Shown one piece after another: positions 1 to 64,000 of a stretch of 64,000 nucleotides of DNA. Positions within the stretch are counted from its first letter, which is position 1. Each line of letters opens with the position of its first letter. The stretch covers positions 62,001-126,000 of the forward strand of contig NZ_AUFT01000017.1 in NCBI RefSeq assembly GCF_000426645.1, in the 5' to 3' direction. A model generated the notes under the pieces. That model saw only the letters and a list, made by a program, of their open reading frames with translations, did no database searches and had not been told where the DNA came from. A program made the position numbers and the translations under genes. Origin of the DNA: Nakamurella lactea DSM 19367 (GTDB taxonomy: Bacteria > Actinomycetota > Actinomycetes > Mycobacteriales > Nakamurellaceae).

Positions 1-220
1 TGGCCACATCCCGGATCCGGATGCGCTGGCCCGGGTGATCGACACCGAGGTGGGCCGTTCGATGCAGCTGGAGGACGCGGTGACGTCGGTGAGTTGCTCG
101 ATCGGCTGGGCCGTCGGCAAGCCCGGGATGGATCCGGTCGATCTGTTCCGGCTGGTCGACCGCGACCTCTACCGGATCAAGCGGACCCGGCCCGGCCAGC
201 GCGACAGCGGCCCCCGCTGA
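1..220 (+). CDS. GGDEF-domain protein, C-terminal fragment (probable diguanylate cyclase)
   Basis: The frame is open from base 2 to a TGA at 218-220, so only the last 72 codons of a gene that begins outside the window are present. The fragment reads like the end of a GGDEF domain: a beta-strand with SCSIGWAV, a short loop, then a helix LFRLVDRDLYRIKRT, matching the family's usual S-I-G-x-A and (A)D-x-x-L-Y-x-A-K elements. GGDEF domains make cyclic di-GMP, a second messenger that often controls exopolysaccharide. The active-site GGDEF loop lies upstream of the window, so catalytic competence cannot be judged. In this copy the usual Ala before Asp in the last helix is Val (LVDRDLY), and Ala-Lys is Ile-Lys. 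The gene converges on the minus-strand gene ending at 270. Confidence 0.7.
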   Translation, partial: GHIPDPDALARVIDTEVGRSMQLEDAVTSVSCSIGWAVGKPGMDPVDLFRLVDRDLYRIKRTRPGQRDSGPR

Positions 221-269
221 CGCGCCGACCGGGCCGGTACGCCCGGGCGCAGGCGGCAACCCGCCCGAT

Positions 270-2153
270 TCAGCCGGTGATCCCGGCGGTGGAGGCCACC
301 ACGTCCTTCATCTTCTTGTTCAGCGCCTCGTAGAACATCGACAGCGGGAACTCGTCGTCCAGCACCCGATCCGTCAGCCCCTTGGGCGGACCGGCCAGCG
401 GCAGCGCATCCCGCTCGCCGGCGGTGTACCGGGCCCAGTCGGACAGCGGGTTCGGGGTGAGAACGGAGCTCACCAGCTGGTAGGCGGCCAGCCAGTGGGC
501 GACTTTCGGCCGGTCGATGGACTTCCAGTACAGCTCCTCGATCCGCCGGCCCAGCTCCAGCACCGGTTCGGTGACCGACTCCCAGTCGATGGTCAGCCGG
601 TTGTCGGTCCAGTGCAGCACGCCGTGCTGGTGCAGCCAGGCGAACAGCAGCTGCCCGCCGAGCCCGTCGTAGTTGCGGGCCCGGTTTCCGGTGATCGGGA
701 ACCGGAAGATGCGGTCGAAGATCACTGCGTACTGGACCATCCGGGCATGCGGGAAACCGCCCTGCTGCTGGAGTTTCACCGACTCGCGGAACGCGGTCAG
801 GTCGCAGCGCAGCTCCTCGAGCGAGTACAGGAAGTACGGCATCCGCTGCTTGATCATGAACGGGTCGAACGGCAGGTCGCCGTGCATGTGGGTGCGATCG
901 TGGATCAGGTCCCACATCACGAAGGTCCGCTCGGCCAGGTCCTGGTCGGCGACCAGTCGGGCGGCATCCGGCGGCAGCTGCAGACTCGTCACCTCGGCGG
1001 CGTTGCCGACCACCCGGCGGAATCGGGCGGCCTCCCGGTCGGCGAAGATGCCACCCCAGGTGAACTTCGGAAGTTCGCGCATGGCAACGGTTTCCGGGAA
1101 CAGCACCGCAGAGTTGGTGTCGTAGCCGGGGGTGAAGTCCAGGAACCGGATCGGCAGGAACAGCTTGTTGGAGTAGTCGCCCGCCTCCAGCTCGGCGATG
1201 AAGTCCGGCCAGATCACCTGCAGCAGAACGGCTTCCACCTTACGGTCGGGGCTGCCGTTCTGGGTGTACATCGGGAACAACACCAGGTGTTCGCGGCCGT
1301 CGACCCGGTTCTGGGCGGGAGCGAAGGCCTGCAGCGAGTCCAGGAAGTCGGGCTCGCCGAAGCCGCCGTCGGCCCACCGGGTGAAGTCCTTGACCAGGGC
1401 GGTCAGGTAGTCGGCGTCGTGCGGGAATTTCGGGGCGAGATCGTTGATGTCGTCGCAGATCCGGCCGACGAGCCGGCCGGCCAGTTCGTGCTGACCGGCG
1501 TCCGGCACCGAGCCGTCCTTGATCTGCAGGTCCTGCAGCCCCACCACGGCAGCCTTCAACGACTGCCAGCGCGGATCGGCCGCCAGGGCGTGGACGTCCC
1601 TGGCTTTCGGGGCTGACGGACGACGGGCCGCGTAGGTGGCCGCATTGAACAGCAGCTCCTGATAGGAGCCGGGGGCGTCAGAAATCCCGGCGCTGACGGC
1701 GAGCACCACGATCCGGCCGGAGCCGAGCTCGGAGATCGCGGCGACGGCGGCGCCGCCGGAGCGCAGCAGTGCTCCGGCCGGGCCGCTGAGCGCCAGGTTC
1801 CCGGTGGCCCGCAGCTGCTCGGTGTCGACCCGGGCGAGCAGGTCCTGGCCGGTGACGGCGGCGGTCTCCTCGCGGGTGGGGATCACCGGCGGCGCCTGGT
1901 GACCGTCGTCGTGGGTGGCGCCGGTGATCCCGGCGGCCGGCAGCTCGACGTCGGCGCCGAGCACCACCAGACCGAGGCCGTCGCGCACAGCGTCCAGGGT
2001 GGCGGCGTCGATCGCCTCCGGGCTGACGAGGGCAACGTCCGCGGTGGTCAGGCCGGCGGTCGTGCCGTCGACCAGCGGGTAGCCGCGGTCGACGAGGGTT
2101 GCCGCCACCTCGGCATTGCCGCCAATGACGGCGACAGACGGAAACAAAGTCAT
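270..2153 (-). CDS. Conserved actinobacterial protein, DUF6421-like, function unknown
   Basis: This is a 627-residue soluble protein with no signal peptide and no membrane segment. I chose the ATG at 2153 over the TTG one codon upstream because AAGGA lies seven bases before the ATG. The first ~190 residues look like a small Rossmann-type or glutamine-amidotransferase-like alpha/beta domain (VAVIGGNAEV near the start, hydrophobic strands alternating with helices). The rest is mostly helical. It holds a conserved-looking stretch WDLIHDRTHMHGDLPFDPFMIKQ around residues 410-435, where closely spaced His and Asp residues could bind a metal. I recall similar proteins in Streptomyces labelled DUF6421, but the assignment is from memory. 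It is a single gene that converges with the GGDEF fragment and is separated from prs by a strong hairpin. No function is proposed. Confidence 0.75.
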   Translation of the reverse strand: MTLFPSVAVIGGNAEVAATLVDRGYPLVDGTTAGLTTADVALVSPEAIDAATLDAVRDGLGLVVLGADVELPAAGITGATHDDGHQAPPVIPTREETAAVTGQDLLARVDTEQLRATGNLALSGPAGALLRSGGAAVAAISELGSGRIVVLAVSAGISDAPGSYQELLFNAATYAARRPSAPKARDVHALAADPRWQSLKAAVVGLQDLQIKDGSVPDAGQHELAGRLVGRICDDINDLAPKFPHDADYLTALVKDFTRWADGGFGEPDFLDSLQAFAPAQNRVDGREHLVLFPMYTQNGSPDRKVEAVLLQVIWPDFIAELEAGDYSNKLFLPIRFLDFTPGYDTNSAVLFPETVAMRELPKFTWGGIFADREAARFRRVVGNAAEVTSLQLPPDAARLVADQDLAERTFVMWDLIHDRTHMHGDLPFDPFMIKQRMPYFLYSLEELRCDLTAFRESVKLQQQGGFPHARMVQYAVIFDRIFRFPITGNRARNYDGLGGQLLFAWLHQHGVLHWTDNRLTIDWESVTEPVLELGRRIEELYWKSIDRPKVAHWLAAYQLVSSVLTPNPLSDWARYTAGERDALPLAGPPKGLTDRVLDDEFPLSMFYEALNKKMKDVVASTAGITG

Positions 2154-2298
2154 CAAATTGTCCTTTGGCGATAGATTCTCCTGTAGGCGAGTGTATCAGC
2201 GGGAGAATTCGCGGCGGTGCGCATGCTTCCGCGCCACTGGTGGACTCACTGACATCGGTCGGCGGCGGCGGTGGGGCCGACGAGTTGGACCGTGCAGG

Positions 2299-2335
2299 CG
2301 TAGCGGGGTTGTCCCGTCGGGACAACCCCGCTACG
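2299..2335 (-). terminator. Perfect 17-bp hairpin terminating prs
   Basis: Bases 2299-2315 are perfectly complementary to 2319-2335, leaving a three-base loop (GTC). The hairpin lies 18 bases beyond the prs stop codon on the minus strand. There is no T-run on either side, as is common for actinobacterial terminators. Because it is symmetrical it could stop transcription from both directions, although nothing is transcribed toward it from the left. Confidence 0.75.
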
Positions 2336-2353
2336 TCGTCGGGGGTGGAGGTT

Positions 2354-3328
2354 TCAGGCGTCGAAGAGGCTGGTGACGGATCCGTCGGCGAAGACCTCGC
2401 GGATGGCCTGGGCGATCAGCTTCGCCACCGAGAGCTCGGTGAGCTGCGGGAACCGGTGCTCGTCCGGGATGTGCAGGGTGTCGGTCAGCACCACTTCGTC
2501 GGCGCCGCAGGTACTGAGCCGCTCGGCGGCCGGATCGGACAACACACCGTGGGTGGCCGCCACGATCACCTTCTTGGCGCCGGCCTGCAGCACCTCGCCG
2601 ACCGCGCTGGCGATGGTGCCGCCGGTGTCGATCATGTCGTCGACCACGATGCAGGTACGGCCGGCGACGTCGCCGACCACCCGGTTGGCCACCACCTGGT
2701 TGGGCTGGTCCGGGTCGCGGGTCTTGTGGATGAAGGCGATCGGGGCGCCGCCCAGCCGGTCCGCCCAGCGCTCGGCGGTGCGGACCCGGCCGGAGTCGGG
2801 GGAGACGACAGTCAGGTCGTCACCGGAGTATTTCTCGGCGATGTAGCCGGACAGCAGCGGCTGCGCCCACAGATGGTCGACCGGGCCGTCGAAGAAGCCC
2901 TGGATCTGATCGGTGTGCAGATCGACCGTCATCAGCCGGGAGGCGCCGGCGGTCTTCAACAGATCGGCGACCAGCCGGGCCGAGATCGGCTCCCGGCCGC
3001 GGTGCTTCTTGTCCTGCCGGGCGTACGGATAGAACGGCAGCACCACGGTGATCCGTTTGGCCGACGCCCTTTTCAGCGCGTCGATCATGATCAGCGTCTC
3101 CATCACCCAGGTGTTGATCGGCACGCCGCAGGACTGGATCAGGAAAGCGTCGCTGCCGCGGACGCTCTCCTCGAACCGGACGAAGATCTCGCCGTTGGCG
3201 AAGTCGTAGGCCGATTGTGGAGTGACGGTGACGTCCAGGTACTCGCCGATCGCTTCGGCCAGTTCGGGATAACCGCGGCCGGAGAACAGCATCAGGCTCT
3301 TGCTATTCGTCATGGAGATGGCGTTCAC
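2354..3328 (-). CDS. prs: Ribose-phosphate pyrophosphokinase (PRPP synthetase)
   Basis: The enzyme transfers pyrophosphate from ATP to ribose 5-phosphate to give PRPP, the precursor of purines, pyrimidines, NAD, His and Trp, and in actinobacteria also of the arabinose donor decaprenyl-phosphoarabinose. The 324-residue length is normal for class I enzymes. Visible signatures are the catalytic flexible loop PYARQDKKHRGR (about 101-112), the DLHTDQIQGFF segment (136-146) and the PRPP-binding loop VVDDMIDTGGTI (228-239). The GTG at 3328 is preferred over the ATG at 3313 because AAGGAG sits eight bases before it. That GTG overlaps the glmU stop codon by four bases (GTGA), so translation of the two is probably coupled. 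The order glmU-prs is common in actinobacteria. Confidence 0.97.
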   Translation of the reverse strand: MNAISMTNSKSLMLFSGRGYPELAEAIGEYLDVTVTPQSAYDFANGEIFVRFEESVRGSDAFLIQSCGVPINTWVMETLIMIDALKRASAKRITVVLPFYPYARQDKKHRGREPISARLVADLLKTAGASRLMTVDLHTDQIQGFFDGPVDHLWAQPLLSGYIAEKYSGDDLTVVSPDSGRVRTAERWADRLGGAPIAFIHKTRDPDQPNQVVANRVVGDVAGRTCIVVDDMIDTGGTIASAVGEVLQAGAKKVIVAATHGVLSDPAAERLSTCGADEVVLTDTLHIPDEHRFPQLTELSVAKLIAQAIREVFADGSVTSLFDA

Positions 3329-4821
3329 GCGGATGGCTCCTTGCTGGGAGTGTCACGGTCGGTGGCTCCGGCCGCCCGGGCGGACGTCTCGGAGGCGGTG
3401 CCGGTGCGGCGCCGCAGGACCCAACCGTCGGAGTTGTGTTGCCGGCCGCGGGCAACGGCGAGGGCGCCGGCCGGCACCTCGTCGGTGACGGTCGAACCGG
3501 CGCCGATGTAGGCGCCGTCAGCCACCGTGACCGGGGCAACCAGGGTGGAATTGGTTCCCACGAAAGCGTTCTCGCCGATCGTCGTGGGGAACTTACCGAC
3601 CCCGTCATAGTTGGCGGTGATCGAGCCGGCGCCGATGTTGCTGCCGGCGCCGATGGTGGCGTCGCCGATGTAGCTCAAGTGTGGCACCTTGGCGCCGGCC
3701 CCGATCGTCGACTTCTTGATCTCCACGTGCGCGCCGACGTGCGCACCCTCGCCGAGGTCCGCACCGGGCCGCAGATAGCTGTACGGGCCGACGGTGGCGG
3801 CGACGCCGATCGCCGCGCCCAGACAGTGCGAGCGGACCACTCGGGCGCCGTCACCCACGGTGCAGGCCGACAGTGTGCTGTCCGGCCCGATCGATGCGCC
3901 GGCACCCACGACGGTGCCGGCCTCCAGCGAGGTACCGGGCAGGATCTCGGTGTCCTGACCGATGGCCACGTCGGCGTGGATCCAGGTGGTGGCCGGGTCG
4001 TGGATCGTGACGCCGGCCAGCTGGTGCGAACGGATGATCCGATCGTTGAGCACCCTGGCCAGCTGGGCCAGCTGCACCCGGTCGTTGACGCCCTCGGTCT
4101 CCATCGGGTCGTCTGCGTGCAGGCTGCCCACCCTGCGGCCGTCGCCGCGGGCCAGCCCGACCACGTCGGTCAGGTACTGCTCGCCCTGCGAGTTCGCGCT
4201 GCCGACCCGCGGCAGCGCCTCGGCCAGCACCGCGCCGTCGAACGCGTACACGCCGGAGTTGATCTCGGTAATGGCCCGTTGCGCCGCGTCGGCGTCCTTC
4301 TGCTCGACGATGCCGGCCAGGGCGCCGCTCTCGTCGCGGACGATCCGGCCGTAGCCGGTCGGGTCGGCGACGGTGGCGGTCAGCACGGTGACGGCGTTGC
4401 CGGACCGCTGGTGCTCGTCGGCCAGTGCGGCCAGGGTCTCGGCGCGGAGCAGCGGCACATCGCCGTAGCTGACGATCACCGTGCCCTCGGGGACCGCGTC
4501 CAGCGCGGCCAGCGCGCAGGAGGTGGCGTGCCCGGTGCCGAGCTGCTCGTCCTGCACCGCGATGGTCACCGGCGGCAGATCGCCGGCGGCGGCCAGGAAC
4601 TCCTGCACTCGGTCGCGGCCGTGCCCGAGCACCGCCACCAGGTGCTGCGGCGACAACGCGCCGGCGGCCGCCGCGGCGTGCCAGATCAGCGGCTTGCCGG
4701 CGATCGGGTGCAGCACCTTCGGCAGCGACGAGCGCATCCGGGTGCCGGCGCCCGCGGCGAGCACGATCACCGCGGCGATCCGGGAGCTGGCGGCGTCGGG
4801 TAACTGCGCCGTGCCTGCCAT
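3325..4821 (-). CDS. glmU: Bifunctional UDP-GlcNAc pyrophosphorylase / glucosamine-1-phosphate acetyltransferase
   Basis: GlmU acetylates glucosamine 1-phosphate and then uridylylates it to UDP-GlcNAc, the precursor of peptidoglycan and of many sugar nucleotides. The 498-residue protein has an N-terminal nucleotidyltransferase domain with the signature LAAGAGTRMRSSLPKVLH (21-38). The C-terminal left-handed beta-helix is made of hexapeptide repeats (GAHVGAHVEIKKSTIGAGAK and following) and contains the acetyltransferase motif around GSITANYDG. The frame stays open to 4905, but that extension would run into the tRNA-Gln gene. The ATG at 4821, preceded by GAGGGAG, gives the family's normal N-terminus. 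The C-terminal 30 residues are a charged, non-conserved tail. The stop overlaps the prs start. UDP-GlcNAc from this enzyme would also feed the exopolysaccharide locus downstream. Confidence 0.97.
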   Translation of the reverse strand: MAGTAQLPDAASSRIAAVIVLAAGAGTRMRSSLPKVLHPIAGKPLIWHAAAAAGALSPQHLVAVLGHGRDRVQEFLAAAGDLPPVTIAVQDEQLGTGHATSCALAALDAVPEGTVIVSYGDVPLLRAETLAALADEHQRSGNAVTVLTATVADPTGYGRIVRDESGALAGIVEQKDADAAQRAITEINSGVYAFDGAVLAEALPRVGSANSQGEQYLTDVVGLARGDGRRVGSLHADDPMETEGVNDRVQLAQLARVLNDRIIRSHQLAGVTIHDPATTWIHADVAIGQDTEILPGTSLEAGTVVGAGASIGPDSTLSACTVGDGARVVRSHCLGAAIGVAATVGPYSYLRPGADLGEGAHVGAHVEIKKSTIGAGAKVPHLSYIGDATIGAGSNIGAGSITANYDGVGKFPTTIGENAFVGTNSTLVAPVTVADGAYIGAGSTVTDEVPAGALAVARGRQHNSDGWVLRRRTGTASETSARAAGATDRDTPSKEPSA

Positions 4822-4866
4822 CTGACTCCCTCGGTGCGCTTCGGTGCCGTTATACCGGTCGCGAAG

Positions 4867-4938
4867 CTCCGCCGCCAGGACTCGAACCTGAACTATCTGA
4901 ACCAAAATCAGAGGTGCTGCCGATTACACCACGGCGGA
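4867..4938 (-). tRNA. tRNA-Gln (anticodon TTG)
   Basis: A 72-base cloverleaf can be drawn on the minus strand. The acceptor stem TCCGCCG pairs with CGGCGGA, with G as discriminator. The anticodon stem TCTGA/TCAGA encloses the loop TTTTGGT, which places TTG at positions 34-36. The T-arm is TCAGG-TTCGAGT-CCTGG. CCA is not encoded. The gene ends 45 bases before the glmU start, in the same direction, so the two may share a transcript. Confidence 0.96.
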
Positions 4939-5020
4939 TCGTCGAACCGGGTCCATCATTCCACGACGATCGGTGGCGTTTCACCCGGTTGCGCGATGCT
5001 CGCGACGACAGCCGTCTTGG

Positions 5021-5036
5021 TAAGGTAGGCCTAACC
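5021..5036. promoter_or_regulatory. Possible IdeR/DtxR-type iron box upstream of the desaturase
   Basis: The sequence TAAGGTAGGCCTAACC has the AGGT...CTAACC arms and the central AGGCCT palindrome of the DtxR/IdeR operator. Aligned by eye with the 19-base consensus, roughly 13 positions match and the right outer arm is lost. It lies 67 bases before the desaturase start codon. The desaturase is a di-iron enzyme, so iron control would make sense, but the match is imperfect and may be chance. Confidence 0.3.
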
Positions 5037-5103
5037 CCGGATGCTCGTGCCTGCCTGAGCCGGTAGCGTCGGCGTCAGCCCGTTCGATGATCAAGGGAAA
5101 TCT

Positions 5104-6129
5104 ATGAATCCTCCGCAGACCGCCCCCGCCGCTGTTGCGGCCCCGGAGGCAGCGGCAGCACCGTCCGCCGCGACCACCGCGCCGACCGTCTCGGCGGCGA
5201 AAGGTCCGAAGCCGATCACCGAGGGCCGCCGGGGGATGTCCGCGCAGATCGCGGTCTATCTGTTCGCCTTCCTGCCGCTGCTGGCCGTGCTGGTCGCGGT
5301 GCCGTTCGCCTGGAGTTGGGGCGGGCTGGGCTGGTCCGACGTGCTGATCGGGGCGTTCTTCTACTTTTTCACCGGTATGGGCGTCACGGTCGGGTTCCAC
5401 CGTTACTTCACCCACGGCTCGTTCAAGGCGAACCGCGGGCTCCGCAACGGGCTGGCCATCGTCGGCCAGATGGCCGTGCAGGGTCCGGTGATCATCTGGG
5501 TGGCCGACCACCGTCGGCACCACGCGTTCTCCGACCGCGAGGGCGACCCGCACTCGCCGTGGACCTTCGGCACCTCGGTGCCGGCGCTGGCCAGGGGCTT
5601 CTGGCACGCGCACATGGGCTGGCTGTTCAACCGGGACAACACCAATCAGCAGCGGTTCGCGCCGGACCTGCTGGCCGACAAGAGCATCGTCAAGATCGAC
5701 AAGTACTTCTGGGTCTGGACCATCGTGTCGATCTTCGCCCCCGGTGTGATCGGCGGGCTGGTGACCTGGAGCTGGCAGGGCGCGCTCACCGCGCTGTTCT
5801 GGGCCGGGCTGGTCCGGATCGCATTGCTGCACCACGTGACCTGGTCGGTCAACTCGATCTGCCACATGATCGGCGAGCGGCCGTTCGCCGCCCGCGACAA
5901 GTCGTCCAACTTCTGGCCGCTGGCCATCCTGAGCTTCGGCGAGTCATGGCACAACCTGCACCACGCCGACCCGACCTGCGCCCGGCACGGGGTGCTGCGC
6001 GGCCAGCTGGACATGTCGGCCAGGGCCATCTGGATCTTCGAGAAGTTCGGCTGGGCCAAGAACATCCGTTGGCCCTCCGCGCAGCGGCTGGCCCGGATTC
6101 AGGCGACCGCCCACGAGATGGGTCACTGA
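5104..6129 (+). CDS. Membrane acyl-CoA / acyl-lipid delta-9-type fatty acid desaturase
   Basis: The 341-residue protein belongs to the integral-membrane, di-iron fatty acid desaturases that put a cis double bond into acyl chains and so adjust membrane fluidity. All three histidine boxes are present: HRYFTH (99-104), HRRHH (136-140) and HNLHH (283-287). Hydrophobic segments at about 47-70, 78-96 and in the 195-245 region fit the usual four-helix layout. The first ~40 residues are Ala/Pro-rich and not part of the fold. The ATG at 5104 follows AAGGGAAA at good spacing. It is related to the mycobacterial DesA3 / stearoyl-CoA desaturase group. It stands alone and converges with the lysyl-oxidase-like gene. 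A candidate iron-responsive box lies upstream. Confidence 0.92.
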   Translation: MNPPQTAPAAVAAPEAAAAPSAATTAPTVSAAKGPKPITEGRRGMSAQIAVYLFAFLPLLAVLVAVPFAWSWGGLGWSDVLIGAFFYFFTGMGVTVGFHRYFTHGSFKANRGLRNGLAIVGQMAVQGPVIIWVADHRRHHAFSDREGDPHSPWTFGTSVPALARGFWHAHMGWLFNRDNTNQQRFAPDLLADKSIVKIDKYFWVWTIVSIFAPGVIGGLVTWSWQGALTALFWAGLVRIALLHHVTWSVNSICHMIGERPFAARDKSSNFWPLAILSFGESWHNLHHADPTCARHGVLRGQLDMSARAIWIFEKFGWAKNIRWPSAQRLARIQATAHEMGH

Positions 6130-6195
6130 TCCATCGACGCGGGAGCAACTGGGCGGGGTCTGGAGCTGCACCGGGTGTGCTCGGGCAGATGTCGC

Positions 6196-8838
6196 TCAAC
6201 CGGTCGCGGCCGGACGTACTGCCACGGCTGAGTAGTTCCACCTGTCGTTCGCCGGCGCAGAGTCGTGGATGTCAACGACCCCGGGTGTGGTACTCGGAGC
6301 TGCAGTCGACTGCACCCAGAAAGTGTCACCGACGGACGTGTCGACCCGCTGGTGCACGAGCATCTGTCCGCTGACCGGTGTCCGGGCAACGGCCCGGTCC
6401 CAGTCGTTCGCGACCGCGAATGCCCACGAGCCGGGCTCGACCCCCGGCAGGTAGACATCAGGTTCGCCGGTCGGCGCGCTGGCCGCGCCGGCGACGCCCA
6501 CGTCGCCGGCATTCTTGAAGGCGATGACGGTCAACGAGCCGTGGTAACCGGTTCTGCCCGGGACTGCGGTGACCGTGACACCGGTCAGTACCGCCGTCGC
6601 CTTCGCTGACCAGATCTCGGCCGTGCCCGCCTGGATGTTGCTGCGCTTGACCAGCGTCCAGGTCAGCCCGGCCCCGGACACCGTCGCGGCCTGGGATGCG
6701 GAACTCGGCCCGTCATAGGCCACGAATCCAACCAGCACGTCGCCCGGCTGCGTGGTCGAGAACGCCGGTGTTGTCATGGTGTTGGAGGTGTCCCGCGATA
6801 CCTGCGCATCGATCCGTATCTGGGATATCGGAGCCGCCGAGTTGTCCACGTTCACGCTGACCGGTGCGGATGTTGTCGTGTTGCCGGCAGCGTCGGAGGC
6901 AACCGCGGTGAGCGTGTGCTGCCCTTGGGACAGGGATCCGGTCGCCCACGTGGTCATGAACGGTGGGGAAGTCACCGGCACACCGATCGGTGAGCCGTCC
7001 ACGCGGAACGCCACACCGACGACCCCGACGTCGTCGCTCGCGACCGCCGCGACCGGCACGTTGCCGGAGACCGTTGCACCCGCCGCAGGATCACTGATCG
7101 TGACCGACGGTGCGGTGGTGTCCGGTGGCGGGGGCGGCGAGCCGGCCAGCACCTCGACTGCGGCCAGGTTCCAACGGTCTCCGGTCGGCTGCGGATCGCC
7201 GAGCGGGACAAGGGTTCCGCTAGCCTGAGTCGGCGCCACGCGCGACTGCGCCCAGAACGTGTCCCCAGTCCGGCTGTCCACCCATTGGTGCACCAACCGC
7301 TGCCCATCGCCAACGGTGCGAGGCATCCCTCGGTCGTAGTCGTTTCCGACGCCGAAGACCCACGAGCCGTCCGCGGTCGTTGTGAGGTTCACCCCAGGGG
7401 CACCCGTTCGCGAGCCCCCTCCGACCGCAGCTCCCACCCCTGCCGCCCCGGAAAATGCGACGACCGTCAGCGACTGGTCGTACCCGCCGTAGCCGAGGGT
7501 CGAAGTGATCGCGGAGTCCGACAGCCGGCCGGGGGCGGTTGCCTGCCAGATCTCGGAGGTGCCGCTCTGGCTGTTGGCACGTTTGACCAGTGACCATTGC
7601 AGGCCACCGCCGCTGATCTTCGCCGACTCCGCCGCCGAGCCGGGTCCATCTCCACCGACGAAAGCCAGCAGCAGATCACCCGCGGCTCCCGTCGAGAGCT
7701 CGGCGGTCACCGGGCCGGTCCCATCGCTGCTTGCCTGTTGGTCGAGTGCCAGGACGCCCGCCGGCGGCGGCGGAGGAGGCGCGGCGCCGTTGGAAACCGT
7801 GACCTCGGCAATGGGCGACGTACCGATGGTGCCGTTGGCATCGGTGACTTGCGCTGCGAGCCAATGTGCGCCGTTCGTCAACCCATTTGTGTCCCAGGAG
7901 TAGCTGAACGGCGGGGCAGTCACTTCGCTGCCGACCGGCGCTCCGTCCACAATGAACTGGACCCCCTTGCTGCCCACGGGCGGGGTGGCGGCAGCCAGCG
8001 TGACTGTCCCGGCCACGCGCGATCCGTCGATCGGCGCGGTCAACGTGGCCGGTGGCGGTGTCGAGTCCGGATGGACGGTCTCCAGTGTGTTCACAGTGGT
8101 GCCACTGATCTGGACCTTGACGTCCGTCTCGTTGTTTGCCTTGTTGCTCTCCTGGAAGTAATCGAACGGGTCGACGAGGGCACGGAACCAATAGGTTCCG
8201 TCCGGAACGCCGTCGATCGGCACGGACTGGCCCGGGTCGCGATAGTCGTACTCGTCGGCGCCACCGACCGAAATCCCGCGAATGGCTGTCGGGTCGGTGC
8301 AGGTGCCGCCGCTGTAGCCGAACGTGCCGGAATGCGGCAACGTTGAATCGAGAATGTAGGAATCCGCGATGCAGAAGCCGTTCTTCGGGCTCATGGTTAC
8401 CGGATTGCCGACCCCGCCGCCGGGGGCGACCGTATACAGACCGAAGGCGGCCATCGGAAAGTGGAAGTGCCCGTGCTCGGCGTGGTAGACGAACGCCCCA
8501 CCGATCCGCACCTGCTTGGCGATCGTCCAGTTCCCGGCTGCGTCGTGCGTGTAGATCCGTTGCAGGCCCTGGTAGTCGCCGGAGGCGTTGTTGTACAGCG
8601 GCTTGATCTCCAGCGGCCCGGAACCGGCGTTGTACAGAAGATGGGTGTAGCGCAGTTCTCTGCCGGTGCCGGTCTGGACGATTGACATGTCGCTCGGCGG
8701 AATGATGTTCTGCAGGTCCGGATAGTGGAGCGTGCCTGCTGGAGCAGCCACGCTTGGTGTGGTTCCGGTCGCCGCTCCGACAGCCACCAGTGACAGCACA
8801 CCTAGGGCAACTAATCCCTTTCGGAGAAGCGCCTTCAT
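6196..8838 (-). CDS. Secreted lysyl-oxidase-family protein with Ig-like domains and a duplicated C-terminal module
   Basis: The 880-residue protein begins with a Sec signal peptide (KALLRKG, then a hydrophobic core, cleaved near AAPA at about 31-34). The ATG at 8838 follows AGGAG by five bases; the frame runs further upstream without looking like protein. Residues ~35-250 match the lysyl oxidase fold: a copper-type cluster H119-x-x-H122-x-H124-x-H126 with the same spacing as animal lysyl oxidase, then C156, C180, a GIS-x-G-x-x-D-E-Y segment and VDP-x-D-Y-x-x-E-x-x-x-x-NN. Two Ig-like domains follow (~262-350 and ~573-665). Each precedes one copy of a ~200-residue beta-rich module (362-565 and 671-876) that shares W-x-LVKR, SGTSEIW/AGTAEIW and GDTFW motifs. 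By eye, the residues that form the lysyl tyrosylquinone cofactor in animals are replaced (P212, I244), so amine oxidase activity is uncertain. There is no membrane anchor or sortase signal. Confidence 0.85.
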   Translation of the reverse strand: MKALLRKGLVALGVLSLVAVGAATGTTPSVAAPAGTLHYPDLQNIIPPSDMSIVQTGTGRELRYTHLLYNAGSGPLEIKPLYNNASGDYQGLQRIYTHDAAGNWTIAKQVRIGGAFVYHAEHGHFHFPMAAFGLYTVAPGGGVGNPVTMSPKNGFCIADSYILDSTLPHSGTFGYSGGTCTDPTAIRGISVGGADEYDYRDPGQSVPIDGVPDGTYWFRALVDPFDYFQESNKANNETDVKVQISGTTVNTLETVHPDSTPPPATLTAPIDGSRVAGTVTLAAATPPVGSKGVQFIVDGAPVGSEVTAPPFSYSWDTNGLTNGAHWLAAQVTDANGTIGTSPIAEVTVSNGAAPPPPPPAGVLALDQQASSDGTGPVTAELSTGAAGDLLLAFVGGDGPGSAAESAKISGGGLQWSLVKRANSQSGTSEIWQATAPGRLSDSAITSTLGYGGYDQSLTVVAFSGAAGVGAAVGGGSRTGAPGVNLTTTADGSWVFGVGNDYDRGMPRTVGDGQRLVHQWVDSRTGDTFWAQSRVAPTQASGTLVPLGDPQPTGDRWNLAAVEVLAGSPPPPPDTTAPSVTISDPAAGATVSGNVPVAAVASDDVGVVGVAFRVDGSPIGVPVTSPPFMTTWATGSLSQGQHTLTAVASDAAGNTTTSAPVSVNVDNSAAPISQIRIDAQVSRDTSNTMTTPAFSTTQPGDVLVGFVAYDGPSSASQAATVSGAGLTWTLVKRSNIQAGTAEIWSAKATAVLTGVTVTAVPGRTGYHGSLTVIAFKNAGDVGVAGAASAPTGEPDVYLPGVEPGSWAFAVANDWDRAVARTPVSGQMLVHQRVDTSVGDTFWVQSTAAPSTTPGVVDIHDSAPANDRWNYSAVAVRPAATG

Positions 8839-9208
8839 CGGGACTCCTGTCTGGTTGGCCGCTCGTGTCACCTGACCGGACCGCCACGTCTTGATCGTTG
8901 GGCGAACGGACGTCCGTGTCAACAGCTTCTGAACCCTGATCGCTCGACCGGTCGATGTGGTCGTTCCGGCGCTGACCGGCAACATTCCAGAGAACCGACT
9001 GGCACCCTTGGATACACGATGGCCGGTCGATCCCGGAGGCGTCCGACCCATCCGATGTTCGCCCAACACTGACCGCCGGTCACCGCCACACCTGGCGGCC
9101 GGCAGCGCTAGGCTGGTAGCGACCCCCCTCCGGTTGCGGAACGGGGGTTTCTGCCGTGCCCCGTCCCGGACGTGCGCGGTTCGCAGTCGATCGAGGGCAG
9201 GTACCCGA
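8839..9208. other. Intergenic region between the divergent lysyl-oxidase-like gene and mfd
   Basis: These 370 bases separate two divergent genes and should hold both promoters. I see no convincing gene. Frames that extend either neighbour into the region give Arg/Pro-rich, low-quality protein. The only clear structure is the hairpin at 9122-9148. Confidence 0.6.
9122..9150 (+). terminator. Terminator-like hairpin in the mfd leader region
   Basis: Six base pairs (9122-9127 with 9143-9148), a small internal loop, four more pairs (9129-9132 with 9137-9140) and a GTTG loop are followed by TTT. It lies 59 bases before the mfd start. If mfd is transcribed from further upstream it would be an attenuator; otherwise it may stop unrelated transcription. 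Confidence 0.35.
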
Positions 9209-12200
9209 GTGAGCACAGTAGTCGGCCATCCAGCAGCACTGTCCGGCCTGACGGAAACGGTCCTGGCCGATCCGTTCTTCACCGACATCACCGCCGGCGC
9301 CGGTGCCCCGGCCAGGACCATCGTCGGTCCTACCGGCATCCGGCCGTTCGTCTCCGCCGCGCTGGCCGGCACCGGCAGCACTGTGCTGCTGGTGACCGCC
9401 ACGGGCCGGGAGGCCGAGATCGCCACCGACGCGATCACCGACCTACTGGGCCCCGACACGGCGATGATCTTCTCCAGTTGGGAAACGCTGCCGCACGAAC
9501 GACTCTCTCCCCGGGCCGACACCGTCGGCCGGCGGTTGGCCGTGCTGCGCAGGCTGGCGCATCCGACCGAAACCCCGCTGCAGGTGGTCGTGACGACGGT
9601 CCGGTCGCTGATCCAGCCGATGGCGCCGAGTCTCGGCGACATCGTGCCGGTACGGCTGCGGGCCGGCGACGAGGTCGACCTGACCGAGCTGGTGAACCGC
9701 CTCGTCGACCTCGCCTACACCCGGGTCGACATGGTGGAGAAGCGTGGCGAGATCGCCGTCCGCGGCGGCATTCTCGACGTCTTCCCACCGACGGCGCCGC
9801 ACCCGGTGCGGGTGGAGTTCTGGGGTGACGAGGTCACCGAGCTGCGCGAGTTCGCCGTCACCGACCAGCGTTCGATGGGCGACGTCGACGAGCTGGAGGC
9901 CGCCCCCTGCCGGGAGATCCTGCTTACCGACGACGTCCGGCAGCACGCGGCGGCGCTGTCCGCGAACGCCACCGGTGACCCGACGCTGGCCGAGATGCTG
10001 GCGAAGATTGCCGACGGCGTCGGCGTGGAAGGGATGGAATCGCTGCTGCCGGCGCTGATGCCGGGCCGGCTGGTCCTGCTGCCGAGCCTGATGCCCGAGG
10101 GCACGCATGTGCTGCTGGCCGACCCGGAGCGGATCCGCCGCCGGGCGGAGGATCTGGTGCGCACCGGGCAGGAGTTCCTGGCCGCCTCCTGGATGGCGGC
10201 GGCCACCGGCGGCAAGGCGCCGATCGACCTCGGTGAATCTGCCTACCGGGAATTGGACGACGTGCTGGACACCGTGCGGGATGCGGACCTACCGCTGTGG
10301 CGGCTCGCCCCGTTCGGCACCGAGGACGCCAGCCAGGATTCCGCCGACCATCCGGTCGCCAGGGCCATCACCCCCTACCGCGGCGACATCAAGGCCGCGG
10401 TGGCCGACAGCGAGCGCCGGATGGCCGAGGGCGGGCGCACCGTGCTGGTGGTGCCGGCGGCCGGCACGGCCAGCCGAGCGGCGGAACGGCTGGCCGAGGC
10501 CGACCTCGGCGTGATCGTCGCGACACCGCCGATGACGGAGCAGCCGCGGGCCGATGTGGTGACCGTCGCGGTCGGCCGGCTGGACGACGGCTTCGAGCTG
10601 ACGGCGTCGAACCTGGCGGTGGTGACCGAGGCCGACCTGACCGGAAACCGTGGCGCCGCACCGGAATCGGTGAAGATGCCGTCCCGTCGGCGGAACGCGA
10701 TCGACCCGGTCGCGCTGACCCCGGGCGACTACGTGGTGCACTCCCAGCACGGCATCGGCAAGTTCGTGGACATGGTGTCCCGGACCAGCGGCGGCGCGCA
10801 GCGCGAGTACTTGGTGGTCGAGTACGCCCCCAGCAAGCGCGGGCATCCGGGGGACCGGCTGTTCGTACCCACGGACGCGCTGGACCAACTGAGCAAGTAC
10901 GTCGGCGGCGAGGTGCCGGCGCTCAACAAGCTCGGCGGCTCCGACTGGGCCAAGACCAAAGGCCGGGCCCGCAAGGCGGTCCGGCAGATTGCGGCGAAGC
11001 TGGTGCAGGTGTACGCGGCCCGGGCGTCGGCGCCCGGCCACCCGTTCGCGCCGGACACCCCCTGGCAGCGGGAGTTGGAGGACGCCTTCCCGTTCACCGA
11101 GACTCCCGACCAGATGGCCGCCATCGACGAGGTGAAGGCCGATATGGAGAAGCCGGCCCCGATGGACCGGGTGATCTCCGGCGACGTCGGATACGGCAAG
11201 ACCGAGATCGCCGTCCGGGCGGCGTTCAAGGCGGTGCAGGACGGCAAGCAGGTGGTGGTGCTGGTGCCGACCACACTGTTGGCGCAGCAACATCTTTCGA
11301 CGTTCAGCGAGCGCATGTCGGCGTTCCCGGTGACGGTTCGCGGGCTGTCCAGGTTCACCGACGATGCCGAAGCGAAGCAGACCGTTGCCGGCCTGGCGGA
11401 CGGCAGCGTTGACATCGTCATCGGCACCCACCGGCTGCTGCAGCCGAGCATCCGGTACAAGGATCTGGGTCTGGTGGTGGTCGACGAGGAACAGCGGTTC
11501 GGCGTCGAGCACAAGGAGCACATCACCGCGCTGCGGGCGCACGTCGACATGCTGACCATGTCGGCCACCCCGATCCCGCGGACCCTGGAGATGACCCTGG
11601 CCGGCATCCGTGAGATGTCCACGATCGCCACCCCGCCGGAGGAGCGGCACCCGATCCTGACCTATGTCGGCGCGTTCGACGACAAGTTGGTGGCCGCGGC
11701 CATCCGCCGGGAGCTGCTGCGCGACGGGCAGGTGTTCTTCGTGCACAACCGGGTCAAGGACATCGACGCGGTGGCCAAGCGGATCCGCGAGGCGGTGCCG
11801 GAGGCCAGGGTCGCGGTCGGCCACGGCCAGATGAAGGAGGACGCCCTTGAGAAGGTGATCAACGGCTTCTGGCAGCGGGACTTCGACGTGCTGATCTGCA
11901 CCACCATCGTCGAGACCGGCCTGGACATCTCGAACGCGAATACCCTGATCGTCGACCATGCCGAGATCCTCGGCCTGTCGCAGATGCACCAGCTGCGCGG
12001 CCGGGTCGGCCGCGGCCGCGAACGTGGCTACGCCTACTTCCTGTACCCGGGCGAGAAGGCGCTGACGGAGACCGCACACGACCGGCTGGCCACCATCGCG
12101 CAGCATTCCGACCTCGGCGCCGGAATGGCAGTGGCGATGCGCGATCTGGAGATCCGCGGTGCCGGCTCGATCCTGGGAGCCGAGCAGAGCGGGCACATCG

Positions 12201-12775
12201 CCGGGGTCGGCTTCGACCTCTACGTCCGGCTGGTCGGCGAGGCGGTGACGGCGTTCAAGAAGGCCGCCGGGGCGGCGTCCGGCGACGTGGTCGAGGAGGA
12301 GCCGGCCGAGGTGCGGATCGAACTGCCGATCGACGCCAGCCTGCCGCACGACTACATCCCTACCGAACGGCTCCGGCTGGACGGCTACCGCAAGATCGCC
12401 GCGGCCACCGATGCCGAACAACTGGCGGCCGTGCGCGCCGAGCTGCTGGATCGGTACGGGCCGTTCGGCGCCGAGGTGGAGAACCTGTTCGCGGTGGCCA
12501 CCTTCCGCCAGCTGGCCAGGACCGCCGGGCTCACCGAGGTGGTGCTCGGTCCGCAAGGGTTGCGGTTCGGCAAGCTCGAGCTCCCGGACTCGGTGCAGCT
12601 GCGGATGGCCCGTCTGTACCCGGGATCGAAGTACAAGCCGGCGAACGGCGTGCTGACGCTGCGCACCCCGACCGAGGGCAGCGGCATGGCCGCGCCGGCT
12701 TTGCGGGACGTCGCGCTGCTGGAGTACTGCGGGCGAGTGCTGCGCGATCTCGCGCCGGCGCCGGTGGGTGCCTGA
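9209..12775 (+). CDS. mfd: Transcription-repair coupling factor Mfd
   Basis: Mfd is a DNA translocase that pushes stalled RNA polymerase off damaged template and recruits UvrA. The 1188-residue protein has the full architecture: UvrB-like N-terminal domains, the RNA-polymerase-interacting Tudor-like domain starting near residue 506 ([13 protein letters not shown]), two RecA-like motor domains with Walker [10 protein letters not shown] (658-666) and DEEQRFG (759-765), the TRG/RecG-like segment [17 protein letters not shown], and a C-terminal D7 domain. I chose the GTG at 9209, seven bases after GAGGGCAGG. The frame stays open to 8957, but the extra residues do not resemble Mfd. In Mycobacterium tuberculosis, as I recall, mfd is followed directly by mazG; here a 37-kb polysaccharide locus lies between them. 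Confidence 0.97.
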
Positions 12776-13263
12776 CTCTCTTCGCCCGGATCCGCACCGC
12801 CCGGATTCGCGCTGCCTGATCCGCGCTGCCTGGATTCGCGCTGCCTGATCCGCTGCCTGTTCGCTCTGGCGTCCGCGACTCGCCGCACGTTCTTCGTGGC
12901 CTTGTCGAGCCTGATTGCGGCCGATCGGGTGGGCTCAGCCGTCGCAATGTTGCCGACCATCGTCGTGCCGACAGAGAGTCGTCATCGTTACTCCATTCGA
13001 GGGGGTGACGCCCACGTCGGTGCGAAGACCCTCGATCCATCCAGGACGTCGACCTGCGGAAACACGTTCGATGCCACCCAGGCGTGCTCTAGGGTCCATG
13101 GCGTGCAGTAATCGTTCTTCCTCGCAGGTGTGGCATTGACCCCTGATTGGCGTATCCAAGACGCCATCTGCTCACTCCGTGTAGTAGATTCATTCGTTCG
13201 AGCAGCCGTCGACCCGATTGGGGTATAGGGATCCGGCTAGACTCGGCATAAGGTCTACTCGCA
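12776..13263. other. Non-coding stretch between mfd and the polysaccharide locus
   Basis: About 490 bases contain no believable gene on either strand. The first part holds a short tandem repeat (12803-12859). The last ~100 bases are less GC-rich (around GGTATAGGGATC and TAGACT at 13220-13245) and probably contain the promoter of the locus, but I cannot identify a convincing -35/-10 pair. Confidence 0.5.
12803..12859. repeat. Tandem repeat, 29-base unit, about two copies
   Basis: A unit beginning GGATTCGCGCTGCCTGATCC occurs at 12803-12831 and again from 12832, the second copy lacking two bases. Further partial GCTGCCTG copies flank it. It lies just after the mfd stop codon, in non-coding sequence. 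Confidence 0.7.
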
Positions 13264-14982
13264 GTGATCAATTCGGCCGCCAAATCGGGGGACACAGTGG
13301 ATTCGCCCATCACAGTAAGTGAGCGAGCCCGCACAGCGTCTGGGGCAGCCACCGAGCGAAAGACGCTACCCATGGGGCAGAAGACCAAGACCGCAGGTGA
13401 GACCGCGCTGCTCGCACGCCGGTCGGCGGCGAAGCTGGCGAGGGCCGAGCAGATCGAGCTGGACGAACTCGACGAACTGGCGCGCGAGATCGACGCCCTG
13501 GACTACGACGAGGACACCCGCTCGCTCGAGGGCGAGCCGACCGACACCGTCCAGGCACGCGTGGTCGACCCGGGCAGCGGGAACGGCGCACGACGGTTCC
13601 CGGCATGGTGCCGGCGGTACGTCGGATTGCTGATCGGAGCAGACGTCGCCGTCGGCGCGGTCGGCTTGTTGATCGCCAACGCCGTTCCGTCGATGTTCGG
13701 CGCGTTCGGCGATCTGCCAATGGTGGCGCTGGTGCTGGCTCCCGTCTGGGCGCTGGCGATCGGGATGCTGCACGGGTACGACCACAGCCGGATCGGCGTG
13801 GGCAGCGACGAACTGCGGTCGGTGTTCAAGGCGCTGGTGGCGTGCGTCGCCGTGGGTGGCTTCGCCGCGGCGCTGTTCCCGGAGACCTGGGTGCGCACGG
13901 TCCTGGTCACCGTCCCGGCGATGGCAGCGCTGAGCCTGCTGGTCCGTCTGGTCAGCCGAAGGTCGTTGCACCGCAGGCAGTCCAAGGGGCAGGACGTGCG
14001 CAGTGTGCTGCTCGTCGGCAGCTCGCGGGCAGTCACCACGCTCGCCGACACGTTCGCTCGCGAGGCGCACAGCGGCATGCGCGTCGCTGCCGTGTGCGTG
14101 CCCGCCGGCGACGACATCACCGCCGTGCAGGAGGCGAAGCTGCCGCTGGCCGGTGATCTGGAGGACGTGGCCGCCGTGATCAGCGAGTTCGGGGTCGACG
14201 CCGTCGCGGTGACAGCGGGTACCGACCAGGGATTCCTGCGGACGCTGGCCTGGTCGCTGGAAGGGACCGAAGTCGAGCTGTTGGTCGACCCCGGCCTGGT
14301 CGAGGTGGCCGGACCACGGCTGCACATCCGCCCGTTCGTCGGAATGCCGCTGCTGCACGTTGAGCAACCGACCTTCACCGGCTGGAAGCGGGTGTTCAAG
14401 ACGGCCACCGATCTGCTGACGGCGGGTCTGGCGATGATTGTGCTCTCGCCGCTGTTCCTGATCGTGGCCATCGCGATCAAGCGCGAGGATCGCGGGCCGG
14501 TCTTCTACAAGCAGGCGCGGGTCGGCCGCGGTGGCACCCACTTCACGATGTGGAAGTTCCGGTCGATGAGCGTCGGTGCCGACAAGCGCGACGATGTGCT
14601 GACGGCGGACAACGACGGCAACGGGGTGCTCTACAAGAGCAAGAACGATCCGCGGGTCACCAAGGTCGGAGCGTTCATCCGCAAGTACTCGATCGACGAA
14701 CTACCGCAGCTGATCAATGTGCTGAACCGGACCATGTCGCTGGTCGGACCGCGGCCCTGTCTGGAGAAGGAACTCGAGGGATTCAAACTGGCCGGGCAGC
14801 GCCGGCTGCTGGTGACTCCGGGACTCACCGGCCTGTGGCAGATCAACGGTCGGTCGGACCTGAGCCTGGAGCAGTCGATCCGACTCGACCTGAGATACGT
14901 AGAGAACTGGACCTTCACCGGTGATCTGTTGATCATCTGGAAAACTTTCTTTGCCGTGCTCGGCAGAAGAGGCGCGTACTGA
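13264..14982 (+). CDS. Polyprenyl glycosylphosphotransferase (initiating sugar-1-phosphate transferase of the exopolysaccharide)
   Basis: The enzyme moves a sugar 1-phosphate from a nucleotide sugar to undecaprenyl phosphate and so starts each repeat unit. The 572-residue protein has a soluble acidic N-terminus, a block of membrane helices at about 118-235, a CoA-binding-like Rossmann segment (VRSVLLVGSSRAV, ~246) and the bacterial sugar-transferase domain from ~378. That domain shows a membrane re-entrant helix, PVFYKQARVGRGG, WKFRSM, KYSIDELPQL, SLVGPRPCLEKE and GLTGLWQINGRSD, all hallmarks of the WbaP/WcaJ/CpsE group. Two starts are possible: GTG at 13264 and GTG at 13297, the latter closer to GGGGGA. 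The gene opens the locus and is followed after one base by the giant secreted protein. Confidence 0.93.
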   Translation: MINSAAKSGDTVDSPITVSERARTASGAATERKTLPMGQKTKTAGETALLARRSAAKLARAEQIELDELDELAREIDALDYDEDTRSLEGEPTDTVQARVVDPGSGNGARRFPAWCRRYVGLLIGADVAVGAVGLLIANAVPSMFGAFGDLPMVALVLAPVWALAIGMLHGYDHSRIGVGSDELRSVFKALVACVAVGGFAAALFPETWVRTVLVTVPAMAALSLLVRLVSRRSLHRRQSKGQDVRSVLLVGSSRAVTTLADTFAREAHSGMRVAAVCVPAGDDITAVQEAKLPLAGDLEDVAAVISEFGVDAVAVTAGTDQGFLRTLAWSLEGTEVELLVDPGLVEVAGPRLHIRPFVGMPLLHVEQPTFTGWKRVFKTATDLLTAGLAMIVLSPLFLIVAIAIKREDRGPVFYKQARVGRGGTHFTMWKFRSMSVGADKRDDVLTADNDGNGVLYKSKNDPRVTKVGAFIRKYSIDELPQLINVLNRTMSLVGPRPCLEKELEGFKLAGQRRLLVTPGLTGLWQINGRSDLSLEQSIRLDLRYVENWTFTGDLLIIWKTFFAVLGRRGAY

Positions 14983-14983
14983 C

Positions 14984-17900
14984 ATGACACGATCCGCATT
15001 CGTACGGCCACTGTCGATCCTGACAGTGGCCGGCATGGCGTTCTGGTTGATCATCTTCGTCGCGCCCGCAGCGCAGGCAGCGACCTGCACCGGCAACGCG
15101 GTCTACTGCGAGAACCAGCTGCCGGGCACCCCGGAAGATGTCTGGGACGTCGACGGCGCGGGTGACGACTCGATCCAAGGCTTCGCGACGCAGATCTCGG
15201 TGAATCATGGCCAGACGGTGCAGTTCAAGATCACTACCGATGCGCCGGCGTACCGGATCGAAATCTATCGGCTCGGCTACTACCAGGGTGACGGGGCTCG
15301 GTTGGTCGACACGGTCAACCCGACCGCTTCGTTGGCGCACAATCAACCGGCCTGTGCCACTGACGAGAGCACGGAGATCTACGACTGCGGAACCTGGCGC
15401 GTGTCGGCCTCGTGGGCGGTCCCGGCCGCTGCGGTGTCCGGTGTGTACATCGCCAACCTCGTTCGTACGGACGACGGCGGACAGAGCCACATTCCGTTCA
15501 TCGTCCGCGACGATTCATCGCACTCGCAGATCGTCTACCAGACGTCGGATCCGACCTGGCAGGCGTACAACACCTATGGTGGGTCGGACTTCTACGTCGG
15601 TCAGGGCAACGGCCGTGCGTACAAGGTCTCCTACAACCGCCCCTTCGCCACCCGAGGTTGGGAAGGGGGACGAGACTTCCTGTTCTCCAACGAGTATCCG
15701 ATGATCCGATTCCTCGAGGCAAACGGCTATGACCTGTCCTACATCTCCGGACTCGACACGGACATCCGTGGCAACCTGCTCACCAATCACAAGGCGTTCC
15801 TGTCGGTCGGTCACGACGAGTACTGGTCTGCGGGGCAACGTACCAACGTGGAGAACGCCCGGGATGCGGGGGTGAATCTCGCATTCTTCTCCGGGAACGA
15901 GGTGTACTGGAAGACCCGCTGGGAACCCAGCGAAGACGGAAATAACACGGCCAACCGCACCCTGGTCTGTTACAAGGACACCTGGGCGAACGCGCCGATC
16001 GACCCGGTGGAGGCCACAGCGACGTGGCGCGATCCACGGTTCGGTGGCAACGGGCACGGCCCCGAGAACGCGCTCACCGGCACGATGTACATGTCCAACT
16101 TCACCGATCTTCCAATCACGGTGTCTGCGGACGAGGGCAAGTTCCGGCTGTGGCGCAACACGGCATTGGCCAGTCAGCCGGCGGGGACCAGCACGGCCCT
16201 CGCAGCACACACCATCGGTTACGAATCCGATGAAGATATCGACAACGGGTCCAGACCTGCCGGCCTGGTTCGATTGTCGACGACGACCGGGCCGACGCCC
16301 CAGTATCTGCAGGACTTCGGCTCGCAAACTGGGGTTGCCCCCGGGACGACCACGCATCACCTGACGATGTACAAGGCACCCAGCGGTGCTCTGGTGTTCG
16401 GTGCCGGAACGGTGCAGTGGGCGTGGGGGCTGGACAGCGACCACGACGGCACCGCGACCGCTGCGGACCCGCGCATGCAGCAGGCGACCGTCAACCTGCT
16501 GGCCGACATGGGGGCCGGCGCAACGTCGCTGATCGCCGGCCTGTCGCCGGCCAGCAAGTCGACCGACACCACGGGCCCGACCTCGACCATCACCGCGCCG
16601 GCCCCGAACTCTGCCATCCCGCAAGGATCGTTGATCACCGTCACCGGCACGGCGTCCGACTCCGGCGGCGGCCGCGTGGCCGGCGTCGAGGTATCCGTCG
16701 ACGGCGGGCTGAGCTGGCACCCCGCATCGGGGACCTCTTCGTACAGCTACACGGGCATCGTCACCGGGACCGGCGCACAGGCGGTCCGTGTCCGCGCCAC
16801 CGACGACAGCGGGAACACCCAGGCAGTTCCGACAAACCTACCGCTGACGGTGAATTGCCCGTGCAGCCTGTTCGGGGCGAGTGTTCCGACGACGCCGTCC
16901 GCGGATGATTCGGATGCGGTGACGATCGGGATGAACTTCACCAGCTCGGCAGATGGGTTCATCACCGGCCTTCGGTTCTACAAGGGCGCGGGCAACACCG
17001 GCACCCACGTAGGAACGCTGTACGCCGCTGACGGCACCGTCCTGTCGACCGTGACATTCAAAGATGAGACCGCGACCGGTTGGCAAACAGCGACGTTCCC
17101 GAGTGCCGTCCCCGTTTCTGCAGGCGCCAATTATGTAGCCGCCTACCGCGCACCGAACGGCCATTACTCCGCGGACGCGAGATACTTCGCCGCGCGCTCG
17201 CACAGCGCTGGCGTCCTGACCGCTCCGGGCGGACCGACCAACCTCAACGGTGTGTTCGCTACCGGAAACGGAATGCCGGACACGTCATGGGACCAGACCA
17301 ACTACTACGTCGACGTCATCTATTCGGCGACCGATACGACGCCGCTGTCGGTCGCTACCGTGACTCCGCTCGACGGCTCGACCAGCGTCCCGGTTGCCAC
17401 CGCAGTCTCCGCGACCTTCTCCCGAGCGATCGATCAGTCCTCCATCGATCTGACCGTCGCCACTGCTGCCGACCATCAGCCGGTTGCCGGCGCGGTGAGC
17501 TACAACGCCACGACCCGCAAGGTGACCTTCACCCCGACACAATCCCTGTCGCCAGGTGTCGCGTACACCGCCAGGCTCAACGCCTCCGCGCCGGGAGTCG
17601 GCCCGATGCCGGCACCGGAGACCTGGACGTTCACCTCGGCGAAGGCTCCCGAGACACCCGGTGTCTGTCCGTGCACCCTCTTCGATGACGGCGACGTTCC
17701 GGCCGGCGCCTCAGCGGCCGACCCCGACTCTGTCGAACTGGGTACCGCGTTCACCGTCGACACTGCCGGCCAGATCACCGGAGTTCGCTACTTCAAGGCA
17801 TCCGACAACCCTGGAGCACATCCGGTCAGCCTTTGGAACAGCGCCGGGACCCGGCTTGCCACCGCCACTGCTGCCCAGGAGAGCACCGACGGTTGGCAGC

Positions 17901-20089
17901 AGGCCACCTTCGCCACCCCGGTCGACGTGGTCCCGGGCCAGACCTACACGGCGTCCTATCGCGCACCTCAGGGTCACTATTCCGTCGGCTCGGGCGGTCT
18001 CGTCTCGCCGATCAGCCGCTCGCCGCTGCACACAGCGAACAGCGCCGGTCGCTATACCTACGGCACCGGTGCGCCGACGTCCACTTCACAAACCAACTTC
18101 TACGTCGATCCCGTCTTCAACGTCGACCCGGCCGCAGCACCTCAGGTCGCCTCGGTCGATCCGGGCAACGGTGCCACCTCGGTGCCATCGACGGCCACCG
18201 TCACGGTCAGCTTCGCCACCCAGATCCAGCCGGGATCGGCATTGATCACCGTGACCGACGGAAACGGTGCCGCCGTGGTCGGCGCGGCGAGCCAGGAGTC
18301 CATCGGTTCGGCACTGACCTTCGTCCCGGCTACTCCGTTGTTGTCCGGCACTACGTACACGGTGAAGGTGTCCGGAGCGAAGAGCCTCGCCGGCACACCG
18401 ATGTCCGCACCGTCCGTCACCAGCTTCACCACCTCTGGCGCTACTGCGTGCCCCTGCTCGCTGTTCTCCTCGACGTTGGTACCCGCACTTTCCGACTCCG
18501 GTGATGCCGGAGCTGTCACGGTTGGCCTGCGCTTCACCGCTCAGTCCGATGGATTCATCTCCGGATTGAAGTACTACCGGGATGGTGCGAACACCGGTAC
18601 TCATACCGGGGCGCTGTACACCGCGGACGGGACAAAGCTGGCATCACTGACGTTCACCGAGCAGCCACCCGGCTGGCAGACCGCCCAGTTCTCGACGCCG
18701 GTGGCGATCACCGGCGGGACCACCTACGTGGCCTCTAGTTTCATGCCCACCGGGCACTACTCCGTCGCGCTGGATTACTTCGACCAGCCGGTCACCAACA
18801 CACCACTCACCGGGTTGACCGGAACCTACCGATACGGTAGCGACGCATTCCCGAATTCGACGTATAACAACAGCAACTATTACGTGGACGTTGTTTTCAA
18901 GACCGATAACACCACGCCTCCGCAAATTACGAGCCTGACGCCGGCCGCCGGGTCCACCGCGGAGATCGATGCGCCGGTGACGGCGACCTTCGCCCGCGCG
19001 ATCGACCCACAATCGCTCACATTCACTGTGACGGCGTCCGGCGGCGGTCAGGTTTCGGGCGGAGTCGCGTACAACGCCGCGACCCGGACAGCGACCTTCA
19101 CCCCGACCACCGCGCTCGCCTACGGCACGTCGTTTACCGCTTCGGTATCGGCAGCAAGTGCCTCAGGCGTGGCGATGGCCGAGCCGAAAACCTGGACATT
19201 CGCCAGTGTCCCAGCGCCGCCGCCGGGAACGGCCAGCAGCATTTGGTCGGATTCCGCCACCCCGGACACGCCGGCCTGGAACGATTCCGACTCCGTCGCA
19301 CTCGGCATCCGATTCACCTCGGACAAGGCCGGCATGGTCACCGCCGTCAAGTTCTACGCCGGACCCGGGAACACCGGCCCGCAGCCGGTGGCGATCTGGG
19401 ACGCGACCGGGGCGAAGATCGGCTCGGGGCAGTCGACCAGCACCGACACTGGCTGGCGCTCCGTCCGGCTGGACACACCCGTGCCGATCACGGTCGGTGC
19501 CACTTACACCGCCAGCTACACCGCTCCGCACGGTCATTACGCGGTGACGTCCGGTGGACTCGCAGCGGGCATCGATTCCGGGTATCTACACATTCCGGCC
19601 GGCGGTGGCGTCTACAACTATCCGGGCAATGCCTTCCCGACCAATGCGTCGCTGACGAACTTCTGGGTCGACATCGTCCTGGTGGTGCCGAACGACCCCG
19701 CCGATCAGGCCGCGGCGAACCGGGTGGCCGACAACCCGACCCGGGAGCCGGAGTCGACGACCACCGCCGTCACCACGACGACTCCGACCTCGACGGGGCC
19801 ACTGACGCCGGGGAGCACCTCGCCGGGCACAGCGTCGTCGAGCAGCGCGCCGACCAGCTCCGCACCACCGGCCGGTTCGACCGCGCCGGCGACACCAACC
19901 ACGACGCACCCCAGTGCGCCGACGGACGATGCCGCGCCCACGGCATCGTCGACTGCAACAACTACATCTCAGTCAGTCACGGGGACTACCGCGGCAAGCA
20001 CCAGCACGACCATCATCAGTGGATCGGCAGCCGGCAACGAGGTCGGCGCTACCGACGCGAGCGCGTCGGGGAATGGAGACAACCAATGA
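14984..20089 (+). CDS. Giant secreted protein: N,N-dimethylformamidase-beta-like domain, Ig-like domains and four DUF4082 modules
   Basis: This 1701-residue protein starts one base after the sugar transferase gene and overlaps the next gene by four bases (ATGA), so it belongs to the polysaccharide operon. A signal peptide ends near AQAATC. Residues ~35-520 match the domain called N,N-dimethylformamidase beta-subunit-like (EIYRLGYYQGDGAR, SVGHDEYWSAGQR, FFSGNEVYWKTRW); in secreted proteins of this kind the real activity is not known. An Ig-like domain follows (~530-615). Then four DUF4082 modules (~625-780, 895-1046, 1155-1305, 1415-1568) alternate with three Big_5-type Ig domains. The first three modules open with C-P-C-[ST]-L-F; the fourth lacks the Cys pair. 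The last ~130 residues are a Thr/Ser/Pro-rich tail without a visible sortase motif. It probably acts outside the cell, in or on the polysaccharide matrix. Confidence 0.88.
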   Translation: MTRSAFVRPLSILTVAGMAFWLIIFVAPAAQAATCTGNAVYCENQLPGTPEDVWDVDGAGDDSIQGFATQISVNHGQTVQFKITTDAPAYRIEIYRLGYYQGDGARLVDTVNPTASLAHNQPACATDESTEIYDCGTWRVSASWAVPAAAVSGVYIANLVRTDDGGQSHIPFIVRDDSSHSQIVYQTSDPTWQAYNTYGGSDFYVGQGNGRAYKVSYNRPFATRGWEGGRDFLFSNEYPMIRFLEANGYDLSYISGLDTDIRGNLLTNHKAFLSVGHDEYWSAGQRTNVENARDAGVNLAFFSGNEVYWKTRWEPSEDGNNTANRTLVCYKDTWANAPIDPVEATATWRDPRFGGNGHGPENALTGTMYMSNFTDLPITVSADEGKFRLWRNTALASQPAGTSTALAAHTIGYESDEDIDNGSRPAGLVRLSTTTGPTPQYLQDFGSQTGVAPGTTTHHLTMYKAPSGALVFGAGTVQWAWGLDSDHDGTATAADPRMQQATVNLLADMGAGATSLIAGLSPASKSTDTTGPTSTITAPAPNSAIPQGSLITVTGTASDSGGGRVAGVEVSVDGGLSWHPASGTSSYSYTGIVTGTGAQAVRVRATDDSGNTQAVPTNLPLTVNCPCSLFGASVPTTPSADDSDAVTIGMNFTSSADGFITGLRFYKGAGNTGTHVGTLYAADGTVLSTVTFKDETATGWQTATFPSAVPVSAGANYVAAYRAPNGHYSADARYFAARSHSAGVLTAPGGPTNLNGVFATGNGMPDTSWDQTNYYVDVIYSATDTTPLSVATVTPLDGSTSVPVATAVSATFSRAIDQSSIDLTVATAADHQPVAGAVSYNATTRKVTFTPTQSLSPGVAYTARLNASAPGVGPMPAPETWTFTSAKAPETPGVCPCTLFDDGDVPAGASAADPDSVELGTAFTVDTAGQITGVRYFKASDNPGAHPVSLWNSAGTRLATATAAQESTDGWQQATFATPVDVVPGQTYTASYRAPQGHYSVGSGGLVSPISRSPLHTANSAGRYTYGTGAPTSTSQTNFYVDPVFNVDPAAAPQVASVDPGNGATSVPSTATVTVSFATQIQPGSALITVTDGNGAAVVGAASQESIGSALTFVPATPLLSGTTYTVKVSGAKSLAGTPMSAPSVTSFTTSGATACPCSLFSSTLVPALSDSGDAGAVTVGLRFTAQSDGFISGLKYYRDGANTGTHTGALYTADGTKLASLTFTEQPPGWQTAQFSTPVAITGGTTYVASSFMPTGHYSVALDYFDQPVTNTPLTGLTGTYRYGSDAFPNSTYNNSNYYVDVVFKTDNTTPPQITSLTPAAGSTAEIDAPVTATFARAIDPQSLTFTVTASGGGQVSGGVAYNAATRTATFTPTTALAYGTSFTASVSAASASGVAMAEPKTWTFASVPAPPPGTASSIWSDSATPDTPAWNDSDSVALGIRFTSDKAGMVTAVKFYAGPGNTGPQPVAIWDATGAKIGSGQSTSTDTGWRSVRLDTPVPITVGATYTASYTAPHGHYAVTSGGLAAGIDSGYLHIPAGGGVYNYPGNAFPTNASLTNFWVDIVLVVPNDPADQAAANRVADNPTREPESTTTAVTTTTPTSTGPLTPGSTSPGTASSSSAPTSSAPPAGSTAPATPTTTHPSAPTDDAAPTASSTATTTSQSVTGTTAASTSTTIISGSAAGNEVGATDASASGNGDNQ

Positions 20090-21135
20090 CGGAGCAGTAC
20101 CGGGGGGCCGTCATCGGCGCCGGCTATTGGGGACCCAACCTGGTCCGGAACTTCCGCGGGTCATCCGATTGGGACCTGGTGGCGGTCTGTGACCTCGATG
20201 AGGCGCGGGCACGCAAGGTGATCGGCGCTCGGTCGACGGTCGAGGTGGAGACCGATATCGATCGGCTCTTGCAGCGAGACGACATCGACGCCGTGGCCAT
20301 CGCGACGCCCGCCCGCACCCATGCGCCGCTGGCGCTGAAGGCGCTGGCTGCCGGCAAACACGTCCTGGTGGAGAAGCCGCTGGCCGACACCCCGGAAGCG
20401 GCTGCCACGATGGTGGCCGCCGCCGACGAGGCCGGCCGGGTGCTGATGATCGATCACACCTACTGCTTCACTCCTGCCGTTCAGTACATCCACGATGTGG
20501 TCGCCGACGGCATGCTCGGCGACATCCTGTACATCGACTCGGTCCGGATCAACCTCGGGCTGGTGCAGCCCGACGTCGACGTGTTCTGGGACCTGGCGCC
20601 ACACGACCTGTCCATCCTCGACTACATCCTGCCCGGAGGGCTGGCTCCGGAGTCGGTGTCGGCCAACGGATCCGACCCGCTCGGCGCGGGCAAGGCCTGC
20701 GTCGGCTACCTCTCGATGCCGCTGCCCGGTGGCGCGATCGCGCACGTCAACGTCAACTGGCTCTCGCCCACCAAGATCCGGCAGATGGTGATCGGCGGCA
20801 GTCGGCGCACCTTGGTCTGGGACGACCTCAACCCGCAGCAGCGGATTGCGATCCACGATCGTGGCGTCGACCTGGCCATCCAGGCCGCCGACGCGGAGGA
20901 GCAGCGACGGGCGGCGACGGTGTCGTACCGGCTCGGCGACATCACCGTCCCCGCGCTGCCGGAGAAGGAGGCGCTGTCGTCGATGGTCGGCGAGTTCGCC
21001 GCGGCCATCCGCGAGCAGCGGGCCCCCCGTACGGACGGCCCGGCCGGGCTGCGAGTGCTGTCCGTGTTGGACGCGGTGAGCCACTCCCTGGAACGGGGCG
21101 GCGCGCCGGTATCACTCGAAAGCGTCACACCCTGA
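20086..21135 (+). CDS. Gfo/Idh/MocA-family sugar-nucleotide dehydrogenase (WlbA-like)
   Basis: The 349-residue protein has an N-terminal NAD(P)-binding fold with GAGYWGPNLVRNF at about 9-21 and the family's EKPLA motif (~94-98). The start ATG overlaps the previous stop. The opening motif and the region around GDILYIDSVRINLG resemble enzymes that oxidise C3 of UDP-GlcNAc or UDP-GlcNAc-uronate (WlbA/WbpB), which supply the ketone for a 3-amino sugar. The two DegT aminotransferases and the acyltransferases nearby would complete such a path: dehydrogenation, transamination, N-acylation. The substrate itself is not shown by the sequence. The predicted position of the gene, right after the giant secreted protein in the same transcript, is unusual. 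Confidence 0.88.
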   Translation: MTEQYRGAVIGAGYWGPNLVRNFRGSSDWDLVAVCDLDEARARKVIGARSTVEVETDIDRLLQRDDIDAVAIATPARTHAPLALKALAAGKHVLVEKPLADTPEAAATMVAAADEAGRVLMIDHTYCFTPAVQYIHDVVADGMLGDILYIDSVRINLGLVQPDVDVFWDLAPHDLSILDYILPGGLAPESVSANGSDPLGAGKACVGYLSMPLPGGAIAHVNVNWLSPTKIRQMVIGGSRRTLVWDDLNPQQRIAIHDRGVDLAIQAADAEEQRRAATVSYRLGDITVPALPEKEALSSMVGEFAAAIREQRAPRTDGPAGLRVLSVLDAVSHSLERGGAPVSLESVTP

Positions 21136-21223
21136 CACCCGGTTGGGGCTTGCTCGTAACCAACGGCGGCGTCATGATGTCTTCATGACCCAGCTGGGCT
21201 AATTGCAGTAACGGAGCGAAATC

Positions 21224-22234
21224 ATGTCATCACTCAGCGGCGCCAGCGTGCTCGTGACGGGCGGCGCAGGCACCATCGGCTCGACCATCGTCGACCAGTT
21301 GCTCACCGCCGGCGTCGGTAGCGTCACCGTCCTGGACAACCTGGTCCGGGGGCGCCGGGAGAACCTGGCAACCGCGTTGCCCGATCCGAGGGTCAAGTTG
21401 GTGGTCGGCGACCTCCGTGACGTCGACCTGGTGCACGACGTGGTGCGGGGGTCCGACCTGGTCTTCCACCAGGCGGCCATCCGGATCACCCAGTGCGCGG
21501 AAGAGCCGCGGCTGGCCCTGCAGGTGTTGGTCGACGGCACCTTCACCGTCCTGGAGGCCGCCGCCGAACACAAGGTGGACAAGGTGATCGCCGCATCGTC
21601 GGCGTCGGTCTACGGCCTGGCCGAGCAGTTCCCGACCGGCGAGCGGCACCACCACCACAACAACGACACCTTCTACGGGGCGGCGAAGTCGTTCAACGAA
21701 GGCATGTTGCGCAGCTTCCGGGCGATGTACGGCATCGATTACGTCGCCTTGCGCTACTTCAATGTGTACGGGCCGCGGATGGACATTCATGGGCTGTACA
21801 CCGAGGTGCTGATCCGCTGGATGGAACGCATTGCCGGTGGCGAGCCGCCGCTGATCTTCGGCGACGGCGCCCAGACCATGGACTTCGTCTACACCACCGA
21901 CATTGCCAGGGCGAACCTGCTGGCGGCGACCAGCGACGTTCGGGAGGGCGTGTACAACATCGCCAGTGGCGCCGAGACCTCCCTCAAGGGCCTGGCGGAG
22001 GGGCTGCTGGCCGCAATGGGCTCTGACCTCGGAGTGGAGCACGGCCCGGAGCGCGCGGTGAACGGAGTCACCCGTCGGCTTGCCGACACTGCTGCCGCAA
22101 CAAGGGATCTCGGGTTCACGCCCGAGGTTGACCTGGCAGCCGGTCTGTCCGACCTGGTGGCCTGGTGGCGGGCCGAGCAGCAGGTGGTCGCACCCGTGGA
22201 CGCCGTGTCGGCGACTGCGGGGACGGGTGGCTGA
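21224..22234 (+). CDS. NAD-dependent sugar-nucleotide epimerase/dehydratase (extended SDR)
   Basis: The 336-residue protein has the extended short-chain dehydrogenase fold: NAD-binding GGAGTIG (13-19), SSASVYG before the active site and the catalytic pair Y151-x-x-x-K155 (YGAAK). The later RYFNVYGPR and DFVYTTDIARA motifs are typical of UDP-glucose/UDP-GlcNAc 4-epimerases and related dehydratases. A run of four His follows GER just before the active site. The ATG at 21224 is preceded by GGAG at good spacing. It is the first gene after an 88-base gap and is followed one base later by an aminotransferase. It probably acts on a UDP-sugar for the polysaccharide, either changing the C4 configuration or making a 4-keto intermediate. 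Confidence 0.9.
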   Translation: MSSLSGASVLVTGGAGTIGSTIVDQLLTAGVGSVTVLDNLVRGRRENLATALPDPRVKLVVGDLRDVDLVHDVVRGSDLVFHQAAIRITQCAEEPRLALQVLVDGTFTVLEAAAEHKVDKVIAASSASVYGLAEQFPTGERHHHHNNDTFYGAAKSFNEGMLRSFRAMYGIDYVALRYFNVYGPRMDIHGLYTEVLIRWMERIAGGEPPLIFGDGAQTMDFVYTTDIARANLLAATSDVREGVYNIASGAETSLKGLAEGLLAAMGSDLGVEHGPERAVNGVTRRLADTAAATRDLGFTPEVDLAAGLSDLVAWWRAEQQVVAPVDAVSATAGTGG

Positions 22235-22235
22235 G

Positions 22236-23378
22236 ATGGCCCGGATCAATGTGATGCAGCCGCTGCTCGGCCAGGAAGAGGTCGACGCCGTCACCGAGGT
22301 GATCCTGTCCGGCTGGGTAGCGCAGGGCCCGAAGGTCGCAGCCTTCGAATCCGCCTTTGCCCAGGCGATGCAGGCCGAACACGCGATCGCCGTCTCCAGC
22401 TGCACCACCGGACTGCATTTGGCCATGGTGGTTGCCGGCGTCGGGCCGGGCGACGACGTCGTCGTCCCGTCGTTCTCGTTCATCGCCACCAGCAATGCGC
22501 CGATGTACGTCGGTGCCCGCCCGGTGTTCGCCGACGTCGACGTGACGACCGGGAACTTGACGGCAGCCACCGTCGAGGCGGCGTTGACCCCGGCGACCAG
22601 GGCCGTGATCGCCGTCGACCAGGGCGGCGTCCCGGTCGACCTGGCCGATATCCGCGCGCTGTGCGACCCACGCGGCATCGTGGTGATCGAGGATGCCGCC
22701 TGCGGCGCCGGATCGACCTATCGAGGGCGGCCGGTGGGCGCCGGCGCCGAGATCACCGCCTGGTCGTTCCACCCCCGCAAGATCGTCACCACCGGCGAGG
22801 GCGGCATGGTCACCACCTCGCGGAACGACTGGGGGAGCCGCACGCGACTGTTGCGCGAGCACGCGATGAGCGTGTCGGCCGCCGACCGGCACGCCAGCGT
22901 GTTGGCGCCGCCGGAACAGTACCTGGAAGTTGGCTACAACTACCGGATGACCGATCTGCAAGGGGCGATGGGCCTGGTGCAGCTCGGTCGACTACCGGGC
23001 GTCGTCGACCGGCGTCGCGAACTCGCCGCCGGATACGCGAAGGCGGTCGGCGAGATCGACGGTCTGCGGCTGGTAGCGGACCCGGAGTGGGGGACCACCA
23101 ACTTCCAGTCCTGCTGGGTCGAGGTGGGCCCTGGTTATGCATTGGATCGAGACGGACTGTTGGTGGAGCTCGCCAACGGCGAGATCTCCGCGCGCCGCGG
23201 CATCATGGCAGCCCATCGCCAGCCGGCCTATGCCGACGGCGACCACGGCAGTGCCGAGCTGACGGTCACCGACCATCTCACCGACAACACACTGATTCTC
23301 CCGCTGTACCACCAGATGTCGGACTCCGAGCAGGCCAGGGTGATCGATGTGTTGCGCGCGGGCTCGGCGGTGAGCTGA
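22236..23378 (+). CDS. DegT/DnrJ/EryC1/StrS-family aminotransferase (first copy)
   Basis: This PLP enzyme of 380 residues converts a keto-sugar nucleotide to an amino sugar, usually with glutamate as donor. Visible landmarks are AVSSCTTGLHLAM (cofactor phosphate contact), IEDAACGAGS (Asp that contacts the PLP ring nitrogen) and FHPRK182IVTTGEGG, where K182 forms the Schiff base. A segment that in most family members reads HLYG is VDQGGVPVD here. I chose the ATG at 22236, one base after the previous stop; the frame extends upstream into the epimerase gene without homology. Its neighbours suggest it aminates the 4-keto product of the epimerase/dehydratase. The NeuD-like acyltransferase next door could acylate the amine. 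Confidence 0.92.
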   Translation: MARINVMQPLLGQEEVDAVTEVILSGWVAQGPKVAAFESAFAQAMQAEHAIAVSSCTTGLHLAMVVAGVGPGDDVVVPSFSFIATSNAPMYVGARPVFADVDVTTGNLTAATVEAALTPATRAVIAVDQGGVPVDLADIRALCDPRGIVVIEDAACGAGSTYRGRPVGAGAEITAWSFHPRKIVTTGEGGMVTTSRNDWGSRTRLLREHAMSVSAADRHASVLAPPEQYLEVGYNYRMTDLQGAMGLVQLGRLPGVVDRRRELAAGYAKAVGEIDGLRLVADPEWGTTNFQSCWVEVGPGYALDRDGLLVELANGEISARRGIMAAHRQPAYADGDHGSAELTVTDHLTDNTLILPLYHQMSDSEQARVIDVLRAGSAVS

Positions 23379-23381
23379 CCG

Positions 23382-24062
23382 GTGGCGCTCGAACCTGTTG
23401 TGTTGATCGCGGCCGGGGGCCTCGCCCGCGAGACGCTTGCTGCCATTCGAGCGGCGGGCGAGCTGGACCCGATCGGTCTGTTCGACGACAACGTCGAATT
23501 GCACAACAGCGAGGTGGGCGGCGTCCGGGTACTCGGGAGTAGCTGGGAGGCCGCCGGAGGTATCGATGCGAGGGTCGTCGTCTGCGCCGGGTCCGGAATT
23601 GCCCGAGCCGCGATCGTGGAACGCCTCAATGGACGTGGCGTCGGCGGCGATCGATACGCGACAGTGGTTCATCCCAGCGCAACGATCGGCACAGGCTGCA
23701 CGACCGGGTCGGGGTCGATCCTGCTCGCGAACGTCGTCCTCACCTGTGACGTGGCGGTCGGCGAGCACGTCGTCGCCATGCCGAACGTGACTCTGACCCA
23801 TGACGTGGTGGTCGACGATTTCGTCACGCTCTGCGCCGGGGTCAGCATCGGCGGCGCTGTCCGGCTCGGCCGGGGAACGTATCTCGGCATGAATTCCTCC
23901 GTCCGGCAGGGTGTTCGGGTGGGTGACCGGTCCACCCTCGGGATGGGATCTGTGCTGCTGACGGATCTGCCAGCTGGCCAGACCTGGGTCGGCGTGCCGT
24001 CCCACCCGATCGGGTTGCCACAGAACGAGTTTCAATACACAGCGAGGGGTGCTCAGCAGTGA
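23382..24062 (+). CDS. NeuD/PglD-like sugar O- or N-acyltransferase
   Basis: The 226-residue protein has an N-terminal Rossmann-like part (VVLIAAGGLARETLAAI) and a C-terminal left-handed beta-helix of hexapeptide repeats (HPSATIGTGCTTGSGS and following). NeuD O-acetylates sialic acid and PglD N-acetylates a UDP-4-amino sugar. Since the gene directly follows an aminotransferase, the PglD-like role on a UDP-4-amino sugar is the better guess. The catalytic His of the family may be in NVTLTHDVVVDDF (PglD-like M/L-T-H-D). It starts with GTG three bases after the aminotransferase and ends overlapping the next aminotransferase by four bases, so coupling is likely. Confidence 0.85.
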   Translation: MALEPVVLIAAGGLARETLAAIRAAGELDPIGLFDDNVELHNSEVGGVRVLGSSWEAAGGIDARVVVCAGSGIARAAIVERLNGRGVGGDRYATVVHPSATIGTGCTTGSGSILLANVVLTCDVAVGEHVVAMPNVTLTHDVVVDDFVTLCAGVSIGGAVRLGRGTYLGMNSSVRQGVRVGDRSTLGMGSVLLTDLPAGQTWVGVPSHPIGLPQNEFQYTARGAQQ

Positions 24063-25171
24063 AGGTTCCTTTGGTCGACCTGGCCGCACAGCAGGCCGAG
24101 ATTGCCGATGAGGTGCGCGAGGGGTGGGACGCCGTTCTCGCCGCCACGGCCTTTATCGGTGGCCCGCAGGTGGCGGAGTTCGAGCAGGCGTATGCGCGGG
24201 AGATCGGCGTCGAATACTGCGTCGGCGTCGGTAACGGCACCGATGCTCTGGAGTTCGCCTTGCGAGCCGCCGGCGTGGACTCGACCGGCGAGGTGATTCT
24301 GCCGGCCAACACGTTTATCGCAACCGCGGAAGCCGTGGTGCGTATCGGCGCCAAGCCGGTGCTGGTCGACGTCGATCCCACCTATCTGCTCATCGATCCC
24401 GATCGGGTGGCCGAGGCGGTCACCGAGCGCACCCAGGCGATCGTTCCGGTCCATCTGTTCGGCCAGACCGCACCGGTCGAACTCCTGGAACCGCTCGCCG
24501 CCGAGTGCGGAGCTGTCATCGTCGAGGACGCGGCGCAGTCGCAGGGTGCGCGCCGGCACGGCAAGGCGGCGGGATCTTTCGGCATCGCGGCCGGAACCAG
24601 CTTCTACCCAGGGAAGAACCTCGGTGCCGCCGGCGATGCCGGAGCTGTTCTGACGAATGATCCCGACCTGGCTCGCCGCGCCCGGCTGCTCGGAGCGCAT
24701 GGGAGCGAGAAGAAGTACGTCCACGAGACCATCGGGTTCAATTCCCGGTTGGACACCCTTCAGGCCGTGGTGCTCTCTGCCAAGCTCAAGCGGCTCGCAG
24801 CCTGGAATCAATTGCGGCGCACCGTGGCCGATTACTATGCCGAGCTGTTGGCCGACCTGCCCGAGGTCGTGCTCCCGAGGCCTCTGGACGGCAACGAGGA
24901 CGTCTGGCACCTGTACGTGGTTCAGGTCGACCGCCGGGACGAGGTGCTGGGCGCGTTGCAGGCGACTGGGATCGGCGCAGGCATCCACTATCCCGACCCG
25001 GTGCACCTGACTCCGGCTTTCGCCGATCTGGGACAAGGCGAGGGGTGTTTCCCGGTGGCAGAGGCCGCTGCCGGGCGAATCCTTTCCCTGCCCGTCTATC
25101 CGCACCTCACCCGGCCGCAACAGGCATACGTTGCCGACGCACTGCGCTCGGCGGTCAACGCCGACAGGTGA
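24059..25171 (+). CDS. DegT/DnrJ/EryC1/StrS-family aminotransferase (second copy)
   Basis: The 370-residue PLP aminotransferase shows GVGNGTDALEF (phosphate contact), VHLFGQTA, VEDAAQSQGA (ring-nitrogen Asp) and FYPGK186NLGAAGDAGA with the Schiff-base lysine. These motifs are closer to the WbpE/WlbC, FdtB and DesV subgroup, which often aminates C3 keto sugars, than those of the first copy in this cluster. It is therefore the better partner of the WlbA-like dehydrogenase at 20086. The GTG start overlaps the previous stop (GTGA), and its own stop overlaps the flippase start. Having two different aminotransferases suggests either a diamino sugar or two separate amino sugars in the repeat unit. 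Confidence 0.93.
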   Translation: MKVPLVDLAAQQAEIADEVREGWDAVLAATAFIGGPQVAEFEQAYAREIGVEYCVGVGNGTDALEFALRAAGVDSTGEVILPANTFIATAEAVVRIGAKPVLVDVDPTYLLIDPDRVAEAVTERTQAIVPVHLFGQTAPVELLEPLAAECGAVIVEDAAQSQGARRHGKAAGSFGIAAGTSFYPGKNLGAAGDAGAVLTNDPDLARRARLLGAHGSEKKYVHETIGFNSRLDTLQAVVLSAKLKRLAAWNQLRRTVADYYAELLADLPEVVLPRPLDGNEDVWHLYVVQVDRRDEVLGALQATGIGAGIHYPDPVHLTPAFADLGQGEGCFPVAEAAAGRILSLPVYPHLTRPQQAYVADALRSAVNADR

Positions 25172-26733
25172 GAACAATCCGAGACCCAGAAGCCCTTGTG
25201 GGCACCGACGACACTGGAGATGAGCCGGCCACAGATCATCTCTCGGATGATGGTGCGCAGACGACGCCTGATTCGCTGGGTCGGCAAGTTGGTCGTGGGG
25301 CGCTCTGGTCGGTTGCTTCGAACCTGACCATGCGGTTCGCCAGCATCGCCATCACGGCAATTCTTGCCCGGCTCCTGGCTCCTGACGACTTCGGCATTTT
25401 CGCGATCGCTCTCGCGGTGTTCCTCGTGGTGTCCAGCCTCTCCGAGGTAGGGCTGGGATCAGCGATCGCGCGCTCTGCCAAGGAGCCCGACGACATTGCT
25501 CCGACGGCGGCTTCCATGTCGATCCTGGTCAGCGCCGGATTGGGCATCGGAATGTTTGCGAGCGCGGGCTGGTTGGCGTCGGCACTCGGCCAACCCGAAG
25601 CTGCCGAGCCGATCCGGGTGCTGTCCATCTGCCTGGCGCTGACCGGGATCTTCGCCGTTCCTGGCGCGCAATTGGTTCGAGAATTCAAGCAGAACCGCAT
25701 CTTCCTGGGAACGGTCGTCGGGTTCCTGGTCGCGAACCCGATTCTCGTGCTGCTGGCGGTGAACGGCGGCGGCGCGACAGCGTTTGCCTGGTCCAGAGTG
25801 ATCGGCCAGGTCGCCACGGGACTGGTCTTCTACTTCAGCACGTCCCGTCGCTACCGACCAGGATGGCGGAGCCAGTGCATCGGACCCCTGCTGCGATTCG
25901 GCCTGCCGCTCGCTCTGGCCAACCTGGTGAACTGGACGCTGCTCAATGCCGACTACATGATCCTCGGCCGGTTGGTGAACGCCGCCGAGGTCGGCGTCTA
26001 CATGATCGCCTTCAACGTGGCGAGTTGGTCGACTGCTGTCCTGGGATCAGTACTCAACAATGTGGTGGTGCCGGCATTCGGCCGGGTCAGCCACGACAGA
26101 GCGCGGCTGGGCAATGCACTGACGATGGCTTCGCGGCTGGTCGCCTTGCTCGCATTTCCGGTGGGAGCGCTCACCCTCGCCTTGGCCGGCCCGTTGATCC
26201 TGTCGCTCTTCGGTGCCAAATGGGCCGAGTCGATCCCCGTCCTCGCCGTGTTGGCCGGCTACGGGGTGCTGTACACGTTCAGCTTGCTGTACGTCAACGT
26301 TCTGGTGGCGGCCGGGCGAACCGGGCGATTGCTGGCGATCCAGTTCCTCTGGGTCGTGTTCCTGGTGCCTGGCATGCTCGCCGGCGAACATGCCTGGGGT
26401 CTGGCCGGGGTGGCGTGGGCTCACGTGTTGACGATCGGATTGGTGGCAGTGCCTGCTTATCTGGTGTGCGTTGTCCGCGTCGCCAACATCTCGATGGCGG
26501 AGGTCATTCGGGTCGTCGCGCCGCCCGCGGGTGCAGCAGTCGTCGCAGCAGCGGCGGCATGGGCGGTCTCCCAGCTGCCCTCGTCGCCGTGGTTGGCCCT
26601 GGCCGCCGGTGGAACGGTCGGCGTTCTTGTCTATGCGTGCCTTGTCCTGCCGATTGTCGTCAGGTTCGTTCCACCGCGCTTCGTTCCGAGCTGGGTGCCG
26701 CGCTGGGGCCGCGTCGAGCCGGCCGGCTCGTGA
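25168..26733 (+). CDS. Wzx-type polysaccharide repeat-unit flippase
   Basis: The protein (521 residues from the GTG that overlaps the previous stop; a second GTG at 25198 is possible) has a hydrophilic acidic N-terminus of ~45 residues and then about 12-14 membrane helices. RQVGRGALWSVASNL, SNLTMRFASI and LARLLAPDDFGIFAIA are typical of the polysaccharide-biosynthesis (PST/MOP) family. Wzx proteins flip undecaprenyl-diphosphate-linked repeat units to the outer face of the membrane, where the polymerase (candidate at 35457) joins them. No shorter or broken copies are present. The frame runs upstream into the aminotransferase gene, but those residues are not Wzx-like. Confidence 0.9.
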   Translation: MRTIRDPEALVGTDDTGDEPATDHLSDDGAQTTPDSLGRQVGRGALWSVASNLTMRFASIAITAILARLLAPDDFGIFAIALAVFLVVSSLSEVGLGSAIARSAKEPDDIAPTAASMSILVSAGLGIGMFASAGWLASALGQPEAAEPIRVLSICLALTGIFAVPGAQLVREFKQNRIFLGTVVGFLVANPILVLLAVNGGGATAFAWSRVIGQVATGLVFYFSTSRRYRPGWRSQCIGPLLRFGLPLALANLVNWTLLNADYMILGRLVNAAEVGVYMIAFNVASWSTAVLGSVLNNVVVPAFGRVSHDRARLGNALTMASRLVALLAFPVGALTLALAGPLILSLFGAKWAESIPVLAVLAGYGVLYTFSLLYVNVLVAAGRTGRLLAIQFLWVVFLVPGMLAGEHAWGLAGVAWAHVLTIGLVAVPAYLVCVVRVANISMAEVIRVVAPPAGAAVVAAAAAWAVSQLPSSPWLALAAGGTVGVLVYACLVLPIVVRFVPPRFVPSWVPRWGRVEPAGS

Positions 26734-26744
26734 GGGGGAACGTG

Positions 26745-28040
26745 ATGTCCGAGCCGTTGTCTGCGGTGAACCTCGGTGCCGGCCCCAGCACCCCGGATCA
26801 ACCACTGAGCGTGGTGATCGGCTTGGAAAGCATGGCGCTCGGTGGTTGTCCGATCAACGCACTGGACCTCGGCCGATCCCTGCGCGAGAGGGGGCACACC
26901 GTCAACGTTTTCGCGATTGACGAACCCGGGCCGGTGTCGATCGCCAGCTACGCCGAACGGTCTGGATTTCCTCTCACCCGCATCGACGCACGAGCCGGAG
27001 CGCTGGCCCGCACCAGGCAGATCCGGCGCTTCGCGGACGCTCATTCTGCAGATGTGATCCATGTTTTCGCGCCGTGGCTCGGATCAGCCGCGGTGGCGTC
27101 GATCGGCGGGCGATCCCGACGCATCGCTGTCGTGACCAACTGGACGATGGAAAACGTGAGGTACACACCCCGGCAAACGCCGATGATCGTCGGGACGAGG
27201 GCCATGCAGGTGGAGGCACAGGGATTCCACGGCGCTGCCGTCCATTTGATGGAGCCTCCCGTCGATATCGAGGCGGAGCTCGCCGGGGCGCGCGGCGCGG
27301 CCGAGTTCCGACTCGCCGCCGGACTCGCTGACGACGACATCGTTGTGACGATCGTGAGCCGGATCGCCTCGATCATGAAGGCCGAGAGTATTGGATATGC
27401 GATCGCGGCCTTGGGGAGGCTCGACCACCCACGGCTGCGGCTGGTGATCGTCGGCGACGGAGACGCGTTCGATGAGATCGCGGGACGTGCCGAGGCGATG
27501 AACTCCCGATTGCGCCGACCGGCGGTGGTGCTCACCGGAGCACTAGACGATCCGCGGTCCGCCTACGCGGCCGCGGATGTCGTCATGGGAATGGGAGGCT
27601 CCGCCCTGCGCGCGATGGCGCACAGCAAGCCGGTCATCGTATTGGGTGAAAGGGGCTTCGCCAAGGCGCTTGAGCCCCGGACAATCCCATACTTTCTTGA
27701 GTCCGGATTCTATGGAACTGAACCTGCTGCCGATCCGATAGCCGTCTTGTCCGAGCAACTGGAGTCGCTGATAGACCCGCAACGCGGTGTTGAACTCGGG
27801 CGCATCGGCCACGAACTCGTCATCTCCAAATTCGGCCTCGGCGCCGCCACTGACTCGTTGGTAAGCATGTACCGCGCGGAGATCCGCCGGGGTGCCGGTA
27901 CCGCTGCGCGCACTGTCTTCGGTCTCGAAACGTTGGTCAGAGCGATGGCTCATCAGGGTCGAGCGGCGACCAAGCGCCGTTTGGATTCGATGCGGGGTCG
28001 GGTCGGGACGCCCGTCGACGCGAGTCGGACAGAAGGCTGA
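26745..28040 (+). CDS. Glycosyltransferase, GT-B fold, family 4-like
   Basis: The 431-residue protein has the two-domain GT-B layout: an N-terminal part with a Gly-rich acceptor-side loop (ESMALGGCPINALDLGRSL) and a C-terminal donor-binding part (VTIVSRIASIMKAESIGYAIAAL, LVIVGDG, RSAYAAADVVMGMGGSALRAMAHSKP). The end of this last motif holds the position of the family's E-x7-E, but the first Glu is replaced (GMGGSALRAMA), so donor binding may differ. The ATG at 26745 is seven bases after AGGGGG; a GTG directly before it is also possible. The sugar and linkage are unknown. It is the first of three consecutive transferases. Confidence 0.85.
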   Translation: MSEPLSAVNLGAGPSTPDQPLSVVIGLESMALGGCPINALDLGRSLRERGHTVNVFAIDEPGPVSIASYAERSGFPLTRIDARAGALARTRQIRRFADAHSADVIHVFAPWLGSAAVASIGGRSRRIAVVTNWTMENVRYTPRQTPMIVGTRAMQVEAQGFHGAAVHLMEPPVDIEAELAGARGAAEFRLAAGLADDDIVVTIVSRIASIMKAESIGYAIAALGRLDHPRLRLVIVGDGDAFDEIAGRAEAMNSRLRRPAVVLTGALDDPRSAYAAADVVMGMGGSALRAMAHSKPVIVLGERGFAKALEPRTIPYFLESGFYGTEPAADPIAVLSEQLESLIDPQRGVELGRIGHELVISKFGLGAATDSLVSMYRAEIRRGAGTAARTVFGLETLVRAMAHQGRAATKRRLDSMRGRVGTPVDASRTEG

Positions 28041-28050
28041 CGTCAACGAC

Positions 28051-29175
28051 ATGCGAGTGCTGATGGTGAGCCACGAGGCATCCCGGAGCGGTGCACCGCG
28101 GATTGCGGTCACCGCTGCCCGCGCCCTTGCCGGTCAAGGGCACGACGTCCGGGTTATCTCCCGCTTCCCCGGGCCGATGCTTGCCGACTTTGCCGAGGCA
28201 GCCCCAACGAGCGTGGAACCGTTGCATCGTCTGCGACGACGGATGCGCAGGTTTCCGATACTCGACGCGGTCGCCAGGGGCATGGACTCGGCCGTCGCGG
28301 CGTCAACAATTCTGCGGCACCGTCCCGACCTGGTCTATGTGAACTCGGTGGCGGCGGCGGCCTATCTGCGTCCGGCGCGATGGCTCGGCCGCCGGGTCAT
28401 CCTGCATGTCCACGAGTCGGGCGCGGTGACCTCCGAGTTCTTGTCCAAGACGGGTGCCGCTGCCGAGCTGGTGAGAGTTCACCTGGTCGCCTGCTCCCCG
28501 AGCACCCACCGTGATCTCACAGAGATCACGGGTCTGGAACCCGAATCGATCGAGCTGCTCCCGTCGGTACCTGACGATGCCGAAGTAGCAACCCGCGCCG
28601 AGGAAACGGCAGAGATGCCGAAGCCCGCCGGGCAGCTGATAGTCGGGGCCTGCGGGGCGGTCGAACCTCGGAAGGGGGCGGATCTGTGGGTGGAGATGGC
28701 CAGCTCCATCCTCGCCTCGTCATCGACCGATCATGACGTGCGGTTCGTCTGGGTCGGCCAGGATGATCCCGGTGCCCGGGGCAACCTACCGCCGGCCGTC
28801 GAGTTCATCGGACAGCGGAAGAACCCGTACTCGTACATGTCCCAGTTCGACATCTTCACGTTGCCTTCGAGAGATGACCCGTTCCCGCTGGTCGTCCTCG
28901 AGGCGATGCTGCTCGGACTGCCTGTCGTCGCCTTCGATGTCGGTGGCGTCAGAGCGCAGGTGGGCGATGCCGGGATCGTGGTCCCGGCCGGCGACACGGT
29001 TGCCTTCGCCGGCGCCGTTCGTAGATTGCTCGGTGATGAGCAGGAGCGAGTCGAGTTGGCGGTGGCGGCTCGGCAGCGGGCCCAGTCGTCGTTCTCGACC
29101 AAGGCATTCAGTGAGACGCTCAACCGGATCGTCCAGTCGGCAGGATCAGGCGGTGCACGTGTTCGAACCCACTGA
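28051..29175 (+). CDS. Glycosyltransferase family 4
   Basis: This 374-residue GT-B enzyme begins MRVLMVSHEASRSGAP and shows LVYVNSVAAAAYL in the acceptor domain. Its donor domain has ACGAVEPRKGADLWVEM, FVWVGQDD, FTLPSRDDPFPLVVLEAMLLGLPVVAFDVGG and DAGIVV. The E-x7-E-like donor motif (DPFPLVVLEAM) is intact. It likely adds one sugar of the exopolysaccharide repeat unit at the cytoplasmic face of the membrane. Its ATG lies ten bases after the previous stop with only a distant AGAAGG upstream. Its 3' end overlaps the next transferase. Confidence 0.9.
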   Translation: MRVLMVSHEASRSGAPRIAVTAARALAGQGHDVRVISRFPGPMLADFAEAAPTSVEPLHRLRRRMRRFPILDAVARGMDSAVAASTILRHRPDLVYVNSVAAAAYLRPARWLGRRVILHVHESGAVTSEFLSKTGAAAELVRVHLVACSPSTHRDLTEITGLEPESIELLPSVPDDAEVATRAEETAEMPKPAGQLIVGACGAVEPRKGADLWVEMASSILASSSTDHDVRFVWVGQDDPGARGNLPPAVEFIGQRKNPYSYMSQFDIFTLPSRDDPFPLVVLEAMLLGLPVVAFDVGGVRAQVGDAGIVVPAGDTVAFAGAVRRLLGDEQERVELAVAARQRAQSSFSTKAFSETLNRIVQSAGSGGARVRTH

Positions 29176-30400
29176 CGGCGATGGTCCCTCGGAGACTTCC
29201 GGGCCGGACCCCGGCACCCAGGCGCCGGGCGTGACGATCATCTGCGTGTTCAACGACGTCGACGTGCGCCGAGATTGTCTCGACCGAGCCATCGATGCGT
29301 ACACCGGTACTGCGGCCATCGAGTTCATCCCGGTCGACAACTCGGCGCACACGTTTTCGACGGCAGGTGCCGCGCTCAATCACGGGGCTCGGTGCGCGCG
29401 CAACGACGTTGTGGTCTTCGCCCACCAGGACGTCTATCTGCATTCCTTGGACAGAATCGTCGAGTCTGCATCCTTCCTGAGCGACGAGACCTGGGGAGTG
29501 CTCGGAGCCAACGGCGTGACCTCGACCGGGAGCTCCGTCGGTCGGCTCCGCGATCGCGTCCAATTGATAGGACGGAGCGCTCCGGCACCGGTCGATGTGG
29601 ACAGCCTCGACGAGGTTCTCTTCATGATCCGGCGCGATCAAGTGCTCCAACACCCACTGACGGAGGATCCGGATCTGGCCTGGCATGCCTACGCCGTCGA
29701 ATACGGCCTCCGGATGAAGTCCTTGGGGCTGCGAGTCGGAGCCATCGATCTCGCGATCACCCACAACAGTCTGACGGTGAACCTGGACCGACTGGACGAG
29801 GCGCATCGCCGCGTGGCATCACTGCACCCGGGCGTTCTTCCGGTGAACACCACCTGCGGGACCATCGCCCGTACACCAGCTCCATGGAAATCGGCCGGCC
29901 CCCTTCGCAAGCACGGGTGGCGTCTGCGGTGGCTGCGGCAGTCCGGATCAGCTGCGAAGCTGCGTCAAGGACTGCGGGTACCGGTCGTGCTCGCCGACAT
30001 TCGCCACGATGTTGATCTTCTTGACTACTCCCGTGACGCACCACTGCACGTGCTCAATCTCGACACCGGCGGCGGCTTCGCCGAATTCGATCAAGAGCCG
30101 ATCCGGCTCGCGCGCCGCGGCAGACCGGTGATCTTTGTGACCTGCACCAGCATTGACGACCTCATCGACAGGCTCAACGCTGTTTCGGGAACGGAGTCCG
30201 TCCTTGCGCCCGACCTGTTGCTGAATGATCTCGATCGCCTCAGCCGTTCGGGCGTTCGCAACAGTTGCATCGCGGGAGTCCAGCGTGGCGGGTGGTGGCT
30301 GATCGCCGGCCCGGTGACCGGCCGACTCCCCGACGAGTGGTTGGACCAACGTGCCGTCCCGCTCTTCCAGGCAACTCCGCAGCGGAGTGAGCGCCACTAG
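29159..30400 (+). CDS. StrF-type glycosyltransferase-like protein (GT-A)
   Basis: The 413-residue protein resembles the Glyco_tranf_2_5 / StrF family: an opening strand VTIICVFNDVD, then FIPVDNSAHTFSTAGAALNHGA and the family's hallmark VVVFAHQDVYL, followed by WGVLGANGVTS. The acidic HQDV motif takes the place of the usual DXD metal site. The C-terminal ~170 residues have no clear match and are Arg-rich. Two GTG starts, 29153 and 29159, both lie inside the end of the upstream gene; I prefer 29159 for its spacing from AGG. StrF was named in streptomycin biosynthesis, but its reaction is not settled, so calling this a sugar transferase rests on the fold. It ends the co-directional run that began at 13264. 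Confidence 0.75.
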   Translation: MFEPTDGDGPSETSGPDPGTQAPGVTIICVFNDVDVRRDCLDRAIDAYTGTAAIEFIPVDNSAHTFSTAGAALNHGARCARNDVVVFAHQDVYLHSLDRIVESASFLSDETWGVLGANGVTSTGSSVGRLRDRVQLIGRSAPAPVDVDSLDEVLFMIRRDQVLQHPLTEDPDLAWHAYAVEYGLRMKSLGLRVGAIDLAITHNSLTVNLDRLDEAHRRVASLHPGVLPVNTTCGTIARTPAPWKSAGPLRKHGWRLRWLRQSGSAAKLRQGLRVPVVLADIRHDVDLLDYSRDAPLHVLNLDTGGGFAEFDQEPIRLARRGRPVIFVTCTSIDDLIDRLNAVSGTESVLAPDLLLNDLDRLSRSGVRNSCIAGVQRGGWWLIAGPVTGRLPDEWLDQRAVPLFQATPQRSERH

Positions 30401-30802
30401 ACGTAGCGCCGCGCTACCGGATCTACGTTTCCTGGGATACGGCGGCGCGCTCACGCCGTGGCCTCCGAGGTGTTCGGGTGTGGCCGACGGGACTGGCATC
30501 GAGATTCCCCCGGACGCGTGCTGTCAGTGGCTCACTGCGACGCCTAGCTACGGAACGTGTTAGTCGATAGGGCAATCAGGGGACGAGATCTCCGTTATCG
30601 AATCGTTATCGCCCGGTAGTCTTCGTTTCCGGGGCACAGTGTCGAATCGCGAAGCTGGCCTTCACCCGCGCGGGCGTTCGCCAGGTTGATCGCCGTCAAG
30701 GCAGTGGGTAACGTTTCGGCAGCAGCGACAGAAATTCTGGATAACGAACTATTCGCAGATTCTCGAAGTCTGCTATCGAATGAATTCTTAGGAGTTACTA
30801 CG
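30401..30802. other. Non-coding region with a weak hairpin and a probable promoter
   Basis: About 400 bases without a believable gene. Right after the stop of the StrF-like gene, 30403-30408 and 30412-30417 form a six-pair hairpin (GTAGCG-CCG-CGCTAC), a weak terminator candidate. The last ~100 bases are clearly richer in A and T than the surroundings and end with GGAG eight bases before the next start, so a promoter for the beta-helix gene probably lies there. Confidence 0.5.
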
Positions 30803-32686
30803 ATGCCACGCCGATCAGGAGGCCACGCCGTCCAGCCCAAGGGTTCGGCAAGGCGGGCTGCGCCACGTTTGCTGGTGTCCATCCTCATGTTGCTCGGGGT
30901 GGCGGGCGTCGTCGGCACTGCCGGCGCGACCGCCGCCGTCAGTACCTCTGGCTTGGCCGCGGTCCCCGCGTCGACCGGGAATTGGATCTGGTCCAACGCC
31001 ACCAAGCCCCGATCGGGCGCTGACCCCGACACGAAGAAGGTCGAGCTTGGCGTTCGCTTCAAGCCCTTGCAGACCGGCACCGTCGACGCGATTCGGTACT
31101 ACAAGCTGGCCCAAACAAAACCCGCGACCGCAGCGACATTGTGGAGTCCCGAGGGCAAGGTGTTGGCGCGAGCGACATTCAGCGCGACGAGCGCAACGGC
31201 CGTCGGCTGGCAGGTCGCGACGCTTCCGCACCAGGTTACTGTTCTCGCAAACAAGTCATACGTTGCGTCGTACACCGCGCCGGCCGGGCGATACCCGGCG
31301 GATCAGTACACGCTCGGCGGTAGGTCTCAAGTCAGCAACGGTCACGCGACGGCACAATCCAGCGTATACAGCTATGCGCTCGGGTATCCGACCTATACGT
31401 GGAACAACGCCAACTACTTTGTCGATGTCCGGATCAAGAACGGATCGACCGGGGCCACCGGGTCGGTGACACCTCCCAAGCCGACTGCAACGAGCAAGCC
31501 GACGGCGAGCAAGCCCACCACGACCAAGCCGACCACGACCAAGCCGACGACGAATAAGCCGACCACGACAAGGCCGACGACCAGCAAGCCCACCACGACC
31601 AAGCCGACGACGACGGTTCCGACGACGACCAAGCCGACGACGACGGTTCCGACGACGACCAAGCCGACGACGACCAGGCCGACGACGACGGTTCCGACGA
31701 CGACCAAGCCGACCACCACGCCTCCTACTTCGACGCCTCCTCCGACGAGCGCCGGATGTGTCGGTGCGGCAAACACGCCGGGCGGCCCCGATCCGTGGGG
31801 AGGGTGCTGGCCCGGCCCGCAGAACACCGGGTATCCGCACGGGCTCCCGGGCGACACGCGCAAACCGGTCACTCTGACGAACTACACCGGGCCGACCACC
31901 ATCAAGTCCTGTGGTGTGGTGATCGACTCGAAGATAGTGAATGACACCATTCTCGTTCAGGTGGGTAACGGAACGCACAGCGCTTCGACGCCGTGCGTGA
32001 CGATCAAGAACAGCCTGGTGAAGGGTGTCATCTTTGCCGAGCAGGACAACTACGGTCCGGTCCTTGTCACGGACACGGAGGTGGTCCCGTCCGACCTCCC
32101 ATGGTGGGAGAACATTGGACGCAGCAATATCTTCGTGTACCGCGTGAATTCGCACGGCGGTCAGGGCGTCATCAAGTGCGATTCATATTGTGAGGCAAAG
32201 GACAATTGGGTCCATGGCATGAATCTGGGCCTCGAGTACCACTACAACGCTTTCGGTGGCAACGGCACGAATCAGTTCGTGATCGACCACAACTGGGCAT
32301 CATGCGGTGACTGGGACAAGGTGTCGAGCCCGGGCGGCGACGCCGGCTGTTCCGCGGACATCGGCTTCTATGGTGACTTCGCGCCGATCCAGAACGTGAC
32401 CATCAACCGCAATTTCCTGGCTGGTTCGCGGATCAATTCGGCAGTGCCGAACGCGTCCGATCGTCAACCCGGATACTGCCTGAATCCGGGCTACTACCCG
32501 GGTAAGCCCTATCCCGCTCCCTCGAACGTCAAGGTGACGGACAACATCTTCGGACGTGGCTACAACGGGAAGTGTGGCGTCTTCGGACCGACGAACAGCC
32601 TGAACGGCGTTGGCAAGCCCAACGGCAACACCTGGTCCGGCAATCGGTACGACAACGGCGCAGCGATCGGGCGACCGGAGGAGTGA
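30803..32686 (+). CDS. Secreted DUF4082 protein with Thr/Pro/Lys stalk and right-handed beta-helix-like C-terminal domain
   Basis: The 627-residue protein has an Arg-rich N-terminus and signal sequence (hydrophobic at ~22-45). A single DUF4082 module follows (~56-213; WIWSNATKP, GVRFKPLQTGTVDAIRYYK, YPTYTWNNANYFVDV), then a stalk of about 100 residues built from TKPTTT and TVPTTT repeats, then a ~305-residue domain rich in Asn, Gly and aromatic residues. Repeated short strands such as TIKSCGVVIDSKIV, TIKNSLVKGVIF and TINRNFLAG look like parallel beta-helix coils, a fold used by polysaccharide lyases and other carbohydrate-active proteins. No catalytic residues can be assigned. The ATG follows GGAG by eight bases. 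The shared DUF4082 module links it to the 1701-residue protein at 14984. Thr-rich stalks of this kind are often O-glycosylated and span the cell wall. Confidence 0.85.
   Translation: MPRRSGGHAVQPKGSARRAAPRLLVSILMLLGVAGVVGTAGATAAVSTSGLAAVPASTGNWIWSNATKPRSGADPDTKKVELGVRFKPLQTGTVDAIRYYKLAQTKPATAATLWSPEGKVLARATFSATSATAVGWQVATLPHQVTVLANKSYVASYTAPAGRYPADQYTLGGRSQVSNGHATAQSSVYSYALGYPTYTWNNANYFVDVRIKNGSTGATGSVTPPKPTATSKPTASKPTTTKPTTTKPTTNKPTTTRPTTSKPTTTKPTTTVPTTTKPTTTVPTTTKPTTTRPTTTVPTTTKPTTTPPTSTPPPTSAGCVGAANTPGGPDPWGGCWPGPQNTGYPHGLPGDTRKPVTLTNYTGPTTIKSCGVVIDSKIVNDTILVQVGNGTHSASTPCVTIKNSLVKGVIFAEQDNYGPVLVTDTEVVPSDLPWWENIGRSNIFVYRVNSHGGQGVIKCDSYCEAKDNWVHGMNLGLEYHYNAFGGNGTNQFVIDHNWASCGDWDKVSSPGGDAGCSADIGFYGDFAPIQNVTINRNFLAGSRINSAVPNASDRQPGYCLNPGYYPGKPYPAPSNVKVTDNIFGRGYNGKCGVFGPTNSLNGVGKPNGNTWSGNRYDNGAAIGRPEE
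31500..31735 (+). repeat. In-frame tandem repeat encoding TKPTTT / TVPTTT stalk
   Basis: Units of 15-30 bases around AAGCCGACGACGACC and GTTCCGACGACGACC repeat in phase with the reading frame. Because unit lengths are multiples of three, copy changes would lengthen or shorten the stalk without breaking the gene. Confidence 0.85.
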
Positions 32687-32727
32687 GCTCCGGCCGCAGC
32701 GTGGGGGACGGCGGCAAGCTAGGCGAA

Positions 32728-33630
32728 CTACCCGGCTTCTCCCGACCCGTTCCGTGGTTGCAGGATGACCTTGATCCGGTCTAGGGCATCGCGGCCGAAG
32801 AGCGTCAGGATCAGGTGCTTGCCGGCGCTCCGAACTCGCTCCCGGCTAGTGCGGGCAGGCGAGACCACGAAACGATCGAGGTTCAGTTCCCGCGCACTGG
32901 GTTCGGGCAAGCCGTCCAGGGCGGACGGAAAGAGCCGCCGGAACGGACCGGGTGATGCCAGGCGCCCCCTCACCCGGTTGCTGACGTTGGAACCATGCAC
33001 TACTTGCATCCAGCCGGCGTCGCCACCGATCTCGATCGCCGGCATGAGCTTGTCGAAGTCCGTGTGCCATTCTGACCAACAGGTGGCAGTTGGAGTGGCC
33101 CAGGGCGTTCGAACCGAGTTGAATGCGTTGCGCGGATACCTGTGCGTGTAGAGCCGCCCCCCGGTACGGATCAGCCCGTTTCGCACATAGATCGCACTCT
33201 GGAACTCAGCAACGGAACCGCCCTGCAAGCGAGCGATGAAGTCGGTCGCGATGACGTCGTCATTGTCGAGATTGGTGGTGAGCAGATCGTCGGCGGGCGT
33301 CCCGATGATCGTTCGGATGTCCGAAATCATCTGCTCGGTCGATACGGATTCCCGAAAGACCGGGACGAAGGTTCCATCGTGCTCGTACTTGGCGATCATT
33401 TGACGCAGCCACTGCGGGCTCGCCGGGTCGAAGTAGATGAGCCAGGTGAAGTGTCGGTTGGTCTGTCCGACCACCGACGGCACGGTGAAGCGCTCGAACA
33501 GCGACACCCGCTCGCGCAACCAGCCATCCTTCGCACGGATCAGCTCCTGTACTCCAGCCGACGGCAGGTTGAACCGGGTGAGTAGGACATGATTCGCCGT
33601 GCGCTCGGCGGGGCTTTCGCCTTCGGACAC
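32728..33630 (-). CDS. Putative rhamnosyltransferase-family glycosyltransferase
   Basis: The 300-residue protein matches the family annotated as putative rhamnosyl transferase (DUF3118-type): NHVLLTRFNLP at the start, SLFERFTVPSVVGQTNRHFTWLIYFD, the LTTNLDNDDVI metal-type motif (~118-128) and a C-terminal GSNVSNRV segment. The enzymes are GT-A-like and the family name is not proof that the donor is dTDP-rhamnose; no rhamnose genes (rmlABCD) are in the window. It starts with GTG three bases after the stop of the Wzz-like gene at 33634, on the same strand, so both form a two-gene operon that converges on the beta-helix protein gene. Confidence 0.82.
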   Translation of the reverse strand: MSEGESPAERTANHVLLTRFNLPSAGVQELIRAKDGWLRERVSLFERFTVPSVVGQTNRHFTWLIYFDPASPQWLRQMIAKYEHDGTFVPVFRESVSTEQMISDIRTIIGTPADDLLTTNLDNDDVIATDFIARLQGGSVAEFQSAIYVRNGLIRTGGRLYTHRYPRNAFNSVRTPWATPTATCWSEWHTDFDKLMPAIEIGGDAGWMQVVHGSNVSNRVRGRLASPGPFRRLFPSALDGLPEPSARELNLDRFVVSPARTSRERVRSAGKHLILTLFGRDALDRIKVILQPRNGSGEAG

Positions 33631-33633
33631 GAT

Positions 33634-34350
33634 CTACCTACCCGCGCCTAGCGGCAATCGAGAACGGACGCCGGGTCCAGCCCGACGATATCGAGTGCCC
33701 ATGAACGAATCTGCTCGCGTGCGCCGCCGCCGAATCCGTTCCATCCAGTACACACCGGCGACGGTGACCGCGAAACCTACGACCGCGCCCGCGCCGAGTA
33801 CCCGCATCCGACTGCCGGCGACGTAATACACCGACGGCGTTGCAGGTGTGTTGATGGCGTGGGCCAGCATTGTCGGCGCGACGCCCAGCTTCACCTGGCG
33901 TTGGTTGAGGAGGGCGGCCAGGTCCGTGGTGATCCGGTCAACGTCGGCGGCGACCTGATCCGGCGTACTCGCGACCGATTGCACGTCGATCTGTGCGACG
34001 GGGTACAGCGGCTGCCACTGATTTCCGCGGTTCACCATGCGGACCTCGGTGCCGGATCGCACCCCCTCGCCGAACAGCGTGGTGTCGGACGAAGCCATCT
34101 GCACGGGCTGGTTGTCGCCGTTGTACTCGGCGACGATCACTCCCGCGAGCGCCGAAAGAGAGTATTGGGGGTCTTCGAGTTGGTTCGGGAAGTACTCGTA
34201 CGTGGGAGGGACGATCACGACGTTGACCTGGGCCCAGTACACCCCCTCGCGGTGGCTCATCGGCCAGACCACGACCAGCGTCAATGCCATGCCAAGCAGA
34301 ACCAGGTACCACCGCCTCACGAGCAGCCAGAGCAACTCCCGAGATGTCAT
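33634..34350 (-). CDS. Wzz-like chain-length / polysaccharide co-polymerase membrane protein
   Basis: This 238-residue protein has one membrane helix near the N-terminus (~14-32), an outside loop of ~150 residues with coiled-coil-like helices, and a second helix (~183-202) ending in a basic tail (ERIRRRRTR). This is the layout of polysaccharide co-polymerases that set chain length. Neither a tyrosine-kinase domain nor a C-terminal Tyr cluster is present. The first residues, RELLWLLVRRWYLVLLGMALTL, align well with the start of the divergent protein at 34581 (FGATLLRRWYLLIVALAITI), so the two are probably ancient duplicates. ATG at 34350. It is followed three bases later by the rhamnosyltransferase-like gene. 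Confidence 0.8.
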   Translation of the reverse strand: MTSRELLWLLVRRWYLVLLGMALTLVVVWPMSHREGVYWAQVNVVIVPPTYEYFPNQLEDPQYSLSALAGVIVAEYNGDNQPVQMASSDTTLFGEGVRSGTEVRMVNRGNQWQPLYPVAQIDVQSVASTPDQVAADVDRITTDLAALLNQRQVKLGVAPTMLAHAINTPATPSVYYVAGSRMRVLGAGAVVGFAVTVAGVYWMERIRRRRTRADSFMGTRYRRAGPGVRSRLPLGAGR

Positions 34351-34463
34351 GATTCCCCACGGTCCCTGGTCCTAATCGATGGGCTCATCATAGCGGAGTG
34401 TGGTCAGTCCTACCGCTGATCGCTAGGTCGTACACCCATTCGGCTGTATGCGTCGTCGAGCAG

Positions 34464-34472
34464 TGATACGAT
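34464..34472 (+). promoter_or_regulatory. Candidate extended -10 promoter element for the 34581 gene
   Basis: TGATACGAT contains TACGAT with an upstream TGN, in the divergent spacer between two Wzz-like genes. No good -35 hexamer is found at normal spacing. A start near 34480 would give a leader of about 100 bases. Confidence 0.3.
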
Positions 34473-34580
34473 AGTGACGAGCGAACGGAGCTCGGGGCTA
34501 GAAGCCGTCTGCTGGGCCAAGGTCCCGTCGGGGTGTGGATCTTCAGAGCTCGCTCTGGCCCGCGCCAGAGGAGGATTTGT

Positions 34581-35444
34581 ATGCAGCTCAAGGACTTCGG
34601 AGCGACTCTTCTCCGGCGCTGGTATCTGCTCATCGTGGCTCTCGCCATCACCATTGGCGGCACCCTGTACATCATCGACTACGTGGGTCCCACCTATGAG
34701 GCCGAGGGGTCCGTGCTGGTGTTTCCTCCCGTTGAGACCGTTCAGCGGGCCAGTGAGGATCAAGCCATACAAGGAAACCCCTACCTGGTGCTCAACGGCG
34801 TGTCGCAGGCACGCGACATCGTCATCCGGGCCTTGACCTCGAAGTCCACGCAAGAGGCGGTCGCCACGCAGGTGCCGAATTCGTCGTTCGAGGCCACGCC
34901 GGACTTCACGAACAGCGCTCCGATCATCCTGATCACAGCTCACGCGAACACGGGCGAGGATGCGACTGCCGCGCTCAACACCGTGATCGAACGCGTACCG
35001 AAGATTCTGAGTGACCTGCAGGCCGGCTTGGACCTGAAGTCGGCCGCGTTGATCACCTCGCGCCCGCTGTTGGCCGACAAGGTTGCGACCGTCGTCCACA
35101 AGGGCCAGATCAGGGCAGGCATCGTCGCCGGGGTCGGGATTCTCGGTGTGTGCCTGCTGCTGATCGGCTTGTTCGACGGCCTGATGGCCCGCCGACGCAA
35201 GCGGGCCGACCAGGTGGCGATCGAGGCGGAGGAGACGGCCGAGGCCGACGAGCTCGAACGGCCCAGTCCGCGGACCGAAAAGGGAAGACGTCGGAAGAGC
35301 CCAGGGCATCGGAACGAGCCGGGCGCCACCAAATCTCCGCCCCGTGACGCCGACGAGATCGCGCACGACATCGTGCCTGGGCGCTTGCGAAGCGTGAACG
35401 ACTCAGGGGCCACTGTGGAAGCCCCAAAAGCCGCCCAGCGGTAA
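34581..35444 (+). CDS. Wzz-like chain-length / polysaccharide co-polymerase membrane protein (second, divergent copy)
   Basis: The 287-residue protein has the Wzz layout: a helix at ~15-33, an outer loop of about 145 residues, a second helix at ~180-202, then a long charged cytoplasmic tail (~205-287; KRADQVAIEAEETAEADELE and a KGRRRKSPGH patch). The other Wzz-like protein in the cluster lacks such a tail. It may serve as a docking site, since Gram-positive co-polymerases normally work with a separate or fused tyrosine kinase and none is encoded here. The ATG at 34581 sits six bases after a full GGAGG; longer frames begin in the spacer. It heads a three-gene operon with the polymerase/ligase and a glycosyltransferase. 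Confidence 0.8.
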   Translation: MQLKDFGATLLRRWYLLIVALAITIGGTLYIIDYVGPTYEAEGSVLVFPPVETVQRASEDQAIQGNPYLVLNGVSQARDIVIRALTSKSTQEAVATQVPNSSFEATPDFTNSAPIILITAHANTGEDATAALNTVIERVPKILSDLQAGLDLKSAALITSRPLLADKVATVVHKGQIRAGIVAGVGILGVCLLLIGLFDGLMARRRKRADQVAIEAEETAEADELERPSPRTEKGRRRKSPGHRNEPGATKSPPRDADEIAHDIVPGRLRSVNDSGATVEAPKAAQR

Positions 35445-35456
35445 GCAGGCGACCCG

Positions 35457-36824
35457 ATGCCAGCTCCACGGGCCCCAGGACTCCGACCGAGCGCGAGCGC
35501 TGCGCCGGGCTTGGATGCGACGTCCGTGCTGACTGTCTACGTCGTCCTGCTGCTCGCCATCCCGTCGGCCATGCGGCTTGCGCCCCTAGGTTCGGCCGGC
35601 GCGCCATCGACCGTGATGGCGATCGGCGCGCTCTTCTGGTGGGTGTGGTTCCACCTCCACCGCAACTGGCGGCTCTTCGACGGGTTCCAGCCCGTGAAGA
35701 TGGCCATCCTGGCCTGGCTGATCAGCATGTTCGTGGTGTACGCGCACGCCATGTCGTCGCCGATGTCCGGTGACGAGATCAGCCCCGCCGACAACGGCAT
35801 GCTGAAGCTGGTTGGGTTGTCCGGGATTGCGCTCATCGCCAACGATGGCATCGTGAGTCTGGAGCGCCATCGCACGGTCATCCGTCGACTGGTGATCGGC
35901 GTCGGACTCGTCGCCATCCTCGGGCTGCTGCAGTACTCGACCAAGCAACTGTTCATCGATCGGATTCAGATTCCCGGGCTGACGTCCGGAGCCTCCGGAC
36001 TGACCCTGGCCGAGCGCAGCGGCCTCACCCGGCCGAGTGGCACCTCCACCCATCCCATCGAGTACGGCGTCGTTTTGACCATGGTCCTTCCGTTGTGCGT
36101 GGCCTATGCGATGCACGCGCCCAGGCGTCGATGGCTGTACAGGGTGGTCCTCGGCGCCGTCGCGTTGGCGGTCGTTCTGTCGATCTCCCGGTCCGCCCTG
36201 CTCTGTGCGGCCGTCGGACTGATCGTGCTTGGTTCCTCTTGGTCGGCTGCTGCACGGCTCAAGGCGTTGGCGTTCGCCGGCGCCACCGCCGTTGTCGTCT
36301 ACCTTTCCTCGCCGGGTGTACTGGGCACGCTGACCAATCTGTTCACCGGTGCCTCCGACGATCCGAGTATCGCTTCGCGAACCGGGAGCTTCGACGTCGC
36401 CGGGCAATTCATCAGCCGCAGCCCGTGGCTCGGAAGAGGGTTCGGAACCTTCTTGCCGAAGTATTGGATCCTGGACAACGGGTATCTCGGTTTACTCATC
36501 GAGGGCGGGGTTCTGGGGTTCGGCGGACTGCTGATCGTCATCGGGTCGGCGATCTGGGTCGCCCGCCAGGCACGCAAGGCGGCACGCAGCGACTTCGACC
36601 GTGAGCTCTCCCAGGCACTGGTGGCATCGGTCGCTGCAGGTGCCTGCGGGCTGGCATTCTTCGACACGTTCGCGTTCCCGCAGTCGGCCGGTACCTTCTT
36701 CCTGCTCATCGGCCTGGCCGGCGCCTCGTTACGCCTGCAATTGGCCGACCGATCAGGTACGAGCGCGACCAGCTTCGACGATCAGGCGGGATTCCTGCCC
36801 GGAATCAAGGCCGCACGCCGGTGA
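35457..36824 (+). CDS. O-antigen ligase / Wzy-type polymerase family membrane protein
   Basis: The 455-residue protein has about 11-12 membrane helices and one large outer loop (~165-200; LTRPSGTSTHPIEYG), which is the pattern of the Wzy_C / O-antigen ligase family. The second loop (SDDPSIASRTGSFDVAGQFISRSPWLGRGFGTF, about 300-330) carries the R-x-x-x(x)-W-x-G-x-G-type motif common in these enzymes. In a Gram-positive cluster with a flippase and co-polymerases, polymerisation of lipid-linked repeat units is a better guess than ligation to lipid A. It begins 12 bases after the Wzz-like gene and overlaps the next gene by four bases. Confidence 0.88.
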   Translation: MPAPRAPGLRPSASAAPGLDATSVLTVYVVLLLAIPSAMRLAPLGSAGAPSTVMAIGALFWWVWFHLHRNWRLFDGFQPVKMAILAWLISMFVVYAHAMSSPMSGDEISPADNGMLKLVGLSGIALIANDGIVSLERHRTVIRRLVIGVGLVAILGLLQYSTKQLFIDRIQIPGLTSGASGLTLAERSGLTRPSGTSTHPIEYGVVLTMVLPLCVAYAMHAPRRRWLYRVVLGAVALAVVLSISRSALLCAAVGLIVLGSSWSAAARLKALAFAGATAVVVYLSSPGVLGTLTNLFTGASDDPSIASRTGSFDVAGQFISRSPWLGRGFGTFLPKYWILDNGYLGLLIEGGVLGFGGLLIVIGSAIWVARQARKAARSDFDRELSQALVASVAAGACGLAFFDTFAFPQSAGTFFLLIGLAGASLRLQLADRSGTSATSFDDQAGFLPGIKAARR

Positions 36825-37732
36825 GCAGCGATATGCCAGTGGTCGCTGCCGTCGTCGTGACCTATAACAGTGCGAGCCACCTTGGCGACCTTCTCGACAG
36901 TTTGCCTGCGGCGTTCGGATCGGTATCGGGCGTGACCGTCGTGGTCGACAACGGATCCACGGACGGCACTCTCGATCTCGCGAGGTCTCGAACAGACTGC
37001 ATCGTCATCGCCGAAACCAACCGTGGATATGGCGCCGGACTGAACCGGGGGGCCCAGCAGGTCGACGAGGCCGACTTCGTACTTGCGCTGAACCCGGACG
37101 CAACACTTCGACCCGGTTCGATCGAAGCGCTGGTGGCCGCGTCGGCGAGCCGACCGGACGCCGGGGTCGTGGTGCCGAAGGTTTTCGAACTCGACGACGA
37201 ACTCTCCCTTTCGCTGCGCCGGGACCCCACTCTGGGCCGGGTAGGCGGTCTGAGCTTCACCAAGAGTCCGCGGTTCTCCGAGATCGTCTACGACCCCGAC
37301 GAGTATCGGCGTGAGCACGTCGTCGACTGGGCGATGGGCGCCGTCATGCTCATCCGCCGGGAATGCTGGGATGCATTGGACGGCTTTGACGAGTCCTACT
37401 TCCTCTACTCCGAGGAGACAGACTTCTGCCTGCGTGCCCGCGACCGAGGTTGGACAACGCTGTACGCACCGACGGCCGTGGTGATGCACATCGGCGGCGG
37501 TTCGGGCGAGAGCACCACCACCCACGTGATGAAGATGGTCAATCGGGTGCGGATCTACCGTCGGCGGCACAAGGCGCTGGCTTCGGGGACCTACCTCGTG
37601 CTTGCCGTGGTCACCGAGGTGCGACGGGCCCTTCTCGGGCGCCGGGCGTCGTGGGCAGCCGCAAACGCGCTTCTCCGCCCGTCTCGTCGTCCTGCAGCGC
37701 TCGGCTGCAGCGACAGTTGGCTGCCGAAGTGA
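36821..37732 (+). CDS. Glycosyltransferase family 2 (rhamnosyltransferase/galactofuranosyltransferase-like)
   Basis: The 303-residue GT-A enzyme starts with GTG overlapping the previous stop. It has VAAVVVTYNSASHL, VVVDNGSTDGT, RGYGAGLNRGAQ, the metal-binding NPDA and the acceptor/catalytic part DWAMGAVMLIRRECWDALDGFDESYFLYSEETDFCLRARDRG. This last motif, F-D-E-x-[YF]-F-x-Y-x-E-D/E-x-D, is typical of the WbbL-like GT2 group that adds rhamnose or galactofuranose. It has no membrane helices. It ends only nine bases from the convergent acyl carrier protein gene, with no space for a separate terminator. Confidence 0.92.
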   Translation: MSSDMPVVAAVVVTYNSASHLGDLLDSLPAAFGSVSGVTVVVDNGSTDGTLDLARSRTDCIVIAETNRGYGAGLNRGAQQVDEADFVLALNPDATLRPGSIEALVAASASRPDAGVVVPKVFELDDELSLSLRRDPTLGRVGGLSFTKSPRFSEIVYDPDEYRREHVVDWAMGAVMLIRRECWDALDGFDESYFLYSEETDFCLRARDRGWTTLYAPTAVVMHIGGGSGESTTTHVMKMVNRVRIYRRRHKALASGTYLVLAVVTEVRRALLGRRASWAAANALLRPSRRPAALGCSDSWLPK

Positions 37733-37741
37733 GTTGAGTCG

Positions 37742-38017
37742 TCAGACCGGCTGCGGACCGGTGGCGCTTCGCTGAACGAACTCGGCCAAACTGCCGACGG
37801 TCTCGAAGATGTCGCCGGTGAAGTCGCTGTCGTCGATCACGAAGTCGAACCGCTCCTCGAGCGCGGCCGCCAACTCTACGACGGCGAGGGAGTCGAGTTC
37901 CGGCATACTTCCGAACAGGGGTGTGCTGGCCTCCAGCGACGACACCCGATCCTGGATCCCGAGCGTGGTGCCGAGAACTTCCTTGACGCCCTCCAGCGTC
38001 GACGAGCTGATATCCAT
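37742..38017 (-). CDS. Acyl carrier protein of an aminoacyl/acyl-modification operon
   Basis: The 91-residue acidic protein is a stand-alone phosphopantetheine carrier: a four-helix bundle with the attachment motif ELDS43LAVVELAAALEE. It is not the fatty-acid-synthesis carrier: its motif is LDSLAVVEL rather than the DSLDxVEL-type sequence of AcpP-like proteins, and it sits with an AMP-forming ligase and a PLP decarboxylase instead of fatty acid genes. The ATG at 38017 is six bases after GGAG. It is the last gene of the minus-strand operon that starts at 41774. The likely role is to hold a substrate as a thioester while the decarboxylase acts on it. No phosphopantetheinyl transferase is in the window. 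Confidence 0.92.
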   Translation of the reverse strand: MDISSSTLEGVKEVLGTTLGIQDRVSSLEASTPLFGSMPELDSLAVVELAAALEERFDFVIDDSDFTGDIFETVGSLAEFVQRSATGPQPV

Positions 38018-38062
38018 TCGCTACTCCATTCTGTGGATGGTGGGTGAATCGATCGTGAGGTG

Positions 38063-39289
38063 CTACACTAGGACCTCGGCCGGCGCCGGATGGCCGAGGA
38101 AGGCAGTGGGGCTGGCCGTCAGACCGTAGGCGCCGGCCTGGAACAGCACGATCAGGTCACCGACGTCTGCCCGCGGCAGCGCAACGTTGTCGCCGAGCAG
38201 ATCCAGCGGCGTGCACAGACAACCAACCACCGTCACCTCCTCGGCGGCGTCCGTCAGCGAGCGGGTGGCAACGGCGATCGGATAGTTCCGCCGGATCACC
38301 TGGCCGAAGTTGCCCGAAGCCGCCAGTTGGTGGTGCATTCCGCCGTCGACCACCAGATAGGTCTTGCCGCGCGACACCTTCCGATCGACCACCCGCGTCA
38401 CGTACACCCCGGATTCGCCGACAATGTAGCGGCCCAGCTCGACGACCACCCTGGCGTCGGGCAGGTTCGGCCGGATCGACTCGTCCAGCAGCGCAGCGAG
38501 ATTGTCACCGATCGCCGGCAGGTCCAGCGGTCGGTCCTTGTCGAAGTACGGGATGCCGAATCCGCCGCCCAGGTTCAGATACCGGATGGGCCACGGTGTC
38601 TTGTCGGCCAGCTCCAGCACCAGGGCGACGGTCTTGCGCTGCGCGTCGCAGAGGATCTCGGCATTCAGGTTCTGCGAGCCCGGAAAGACATGGAACCCCT
38701 GAAACTCCAGATCCGCGGCGGCCAGATCGGTCAGCATCCCGGGAACCTGCTCGACGTCGACGCCGAACTGTTGCGGGCCCCCGCCCATCCGCATCCCCGA
38801 GCCCTTCACCTGGAAGTCCGGGTTGATGCGAATCGCCACCCGCGGCCGGATGCCGAGCTGGTTGCCGACCCGCACTACCCGGTCGGCCTCGGTCGGCGAC
38901 TCCATCTCGATGGTCACCCCGGCGGCCACGGCCTGGGTCAGCTCGGCGTCAGTCTTTCCAGGGCCGGCGAAGCTCACCCGGTCGCCCGGCGTCGGGGTGT
39001 CCAATGCCGCCCGCATCTCCAACGCCGACGCGACATCGAGCGAATCGACCAAGCCGGCGACATGGTGGATCACTGCCGGCATCGGGTTCGCCTTGACCGC
39101 ATAGCTGAGATGGATCCCGGCCGGCAAGGTGCTCCGCAGCAGCCCGATCCGTTCGGTGATGAGCCGACGGTCGTAGGCGAAATAGGGGGTCGACCCGACT
39201 CGCTCGGTCAGCCGGCCGACCGGTATTCCGCCGACCGCCAGCCGCCCGTCCGGACCGGCGAAGGCGGCGATGCTGGGGCGCTCACTCAC
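38063..39289 (-). CDS. Type III PLP-dependent decarboxylase, exosortase-A-system-associated type (BtrK/LysA fold)
   Basis: The 408-residue protein has the alanine-racemase/LysA fold: the PLP lysine K66 in SYAVKANP, FAGPGKTDAEL, FHVFPGSQNLN in place of the HIGSQ loop, [22 protein letters not shown] and the second-subunit Cys motif GCLCTPLDLLG. These variants match the family known as pyridoxal-dependent decarboxylase, exosortase A system-associated, and are related to BtrK, which decarboxylates glutamate while bound to a carrier protein in butirosin biosynthesis. The GTG start overlaps the ligase stop by four bases. True diaminopimelate decarboxylase (LysA) is less likely, given the context and the changed substrate loop. 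The amino acid it acts on is not evident. Confidence 0.88.
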   Translation of the reverse strand: MSERPSIAAFAGPDGRLAVGGIPVGRLTERVGSTPYFAYDRRLITERIGLLRSTLPAGIHLSYAVKANPMPAVIHHVAGLVDSLDVASALEMRAALDTPTPGDRVSFAGPGKTDAELTQAVAAGVTIEMESPTEADRVVRVGNQLGIRPRVAIRINPDFQVKGSGMRMGGGPQQFGVDVEQVPGMLTDLAAADLEFQGFHVFPGSQNLNAEILCDAQRKTVALVLELADKTPWPIRYLNLGGGFGIPYFDKDRPLDLPAIGDNLAALLDESIRPNLPDARVVVELGRYIVGESGVYVTRVVDRKVSRGKTYLVVDGGMHHQLAASGNFGQVIRRNYPIAVATRSLTDAAEEVTVVGCLCTPLDLLGDNVALPRADVGDLIVLFQAGAYGLTASPTAFLGHPAPAEVLV

Positions 39290-40875
39290 TGGCCGATCTC
39301 CTCACGCAGGCGTACCCGGTCGAACTTGCCGTTGGGCGATCTGGGCAGCTCTGGCCTGACCACCACTGTCGACGGGAGCATGTACAGCGGCAGCTGCCGG
39401 CGCATCACCGCGAGCAGTTCCTTCGTGTCGAGATCCTGCCCGGCAACCGGACTGGCCACCAGCAGCACCCGCTGCCCGAGCTTCGCATCGTCCATGCCGA
39501 GTGCCACGGCGTCCCGCACCAGGCCACTGGCGAAGGCGACCTCTTCGATCTCGGTCGGGCTCACCCGATAGCCCGAGGTCTTGATCATTTCGTCGGTGCG
39601 CCCGACGAAGTAGAGAAAGCCGTCCTCGTCCCTGGTCACCCCGTCGCCCGACCAGACGGCCAGCTCCGGCGCGCGCCAGCTCGCGTCCCGCTCCCGTCCG
39701 GGTACCGGACGGAATCGCTCGGCGGTGCGATCCGGATCGTTCCAATAGCCCAGCGACACCAGCGCACCCCGGTGGACCAGCTCGCCCTCCTCGCCGGGAT
39801 CGCATTCGGTGCCGTCCGGGCGGACCACCAGAATCTCCGCGTTCGGGATGGCCTTGCCGATCGAGTCGGGTCGTCGATCGACCTCCGCAGGATCCAAGTA
39901 CGTCGACCGGAACGCCTCGGTCAACCCGTACATCAGGAACGGCGCCGCCTGTGGGAAATGCCCGCGGAGCTTGTCGAGCGTCGACTTGGGCATCCGCCCG
40001 CCGGTGTTGGCGAAGTACCGCAAGGTGGCCGCCGCCTCCGGTGGCCAGGCCAGATCCGCGATCTGGATCCACAGCGGGGGGACACAGGTGAGCCCGGTGA
40101 CGCCGTGTCGGGCACACAGTCTGACCACGTCGGCCGGCAACAGGTAGTTCATCAGGACCACGTGCGCGCCGACGCCGAAGGCGGTGGTCAATTGGCTGAA
40201 TCCGGCGTCGAAGCTCAGCGGCAGGGCCGACAGAATCACGTCCTCGGCGGTGTTCGCCAGGTACTGGCTGACGCTTTCGGCGCCGACGATCAGGTTCCGG
40301 TGACTCAGTACCACCCCCTTCGGCTTGCCGGTGCTCCCCGACGTGTACAGGATCGCGGCGATATCCAGATCGATGCCGTCACGATCGATCTCGCCGAGCC
40401 CGTCGGAGGTGAACTCCTCGTCCCACGAACGCACCCGGACGCCGGGCACAGTGCCTGCCGCTGCCGATGATTGGCCGCCGCCGACGACAATGACGAGCTC
40501 GACGGAAGGTCGGGCGCCGAGCTCGTCCGTGAGCTGCGTCAGTCGTTCCGGCGAGGTGACCAGGACCCGAACGTCGCAGTTCCCGAGGATGTAGCCGACC
40601 TGCGCCGGGCGCAGCAGCGGATTGATCGGGACGAAGACGCCGCCGGCGGCCGAGGTGCCGAAGATGGCCGCCACGGTTTCGATGCGCTTGTCGAGCAGGA
40701 TCGCGACCCGGTCGCCGCGCTCGAGTCCGGACCCGATCAGGCCACGGGCGACGGACTGCACCGTGCGCCACAGGTCTTGGTAGCTGCAGGTCTCATCCTT
40801 GTAGGTGAGTGCCGGCCGAGACCCGTGGATGCCGGCGCTGTCCTGCAAGAGGTGGTGCAGCTGAGTTCTGATCAC
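39286..40875 (-). CDS. AMP-forming acyl/aminoacyl ligase, exosortase-A-system-associated type
   Basis: The 529-residue protein belongs to the ANL superfamily. It has the ATP-binding P-loop YTSGSTGKPKG (177-187), MYGLTEAFRSTY (A5 region), the A8 hinge GRTDEMIKTSGYRVSPTEIEE and the catalytic lysine K517 in NGKFDR. The family pairs with the decarboxylase next door in exosortase A loci, where it is called acyl-CoA ligase, but here a carrier protein in the same operon is the natural acceptor. It would activate a carboxylic or amino acid as an adenylate and load it on the carrier. The GTG at 40875 is six bases after AAGGAG. The operon order is GNAT-like, ligase, decarboxylase, carrier. Confidence 0.9.
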   Translation of the reverse strand: MIRTQLHHLLQDSAGIHGSRPALTYKDETCSYQDLWRTVQSVARGLIGSGLERGDRVAILLDKRIETVAAIFGTSAAGGVFVPINPLLRPAQVGYILGNCDVRVLVTSPERLTQLTDELGARPSVELVIVVGGGQSSAAAGTVPGVRVRSWDEEFTSDGLGEIDRDGIDLDIAAILYTSGSTGKPKGVVLSHRNLIVGAESVSQYLANTAEDVILSALPLSFDAGFSQLTTAFGVGAHVVLMNYLLPADVVRLCARHGVTGLTCVPPLWIQIADLAWPPEAAATLRYFANTGGRMPKSTLDKLRGHFPQAAPFLMYGLTEAFRSTYLDPAEVDRRPDSIGKAIPNAEILVVRPDGTECDPGEEGELVHRGALVSLGYWNDPDRTAERFRPVPGRERDASWRAPELAVWSGDGVTRDEDGFLYFVGRTDEMIKTSGYRVSPTEIEEVAFASGLVRDAVALGMDDAKLGQRVLLVASPVAGQDLDTKELLAVMRRQLPLYMLPSTVVVRPELPRSPNGKFDRVRLREEIGQ

Positions 40876-40904
40876 CGCGGGCTCCTTGATCGTGCAGTCA
40901 TGGT

Positions 40905-41774
40905 CTACCAGGCCACGCTGGTGAGTTCGCTGTACAGATAGTCGATCTGATCCGGCTGCAGGGTCTGGCTGCGGAACATCTTCGGGCGCGGCTTCTTCAG
41001 CGCCACCGAGAGCTTCGGCGCGGCGCCGACGACGCGGAGTTCCGCGAGGGTTGCCGGCAACCGGTGGCGCAACAGGAAATGCCGGTAGACGAGGCTCGCC
41101 GTCTCGCGGAACAGTTCCCGGTTCGAGACATACAGGATCGACGCGAACAGCGGCAGGTTCTTGCGCCGGTCCTTGCGGAAGATGAGGTAGCAGTAGTCGT
41201 CATTGCGGCGGACCACCAGGTGCTGGGCCGCGGCCGCTGTCAGGTGGTCGCGGTAGATCTCGAGATCGCCGCCGCGGAGGGTCTGCGCGATCGCCCGCCG
41301 GTCGGTCACAATTCGGGCGCGCGCCGGCCACAGCGGCCAAGGCAGGTTGGGGACCAGAGCCGTGGCCGTATCGAGTTGTTGGAACTTGAGCCGGAGGTTC
41401 AAGGCCACCACATTGCCGCTCGGCGACAGATCGGTGAAGTGATAGCCCCGTTGACCGAGCAGGCTGCGGAGCAGCCGCAGACCTTGCGATCGGTAGTCCT
41501 CCAAAACGCACCACGCTGCGAGATTGCAGAAGCGCTCTGCGCGCCCCGCCATCACCCGTTCGGAGTACAACGCGAGATAGACTCCCACTACCTCGTCCGG
41601 GGTCCGCAGCAGGTAGCCGTGGTTCGGTTGTTCGGCGTGCCAAGGGGGTTGAAGTGCCGACGCCCAGGCCGCCGCATCTACCCGGGAATTGAGGTTGACG
41701 TGCAGAAAATCGGCCACCGACGGTAGGTCCGCGGCGGTGATCGGTTCGACGACAGCGGGACGAACAACCGGCAT
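40905..41774 (-). CDS. GNAT/FemAB-like acyltransferase candidate of the carrier-protein operon
   Basis: This 289-residue protein (from the ATG at 41774; a GTG at 41792 is also in frame) begins with a GNAT-type region: PITAADLPSVADFL, LLRTPDEVVGVYLALYS, then CNLAAWCVLEDYRSQGLRLLRSLLG, which looks like the acetyl-CoA/phosphopantetheine-binding motif, and SPSGNVVALNLRLKFQQLD. The C-terminal half has no clear match. GNAT enzymes transfer acyl groups from CoA or from carrier-bound thioesters. As first gene of an operon with an acyl carrier protein, it is a good candidate for moving the carrier-bound product to an amine or sugar. Sequence alone does not prove this. No Shine-Dalgarno is clear at either start. 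It diverges from the glycosyltransferase at 41950. Confidence 0.75.
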   Translation of the reverse strand: MPVVRPAVVEPITAADLPSVADFLHVNLNSRVDAAAWASALQPPWHAEQPNHGYLLRTPDEVVGVYLALYSERVMAGRAERFCNLAAWCVLEDYRSQGLRLLRSLLGQRGYHFTDLSPSGNVVALNLRLKFQQLDTATALVPNLPWPLWPARARIVTDRRAIAQTLRGGDLEIYRDHLTAAAAQHLVVRRNDDYCYLIFRKDRRKNLPLFASILYVSNRELFRETASLVYRHFLLRHRLPATLAELRVVGAAPKLSVALKKPRPKMFRSQTLQPDQIDYLYSELTSVAW

Positions 41775-41949
41775 GGGGTTAAAGTACTGCACGAGGGTGC
41801 TCGACGTGAAGGCTCCGTTACGCTCAGTGGTCGATCTGTTGTCGTAGAGCGCACTCGATCACTGGATTGGGCGTTGTCGGAAGGTGCTGTCGATCGCGAC
41901 GGAGAGGCGACCAGGTGTACGACATTCTCGGGCAGATCCGGACGACGCC

Positions 41950-42855
41950 GTGACGAGCGTGGTGATCGCGGCTCACAACGAATCCGCCGTCATCGGCCGT
42001 TGTCTCGATGCACTGCTGGCCGACGCAGCCCCGGGCGAACTCGACGTCACCGTGGTGGCGAACGGGTGCACCGATGCGACCGCGAGTGTCGCCGCCGCTC
42101 GGCCCGGCGTGCGAGTCGTCGACACCGCGGAGGCCGGCAAGGCCAAAGCGCTGAACCTGGGCGACGCCGTCGCCGTCGGGTATCCACGGATCTACCTCGA
42201 TGCCGACATCACGGCGTCGACCTTTGTCGTGCGGACGTTGGTCGAGGCGCTGGATCGGGGCGCGCGGCCGCCGGCCGGAGGCATTCCCGTGCTTGCCGTC
42301 GTCCCCCGCCGAGAACTCGACGTCCGGGGGAGACCACTGCTGGTTCGTGGCTACTTCGCGATCAACAAGAGACTTCCGGCCTTCCGGAGCGGTCTGTTCG
42401 GTCGGGGGGTGATCGCCCTGTCCGAAGCCGGCCGGCGAAGGTTCGACACCTTCCCGGAAATGGTCGCCGACGACCTGTTCCTCGATTCCCTGTTCGACGC
42501 TGCGGAAAAGCAGGAAGCCACCGCCGTCGCGACGGTGGTGGCGGCTCCGCTACGGACCAGGGACTTGGTGCGCAGGTTGGTCCGGGTACGCCGCGGGAAT
42601 GCCGCGATGCGGGCCGCCGGCCGATCCGGCGAGGTCGCGGTAGACGTGCGGCACGCGGATCGATGGGCCTGGCTCCGGGAGGTGGTGCTGCCGCAGCCCT
42701 GGCTCGCGCCCGCCGCGGTCGTGTACGTCGGGATCACCGCCCTCGCTGCCGTCCTTGCGCGCCGGTCGTCATCGAACGGCGATTCCTGGGGGCGGGACGA
42801 GTCGACCCGAACAAAGGCGGAAGCCATGAACGACGGCGAGGATTCCGATGGCTGA
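41950..42855 (+). CDS. Glycosyltransferase family 2
   Basis: The 301-residue GT-A enzyme begins MTSVVIAAHNESAVIGRCLDALL and has VTVVANGCTDAT, AGKAKALNLGDAVA, the DXD metal motif in YLDADITA and MVADDLFLDSLF in the catalytic region, plus one hydrophobic helix near the C-terminus (~255-275). Longer starts, up to the GTG at 41884, add residues unlike the family; I chose the GTG at 41950. It resembles membrane-associated transferases of the hyaluronan synthase/dolichol-phosphate type. The gene overlaps the deacetylase start by eight bases. The sugar is unknown. It lies divergent to the GNAT-ligase-decarboxylase-carrier operon. Confidence 0.87.
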   Translation: MTSVVIAAHNESAVIGRCLDALLADAAPGELDVTVVANGCTDATASVAAARPGVRVVDTAEAGKAKALNLGDAVAVGYPRIYLDADITASTFVVRTLVEALDRGARPPAGGIPVLAVVPRRELDVRGRPLLVRGYFAINKRLPAFRSGLFGRGVIALSEAGRRRFDTFPEMVADDLFLDSLFDAAEKQEATAVATVVAAPLRTRDLVRRLVRVRRGNAAMRAAGRSGEVAVDVRHADRWAWLREVVLPQPWLAPAAVVYVGITALAAVLARRSSSNGDSWGRDESTRTKAEAMNDGEDSDG

Positions 42856-43513
42856 TCGACTGCTGAACATCTGCTTCCACGGTATCGGGGAGCCCGGCCG
42901 CGAGCTGGAACCGGGTGAGGACCGGTACTGGATCGGGGTGGACCAATTCCACCGGATCCTCGATGAGATCGCGACCTGGCGCAACGTCAGGATCAGCTTC
43001 GATGACGGCAATCGGTCGGATCTCGAGTACGGACTTCCCGCACTGGTCGAAAGGGATCTGCATGCGACCTTCTTCGTCCTGGCGGGCCGGCTCGGGCAGC
43101 CCGGCAGCCTGGCCGAGGACGATGTTCGCGCCCTCGACCGAGCGGGGATGACGATCGGCACCCACGGGATGAACCATCGACCCTGGCGCGGAATGGCTTC
43201 GCAGGAACGGGAAATCGAGCTCGTCGAGGCCCGAGAGCGCATCGCGGATGCCAGTGGACGCCCGGTCGACCAAGCGGCGTTGCCTTTGGGGCGCTACGAC
43301 CGACAACTGCTGAGTTCCCTGAGGGGGCTGGGATATACCCGAGTATTCTCCAGCGATCGGCGTGCCTCGTCGGCAGGATCTTGGCTGCAGCCCAGGTTCA
43401 GCGTCCGCGTCGACGACAGCGCGAGTTCGATGAGGTCGACAGTTCTTCCGGTGCCCGCATTCTCATCGCAGCTGAAGGTTCAGCTGAAGGGCGTGGCCAA
43501 GAGGCTGCGCTGA
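42848..43513 (+). CDS. Polysaccharide deacetylase (NodB homology, carbohydrate esterase 4)
   Basis: The 221-residue protein shows the metal-binding NodB motifs: RISFDDGN with D52 and D53, and TIGTHGMNH with H106 and H110. The later motif P-x-G-R-Y-D (~147) replaces the usual R-x-P-Y/W-G, and the end of the domain is short. No signal peptide or anchor is visible, so it may act on a lipid-linked or cytoplasmic intermediate rather than on exported polymer. CE4 enzymes remove N-acetyl groups from GlcNAc or related sugars; a free amine so formed could be the acceptor for the product of the neighbouring carrier-protein operon. ATG at 42848 overlaps the previous gene. Confidence 0.85.
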   Translation: MADRLLNICFHGIGEPGRELEPGEDRYWIGVDQFHRILDEIATWRNVRISFDDGNRSDLEYGLPALVERDLHATFFVLAGRLGQPGSLAEDDVRALDRAGMTIGTHGMNHRPWRGMASQEREIELVEARERIADASGRPVDQAALPLGRYDRQLLSSLRGLGYTRVFSSDRRASSAGSWLQPRFSVRVDDSASSMRSTVLPVPAFSSQLKVQLKGVAKRLR

Positions 43514-43557
43514 AAGGTTCGTAGTTGTCGCGATTCGAATCAGCTGAAAGGACCGGG

Positions 43558-44880
43558 ATGCGCGAGCGCGTTCTCGTCATCGTCCAAAACCTGCCGGTGC
43601 CGCTGGACCGCCGGGTCTGGTTGGAATGCCAGGCGTTGACGGCCGCGGGGTACTCCGTCAGCGTGATCTGCCCGAAGGGGCCCGGCGACCCGGCCCGGCA
43701 GGAGATCGACGAGGTGGCGATCTACAAATACCGGCCGGCACCGGAGGCGCGAGGCCTCGGCGGCTTCGTCATCGAGTTCGTCTACTCCTGGCTGCGCACC
43801 GCGTGGCTGTCGCTGCGGGTGCGACGCGAGCGCGGCTTCGACGTGATCCAGGCCTGCAACCCTCCGGACACCTACTGGCTGCTGGCCCGGCTCTGGCGGC
43901 TGCGAGGCGTCACGTTCGTCTTCGACCAGCACGACCTGAATCCGGAGTTGTACCTGTCCAGGTTCGGCGAACCGACCTCGATCGGGGGAAAAGTGCAGTA
44001 CGGCGGCCTGCGCTGGCTGGAGCGGATGACGTACCGGACCGCGGCCAGGGTGATCTCCACCAATGAGTCGTACAAGAAGATCGCGGTCACCCGCGGCCAC
44101 CGTGACCCGGCCGATGTCACCGTGGTGCGCAGCGGCCCGGACACCCGACAGATGCGCCCGGTGTACCCGCCCGAGGACATCAGGGGCGAGGCCGAGCACC
44201 TGCTGGTGTACCTGGGCATCATGGGCCCGCAGGACGGCGTCGACACCGTGCTGGAGGTGATCGACGAGCTGGTGCACCGGCGCGGCCGCACCGGCCTGCG
44301 CGCCGCGCTGCTCGGCTTCGGCGACTGCCTGGACGACCTGAAGGCCCAGTGCACCAGACTCGGGCTGGACGACGTGGTCACCTTCACCGGCCGGGCCGAC
44401 AAGGCGATGGTCGCCGATTACCTGAGCGCCGCCGATGTCGGCCTGTGTCCGGACCGCAAGACCCCGCTCAACGACGTGTCGACGATGAACAAGACGATGG
44501 AATACATGGCGTACGCGCTGCCATCGGTCGCCTTCGACCTGGTCGAGACCAGAGTCTCCGGCGGCGACACGGTGCTGTACGTCGAATCGGGCGATGTTCA
44601 GGCATTCGCCGACGCGGTGGAGAAGCTGCTCGATGACCCGGACTTGCGGGCCGATCTCGGTATCGCCGCCCGCACCCGGGTGGCCGACGAACTGGACTGG
44701 CGTCCCCAGGCCGAACGCTACGTCTCGGTGTTTGACGCCGTCAGCGGCCGGAAAGCCTTGCCCGCGACCGGTTCAGAGAGCCGATCGGCCGGCGCCGGCA
44801 CCAGCCCGGCCGGCCGCGATTTCGTCGACCTGACCAACGAGGACGAATTCCGCCGGTTCGTCATCCAGCGGCGCCGGTAG
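43558..44880 (+). CDS. Glycosyltransferase family 4 (WbuB-like)
   Basis: The 440-residue GT-B enzyme starts MRERVLVIVQNLPVPLDRRVWLE, a beginning shared by a large actinobacterial group. It continues with FDVIQACNPPDTYWLLA, FVFDQHDLNPELY, ISTNESYKKIA, LVYLGIMGPQDGVD, FGDCLDDLKA and LNDVSTMNKTMEYMAYALPSVAFDLVE, where the E-x7-E region is recognisable. The ATG at 43558 lies five bases after AAAGGA; the frame extends eleven codons upstream without support. The last ~40 residues are a disordered tail. It ends the plus-strand group GT2-deacetylase-GT4 and converges with the beta-propeller-like gene. Confidence 0.92.
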   Translation: MRERVLVIVQNLPVPLDRRVWLECQALTAAGYSVSVICPKGPGDPARQEIDEVAIYKYRPAPEARGLGGFVIEFVYSWLRTAWLSLRVRRERGFDVIQACNPPDTYWLLARLWRLRGVTFVFDQHDLNPELYLSRFGEPTSIGGKVQYGGLRWLERMTYRTAARVISTNESYKKIAVTRGHRDPADVTVVRSGPDTRQMRPVYPPEDIRGEAEHLLVYLGIMGPQDGVDTVLEVIDELVHRRGRTGLRAALLGFGDCLDDLKAQCTRLGLDDVVTFTGRADKAMVADYLSAADVGLCPDRKTPLNDVSTMNKTMEYMAYALPSVAFDLVETRVSGGDTVLYVESGDVQAFADAVEKLLDDPDLRADLGIAARTRVADELDWRPQAERYVSVFDAVSGRKALPATGSESRSAGAGTSPAGRDFVDLTNEDEFRRFVIQRRR

Positions 44881-44897
44881 CGGCGCGGCGGCGGCCG

Positions 44898-45923
44898 TCA
44901 TCGTTGCACCACCGCCGGCGACGAAGCCTGCGGGATGAATACGGCCGGCGTGCCGGTCCCGTCGGCGGGCACCGACCAGATGTCCGAGACGGTCGCGTCG
45001 GCGCCGGTGCGGGGGAGTGCGTACAGGATGTGGTCGTTGTCCAGCCATTCCACCTGGTCGTCCACGCTGCGGGTCTCGGCCAGCACGGTCTGCTTGCCGG
45101 TCGTCAGGTCCATCACCGCCAGGTGCCACTGGCCCGGCGCGGCCGCACCTTGCCGGATCTTGAAGGCCACCCGAGTCCGGTCCGGGGACACCGACGGGCA
45201 CTCGGCGTCGCTGCGCAGCGACGTCATCGTCTTCTTCGCGATGCTGCCCTTGACCAACCAGGTCTTGGCCGCCGAGACCGAGAAGGCGGTGGCGTAGAAC
45301 GTGTCGTCGTCGACGAAGGTGACGCCCCAGAAGTTCCGGTCGACGGTGGTGAACGGCTTGCCGTCGACGGTGGTGGCGAAGTCCTCAAGGTTGCCGATCA
45401 CCGTGCCGTCGGCGCGCTGCAGCACGGTCGCGGTGGAGAACGTCGACGCCGCGTACGAGTGCCCGGTGACGAAGGTGGTGGTTGCCACCATCGATCCGTC
45501 GGCGGAGATCCGGGCCCGGCTCGGCAGCCCGGTGAGGGCGGTGGACAGCGTCGGCTGCAGCTGTGCGTCGAGCATCTGCACCCCGTACTTCGCCGCGATC
45601 CCGCGCTCCGCCGTGATGCACACCCCGTTGGTCCAGGTCGCGTACACCCGCTCGCAGCTGGACCCGAGAACGGCCCGTGGGCCGCCCGGGTCGGCCAGCG
45701 CAACGGTGGCCAGCTTTCCGTAGCTGTCGCCCAGCGCGCTGGACCGGAAGACCACGTGATTCTCCGCGAGAATCGCTGCCACGTCCGAGGTTTCCGGCAC
45801 GGCGGGCGCCGCCGCTGCCTCGTTGGCAGTCTGCGCCTTGGCGTAGATGAGGTAGCCGACGGCGGCGCCGATGGCCAGCACGAAGACCACCGCCAGCACG
45901 ACCAGGCGGACGCGAACCGTCAC
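44898..45923 (-). CDS. Membrane-anchored TolB-like beta-propeller protein of unknown role
   Basis: The 341-residue protein has one N-terminal membrane helix (~7-27) followed by a short Ala-rich linker and about 290 residues outside the cell. Repeats of the kind ISADGSMVATTTFVTG, FVDDDTFYATAF and SVSPDRTRVAFKIR resemble TolB/WD40-like propeller blades. No enzymatic motif is visible. Translation starts at GTG, five bases after GGAG. It is the last gene of an operon with the MFS transporter (13-base gap) and the WlbB-like acyltransferase. A role in sensing or binding polysaccharide at the cell surface is only a guess from the context. Confidence 0.7.
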   Translation of the reverse strand: MTVRVRLVVLAVVFVLAIGAAVGYLIYAKAQTANEAAAAPAVPETSDVAAILAENHVVFRSSALGDSYGKLATVALADPGGPRAVLGSSCERVYATWTNGVCITAERGIAAKYGVQMLDAQLQPTLSTALTGLPSRARISADGSMVATTTFVTGHSYAASTFSTATVLQRADGTVIGNLEDFATTVDGKPFTTVDRNFWGVTFVDDDTFYATAFSVSAAKTWLVKGSIAKKTMTSLRSDAECPSVSPDRTRVAFKIRQGAAAPGQWHLAVMDLTTGKQTVLAETRSVDDQVEWLDNDHILYALPRTGADATVSDIWSVPADGTGTPAVFIPQASSPAVVQR

Positions 45924-45936
45924 TGTTTCTCCGACG

Positions 45937-47247
45937 TCACTGCGTCACCGCCGCCGATGCGGGCCTGGCGATCCGGAGCAGCCAGCCGGCGATCGGCACG
46001 GTGATCACCATGCCGACCCCCATCACCAGCAACGCCACCGACCGGTCGCTCACCTGCCAGACCAACCCGAACAGGATCGATGAGGCGAACCTGGCCAGCG
46101 CCACCACGGTCTGCGCGGCACTGATGCCGGTCGCCCGCGCCGCCTCCGGCACCTCCCGGCTGGCCAGCGCCGCCAGCACCCCGTCGGTCGCCGCATAGAA
46201 GGTGCCCAGCAACAGCAGCGTCGCCACCGCGCCGCCGAGGCCGCCGAAGTGCGATGCCGCCAACGCATACGAGGCCAGCAGCAGCACGTGTCCGGCGATG
46301 AAGACCTTGCCGCGGCCGATCCGGTCGGCCAGCTTCCCGAGCGGGATGGCCAGGCCGAGATAGGCGGCGTTGGTGCCGACGAACAGCAGCGGGAAGTACT
46401 GCGCGGAGATCTGGCCACCGTCCTGCAGGGCCAGGTAGAGGAACCCGTCGCCGACGGTCACCACGCTCAGCAGCCCGGCGGCGATCAGCAACCGGCGCAG
46501 GCCGGGCTGCCGCAGGTCGGCCAGCCGCAGCTTGCGCGGCGGCGCGACCGGCTCGGCAGCCCCGTCAGCCCCGGCGTCCTTCGCATCGCGGGACCTGCGG
46601 CGCAGATCCGGGACGGCCAGCACCAGAACGGCGACACCCATCACCGCGAACGCCGCGGAGAAGACGAAAACTGTTTGGTAGCCGCCGATCCCGAACGGGA
46701 ACATGGCCAGCACGGCGAAGGCCAGCAGCGGGCCGATCAGCGCGCCGGTGGTGTCCATCGCCCGGTGCACGCCGAAGTTGCGGCCGAGATGATCCGGGTC
46801 GGACGCGGTCGCGATCAGCGCGTCGCGCGGGCCGGTGCGCAGCCCCTTGCCGATCCGGTCGGCGGCGATGGTCGAGGTGATGAACCAGAAGCCCTGGGTG
46901 ATCAGCAGGACGAACCGGGACAGCGCGGACAGCCCGTAGCCGACCGCGGCCACCCACTTCGGCCGATCCGAGCTGTCGGCCCACCAGCCGCCGGCGATCC
47001 GGACCAGCGCGCTGACGCCCTGGTAGATGCCGTCGACGAAGCCGTAGGCGAGCGGTCCCATGCCGATGACCACGGTGATGTACAGCGGCAGCACCGCGGC
47101 CACCGACTCCGAGGAGATATCGGTGAGCAGGCTGACGAAACCCAGGCCCAGCACCGCACCCGGCACCCGCTTGCGGATGGACCGGCCCGGGCCGGAATCG
47201 GTGGTGGTGGAACCTTTTCCGGGGGTGCCGCGCAGGGTGACGTACAT
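45937..47247 (-). CDS. Major facilitator superfamily transporter
   Basis: The 436-residue protein has 12 predicted helices with a cytoplasmic central loop (~215-245; LRRRSRDAKDAGADG). The MFS signature between helices 2 and 3 appears as GGWWADSSDRPKW, and LGKLADRIGRGK is the matching element in the second half. The N-terminus (GLGFVSLLTDISSESVAAVLPLY) is typical of the subgroup annotated as drug or small-molecule exporters. The substrate is unknown. It lies between a sugar acyltransferase (6-base gap) and the propeller protein in one operon, so export of a sugar-related molecule is possible but unsupported. Confidence 0.88.
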   Translation of the reverse strand: MYVTLRGTPGKGSTTTDSGPGRSIRKRVPGAVLGLGFVSLLTDISSESVAAVLPLYITVVIGMGPLAYGFVDGIYQGVSALVRIAGGWWADSSDRPKWVAAVGYGLSALSRFVLLITQGFWFITSTIAADRIGKGLRTGPRDALIATASDPDHLGRNFGVHRAMDTTGALIGPLLAFAVLAMFPFGIGGYQTVFVFSAAFAVMGVAVLVLAVPDLRRRSRDAKDAGADGAAEPVAPPRKLRLADLRQPGLRRLLIAAGLLSVVTVGDGFLYLALQDGGQISAQYFPLLFVGTNAAYLGLAIPLGKLADRIGRGKVFIAGHVLLLASYALAASHFGGLGGAVATLLLLGTFYAATDGVLAALASREVPEAARATGISAAQTVVALARFASSILFGLVWQVSDRSVALLVMGVGMVITVPIAGWLLRIARPASAAVTQ

Positions 47248-47253
47248 ATCGGA

Positions 47254-47892
47254 TCAGGCCTCGGTGGTCGCGGCCGCGGGTACCGCTCCGGCGTCGGCGA
47301 GCCCGTCTGTCGCCGCGAGACCGTCGCCGGAGCGCTGGTAGCGGCGACCGCAGGCGCACCGCAGGCTGTCGTCCAGCCGTTCGCCGCAGCTGCAGACCCA
47401 GCCGCGGACCCGGCCCGGATTGCCGACCACGAACGCGTGATCGGGCACATCGGCGACCACCACCGCGCCGGCGCCGATGAAGGCGTTGGCCCCGATGGTG
47501 ACGCCGCAGACCACCGTCACCCGGGCGCCGAGGGTGGCACCGGTGCGGACCAGGGTGGGCAGCAGGGCGTCAGCCCCGCGTTTGATCGCGGCCCGCGGCC
47601 GCAGGTCATTGGTGAAGGCGACCCCGGGACCGAGGAAGACCTCGTCCTCGACGGTGACGCCCTCGAAGATCATCACCTGGTTCTTGATGGTGACCCGGTC
47701 GCCGACTACCGCGCCGTACTCGACATAGGCGCCGTCGCAGACGTTGCAGTCGGTGCCGATCACCGCGCCGTCCACCACGTGCGCGAACGCCCAGACCCTG
47801 GTTCCGGCGCCGACGGTCGAACTCTCGCAGAGCCCGAGCGGGTGCACGAAGACGCCCGCCGGCAGTTGCTGCCCACCGCGATCGCCCACCAC
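47254..47892 (-). CDS. WlbB/WbpD-like UDP-amino-sugar N-acetyltransferase with C-terminal Cys cluster
   Basis: The 212-residue protein is a left-handed beta-helix acyltransferase (STVGAGTRVWAFAHVVDGAVIG and following hexapeptides). The region YGAVVGDRVTIKNQVMIFEGVTVEDEVFLGPGVAFTND is characteristic of WlbB/WbpD, which N-acetylate the 3-amino group of UDP-2-acetamido-3-amino sugars. After the helix comes VCSCGERLDDSLRCACGRRY, four Cys in two C-x-C pairs, probably a zinc knuckle known in this subgroup. Two tandem GTG codons can start it; 47892 is five bases after AGGAGG. With the WlbA-like dehydrogenase (20086) and the second aminotransferase (24059) it gives a plausible diacetamido-sugar path, although the genes lie 22 kb apart. 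Confidence 0.88.
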   Translation of the reverse strand: MVGDRGGQQLPAGVFVHPLGLCESSTVGAGTRVWAFAHVVDGAVIGTDCNVCDGAYVEYGAVVGDRVTIKNQVMIFEGVTVEDEVFLGPGVAFTNDLRPRAAIKRGADALLPTLVRTGATLGARVTVVCGVTIGANAFIGAGAVVVADVPDHAFVVGNPGRVRGWVCSCGERLDDSLRCACGRRYQRSGDGLAATDGLADAGAVPAAATTEA

Positions 47893-48151
47893 GAATTCCT
47901 CCTGCGCCGACGCCCTGCCGGGCCCACCCCCGGGTGCCGCGGCCGCTGCCGGCCACGCTCTGATGAGGTCAGTGTCGCACCTCGAGCGAAGTTGCGCTAG
48001 GTAGCCATGGGTCTCAGTTTCATATCCACCGAAAGAGTGATGACTGCACAAACTCGCGACTGACAGTCGGGAAACGGCGACAAGAGTGGCATGCTTTTGG
48101 GTGAGCGGAGGTCTTCGCCTCTCGCGATCGGCCCGGTGAGTGGAGCACGGT

Positions 48152-50083
48152 GTGAGCACGGAGGAAGCTGCTGCCCGACCGGCGGAGCAGCCCGCTGCCG
48201 TGCCGCCGGACGAGCCTGCTGCCGTGCCGCCGGAGCAGCCCGCTGCCGCGCCGCCGGACGAACCGACCGACAAGTCGCCGATCGGGGCCGGGCGGAAGCG
48301 CCGCCGGCTGCGCGGCCGGATCCTGCTCGGGCTCGGCATCCTGCTGCTGGCCGTGGTCGGCTGGGTGGGTTTCCGTGCCTATCAGGCGTATCACCATCTG
48401 ACCGCGGCGAAAGGCGTCGTCGCAGACCTGCAGACCGAGTTCGATTCTCACGGCATCAGCGAGCCGGACACGCTGATCGCGCTGGCCGGGAAGCTGCGCG
48501 ACGAGGCCGCGGCCGCCCGGTCGGCGGTCGACGACCCGCTGTACCGACTGGCGACAGTGGTGCCCTGGCTGGGCGACAACCTCGACGCTGTCGGCCAGGT
48601 GTCCCGGGCCGTCGACGCGGTCGCCGCGCCGCTGCCGGCCGCAGCGGAACTCACCCGCTCGCTGGATGCCGGTCACCTGCTGCCGAAGAACGGGGCGATG
48701 GACCTGGCCGTCGTCCAGTCCGGTGCCACCAGCATGCTGGCGATGGACGGCGCCGTGAAGCAGGCGCAGGCGCTGGTCGCCGGCGTGGACCGCAGCCACC
48801 TGGTCGGCCCGGTCGACGATGCGGTGGCGCTGTTCCAACAGGAGCTGCCCAGGGTCGAGCGGATGACCGATGCCGGTGCCCGGCTCGGCCGGCTGGTCGG
48901 CCCGATGCTCGGTGCAGACGGGCCGCGCACGTATCTGCTGGTGTTCCAGAACCTGGCCGAGCCGCGCGCCACCGGTGGCATCTTCGGCTCCTACGCGGCG
49001 ATCCGGATCGACGACGGGAAGATGTCGATCACCGCCCAAGGGGCGGCCAGTCGGGACATCCCGGTCTTCGACCCGCCGATCGAGAAGGTCGACGCGGCAA
49101 CCACATCGCTGTACACCGACCTGGTCGCGCGCTATCCCACCGACGTCAATTTCACCCCCGACTTCCCATCGGCCGCGTCGACGTTCGCGAAGATGTACAC
49201 CGCGCGCACCGGCAGTCAGGTCGATGGCGTGGTGGCGATCGACCCGATGGTCGTCTCCCGGATGCTGGTGGCGCACGACCCGATCACCCTGGCCGACGGA
49301 CAGCAGCTGGATTCCGCGAACGCCGTCGAGTTCCTGCTGTCCGGCATCTACCAGCAGTTCCCGCGCTCCGGCGACGTGCCGGCCCGTGATGCCTACCTGG
49401 GTGCGGCCACCGCTGCGGTGTTCCAGGCGCTCACCTCCGGCGGCGGCGACCTGCGGGTGACGGTGAGCAACACCAAGGACATGGTCGATCAACGCCGGGT
49501 GCTGATCTGGAGCGCGCATCCCACCGAGCAGGCCGAGATCCTCACCACCGCGGTGAGTGGCCGGCTGCCGGACGACCCGCTCGGAGTTCCGAGCGTCGGG
49601 GTGTTCGTCAACGACGGCAGCGGCTCGAAGCTCGGCTACTACCTGGATGCCATCACCCGGTTGTCCGCGACCCAGTGCCATCCGGACGGCAGCCGGCAGT
49701 TGGCGCTGTCGGCCACCTTCGCCAACGATGCGCCGAAGACCGGGCTGTCGCCGTACGTGCTCGGCGGCGTCGGCACCGGCAAGCCCTATCAACTGCGCAC
49801 CAACATCCTGCTGTTCGCACCGACCGGTGGGTCGCTGGGTGCCGTACTGGTTGACGGCACGGCGGTGCCGACCCTGCGCGGCACCGATCACGGCCGGCAG
49901 GTCGCGGTCGTCACCCTCGACCTGATGCCGGGGCAGAAGGCCACCGTGACCGCCGACCTGGCGGCGCCGGATCCGGGCGACGGCAGCACGCTGGTCGACC
50001 CCCGGCTGATCACCACCCCGGGTCCGCGGCTCTGGGACAACCACGCCGAGCGTTACCCGGCCTGCGCCCCGGCGACGCCCTGA
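48152..50083 (+). CDS. DUF4012-family membrane-anchored protein
   Basis: The 643-residue protein has a Pro/Ala-rich N-terminus with three near-repeats of AAVPP(D/E)(E/Q)P, a basic patch GRKRRRLRGR, one membrane helix (~55-75) and a large outer part. LGADGPRTYLLVFQNLAEPRATGGIFGSYA is the characteristic motif of DUF4012, a family found with actinobacterial polysaccharide genes and distantly similar in arrangement to LytR-CpsA-Psr proteins. Its activity is unknown to me. I chose the GTG at 48152, preceded by GGAG, over the GTG at 48140. It diverges from the acyltransferase operon and marks the right end of the polysaccharide locus. Confidence 0.85.
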   Translation: MSTEEAAARPAEQPAAVPPDEPAAVPPEQPAAAPPDEPTDKSPIGAGRKRRRLRGRILLGLGILLLAVVGWVGFRAYQAYHHLTAAKGVVADLQTEFDSHGISEPDTLIALAGKLRDEAAAARSAVDDPLYRLATVVPWLGDNLDAVGQVSRAVDAVAAPLPAAAELTRSLDAGHLLPKNGAMDLAVVQSGATSMLAMDGAVKQAQALVAGVDRSHLVGPVDDAVALFQQELPRVERMTDAGARLGRLVGPMLGADGPRTYLLVFQNLAEPRATGGIFGSYAAIRIDDGKMSITAQGAASRDIPVFDPPIEKVDAATTSLYTDLVARYPTDVNFTPDFPSAASTFAKMYTARTGSQVDGVVAIDPMVVSRMLVAHDPITLADGQQLDSANAVEFLLSGIYQQFPRSGDVPARDAYLGAATAAVFQALTSGGGDLRVTVSNTKDMVDQRRVLIWSAHPTEQAEILTTAVSGRLPDDPLGVPSVGVFVNDGSGSKLGYYLDAITRLSATQCHPDGSRQLALSATFANDAPKTGLSPYVLGGVGTGKPYQLRTNILLFAPTGGSLGAVLVDGTAVPTLRGTDHGRQVAVVTLDLMPGQKATVTADLAAPDPGDGSTLVDPRLITTPGPRLWDNHAERYPACAPATP

Positions 50084-50223
50084 GTCGATCGCCGCGGGTC
50101 ACAAATGGCCAGGCACGATTCACTCGATAGGCGTAAGATATCCAGTTGAACCCGGAATCTGCCTGCTGAGAGTTACCATCAGTACTTAATAACTGGCCCG
50201 AGTGTGTGATGAGGGAACCGAGC

Positions 50224-50565
50224 ATGTTACGTAAAGCTACCGCCGCCGCAGTCGTCACGGCCGTCGCGTTGCTGACGATGGTCGTATCCGCCGCTCAGGG
50301 CTGGGCCGACACGGTCGCCCCGTACCCGGCACCCCCGGTGACCGGCAGCACGATCGCGCTCACCACCTCGTCGGCCGTCCCGCTCACCACCTCATCTGCT
50401 GTGGTGCCGCCCGCGCCGGTGCCGGTCCAGCCGGCCGTCGACCTGGCCTCCACCGGAGCCGGCTTGAACGTGGGGCTCACCGTAGGCATCGGACTGGCGA
50501 TCATCCTGCTCGGCATCACCCTGGTGGTGCTCGGCGCGCGTCGGTCCGGCCGCAAGCACGCCTGA
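50224..50565 (+). CDS. Small surface protein with a C-terminal LAxTG sorting signal
   Basis: The 113-residue precursor has a signal peptide (MLRKAT then a hydrophobic core, cleavage near WADT), a middle of only ~45 residues rich in Pro, Val, Thr and Ser with a repeated LTTSSAV, and a C-terminal cell-wall sorting signal: LASTG (74-78), a hydrophobic helix and the basic tail ARRSGRKHA. LAxTG is the recognition form of class E sortases of high-GC Gram-positives. No sortase gene is in the window. The mature part is too short for an enzyme; it may be a spacer or matrix-anchoring peptide. The ATG at 50224 is eight bases after GAGGG. Confidence 0.8.
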   Translation: MLRKATAAAVVTAVALLTMVVSAAQGWADTVAPYPAPPVTGSTIALTTSSAVPLTTSSAVVPPAPVPVQPAVDLASTGAGLNVGLTVGIGLAIILLGITLVVLGARRSGRKHA

Positions 50566-50602
50566 TCGTTCGTCAGCCCGGCGGGGATGAGAAGCTAGGG
50601 AC

Positions 50603-51502
50603 GTGCCCTCCCTCACACTCGCGCGCTCGCCCCGTACCCGCCGGCTGACGGCGGTCGCGGCCGCCGTCATTCTCGGTCTGTCACTGAACGCCTGCACCGA
50701 CCAGGTCGGCTCCGCCGCGACCGTCAACGGGCAGCGGATCGACGAGTCGTTCGTTTCGGCGACCACCGCCGCGCTGACGGCCGGCGCCGAGACTCCGCCG
50801 GGCAACAACGAGTTGCAGTTCCGGAACCGGCAGGTGCTCACCAACCAGATCCGGCACGACCTGATCACCCAGGCCGCCGCGGCCGAGAAGCTGACGGTCG
50901 ACGAGGCCCAGGTCAACGCGACCACCTCGGAGGGTGCAGAGCAGCTGCTGCAGGTGCTCGGCGGCGGTTACACCGAGGCTCAGGTGCCGCAGGCCGTCCG
51001 CGACACCCTGCTGGTGCTGCAGTTGGCGCAACGGGACCAGGGCAAGAAGGCCACCGACGTGCAGGTCAAGGCCGACATCATCAGCGGCTACGCCAACCGG
51101 GCCGAGGCGATCGCCGCCCGGGAGCGGTTCCTGGCCGACCCGGCCGCGATGAAGACCGCACTCACCGCGGCAGCCGCCGAACAGAAGGGTGGCACGCAGT
51201 CGATCAGCCTGCTCACCCAGCCGCAGTACGCCGGTTTCGGGCTGTACACCGAGCCGGTCGGCTCGATCGTGCTGGTCGACATCGACAACGGCGCCTCGCT
51301 GGCCAGGATCACCGAGCGCAAGGTCGTCGAGTCCGACCAGCTGGCCACCAACATCCAGAACGCCACCGGCGCCGACCAGTTCGCGCTGGCCTGGCTGGCG
51401 TTGGCCTCGTACGTACGCAACGAGCCGGTCACGGTCAACCCGCGGTTCGGCGTCTGGGATCCGGTCGCTCTGCAGGTAGTGCCTGCGCAGTCCGGGATCT
51501 GA
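50603..51502 (+). CDS. SurA-N-like lipoprotein (putative extracytoplasmic foldase/chaperone)
   Basis: The 299-residue protein has a lipoprotein signal peptide ending SLNA-C31. The mature part begins VGSAATVNGQRIDESFV, the typical start of SurA/PrsA N-terminal chaperone domains, continues with long helices, and has a C-terminal portion too different to call a parvulin isomerase domain; the usual PPIase motifs are not visible. It is probably a membrane-anchored chaperone on the outer face. The gene starts at GTG 37 bases after the LAxTG gene and ends three bases before mazG. A SurA-like lipoprotein beside mazG is a frequent arrangement in actinobacteria. Confidence 0.85.
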   Translation: MPSLTLARSPRTRRLTAVAAAVILGLSLNACTDQVGSAATVNGQRIDESFVSATTAALTAGAETPPGNNELQFRNRQVLTNQIRHDLITQAAAAEKLTVDEAQVNATTSEGAEQLLQVLGGGYTEAQVPQAVRDTLLVLQLAQRDQGKKATDVQVKADIISGYANRAEAIAARERFLADPAAMKTALTAAAAEQKGGTQSISLLTQPQYAGFGLYTEPVGSIVLVDIDNGASLARITERKVVESDQLATNIQNATGADQFALAWLALASYVRNEPVTVNPRFGVWDPVALQVVPAQSGI

Positions 51503-51505
51503 GCG

Positions 51506-52177
51506 GTGACCGTTCCCGAGATCGCCGGCGCTCGGCTGCTCGAGGCGGTTGCGGTGATGGACCGGTTGCGCTCGCCCGGTGGGTGCCCCTGGGACGCCGA
51601 GCAGACCCACACCTCGCTGCTGCGGTACCTCATCGAGGAGTGTTACGAGCTGGTGCAGGCGATCGAGGACGGGGAGCCGGCGGCCTTCCGTGAGGAACTC
51701 GGAGACGTGCTGCTGCAGGTGCTTTTCCATGCCCGGATCGCCGCCGAAACCCCTGCCGCCGACGGCGGTTTCACCATCGACGACGTCGCCGGCGACCTTG
51801 CCGAGAAGCTGCGGCGCCGTCATCCCCACGTCTTTGGCACAGCGGCCGGTGACCCGGCCGCAGCGGTGACCACCGCCACCGACCAGCAGGACCGCTGGGA
51901 CGAGCTGAAGAAGGCCGAACGCACCGCCAAGAACGGCCGGGCGCACGTGCTGGACGGGGTGGCGCTCGGTCAGCCGGCGGTGGCGTTGGCCGGCAAGCTC
52001 GGTTCCCGCGCCGCGAAGTTCGACGACCGCACGCCGCTGCCGGACGGCGATTCCACTGCCGAACAGATCTTCCGGCTGGCCTACGCTGCCGGCGCCCGCG
52101 GTGACGACCCGGAGACCGCGTTGCGGGCGGTTGCCAGGGCGCACGCGGAGCGGATGCGCGACACGGATCCGGCGTAG
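51506..52177 (+). CDS. mazG: Nucleoside triphosphate pyrophosphohydrolase MazG
   Basis: MazG hydrolyses (d)NTPs, including damaged ones, to the monophosphate and pyrophosphate. The 223-residue protein shows RLRSPGGCPWDAEQTH (21-35), the metal-binding EECYEL (44-49) and EELGDVLLQ (63-71), that is, the E-x-x-E...E-x-x-D set. It appears to have one full MazG domain followed by a second, degenerate half, as in mycobacterial MazG, which is somewhat longer. GTG start at 51506, three bases after the SurA-like gene. In mycobacteria mazG follows mfd, so this gene marks the resumption of the housekeeping order after the polysaccharide locus. Confidence 0.95.
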   Translation: MTVPEIAGARLLEAVAVMDRLRSPGGCPWDAEQTHTSLLRYLIEECYELVQAIEDGEPAAFREELGDVLLQVLFHARIAAETPAADGGFTIDDVAGDLAEKLRRRHPHVFGTAAGDPAAAVTTATDQQDRWDELKKAERTAKNGRAHVLDGVALGQPAVALAGKLGSRAAKFDDRTPLPDGDSTAEQIFRLAYAAGARGDDPETALRAVARAHAERMRDTDPA

Positions 52178-52228
52178 ATTTCGGGGCAGCCCGCCGCGCC
52201 GGACCCGGGCGGAACGGAAGGCGCCACC

Positions 52229-53659
52229 ATGGATCCGTTGCCCGTGGAGCCGCAGCACTTGGAGTCCCTGCACGTCGACCTGTTGGTGATCGGCTGGGGC
52301 AAGGGCGGCAAGACGCTGGCCGGCACCGTCGGCCGGTCCGGCAAGCGCGTCGCCATGGTCGAGCAGTCGGCCGACATGTACGGCGGCACCTGCATCAACA
52401 TCGGCTGCGTCCCGACCAAGACCCTGCTGCATGACGCCGATCAGGCATCGGTCCGGGGTGGCGATCGCCGGGCTGGGTACGCCGCGGCGATCGACCGCAA
52501 GAACCGGCTGACGGCGGCCATGCGGGCCAAGAACTTCGCCATGTTGGACACGGTGGACACCGTCACCACGATCACCGGTAGGGCCACCTTCACCGGCCCG
52601 AAGCAGGTGGAGGTGACCGGCGGCGACGACCGGCTGACGATCACCGCCGACACCGTGGTGATCAACACCGGCGCCCTACCGGTGCTGCCGAAGATCCCCG
52701 GCATCGACGGCCGCAGGGTGCTCACCAGCACCGACCTGATCGCCGGCACCGAGCTGCCCGGCCGGCTGGCGGTGATCGGCGGCGGATCGATCGGTCTGGA
52801 ACTGGCGAACATGTACCGGGAGTTCGGATCCGAGGTCACCGTGCTCGAGGGCGCGCCGGCGATCCTCGGCCGGGAGGACGACGATGTGGCGGCCGCGGTC
52901 CGGGAGATCCTCACCGACACCGGAATCACGTTGCTGGAGGGCGCATCGGTCACCGAGATCGTCGACGGTGCCGATGCCGCCACCGTCCGCTACACGGTCG
53001 GGGAGCGGCCGGGCTCGGTCGCGGCGGACGCGGTGCTGGTGGTGGTCGGCCGCCGGCCGAATACCGACGGACTCGGGTTGGCCGCGGCGGGTGTTCAGCT
53101 GACCGAGCGCGGCGCTGTCCGGGTCGACGAACACCTGCGCACGACGGCCGACGGGGTGTTCGCGGTGGGGGACGTGAACGGCGGTCCGCAGTTCACCTAC
53201 GTCTCGCTGGACGACAACCGAATCGTGCTGGATCAGCTTGCCGGGCAAGGGGTCCGGTCCACGGCCGATCGGGTGGCGGTGCCGGCCACCACCTTCATCA
53301 CGCCGCCGCTGGCGCGGGTGGGGATGACGGAGCGGGAAGCGGTCGACGCCGGACACGAGGTGCTGGTCGGGAAGAAGAAGGTCGCGGAGGTCGCGGCGAT
53401 GCCGCGGCCGAAGGCGGTCGCCGAACCGCGCGGGCTGCTCAAGCTGGTGGTCGATGCCGACACCGATCAGTTGCTCGGCGCGGCCTGGCTCTCGGTGGAC
53501 GGCCAGGAAGTGATCAACCTGCTGGCGCTGGCCATCCGTACCGGGGTCACCGCGAGCACGCTGCGGGACTCGATCTGGACGCATCCCTCCACCACCGAAG
53601 GGCTCAACGAGGTGCTGGGCACGCTCGTGCCCACCCGGCTGGGCCGCGCTCGAGCCTGA
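52229..53659 (+). CDS. RclA-like pyridine nucleotide-disulfide oxidoreductase
   Basis: The 476-residue flavoprotein has FAD-binding DLLVIGWGKGGKTLA, the redox pair C55-x4-C60 in GGTCINIGCVPTKTLLHDA, an NAD(P)-binding VIGGGSIGLELANMY, the second FAD contact GVFAVGDVNGG and a dimerisation domain with THPSTTEGLNE in place of the lipoamide dehydrogenase HPT motif. GWGKGGKTLA and the CVPTKTLLHDA segment are typical of RclA/YkgC, a copper-dependent reductase induced by reactive chlorine in Escherichia coli. Mercuric reductase is less likely because the C-terminal Cys pair is absent. ATG at 52229 follows GGAAGG. No dedicated regulator is next to it. Confidence 0.88.
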   Translation: MDPLPVEPQHLESLHVDLLVIGWGKGGKTLAGTVGRSGKRVAMVEQSADMYGGTCINIGCVPTKTLLHDADQASVRGGDRRAGYAAAIDRKNRLTAAMRAKNFAMLDTVDTVTTITGRATFTGPKQVEVTGGDDRLTITADTVVINTGALPVLPKIPGIDGRRVLTSTDLIAGTELPGRLAVIGGGSIGLELANMYREFGSEVTVLEGAPAILGREDDDVAAAVREILTDTGITLLEGASVTEIVDGADAATVRYTVGERPGSVAADAVLVVVGRRPNTDGLGLAAAGVQLTERGAVRVDEHLRTTADGVFAVGDVNGGPQFTYVSLDDNRIVLDQLAGQGVRSTADRVAVPATTFITPPLARVGMTEREAVDAGHEVLVGKKKVAEVAAMPRPKAVAEPRGLLKLVVDADTDQLLGAAWLSVDGQEVINLLALAIRTGVTASTLRDSIWTHPSTTEGLNEVLGTLVPTRLGRARA

Positions 53660-53688
53660 AGCGCGCTCGAACCTGAAGAAGGAAGTGA

Positions 53689-54501
53689 ATGACGATGGCC
53701 GACGCCGGAACCTTCGATGCCAGGGCGGCGCAGTGGCAGGAGTGGTGGAGCTCGCTGGCCGACCCGGCCCGGCACGTGCTGCTGTCGCTGGCCAAGGTCG
53801 GCCCAGGCACCCGGCTGCTGGATGTCGGTTGCGGTAGCGGTGAGTTGGCCGCGATGGCGGCCGATCTGGGAGCCGACGTCAGCGGCGTCGATGCTTCCGA
53901 CAACATGGTGCTGATCGCCGGGAACACCGTGCCGCGGGCCGACATCCGGCAGGGTTCGTCCGAGCGGCTGCCGTGGCCCGACGACTCGTTCGACGTGGTG
54001 ACCGCCGTCAACTCGTTCCAGTTCTCCGACGACGTGACGGTACCGGTCACCGAGGCCGTCCGGGTGCTGGCGCCCGGTGGCGTGCTGGCGGTCTGCAACT
54101 GGGCCGAGCGCGAGCACCAGCAGGTGCGGGAGGTCGACGACGCGGTCGCTGGATTGGGCCCGGAACGCGCCGGACCGTCGGTGCGCGACCCGGACGTGCG
54201 CAGTGCCGGTGTGCTGGAGGAACTGCTGGAAGGGGCCGGGCTGCGGGTGACAGCGGCCGGCGAGGTGCCGGTTCCGTACGAATTGGCTGACGAGCGGGAA
54301 CTGTTGCAGGCCTTCGCCTTCGAGCTGCCCGACGTGCTTCCCGAGCACGTCACCGACCAATTGGTCGCCACCACCGTCGAGCGAGCGGCCGCGCCCTACC
54401 GGCTGGATGACGGCAGCTATCGCTTCGAGAACATCTTCCGGTACGTGCTGGCGACCGCGCCGAGGCGGGCCGCGGGGCGGGGCGCCGCCGGGCGTGCCTG
54501 A
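53689..54501 (+). CDS. Class I SAM-dependent methyltransferase
   Basis: The 270-residue protein has the methyltransferase type 11 pattern: motif I LLDVGCGSGELA (~44-55), the acidic loop VSGVDASDNMV, RQGSSERLPWPDDSFDVVTAVNSFQF and VLAPGGVLAVCNW. No substrate-specific feature is visible. The ATG at 53689 lies five bases after AAGGA, and an alternative ATG is two codons further. It follows the RclA-like gene by 29 bases and may be co-transcribed. The C-terminus (RRAAGRGAAGRA) is low-complexity. Confidence 0.88.
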   Translation: MTMADAGTFDARAAQWQEWWSSLADPARHVLLSLAKVGPGTRLLDVGCGSGELAAMAADLGADVSGVDASDNMVLIAGNTVPRADIRQGSSERLPWPDDSFDVVTAVNSFQFSDDVTVPVTEAVRVLAPGGVLAVCNWAEREHQQVREVDDAVAGLGPERAGPSVRDPDVRSAGVLEELLEGAGLRVTAAGEVPVPYELADERELLQAFAFELPDVLPEHVTDQLVATTVERAAAPYRLDDGSYRFENIFRYVLATAPRRAAGRGAAGRA

Positions 54502-54803
54502 CAGCGGCCAGGATGCCCGGGACCCGCCGGCTCTTGCGGCGTTCAAATGCGTCAGTGGACGTAGCGCTGCCGTTGGGCCTGGGTCGACGAAGGCGCCGTC
54601 CTCGTCCTGCCCGCGACGCACCACGCCCCGTCCAGGCTGCCAGGCCAGAGCTGTATGGCAGACCTGCCGAGCAGGTCGACATCGAGCGCGTTGATCAGTT
54701 CGGTGAACACCTCGACGACCCGGCGGTCGACCGCCGCCCGCAGTCTGCTCCAGGTCCGATAGCGGCGCTCCATCGACGATGACGAAACCCAGGCAGCAGC
54801 ACG
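54502..54803. other. Non-coding stretch, possibly with gene remnants
   Basis: About 300 bases between the methyltransferase and the small membrane protein contain no intact gene. A minus-strand frame at 54552-54773 encodes ERRYRTWSRLRAAVDRR and SLDGAWCVAGR, which faintly recall IS5-type transposase starts, but it has no proper start signal, no ends and no terminal repeats. Confidence 0.3.
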
Positions 54804-55139
54804 CTATATGGCGATGGCGCCGTTCGTCTGCCGAGCGCCACTGTTGATCGGGATCGCCGCCTCGGTGCCGGCCATCCAGACCGCGAAGGTCGCCACGCCG
54901 GCGTTGAAGGCCACCAGGCGCCGGTCCCAGCGGGTCTCCCCGGTGCGCGCGCCGCGACCCACCAGGGCCAGGCCGCCGGTCAGGTTCAGCAGCCCCCACA
55001 CCGCGTTCACCGCCGGTGAGGAGTCCTTGCCCGCCAGCGGGGTGAGATGCCGACGCCCGGTGACCGCGGAAGCCAGGTGCGGCCCGCAGTTTCCGACCAG
55101 CAGCCCGCCCAGAAAACAGATCGTTCGATTCGAGACCAT
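54804..55139 (-). CDS. Small membrane protein of unknown function
   Basis: The 111-residue protein starts at the ATG at 55139 (longer frames add polar, unlikely residues). It has three probable membrane helices: ~4-25 (FLGGLLVGNCGPHL), ~44-62 (AVNAVWGLLNLTGGLALVG) and ~76-96 (LVAFNAGVATFAVWMAG). No motif beyond this is recognised and I make no functional call. The gene is isolated and diverges from the HNH gene. Conserved-looking Asn/Gly/His near NCGPHL may be of interest. Confidence 0.6.
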   Translation of the reverse strand: MVSNRTICFLGGLLVGNCGPHLASAVTGRRHLTPLAGKDSSPAVNAVWGLLNLTGGLALVGRGARTGETRWDRRLVAFNAGVATFAVWMAGTEAAIPINSGARQTNGAIAI

Positions 55140-55279
55140 GCCCACCGTCCTGTCGTCGTAGTCGTTTCGCGCTGTTCCGCCCCGAGATGGGCCCCGCGCA
55201 TAGGCGAGGCTACTCAGCAATTCAACCGGAAGCAGGCGATCAGAGGGCACTGTCGGTGCCGGGTTCTAGGGTTGTTGGC

Positions 55280-57172
55280 ATGGGGAAGGCCTGGGGCGCG
55301 GACACGGTGGGAGAGCTCGATGAGCTGCTCGCCTCCGGTGCTGCGGTGGTCGCCGGGTTGCGGGATTTGCCGTGGTGGCGGTTGGGTGAGGATCGGTTGT
55401 TGTCGGCGACGCAGCAGGTGGAGGCGTTGCTGCGGAGCGCTTTTGGTGTGCAGGTGCGGTTGGCGGCGGAGTTGGAGGTACGCGGGGTCGCGAAGTCGCA
55501 TGCGGTGTCCTCGACGTCGAAGCTGCTAAGCCAGTTGTTGTCGATCACGCCGGGGGAGGCGCGGGGTCGGGTGCTGGCCGCGCAGAGCATTCTGGCGCCG
55601 GAGGCGTCCGCCGAAGAGGTAGCCCGGTCGGTGACGGACCCGGATGCCGGGGCGGTAGCGGAGCTACCGCACTTGAGCGCAGCGGTCGATGCCGGTGAGG
55701 TCGGGTTCGATCACAGTCGAGTGATCATCACCGCGATGCGGGGCATTCCGACCAAGGTGGACGAGGAGCTGCGGCGACTGTGTGAGCGGGTGTTGGTGGA
55801 GGCGGCCAAGGACCGGGACGCCAACCAGTTGAAGGATGTCGCCGAGCAGATCCGCAACATCACCGATCCGGACGGGTCGTTGAACGATCTGGATGCGACG
55901 GATCGGGTCGAGTTGTCGATCGGTAGTCGCCGCGGTGATGGGTTGACGCCGTTTCGTGGCTTGTTGGACGACCTGGGCACGGAATTGCTCCGTAAGGCGG
56001 TAGAACCGTTGGCCAAGCCCCGTCCGGCCGGGCCGGATCTGCCGGACCTGCGGCCGGCCGGGGTGCGGCGGGGGCAGGCGCTGGTCGAGGTGTGTCGGCG
56101 GTTCCTGAAGGCCGGTGACGGACCGACCAATGGTGGGGTGCGGCCGCAGGCGACGGTGACCGTCGGCCTGGCGGATCTGATCGATGGTCGCGGTATCGCG
56201 ACGCTGGATTTCGTGGGCACGGTGTCGGCACGGATCGCCAGGGTCCTTGCCTGTGACGCCGATGTACGCCCCATCCTCTTGTCCTCGGAGGCGCTGCCGT
56301 TGGAGGCGTGGACGAAGCGGCGGTCGTTCCCACCCGCGTTGCGGCGAGCGTTGGAAATTCGCGATGGTGCCGGGTGTGCCTGGCCGGGATGCGATGCGCC
56401 GAGTGGGTGGTGCGACGCGCACCATGTTGTCTTCTGGGCCAACGGCGGGCTGACGGTGCCCGAGAACGGTGTGCTGCTCTGTGGTTTTCACCATACGGAG
56501 ATCCACCGTGGTCGGTGGTTGTGTCGGATGGGCGCCGACGGGCGCCCGGAGTTCATCCCGCCCAGGTGGCTGGATCCGGCCCAGCGGCCCCGCCGGAATC
56601 ACCTGTTCACCGCGGGCGGCCACTTCACCGGGACTGCCGGCCCTGCCGACACCAAGTCCGGTGACCCCGACTCGAGTCGGCCTGGTTCCGGCGACACCCA
56701 GTCCGGTGACCCCGATCCCGGCGGCGCTGAGTCGAGTGGCTCTGGCTCTGGCGGCGCTGAGTCGAGTGGCTCTGGCTCTGGCGCCGCTGAGTCGAGTGGC
56801 TCTGGCTCTGGCGGCGGTAAGTCCGAAGACCCCGAGTCCGGCCGGGCGCCGGATCCATCCCCGACCGATACCTCTGCACCCGAGGCGATACCGAGATCCG
56901 CCGGGCTACGCCGTGACCCCAGGTCCCTGAAGTCTCTGCGGCCGTCGACCTCGCCGTCCGGGTGCGCCGGAGACCGGCCGACGAGAGTGCCGGCCCGGTG
57001 GGTCGACGACCGCTCGGCCGGACAAGGACCCTCATCCGATCCCCGGCCGCGGCACCCCCGGCGGACAGCACCGGCCCGCCGGCACCGGGACAGCCGATGC
57101 CGGCCACCGATAGACCGGGTGTGGCCAGCTGTCCGGATCGGCGTGCAGGTCACCCTGCGCCGGCGCCAGTGA
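55280..57172 (+). CDS. DUF222 / 13E12-repeat family HNH endonuclease
   Basis: The 630-residue protein has the actinobacterial DUF222 domain in its first ~340 residues and an HNH nuclease domain near 360-430: CAWPGCDAPSGWCDAHHVVFW, with paired Cys, His-His, and a closing LLCGFHHTEIHRG. Such genes occur in many copies in mycobacteria and relatives (13E12 repeats) and may be mobile or selfish; their role is unclear. The ATG at 55280 is eight bases after AGGG. From ~450 the protein turns into a low-complexity tail, including three exact-length 10-residue repeats (GGAESSGSGS type) and an Arg/Pro-rich end that looks like read-through of non-coding DNA. The original stop may therefore have been lost. 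Confidence 0.9.
   Translation: MGKAWGADTVGELDELLASGAAVVAGLRDLPWWRLGEDRLLSATQQVEALLRSAFGVQVRLAAELEVRGVAKSHAVSSTSKLLSQLLSITPGEARGRVLAAQSILAPEASAEEVARSVTDPDAGAVAELPHLSAAVDAGEVGFDHSRVIITAMRGIPTKVDEELRRLCERVLVEAAKDRDANQLKDVAEQIRNITDPDGSLNDLDATDRVELSIGSRRGDGLTPFRGLLDDLGTELLRKAVEPLAKPRPAGPDLPDLRPAGVRRGQALVEVCRRFLKAGDGPTNGGVRPQATVTVGLADLIDGRGIATLDFVGTVSARIARVLACDADVRPILLSSEALPLEAWTKRRSFPPALRRALEIRDGAGCAWPGCDAPSGWCDAHHVVFWANGGLTVPENGVLLCGFHHTEIHRGRWLCRMGADGRPEFIPPRWLDPAQRPRRNHLFTAGGHFTGTAGPADTKSGDPDSSRPGSGDTQSGDPDPGGAESSGSGSGGAESSGSGSGAAESSGSGSGGGKSEDPESGRAPDPSPTDTSAPEAIPRSAGLRRDPRSLKSLRPSTSPSGCAGDRPTRVPARWVDDRSAGQGPSSDPRPRHPRRTAPARRHRDSRCRPPIDRVWPAVRIGVQVTLRRRQ
56721..56810 (+). repeat. 30-base in-frame tandem repeat, three copies
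   Basis: The unit starting GCGGCGCTGAGTCGAGTGGC is repeated at 56721, 56751 and 56781 with one or two base differences. It codes for a ten-residue Gly/Ser unit in the tail of the HNH protein. Confidence 0.9.
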
Positions 57173-57240
57173 GCCGCCCGGTCGCGCGCCCGACCGCGCG
57201 CCCGACCGCGGGTCGGGCGCCCGACCCGCGCGTCCGAACC

Positions 57241-57290
57241 GAGCACCCGACCGCGCGTCCGAACCGAGCACCCGACCGCGCGTCCGACCC
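57241..57290. repeat. 25-base tandem repeat, two copies plus degenerate upstream copies
   Basis: The unit GAGCACCCGACCGCGCGTCC followed by GAACC occurs at 57241-57265 and 57266-57290 (one mismatch). Shorter CCCGACCGCGCG copies extend left to about 57190. It lies in the 350-base non-coding stretch 57173-57522, where I see no gene. Confidence 0.85.
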
Positions 57291-57457
57291 GAGCGGAGCT
57301 GCGCATACCAGCACCGGCAGTCCACCGGTGCCGCGACGGCATACCCAGAATGCGGTGCGCTGCCTCCGCGCCGGTCACCCATTGGCAGGGTGTCGACCAG
57401 GATCAATGCGTGACGGTGGCGGCCCAGACTTCTACTCTTCGGGTTCTGCCCACGCCC

Positions 57458-57517
57458 GAGCATGCGCGCGGAGTGCCGAGCATGCGCGCGGAGTGCCGAG
57501 CAAGCGCGAGGAGTGCC
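57458..57517. repeat. 20-base tandem repeat, three copies
   Basis: The unit GAGCATGCGCGCGGAGTGCC is present at 57458-57477 and 57478-57497 exactly, and at 57498-57517 with two differences. It ends six bases from the stop codon of the ABC permease gene and contains the palindrome GCATGCGCGC-like core, so it could also fold after transcription. Confidence 0.85.
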
Positions 57518-57522
57518 GCGCG

Positions 57523-59196
57523 TCAGCGCGACATCAGGTCCCGGCGACGGAATCCGACGAAGCCGATCGCCAGGAACAGCGCAGCGATCATGGTGAGGAC
57601 ACCCATTGCCAGCCACGGGATCCCGGACGTGGCGACCGTCCCCGAATGGACGAAAGGCGACAGATCCAGCAGCCATCGTGGCAGCTGCAGTGCCGGGCCG
57701 AGTTGGGCGATCAACACCGCCGCCACCAGCACGATCCAGGACGTCACCCACAGCCGGGGCAGCAGGCCGAAGATCGCGACGGCGATGCCGCCGACCACCC
57801 AGCAGGCCGGTAGTTGCGCGAGCATCGTTCTGACGGAATCGCCGAAGCCATTAGCGAAGTCGCCGGAGCGGGCACCGTGCAGGACGCCGGTCGTGATGCC
57901 CGCGGCGACCAACATCACCGTCGGGACGACCAGCGCGAACAGGACGTGACTCGCCAGCCAGCGCGGCCGGGGGACCGGGGTGGCGAGCAGCAGGGCGGCC
58001 CGTTCGGACTGTTCCTCGCCGTTCATCCGGCCGGCCGCGGAGATCGCCGCGATGCCGGCCAGGATGCCGGCCATCCCGCCGAGCGCGCTGAGCACCGCAT
58101 CGGTGATCGCGCCCGGACCGCCCATGTCCTTGAGGATCTCGGTCATCTGCGGGCTGTCGGAGAACAGATCCTTGGTGCTGTCGACGATGCCACCGATCAC
58201 CAGCCCGAACACCGCCAGCGCCGCCGTCCAACCGATTGCCGCCGGCAGCTGCAGCCGGCGGGCCAGTCCCAGCGGGGTGCCGATGGTGCCGCGGCCGGCG
58301 CCGAGTCGCGCCGGGAACAGGCCGAGCCCGACGTCCCGCCGGCCGAGCAGCCGCAGCGCCAACAGCACCAGTAGGGCCGTCGTCACCAGCATCAGCGCGA
58401 TCACCGCGAAGTTGTTGGCCGCGAAGGCTTCCACGTTCTCCGCCCAGCCCAGCGGCGACAACCAGCGCACCCACGCGCTGCCGTCACCTCCGGCGTCGGC
58501 CACCGCCCTGATGCCGAACGAGACACCCAGCGCCAGACCGGAAATGCCCAGCGCGGGCCGGGCGCCGTCGAACAGTTGCGCGGCGACCGCCGCCACCGCG
58601 GCGAACAACAGCCCCACGCAGGCCAGGTTCAGCCCCAGCACCAACGATCCGGTGACGTTCTCGCCCTTGATGATCAGCGCCCCGGCGGTCAGTACGAAGA
58701 TGCCCGAGCAGCCGACCAGCGCGGTGCCCAGGCCGGCCAGCAGTGGCGCGGCCCGGCCGACCACGGTGGACAGCAACAGCTCGGTGCGGCCGGCCTCCTC
58801 GTCGGTCCGGGTCCGGCGGACCACGGTGAAGATGCCCATCAGGGCCGCCAGCACGCCGCCGAGCAGGGTGGTGCGCCAGGCGGTCAGCCCGCCGAGCGAC
58901 GAGTCGAAGATCTTCCCGGTGAGGACGGCGAACGCCGGTTGGTTGGCCAGGCTGTCGGCGAACTGCGCGCGGGAGGCGGCGTCCGGGTAGAGTCCGGCGA
59001 ACGCGAGCAGGGTGGACAGCACGATGGCCAGCACCCCGTAGATCCAGGCGGCCAACGGAATCCGCTCCCGACGCAGCCCGAACTTCAGCAGGGCAGCGGT
59101 GCCGGCGGTCGGGCTGCCGCCGAGTCCGGACGACCGGCCGGCCGCGGCGCGGACCGTCCTGGGGCGCGGCGAGGGCGTGGTGGCGAGGGCACTCAT
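57523..59196 (-). CDS. ABC-type exporter permease (polyketide-antibiotic / multidrug type)
   Basis: The 557-residue protein has about 12 membrane helices in two similar halves, each with a large loop, as in the fused permeases annotated as polyketide antibiotic transporters in actinobacteria. [22 protein letters not shown] in the first half and [21 protein letters not shown] in the second are the matching E-E-x-x-x-x-E-L-L-L segments. It works with the ATPase encoded upstream, whose stop codon overlaps its ATG (ATGA). The exported compound is unknown; the local TetR regulator suggests induction by a toxic substance. Confidence 0.9.
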
Positions 59197-60170
59197 CGCC
59201 GCTCACCGGTTCCGTTTGCCCCCCGCTCTCCGGCGCTCCGGTCGGCACGTTGTCCGTCAGCGGCCCTCCCGTCAGCGCTGTAGTGCCGCATGAACAGCTC
59301 CTCCAGGGTCGGCGGCTGGCTGCTCAGCGCGCGCACCCCGGCGCGGGACATCCGGCCGAGCACATCGCCGAGTTGTTCGGTGTCCACCGACAGCGACACC
59401 TGGCTGCCGTTGACCTTCACGTCGTGTACGCCAGTGGACCCCTGCAGGTCATCCGGCACCCGATCCAGATCCGCCTTGACCGTGGTGCGGGTCAGATGCC
59501 GCAGCTGGGTCAGCGTGCCGGATTCAACCACGGTGCCGTTGCGGATGATCGACACCCGATCGCACAGCGCCTCCACCTCGGACAGGATGTGACTGGAAAG
59601 CAGCACGGTGGTGCCCCGCTGCCTGGCCTGCCGGATGCAGTCCTGGAACACCGCCTCCATCAACGGATCCAGCCCGTTGGTCGGCTCGTCCAGGATCAGC
59701 AATTCGACGTCGGAGGCCAGCGCGGCGATGATCGCCACCTTCTGCCGGTTGCCCTTGGAGTAGGTGCGGCACTTGCGCCGCGGATCGAGTTCGAACCGTT
59801 CGACGAGGTCGTCGCGGCGGGCGGTGTCGACGGTGCCGCGGAGCTTGGCCATCAGGTCGATCACCTCGCCGCCGGTGAGCGATGGCCACAAGGTGACGTC
59901 GCCCGGGACATAGGCCAGCCGACGATGCAGTTGCACCGCATCGGTCCACGGGTCGCCGCCGAGTAGCCGCGCGGTGCCGCTGTCGGCCCGCAGCAGGCCG
60001 AGCAGCACTCGGATGGCGGTGGACTTCCCGGCGCCGTTCGGCCCGAGGAAGCCGTGCACCTCGTCGGTGGCGATGTTCAGGTCCAAGTCGTGCAGTGCGG
60101 TGACCGGCCCGAAAGTCTTGGTGACGCCGGCGATCTCGATGGCCAGGTCGGTCTTGGTCGGTGCAGTCAT
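59193..60170 (-). CDS. ABC transporter ATP-binding protein (drug-resistance ATPase type)
   Basis: The 325-residue ATPase has Walker [10 protein letters not shown] (43-51), the signature motif as YSKGNRQK instead of LSGGQ, Walker [14 protein letters not shown] and the switch SSHILSE. YSKGN variants are normal in the DrrA/BcrA-like subfamily. About 100 residues follow the core, also usual for DrrA-type proteins. It overlaps both neighbours by four bases (ATGA), so TetR regulator, ATPase and permease form one translationally coupled operon. The last ~30 residues ([11 protein letters not shown]) are a polar tail. Confidence 0.95.
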
Positions 60171-60880
60171 GACATGCCTTTCGGGTGATTCGTTGATTGA
60201 GTGGCGTTCGCGGCGCTGCGGGCGGCCGGTCCCTTCGCCTTCTCGGCGGCCGTGGCGGTACGCAGCGCGTCGCGGATCCGAGAATCGGTGAACAGGCCGT
60301 CGGTGTACACATCCAGGCCCTCGTCGGTGAACAGATCTATGAGTCGGTCCGGGATCTCGATCGGGTCGACGTCCTCGCCGACGATGTAGCGCCCCAACAG
60401 CATCGAGCCGAGCGAGTAGCTGGTGAGCATCAATGCCCTGGTGTGTTCGTCGCGGGCCGGACGAACGATGCCGGACCGGACCGCGTTGGCCATGTAGCCC
60501 TCGACGTCGGCGACCATCCCGTCGAACACCCGGTGGGCGAACTCGCCGCCGTCGAGAAGGGCGCGGGTGACATAGATCGCCGCGGGCGAGTGGTTCGTCC
60601 TGATGGAGAACTGCCGTAGCAGCTCGCCGGCGCTGACGTCGTCCGCGGTGGAGGTGATCACCGCGTGGAACTCGTCCCAGACCGCGTCGTCGCAGGCCTG
60701 CCGCAGACCCGCTTTGGAGCCGAAGTGGTGCAGCACCAGAGCCGGGGACACCCCCGCCGCTGTCGCCACCGCGCGGACCGTCGTGGAGGCGAAGCCCTGC
60801 CGGGCGATCAGCATTGTCGCCGCGTCCCGGATCCGGGCCCGCGCCGTCAGGTCATCCTCGGCTGAACGCACGGTCAACAT
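60167..60880 (-). CDS. TetR/AcrR-family transcriptional regulator of the ABC exporter
   Basis: The 237-residue protein has an N-terminal TetR DNA-binding domain: [44 protein letters not shown] at about 16-59, with the helix-turn-helix around 34-55. The C-terminal ligand-binding part is unassigned. It is the first gene of the exporter operon, so it very likely represses its own operon until a ligand binds. A near-perfect 18-base palindrome abuts the start codon, which leaves no room for a Shine-Dalgarno sequence. The mRNA may be leaderless, or the true start may be the GTG three codons on. Confidence 0.93.
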
Positions 60881-60898
60881 GCTAAACGCGCGTTCAGC
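60881..60898. promoter_or_regulatory. Candidate TetR operator overlapping the exporter-operon start
   Basis: GCTAAACGCGCGTTCAGC is an inverted repeat with 16 of 18 positions symmetrical. It lies directly against the start codon of the TetR gene. A further half-site, GGCTGAACG, occurs at 60860-60868 within the gene. Size, symmetry and position fit an autoregulatory TetR operator. Confidence 0.6.
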
Positions 60899-61054
60899 CT
60901 CGCCGCAACCCCCATTCCCGGCGAGGATCGACTTCGCCTACGAGGGTCAGACTGTTGCGTTCTGTCCCATCCGTCACAGAACGGGAAAAGTAGATCCCCG
61001 CAACGGGGATCCGGGGGTCGGCTATGGCGCCGGCTGATCCACTCCGGTAGCGGG

Positions 61055-62206
61055 CTACTCGCCAGGCAATACGACGCCGAGCTGACGACGGGCCTCGTCC
61101 AGCGTCGTCATGATCGACATCGTCTCGTCCAGCGGCATGATCGGCGATTCGAGATGACCGTCGGAGATCAGCTGGGCCAGGTGCGCGGCCTCGTAGGCGA
61201 GGGCCTCGTGGCCGCGGATCGGGCCGCCGTCGAACTCCAGCCTGCTGCCGTCGCGGTGCAGGTAGGTCAGCGTGCCCGGCGCGTAGAACGGCCCGCTGAT
61301 CTCCACCCGGGCAACGGTTCCGGACACGGTCGCGGTGGTCGGGGTGGCGGCGAACAGCGTGGTGTTCACCAGCGCCTGCGCTCCGCCACGGGCGTCGCGG
61401 CCGGCGTCACCGGCCGCCTCACCGGCCGCGTCACCGGCCGCGTCACCGGCTGCGCCGCCGGCCGCGTCACCGGCCGCGCCGCCGGCCAAGTCACCGGCTT
61501 CCAGCAGCAGCGACACCTGCCCGTCCACCCCGGTGAAGGCCTTACTGCCGCGGGCCGTCACCGCGGTCGGTGCGCCCAGCACCATCGACGCGAACGAGAC
61601 CGGATAGATGCCCAGGTCCAGCAGCGCGCCGCCGGCCAGATCCGGGTTGAACAGCCGGAACTCCGGGTCGGGCGCGAAATACTGGCCGTGGTCGGCGATG
61701 ACGGTGACCACCTCGCCGAGCGCGCCGTCGGCCAACAGCTGCCGCAAGATGTCGGCCTGCGGCAGGAAACGCGCCCACATCGCCTCCATGGCCGTCACCC
61801 CGGCGGCCCTGGCCGCCGCCACCATCTCGGCCGCCTCGCCCGCGTTGCGGGCGAAAGCCTTCTCCACCAAGACGTTCTTGCCGGCGGCCATCGCCGCCAT
61901 GGCCTGCCGGTGGTGCTCGGAGTGCGGTGACGCGATGTAGACCACGTCGATCTCGTCGTCGGCCAGCATCGCCTCCATCGACCCGTGCGCCCGATCGATA
62001 CCGAACCGGTCGGCGAACGCCCTGGCCGACTCCGGCGAGCGCGAGCCGATCGCCACCACCCGCTGGCTGGTGTGCTTGAGCAGCGCGTCGGTCATCGAGG
62101 CGGCGATCCCGCCGGTGGACAGGATGCCCCAGCGCAGCGGGGGAGCGTCGGCCGGATCGGGCACGCGAGAGGTGGGCAGCGCGGTGAGCGCGGCGTCGGT
62201 CGTCAT
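61055..62206 (-). CDS. Gfo/Idh/MocA-family oxidoreductase with a low-complexity insertion
   Basis: The 383-residue NAD(P)-dependent oxidoreductase shows LRWGILSTGGIAASM (a variant of the G-x-G-x-x-G loop), VYIASPHSEHHRQAM, VLVEKAFARNAGEAAEM with the EK motif, and EAMWARFLPQ, which resembles dimeric dihydrodiol / xylose dehydrogenases. The ATG at 62206 is preferred; a TTG lies three codons before. Between the strands LLLEAGDL and LVNTTLFA the protein carries about 30 residues of GDAAG/GGAAG repeats encoded by a 12-base tandem repeat, which homologues would not be expected to have. It is not linked to an operon. The substrate is unknown. Confidence 0.9.
   Translation of the reverse strand: MTTDAALTALPTSRVPDPADAPPLRWGILSTGGIAASMTDALLKHTSQRVVAIGSRSPESARAFADRFGIDRAHGSMEAMLADDEIDVVYIASPHSEHHRQAMAAMAAGKNVLVEKAFARNAGEAAEMVAAARAAGVTAMEAMWARFLPQADILRQLLADGALGEVVTVIADHGQYFAPDPEFRLFNPDLAGGALLDLGIYPVSFASMVLGAPTAVTARGSKAFTGVDGQVSLLLEAGDLAGGAAGDAAGGAAGDAAGDAAGEAAGDAGRDARGGAQALVNTTLFAATPTTATVSGTVARVEISGPFYAPGTLTYLHRDGSRLEFDGGPIRGHEALAYEAAHLAQLISDGHLESPIMPLDETMSIMTTLDEARRQLGVVLPGE
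61407..61500 (-). repeat. 12-base tandem repeat inside the oxidoreductase gene
   Basis: Units of the TCACCGGCCGCG type (and close variants) repeat seven to eight times and keep the reading frame. They encode alternating Gly-Asp-Ala-Ala. Copy number could vary without a frameshift. Confidence 0.85.
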
Positions 62207-62316
62207 GCCCGACAAGTTAGCCCGGGAGGCGTCGGCCCGGGAACGCGCACCGGGCCGCCGGCCCGCAGGTCGGCCGGGTGAGCAGATGTGTCACCCCGGT
62301 AGGCAACAATGAGGCG

Positions 62317-63555
62317 ATGTTCGCGCCCAAACCGACCGCCCCCGGCGCTACCCGCGCCGGGCTCTGGTCGATGCTCGGGCCGGCCTTCGTGGCCGCGGTG
62401 GCGTATGTCGATCCGGGCAACGTGGCGGCGAACCTGCAGGCGGGTGCCCGCTACGGCTACCTCCTGGTCTGGGTGTTGGTGCTGGCCACCATTGCCGCCG
62501 GGCTGGTGCAGTACCTGAGCGCGAAGGTCGGCCTGGCCACCGGCGCCTCGCTGCCCGAGTTGGTGGCCGGCCGGACCTCGACCCGCGGCCGGATCGCCTA
62601 TTGGCTGCAGGCCGAGGCGGTCGCGATGGCGACCGATCTGGCCGAGGTGATCGGCGGTGCGATCGCGCTGAACCTGCTGTTCGATCTGCCGTTGCTGCTC
62701 GGCGGGGTGATCGCCGGGGTGGTGTCTCTGCTGGTGCTGTTGATCCAGGACCGGCGCGGGCAGCGGCCGTTCGAGCGGGTCATCACCGGGCTGTTGCTGG
62801 TGATCGCGATCGGGTTCGTGGCCGGCCTTTTCGTCTCGCCGCCGTCGGCCTCCGGGGTGGCGTCCGGCCTGGTGCCGAGGTTCGCCGGCACCGATTCGGT
62901 GTTGTTGGCGACCGCGATGCTCGGCGCCACGGTGATGCCGCACGTCGTCTATCTGCACTCGGCGTTGTCCCGCGACCGGTTCGGCCGGGTCGAGCCCGGT
63001 CCGAAGCGGGAGCGGTTGCTCGCCGGCACCCGGTTCGACGTGACCGGCGCAATGCTGCTGGCCGGGGCGGTCAACATCAGCATGCTGCTGCTGGCGGCGT
63101 CGGCGCTGCAGGGCACCGGCGACATCGACACCATCGAGGGCGCGCATGCCGCGGTCTCCGACTCGCTCGGATCAGGCATCGCGCTACTGTTCGCGATCGG
63201 GCTGCTGGCCTCGGGACTGGCCTCCACCTCGGTCGGCTGCTACGCCGGCAGCGTCATCATGGAGGGCCTGCTCAAACGCAAGATCAACCTGTTGGCCCGC
63301 CGCGCGGTGACGTTGATCCCGGCTTTCATCGTGCTGGCCGTCGGCGCCGAACCCACTGGCGTGCTGGTGATCTCCCAGGTCATCCTGAGTTTCGGGCTGC
63401 CGTTCGTGCTGGTCCCGTTGGTGAGGTTCTCCGCGGATCGCCGCCTGATGGCTGACGCCACCAACAGCCGGCTGACCAGCGCGCTGGCCTGGGCGGTGAC
63501 CATCGCGATCAGCGCGCTGAATCTCTACCTGGTGGCGTCCTTCTTCATCGGATGA
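62317..63555 (+). CDS. mntH: Nramp-family divalent metal (Mn2+/Fe2+) transporter
   Basis: The 412-residue protein has 11 membrane helices and both metal-site motifs: DPGN (32-35) in helix 1 and M207-P208-H209 in helix 6, in the sequence ATVMPHVVYLHS. These are the residues that bind Mn2+ in Nramp structures and make proton-coupled manganese or iron uptake likely. I chose the ATG at 62317, which gives a normal N-terminus; the frame also extends to a GTG at 62278. GAGG lies only two bases before the ATG, so initiation may be weak or leaderless. It diverges from the oxidoreductase. No MntR-type box was recognised upstream. Confidence 0.93.
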   Translation: MFAPKPTAPGATRAGLWSMLGPAFVAAVAYVDPGNVAANLQAGARYGYLLVWVLVLATIAAGLVQYLSAKVGLATGASLPELVAGRTSTRGRIAYWLQAEAVAMATDLAEVIGGAIALNLLFDLPLLLGGVIAGVVSLLVLLIQDRRGQRPFERVITGLLLVIAIGFVAGLFVSPPSASGVASGLVPRFAGTDSVLLATAMLGATVMPHVVYLHSALSRDRFGRVEPGPKRERLLAGTRFDVTGAMLLAGAVNISMLLLAASALQGTGDIDTIEGAHAAVSDSLGSGIALLFAIGLLASGLASTSVGCYAGSVIMEGLLKRKINLLARRAVTLIPAFIVLAVGAEPTGVLVISQVILSFGLPFVLVPLVRFSADRRLMADATNSRLTSALAWAVTIAISALNLYLVASFFIG

Positions 63556-63686
63556 ACGGGCGAGCGTTAGCCCCAACGGTCGCGACCCCGCACACTCTGT
63601 GATCAAATGATCTTGGTCGCTATGTCCTTCTTAGTGCCGTTCCCATGTCCGCCGATACGTCCCAGTTGGGGCGCCGGGAGTTCTAC

Positions 63687-64000
63687 ATGCGTCACGCGCA
63701 CAGGATCAATCGACCGACCCTCTGGCGCCGCCTCGGGGTGACAGCGGTCGCGATCGCGATCGGACTCGGCCTGCCGATGGCGGCAACGGTCCCGGCGTCG
63801 GCGGCCGATCCGACCGCGTCGATGACGATCAACAAGGCGTCCAGCGCCTCCGAGATCACCCCTGGTCAGCAGTTCAACTACACCATTCAAGTGCAGTGCA
63901 CGGCGGGCACGGTGGCCGGTTGCCTGAACGCGGCGATCACCGACACGATGCCGGACGGCATCACCATCGTCGGCGATCCGACCGTTTCCGGTAACGGCGC
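63687..64000 (+). CDS. Secreted DUF11-like surface protein, N-terminal part
   Basis: A frame opens at the ATG at 63687, six bases after GGGAG, and is still open at the end of the window (104 codons seen). The protein has a basic N-terminus (MRHAHRINRPTLWRRLG), a hydrophobic core and a signal peptidase site near ASAADP. The mature part starts SMTINKASSASEITPGQQFNYTIQVQC and continues AAITDTMPDGITIVGDP, a clear beginning of a DUF11/isopeptide-type repeat domain, as found in large adhesins and surface-layer-associated proteins. What lies downstream is unknown. Two cysteines at the beginning of the domain (VQCTAGTVAGC) may form a disulfide. Confidence 0.8.
   Translation, partial: MRHAHRINRPTLWRRLGVTAVAIAIGLGLPMAATVPASAADPTASMTINKASSASEITPGQQFNYTIQVQCTAGTVAGCLNAAITDTMPDGITIVGDPTVSGNG

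Follow-up and report, generated by a model that had tools for sequence, protein, structure and literature searches.

An AMP-forming ligase and a PLP-dependent decarboxylase of families whose NCBI names mention no more than a link with exosortase A (TIGR03098 and TIGR03099) lie next to each other in a polysaccharide locus of Nakamurella lactea DSM 19367, which raises the question of what job they have there. The window, the whole stretch of DNA that was analysed, covers 64,000 nucleotides of this genome. We propose a job for the two families: it is fairly probable that their operon, which also encodes a stand-alone acyl carrier protein and a double-GNAT acyltransferase, makes an amine-bearing acyl group and transfers it for a surface polysaccharide.

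The cassette and its neighbours in the window

The reading frames of the four cassette genes are open on the minus strand (Table 1), and the ligase and decarboxylase genes overlap by four bases (39289-39286, GTGA), in agreement with the original prediction. Both enzymes score over the curated cut-offs of their families. The PF09721 exosortase model found no match in the window genome, which is 98% complete; as a positive control, the same search gave 215 bits for xrtA in the record of a Sphingomonas plasmid. Among 74 related genomes (L100, L108, L126 and L134, each a second locus from one of these genomes, were set aside), none had an exosortase over the cut-off and one had a match below it. 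Thus, membership of an exosortase A system was rejected, and the predicted combination of exosortase-A-type ligase and decarboxylase without exosortase was confirmed.

The NodB-type deacetylase that had been noted divergent to the operon is present. It matches PF01522 and carries the FDDG and THxxxH-type metal motifs; no signal peptide was seen by eye. It is one of three PF01522 matches in the 5.82 Mb genome.

Table 1. Cassette genes and polysaccharide genes around them in the window
Feature	Positions	Strand	Details
Double-GNAT acyltransferase, widespread family without name	40905..41774	-	289 aa from ATG 41774; 295 aa from GTG 41792
AMP-forming ligase, TIGR03098, VinN-like pocket (D223, R323)	39286..40875	-	736 bits, cut-off 592
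PLP-dependent decarboxylase, TIGR03099, BtrK-like, LCTPLD loop	38063..39289	-	584 bits, cut-off 478
Stand-alone acyl carrier protein, putative phosphopantetheine serine S43 in DSL motif	37742..38017	-	PF00550 36.5 bits, cut-off 20.8
GT2 glycosyltransferase, divergent from operon, 8-base overlap with deacetylase	41884..42855	+	PF00535
NodB-type polysaccharide deacetylase, FDDG and THGMNH motifs	42848..43513	+	PF01522 71 bits
GT4 glycosyltransferase	43525..44880	+	PF13692 77 bits
GT2 glycosyltransferase, converges on carrier gene	36821..37732	+	PF13641 65 bits
Wzy/O-antigen-ligase-like membrane protein	35457..36824	+	PF04932 32.9 bits, cut-off 31.7
Rhamnosyltransferase-like protein, same locus	32728..33630	-	PF11316 120 bits

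Predicted chemistry on the carrier protein

BtrK was the closest solved relative of the decarboxylase (238 bits, against 158 for the next best protein), and the BtrK clade includes several enzymes active on conjugated amino acids, according to a part of one source (PMC7857480). The window decarboxylase has the BtrK-type sequence features, namely the closest match to BtrK and an LCTP loop, which reads LCTPLD where the genome's own LysA has CESGD; since the LCTP loop is common to SbnH, it is not specific to BtrK. L056 and rows of at most 150 bits, of fewer than 330 residues or with stops were left out of the decarboxylase counts.

Over the substrate-pocket fragment of the ligase, VinN was the best solved relative (107 bits; the next reached 61), whereas over the whole ligase multi-domain NRPS chains ranked above VinN by summed score. 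The comparison with BtrJ in the original prediction thus gives way to VinN over the pocket. VinN D230 holds the substrate amine, and R331 lies in a shortened loop, as a part of PMC11253843 describes. Asp and Arg occupy these places in all 75 aligned ligases (D223 and R323 in the window ligase, which aligns to VinN in this region without a gap). The 75 rows comprise 55 from the set of 78 loci described below and 20 others, among them the S. meliloti strains L056 and L061; rows of at most 150 bits, with an internal stop or below 80% of the length were left out. VinN F231 and K330 are not kept, being A and F in 56/56 of the GNAT-locus ligase group, and S299 is changed to T. The Arg is missing in all 11 ligases of a variant in which an aminomutase replaces the decarboxylase. 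The pocket argument is inapplicable to six loci in which the decarboxylase occurs with another AMP ligase without Arg at the aligned place, and to L128, in which both ligases went undetected; at E 1e-100, a search of the seven genomes gave no close relative of the ligase in the window. Since the pocket Asp and Arg are conserved and the LCTPLD loop is unlike that of LysA, the evidence favours Glu or Asp, loaded through the side chain, as the probable substrate. Of the substrates originally considered (Glu, Asp or a diamino acid), the first two are therefore retained and the diamino acid is disfavoured; Glu appears more likely than Asp. Chemistry on a carrier-bound amino acid, as had been predicted, is supported at the sequence level by the closest solved relatives, BtrK and, over the pocket, VinN.

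The carrier serine is present in all 69 extracted homologs, with DSL, DSM or DSA anywhere in the protein in 53, DSF or DSY in 15 and HSM in one. At E 0.001 the acyltransferase had no match in NCBIfam or Pfam, and its best PDB sequence match was an unrelated protein at E 0.89. At E up to 1, a weak PF00583 match was found (E 0.093), and among 22 family members PF00583 was matched weakly in three and PF13527, a GNAT domain that occurs in Eis, in one at E 0.01. The structural model of the acyltransferase is confident; two tandem GNAT domains are predicted over the whole chain, which matches N-acyltransferases (N-myristoyltransferase, Eis and glucosamine N-acetyltransferases) with modest TM-scores of 0.34-0.58 by query among the top 50 matches. 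Acceptors of the matched double-GNAT folds include peptides. The GNAT-like transferase of the original prediction is thus upheld as a predicted double-GNAT acyltransferase fold, and transfer to a sugar amine is a proposal, with the protein as a putative omega-aminoacyl-carrier:amino-sugar N-acyltransferase. Its family appears to draw the donor from carrier proteins.

The proposed mechanism has three steps. The ligase would adenylate an acidic L-amino acid at its side-chain carboxylate, with D223 holding the substrate amine and R323 the alpha-carboxylate, and load the amino acid onto the phosphopantetheine of the carrier. The BtrK-like decarboxylase would then strip the free alpha-carboxylate and leave gamma-aminobutyryl- (or beta-alanyl-) carrier. 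Finally, the double-GNAT protein would move the acyl group to a sugar amine exposed by the NodB-type deacetylase, probably on a precursor that is still cytosolic, prior to polymerisation and export. The net outcome would be the replacement of a neutral N-acetyl group by a positively charged N-acyl group.

Recurrence of the cassette and alternative readings

For the bait test, loci were collected with the acyltransferase alone, and its partners were not used for finding them; of 100 confirmed acyltransferase matches the best 80 were taken, and these gave 78 distinct loci. In this best-80-of-100 set, the decarboxylase was near the acyltransferase in 60 loci, the ligase in 55 and the carrier in 62 (a carrier gene was counted in 73). 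All four genes were present in 53 of the 78 loci, in actinobacteria and rhizobia; 44 of these 53 have the gene order of the window on one strand within 6 kb, and in 52 the ligase and decarboxylase are neighbours. The five loci with no partner belong to genomes that all have a decarboxylase elsewhere (four at 67-73% identity, one at 43%). The TIGR03099 model scored over its cut-off in 2 of 296 sampled genomes of the phylum, one of which is the window genome. Because this family is so rare and yet a close decarboxylase accompanies the acyltransferase in 60 of the 78 loci, the cassette genes co-occur beyond chance. The four-gene set thus recurs in actinobacteria without exosortase, a point that the original prediction had named for checking.

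The original prediction spoke of a decoration of a Gram-positive polysaccharide. The cassette was found in soil actinobacteria and also in root-nodule bacteria, including many Sinorhizobium meliloti strains, among them Rm41 (plasmid record NC_018701), and is therefore no Gram-positive speciality. With the decarboxylase as query, matches came from 34 plasmid records, including 27 of Sinorhizobium; pSymB of S. meliloti 1021 gave none, an empty answer that carries little weight alone. Another polysaccharide cluster of S. meliloti is described in parts of PMC5498481 and PMC12542648. In 55 of the 60 decarboxylase-bearing loci (best-80-of-100 set), the stretch contains homologs of glycosyltransferase, Wzy or deacetylase genes known from the window or the S. 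meliloti locus, and a deacetylase homolog was seen in 42 of 62 cassette loci and not in the other 20. The polysaccharide setting of the operon therefore holds for most loci but not for L042 (genome G143), where the cassette is complete and no homolog of the window polysaccharide genes was detected within 20 kb, or for the similar L087; gene calls for some relatives' loci, including these checks, came from a simple in-house script.

Different destinations of the product were weighed against the surface polysaccharide. Peptidoglycan or a protein, reached in the manner of Fem-type transferases, is an unlikely destination for the aminoacyl group. Such a target would suit L043, in which the ligase and decarboxylase have three FemAB proteins, an acyl carrier and MurJ in their company, the XrtA locus of Sphingomonas, in which the pair occurs with a FemAB protein, and 12 sampled f19 genomes that have the pair and no double-GNAT homolog in the stretch. 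However, the 20 window proteins scanned include glycosyltransferase, Wzy and NodB proteins but no FemAB or MurJ, and the window transferase shows no relation to the FemAB protein of the XrtA locus (hhalign probability 0.3% with a single-sequence target). Also unlikely is a module that is tied to the polysaccharide locus by linkage only and yields a diffusible small molecule (of butirosin or macrolactam type, or part of a siderophore): no PKS or NRPS was found among the same 20 proteins, and the polysaccharide homologs in 55 of 60 loci argue against it, although the closest characterised relatives, BtrK and VinN, serve natural products and, in the same class, genome G193 has a related set of ligase, decarboxylase and carrier (L024/L055) that lacks the double-GNAT gene.

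The chemistry may also differ from that proposed. In 11 of the 78 loci of the best-80-of-100 set, the partners are a ligase, a carrier, an FAD oxidase and a KamA-like aminomutase, and FkbH adjoins a 31% homolog of the acyltransferase; these swaps indicate different acyl makers for the same transferase family. L094 and L116 have the ligase and carrier with no decarboxylase nearby, and none was found in the L116 genome at E 1e-60. All this would fit a family that accepts several carrier-bound acids, with a transferred group that is undecarboxylated or further modified and varies by locus. We regard this as quite improbable, since the window decarboxylase gene overlaps the ligase gene and a decarboxylated product is thus expected there. 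The same overlap, together with a ligase pocket closest to that of an enzyme adenylating amino acids, speaks against a decarboxylase for diaminopimelate or a different amino acid in free form beside a ligase and carrier for lipid synthesis, which is very improbable. The fold family is indeed common to LysA, and the TIGR01048 LysA model gives 227 bits on the window decarboxylase, but its cut-off is 297.9 and a separate LysA elsewhere in the genome scores 447 bits. Action on free diaminopimelate only, named at the outset as a refuting case, was rejected by these scores, the separate LysA and the LCTPLD loop.

Significance and comparison with known systems

Under the reading preferred here, decoration of a surface polysaccharide by a decarboxylated aminoacyl group, the surface sugars of environmental actinobacteria and nodule bacteria should carry an aminoacyl amide. 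If true, the cassette would be a new route to positive charge on bacterial surface sugars, and replacing N-acetyl by an N-acyl group with an amine would alter surface polymer charge, adhesion and recognition by hosts or phages. Among the papers searched, none reported the predicted amide, and no listed title concerns this cassette. The analysis also points to a large acyltransferase family without a name (3022 homologs among 8000 scored).

The cassette resembles the butirosin BtrI/BtrJ/BtrK system in its probable carrier-bound amino acid and its BtrK-like decarboxylase. BtrJ is a ligase of another type, whereas the window ligase is adenylating and its setting is a polysaccharide locus. In Nod-factor synthesis, the deacetylase NodB frees an amine that the N-acyltransferase NodA acylates, and NodF is a dedicated carrier. 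The cassette follows the same logic of deacetylase, dedicated carrier and N-acyltransferase, but a short aminoacyl group instead of a fatty acid and a polysaccharide product are predicted; homology to NodA was rejected, as no NodA model of Pfam matched the sequences of 22 family members at E up to 1. The window acyltransferase differs from N-myristoyltransferase, Eis and the glucosamine N-acetyltransferases, to which it has ~10% identity, and a carrier protein rather than CoA is its expected donor. The VinN/VinL/VinO and FlvO systems of vicenistatin and fluvirucin likewise have a VinN-type ligase, a stand-alone carrier and a decarboxylase, as parts of PMC10662134 and PMC11253843 describe; the window differs in the three pocket changes given above, in the lack of a polyketide synthase among the proteins scanned and in a product expected to serve the acyltransferase.

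The exosortase A (XrtA/PEP-CTERM) system shares with the window the two enzyme families, a carrier protein and a nearby polysaccharide deacetylase, as in Sphingomonas L141. The words decarboxylase, ligase, FemAB and acyl carrier are absent from the text of Haft 2006 (PMC1569441). The transferases differ, the window having the double-GNAT protein and no FemAB among the proteins scanned; homology of the former to the hypothetical protein that adjoins the carrier of the XrtA locus was also rejected (probability <1%, single-sequence target). Tentatively, the ligase, decarboxylase and carrier may form a portable, tRNA-independent kit that supplies an omega-amino acid (GABA or beta-alanine) to more than one kind of transferase. 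The recipients would be double-GNAT proteins in the exopolysaccharide loci of actinobacteria and of rhizobia, FemAB proteins in loci with exosortase A and, in a further actinobacterial lineage, FemAB proteins next to MurJ. Members of the double-GNAT family would then act as carrier-protein-dependent amino-sugar N-acyltransferases with their own C-terminal carboxylate as base, fed elsewhere by the aminomutase module or FkbH. If so, the so far unexplained ligase and decarboxylase that accompany exosortase A would be accounted for.

The four-gene cassette and its recurrence

The original prediction of a four-gene operon with a GTGA overlap of the ligase stop and decarboxylase start codons was borne out. 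The genes lie head to tail. With 736 bits to TIGR03098 (cut-off 592) for the ligase and 584 bits to TIGR03099 (cut-off 478) for the decarboxylase, both enzymes exceed the curated cut-offs of families labelled exosortase A system-associated by NCBI. PF00550 is present in the carrier protein. Depending on the start chosen for the GNAT-like protein, 91 or 109 bases separate the cassette from the divergent GT2 gene, which overlaps the deacetylase gene by 8 bases. The Nakamurella lactea genome (98% complete) also encodes a separate true LysA (447 bits).

As no family model covers the GNAT-like protein, this acyltransferase itself was used as bait. Of 8000 candidates scored in a protein search, 3022 were homologs; the listed matches, 119 without the bait itself, were 59-69% identical, some of them named Bradyrhizobium or Sinorhizobium. 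Scanning of named genomes yielded 78 distinct loci among the best 80 of 100 confirmed matches. The decarboxylase was present in 60 of these loci, the ligase in 55 and the carrier in 62; all four genes were found in 53, and 44 of the 53 had the order of the window on one strand within 6 kb. Ligase and decarboxylase were adjacent in 52/53 full-cassette loci, as were carrier and decarboxylase in 55 of the 60 decarboxylase-bearing loci. Five loci were without any partner gene, one of them (L115) ending at a contig edge. All five genomes encode a decarboxylase elsewhere, at 67-73% identity in four; that of Devosia crocina (43%) may be of another kind.

The 78 loci come from 74 genomes (searched as sets of 40 and 34; completeness not stated), none of which gave a match over cut-off to PF09721, the exosortase model. 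The outcome was the same for a search of 15 genomes, and no exosortase match was obtained in the N. lactea genome. A Sphingomonas record with annotated xrtA, used as a positive control, matched at 215 bits. The four-gene set recurs in actinobacteria and rhizobia whose genomes gave no exosortase match over cut-off. A sub-cut-off exosortase-like match was seen in Actinoplanes sp. DH11.

The hosts include Micromonospora, Actinoplanes, Nocardioides, Cryobacterium and Mycolicibacterium on the actinobacterial side, and Bradyrhizobium, Mesorhizobium, Rhizobium, Sinorhizobium and Devosia on the rhizobial side. The finding stands and is broadened to two phyla, so that the cassette is not a Gram-positive speciality. 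Among 296 sampled genomes of the phylum, TIGR03099 exceeded its cut-off in two, N. lactea and a genome (G143) that also has a full cassette with a 42% identical acyltransferase. In a decarboxylase tree of 81 rows, the cassette enzymes grouped under a single starred branch of 64 rows (95/89), with the actinobacterial ones intermixed with the rhizobial ones. The rhizobial label changed five times in the best tree, of which the starred branches force only one, and the place of the window decarboxylase beside rhizobia was weakly supported (80/41). Transfer of the cassette between phyla is likely. Plasmid records of S. meliloti contain the cassette, which was observed on large plasmids of many strains (L061, L060). 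The pSymB record of S. meliloti 1021 gave no match to the decarboxylase, and the cassette would be an accessory trait in this species.

Features of the window and of compared loci
Feature	Position	Content
Window cassette	41792 to 37742, minus strand	GNAT-like protein, AMP-forming ligase, PLP decarboxylase, 91-aa carrier protein
Divergent from cassette		GT2 glycosyltransferase, NodB-type deacetylase, GT4
Opposite flank of cassette		GT2 and Wzy-like protein
Farther out in window		rhamnosyltransferase-like protein and two more GT-like proteins
Large protein inside the polysaccharide locus	window 30686-32686	DUF4082 domain (123.6 bits)
Another AMP ligase beside decarboxylase	L076 8564-10000	best NCBIfam match TIGR01733, below cut-off
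Aminomutase-type example	L111 5202-10831	KamA-like aminomutase, 152 bits to TIGR03820, below cut-off 525
Paludibaculum plasmid	L059 10214-12858	FkbH-domain protein and 31% double-GNAT homolog; polysaccharide genes alongside
f19-lineage example	L043 7855-19238	ligase-decarboxylase pair, carrier, GNAT, three FemAB proteins, MurJ
Sphingomonas XrtA locus	L141 8622-25104	carrier, ligase, decarboxylase, XrtA deacetylase, FemAB in one cluster
Azoarcus sp. KH32C	L142 11872-13185	49% decarboxylase relative, annotated alanine racemase
Actinoplanes sp. DH11	G323 C246 158539-158910	exosortase-like match, 20.9 bits

Substrate pocket and decarboxylase loop

By summed score, the whole ligase was closest to multi-domain NRPS chains (280 and 226 bits) and then to VinN (220 bits); for its pocket fragment, VinN was the nearest solved structure (107 bits; next 61). 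The places of VinN D230 and R331, the latter contacting the alpha-carboxylate, correspond to D223 and R323 of the window ligase, and the VinN loop was aligned without a gap. Asp and Arg were found at these places in all 75 aligned ligases, comprising all 56 from the GNAT-locus group (L056 plus 55 from the 78 loci), 12/12 of f19, another lineage, and those of L042, L055, L057, L058, L061, L140 and the XrtA locus L141. According to PMC11253843, the substrate of VinN is 3-methylaspartate, which is activated as a beta-amino acid; the substrate amine is bound by D230, K330 and R331 lie in a shortened loop, and F231 and S299 are opposite. The F231 place was Ala in 56/56 GNAT-locus ligases and Tyr in L141 and L055. 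Because this replacement by Ala gives a larger cavity, we lean to Glu as the putative substrate. Six loci count against the pocket argument: their decarboxylase is paired with another AMP ligase and no TIGR03098-like one, and this ligase has no VinN-type Arg at the corresponding position, which could be aligned only by opening a gap. L139 has both kinds. A close relative of the window ligase was found in none of the seven genomes without it beside the decarboxylase (the six loci and L128).

The nearest solved relative of the decarboxylase was BtrK (238 bits), followed by SbnH (158 bits; structure 6knk, PMC7857480). The catalytic-Cys loop reads LCTPLD in the window enzyme, LCTPED in BtrK, LCTPKD in SbnH and CESGD in the organism's own LysA. 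According to PMC7857480, BtrK converts glutamyl-BtrI to gamma-aminobutyryl-BtrI; its clade includes FigC, SbnH, AcsE and MccE, which act on conjugated amino acids, as well as DAPDC and D-ODC; and one place, occupied by Lys in SbnH and by His in FigC, meets a citryl group. This place is Leu in the window enzyme, fitting an uncharged distal end, e.g. a thioester. The Azoarcus relative, near formaldehyde-activating and formylmethanofuran genes, is perhaps a cofactor-synthesis decarboxylase.

Partner swaps and polysaccharide setting

The acyltransferase loci carried a carrier gene in 73/78 cases. In 11 of the 78, from Mycolicibacterium, Mycobacterium, Rhodococcus and Gordonia, an AMP ligase, a small PP-binding protein, an FAD amine oxidase and a KamA-like aminomutase precede the double-GNAT transferase; no decarboxylase of the window kind was seen nearby, and the ligases keep Asp with Met in place of Arg (11/11). 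The Paludibaculum FkbH match reached 204 bits (cut-off 147); enzymes of this kind put a glyceryl group on carrier proteins. These two swaps indicate that the double-GNAT family accompanies makers of differing carrier-bound acids. Macrolactam starter pathways also alternate between a decarboxylase and glutamate 2,3-aminomutase (PMC10662134). No window-transferase homolog was found beside the ligase-decarboxylase pair in the stretches of 12 sampled genomes of f19, which is also an actinobacterial lineage. The FemAB/MurJ locus L043 possibly serves carrier-fed lipid II branching, and the Sphingomonas cluster suggests that its FemAB is fed by the carrier protein.

Of 62 cassette loci, 42 had a NodB homolog inside the stretch, as did 6 of the 11 aminomutase-type loci. 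The Aureimonas plasmid pAU20a carries the cassette with a deacetylase and glycosyltransferases. Deacetylase, GT or Wzy homologs occurred in 55 of the 60 decarboxylase-bearing loci. By eye, three of the remaining five (L085, L092, L093) contain aminotransferase-, WecB-, Wzz- or GT-like sequences; no such homologs were found in L087, the 6.5-kb L106 or, outside the 60-locus set, L042 of G143. PF01522 genes, of the NodB-type deacetylase model, were present somewhere in the genomes of all five loci and in G143 (6/6). The 5.82 Mb N. lactea genome has three such matches including the window deacetylase, which retains the metal motifs. Because no signal peptide was seen by eye at its start, its sequence fits a cytosolic enzyme acting before export.

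We propose that an amino acid would be loaded by the ligase and then decarboxylated on the carrier protein, which we consider quite likely, and that the acyl group would then pass from the carrier to a polysaccharide amine, a step that we favor with less assurance. Probably, the cassette represents one context in which a portable omega-aminoacyl-carrier kit is used. No papers on the cassette were found in searches of openly accessible literature. It would represent a new variant of the type of carrier chemistry used for butirosin and vicenistatin, and its scheme resembles that of Nod factor; if true, a known carrier chemistry is put to use here in a Nod-factor-like scheme.
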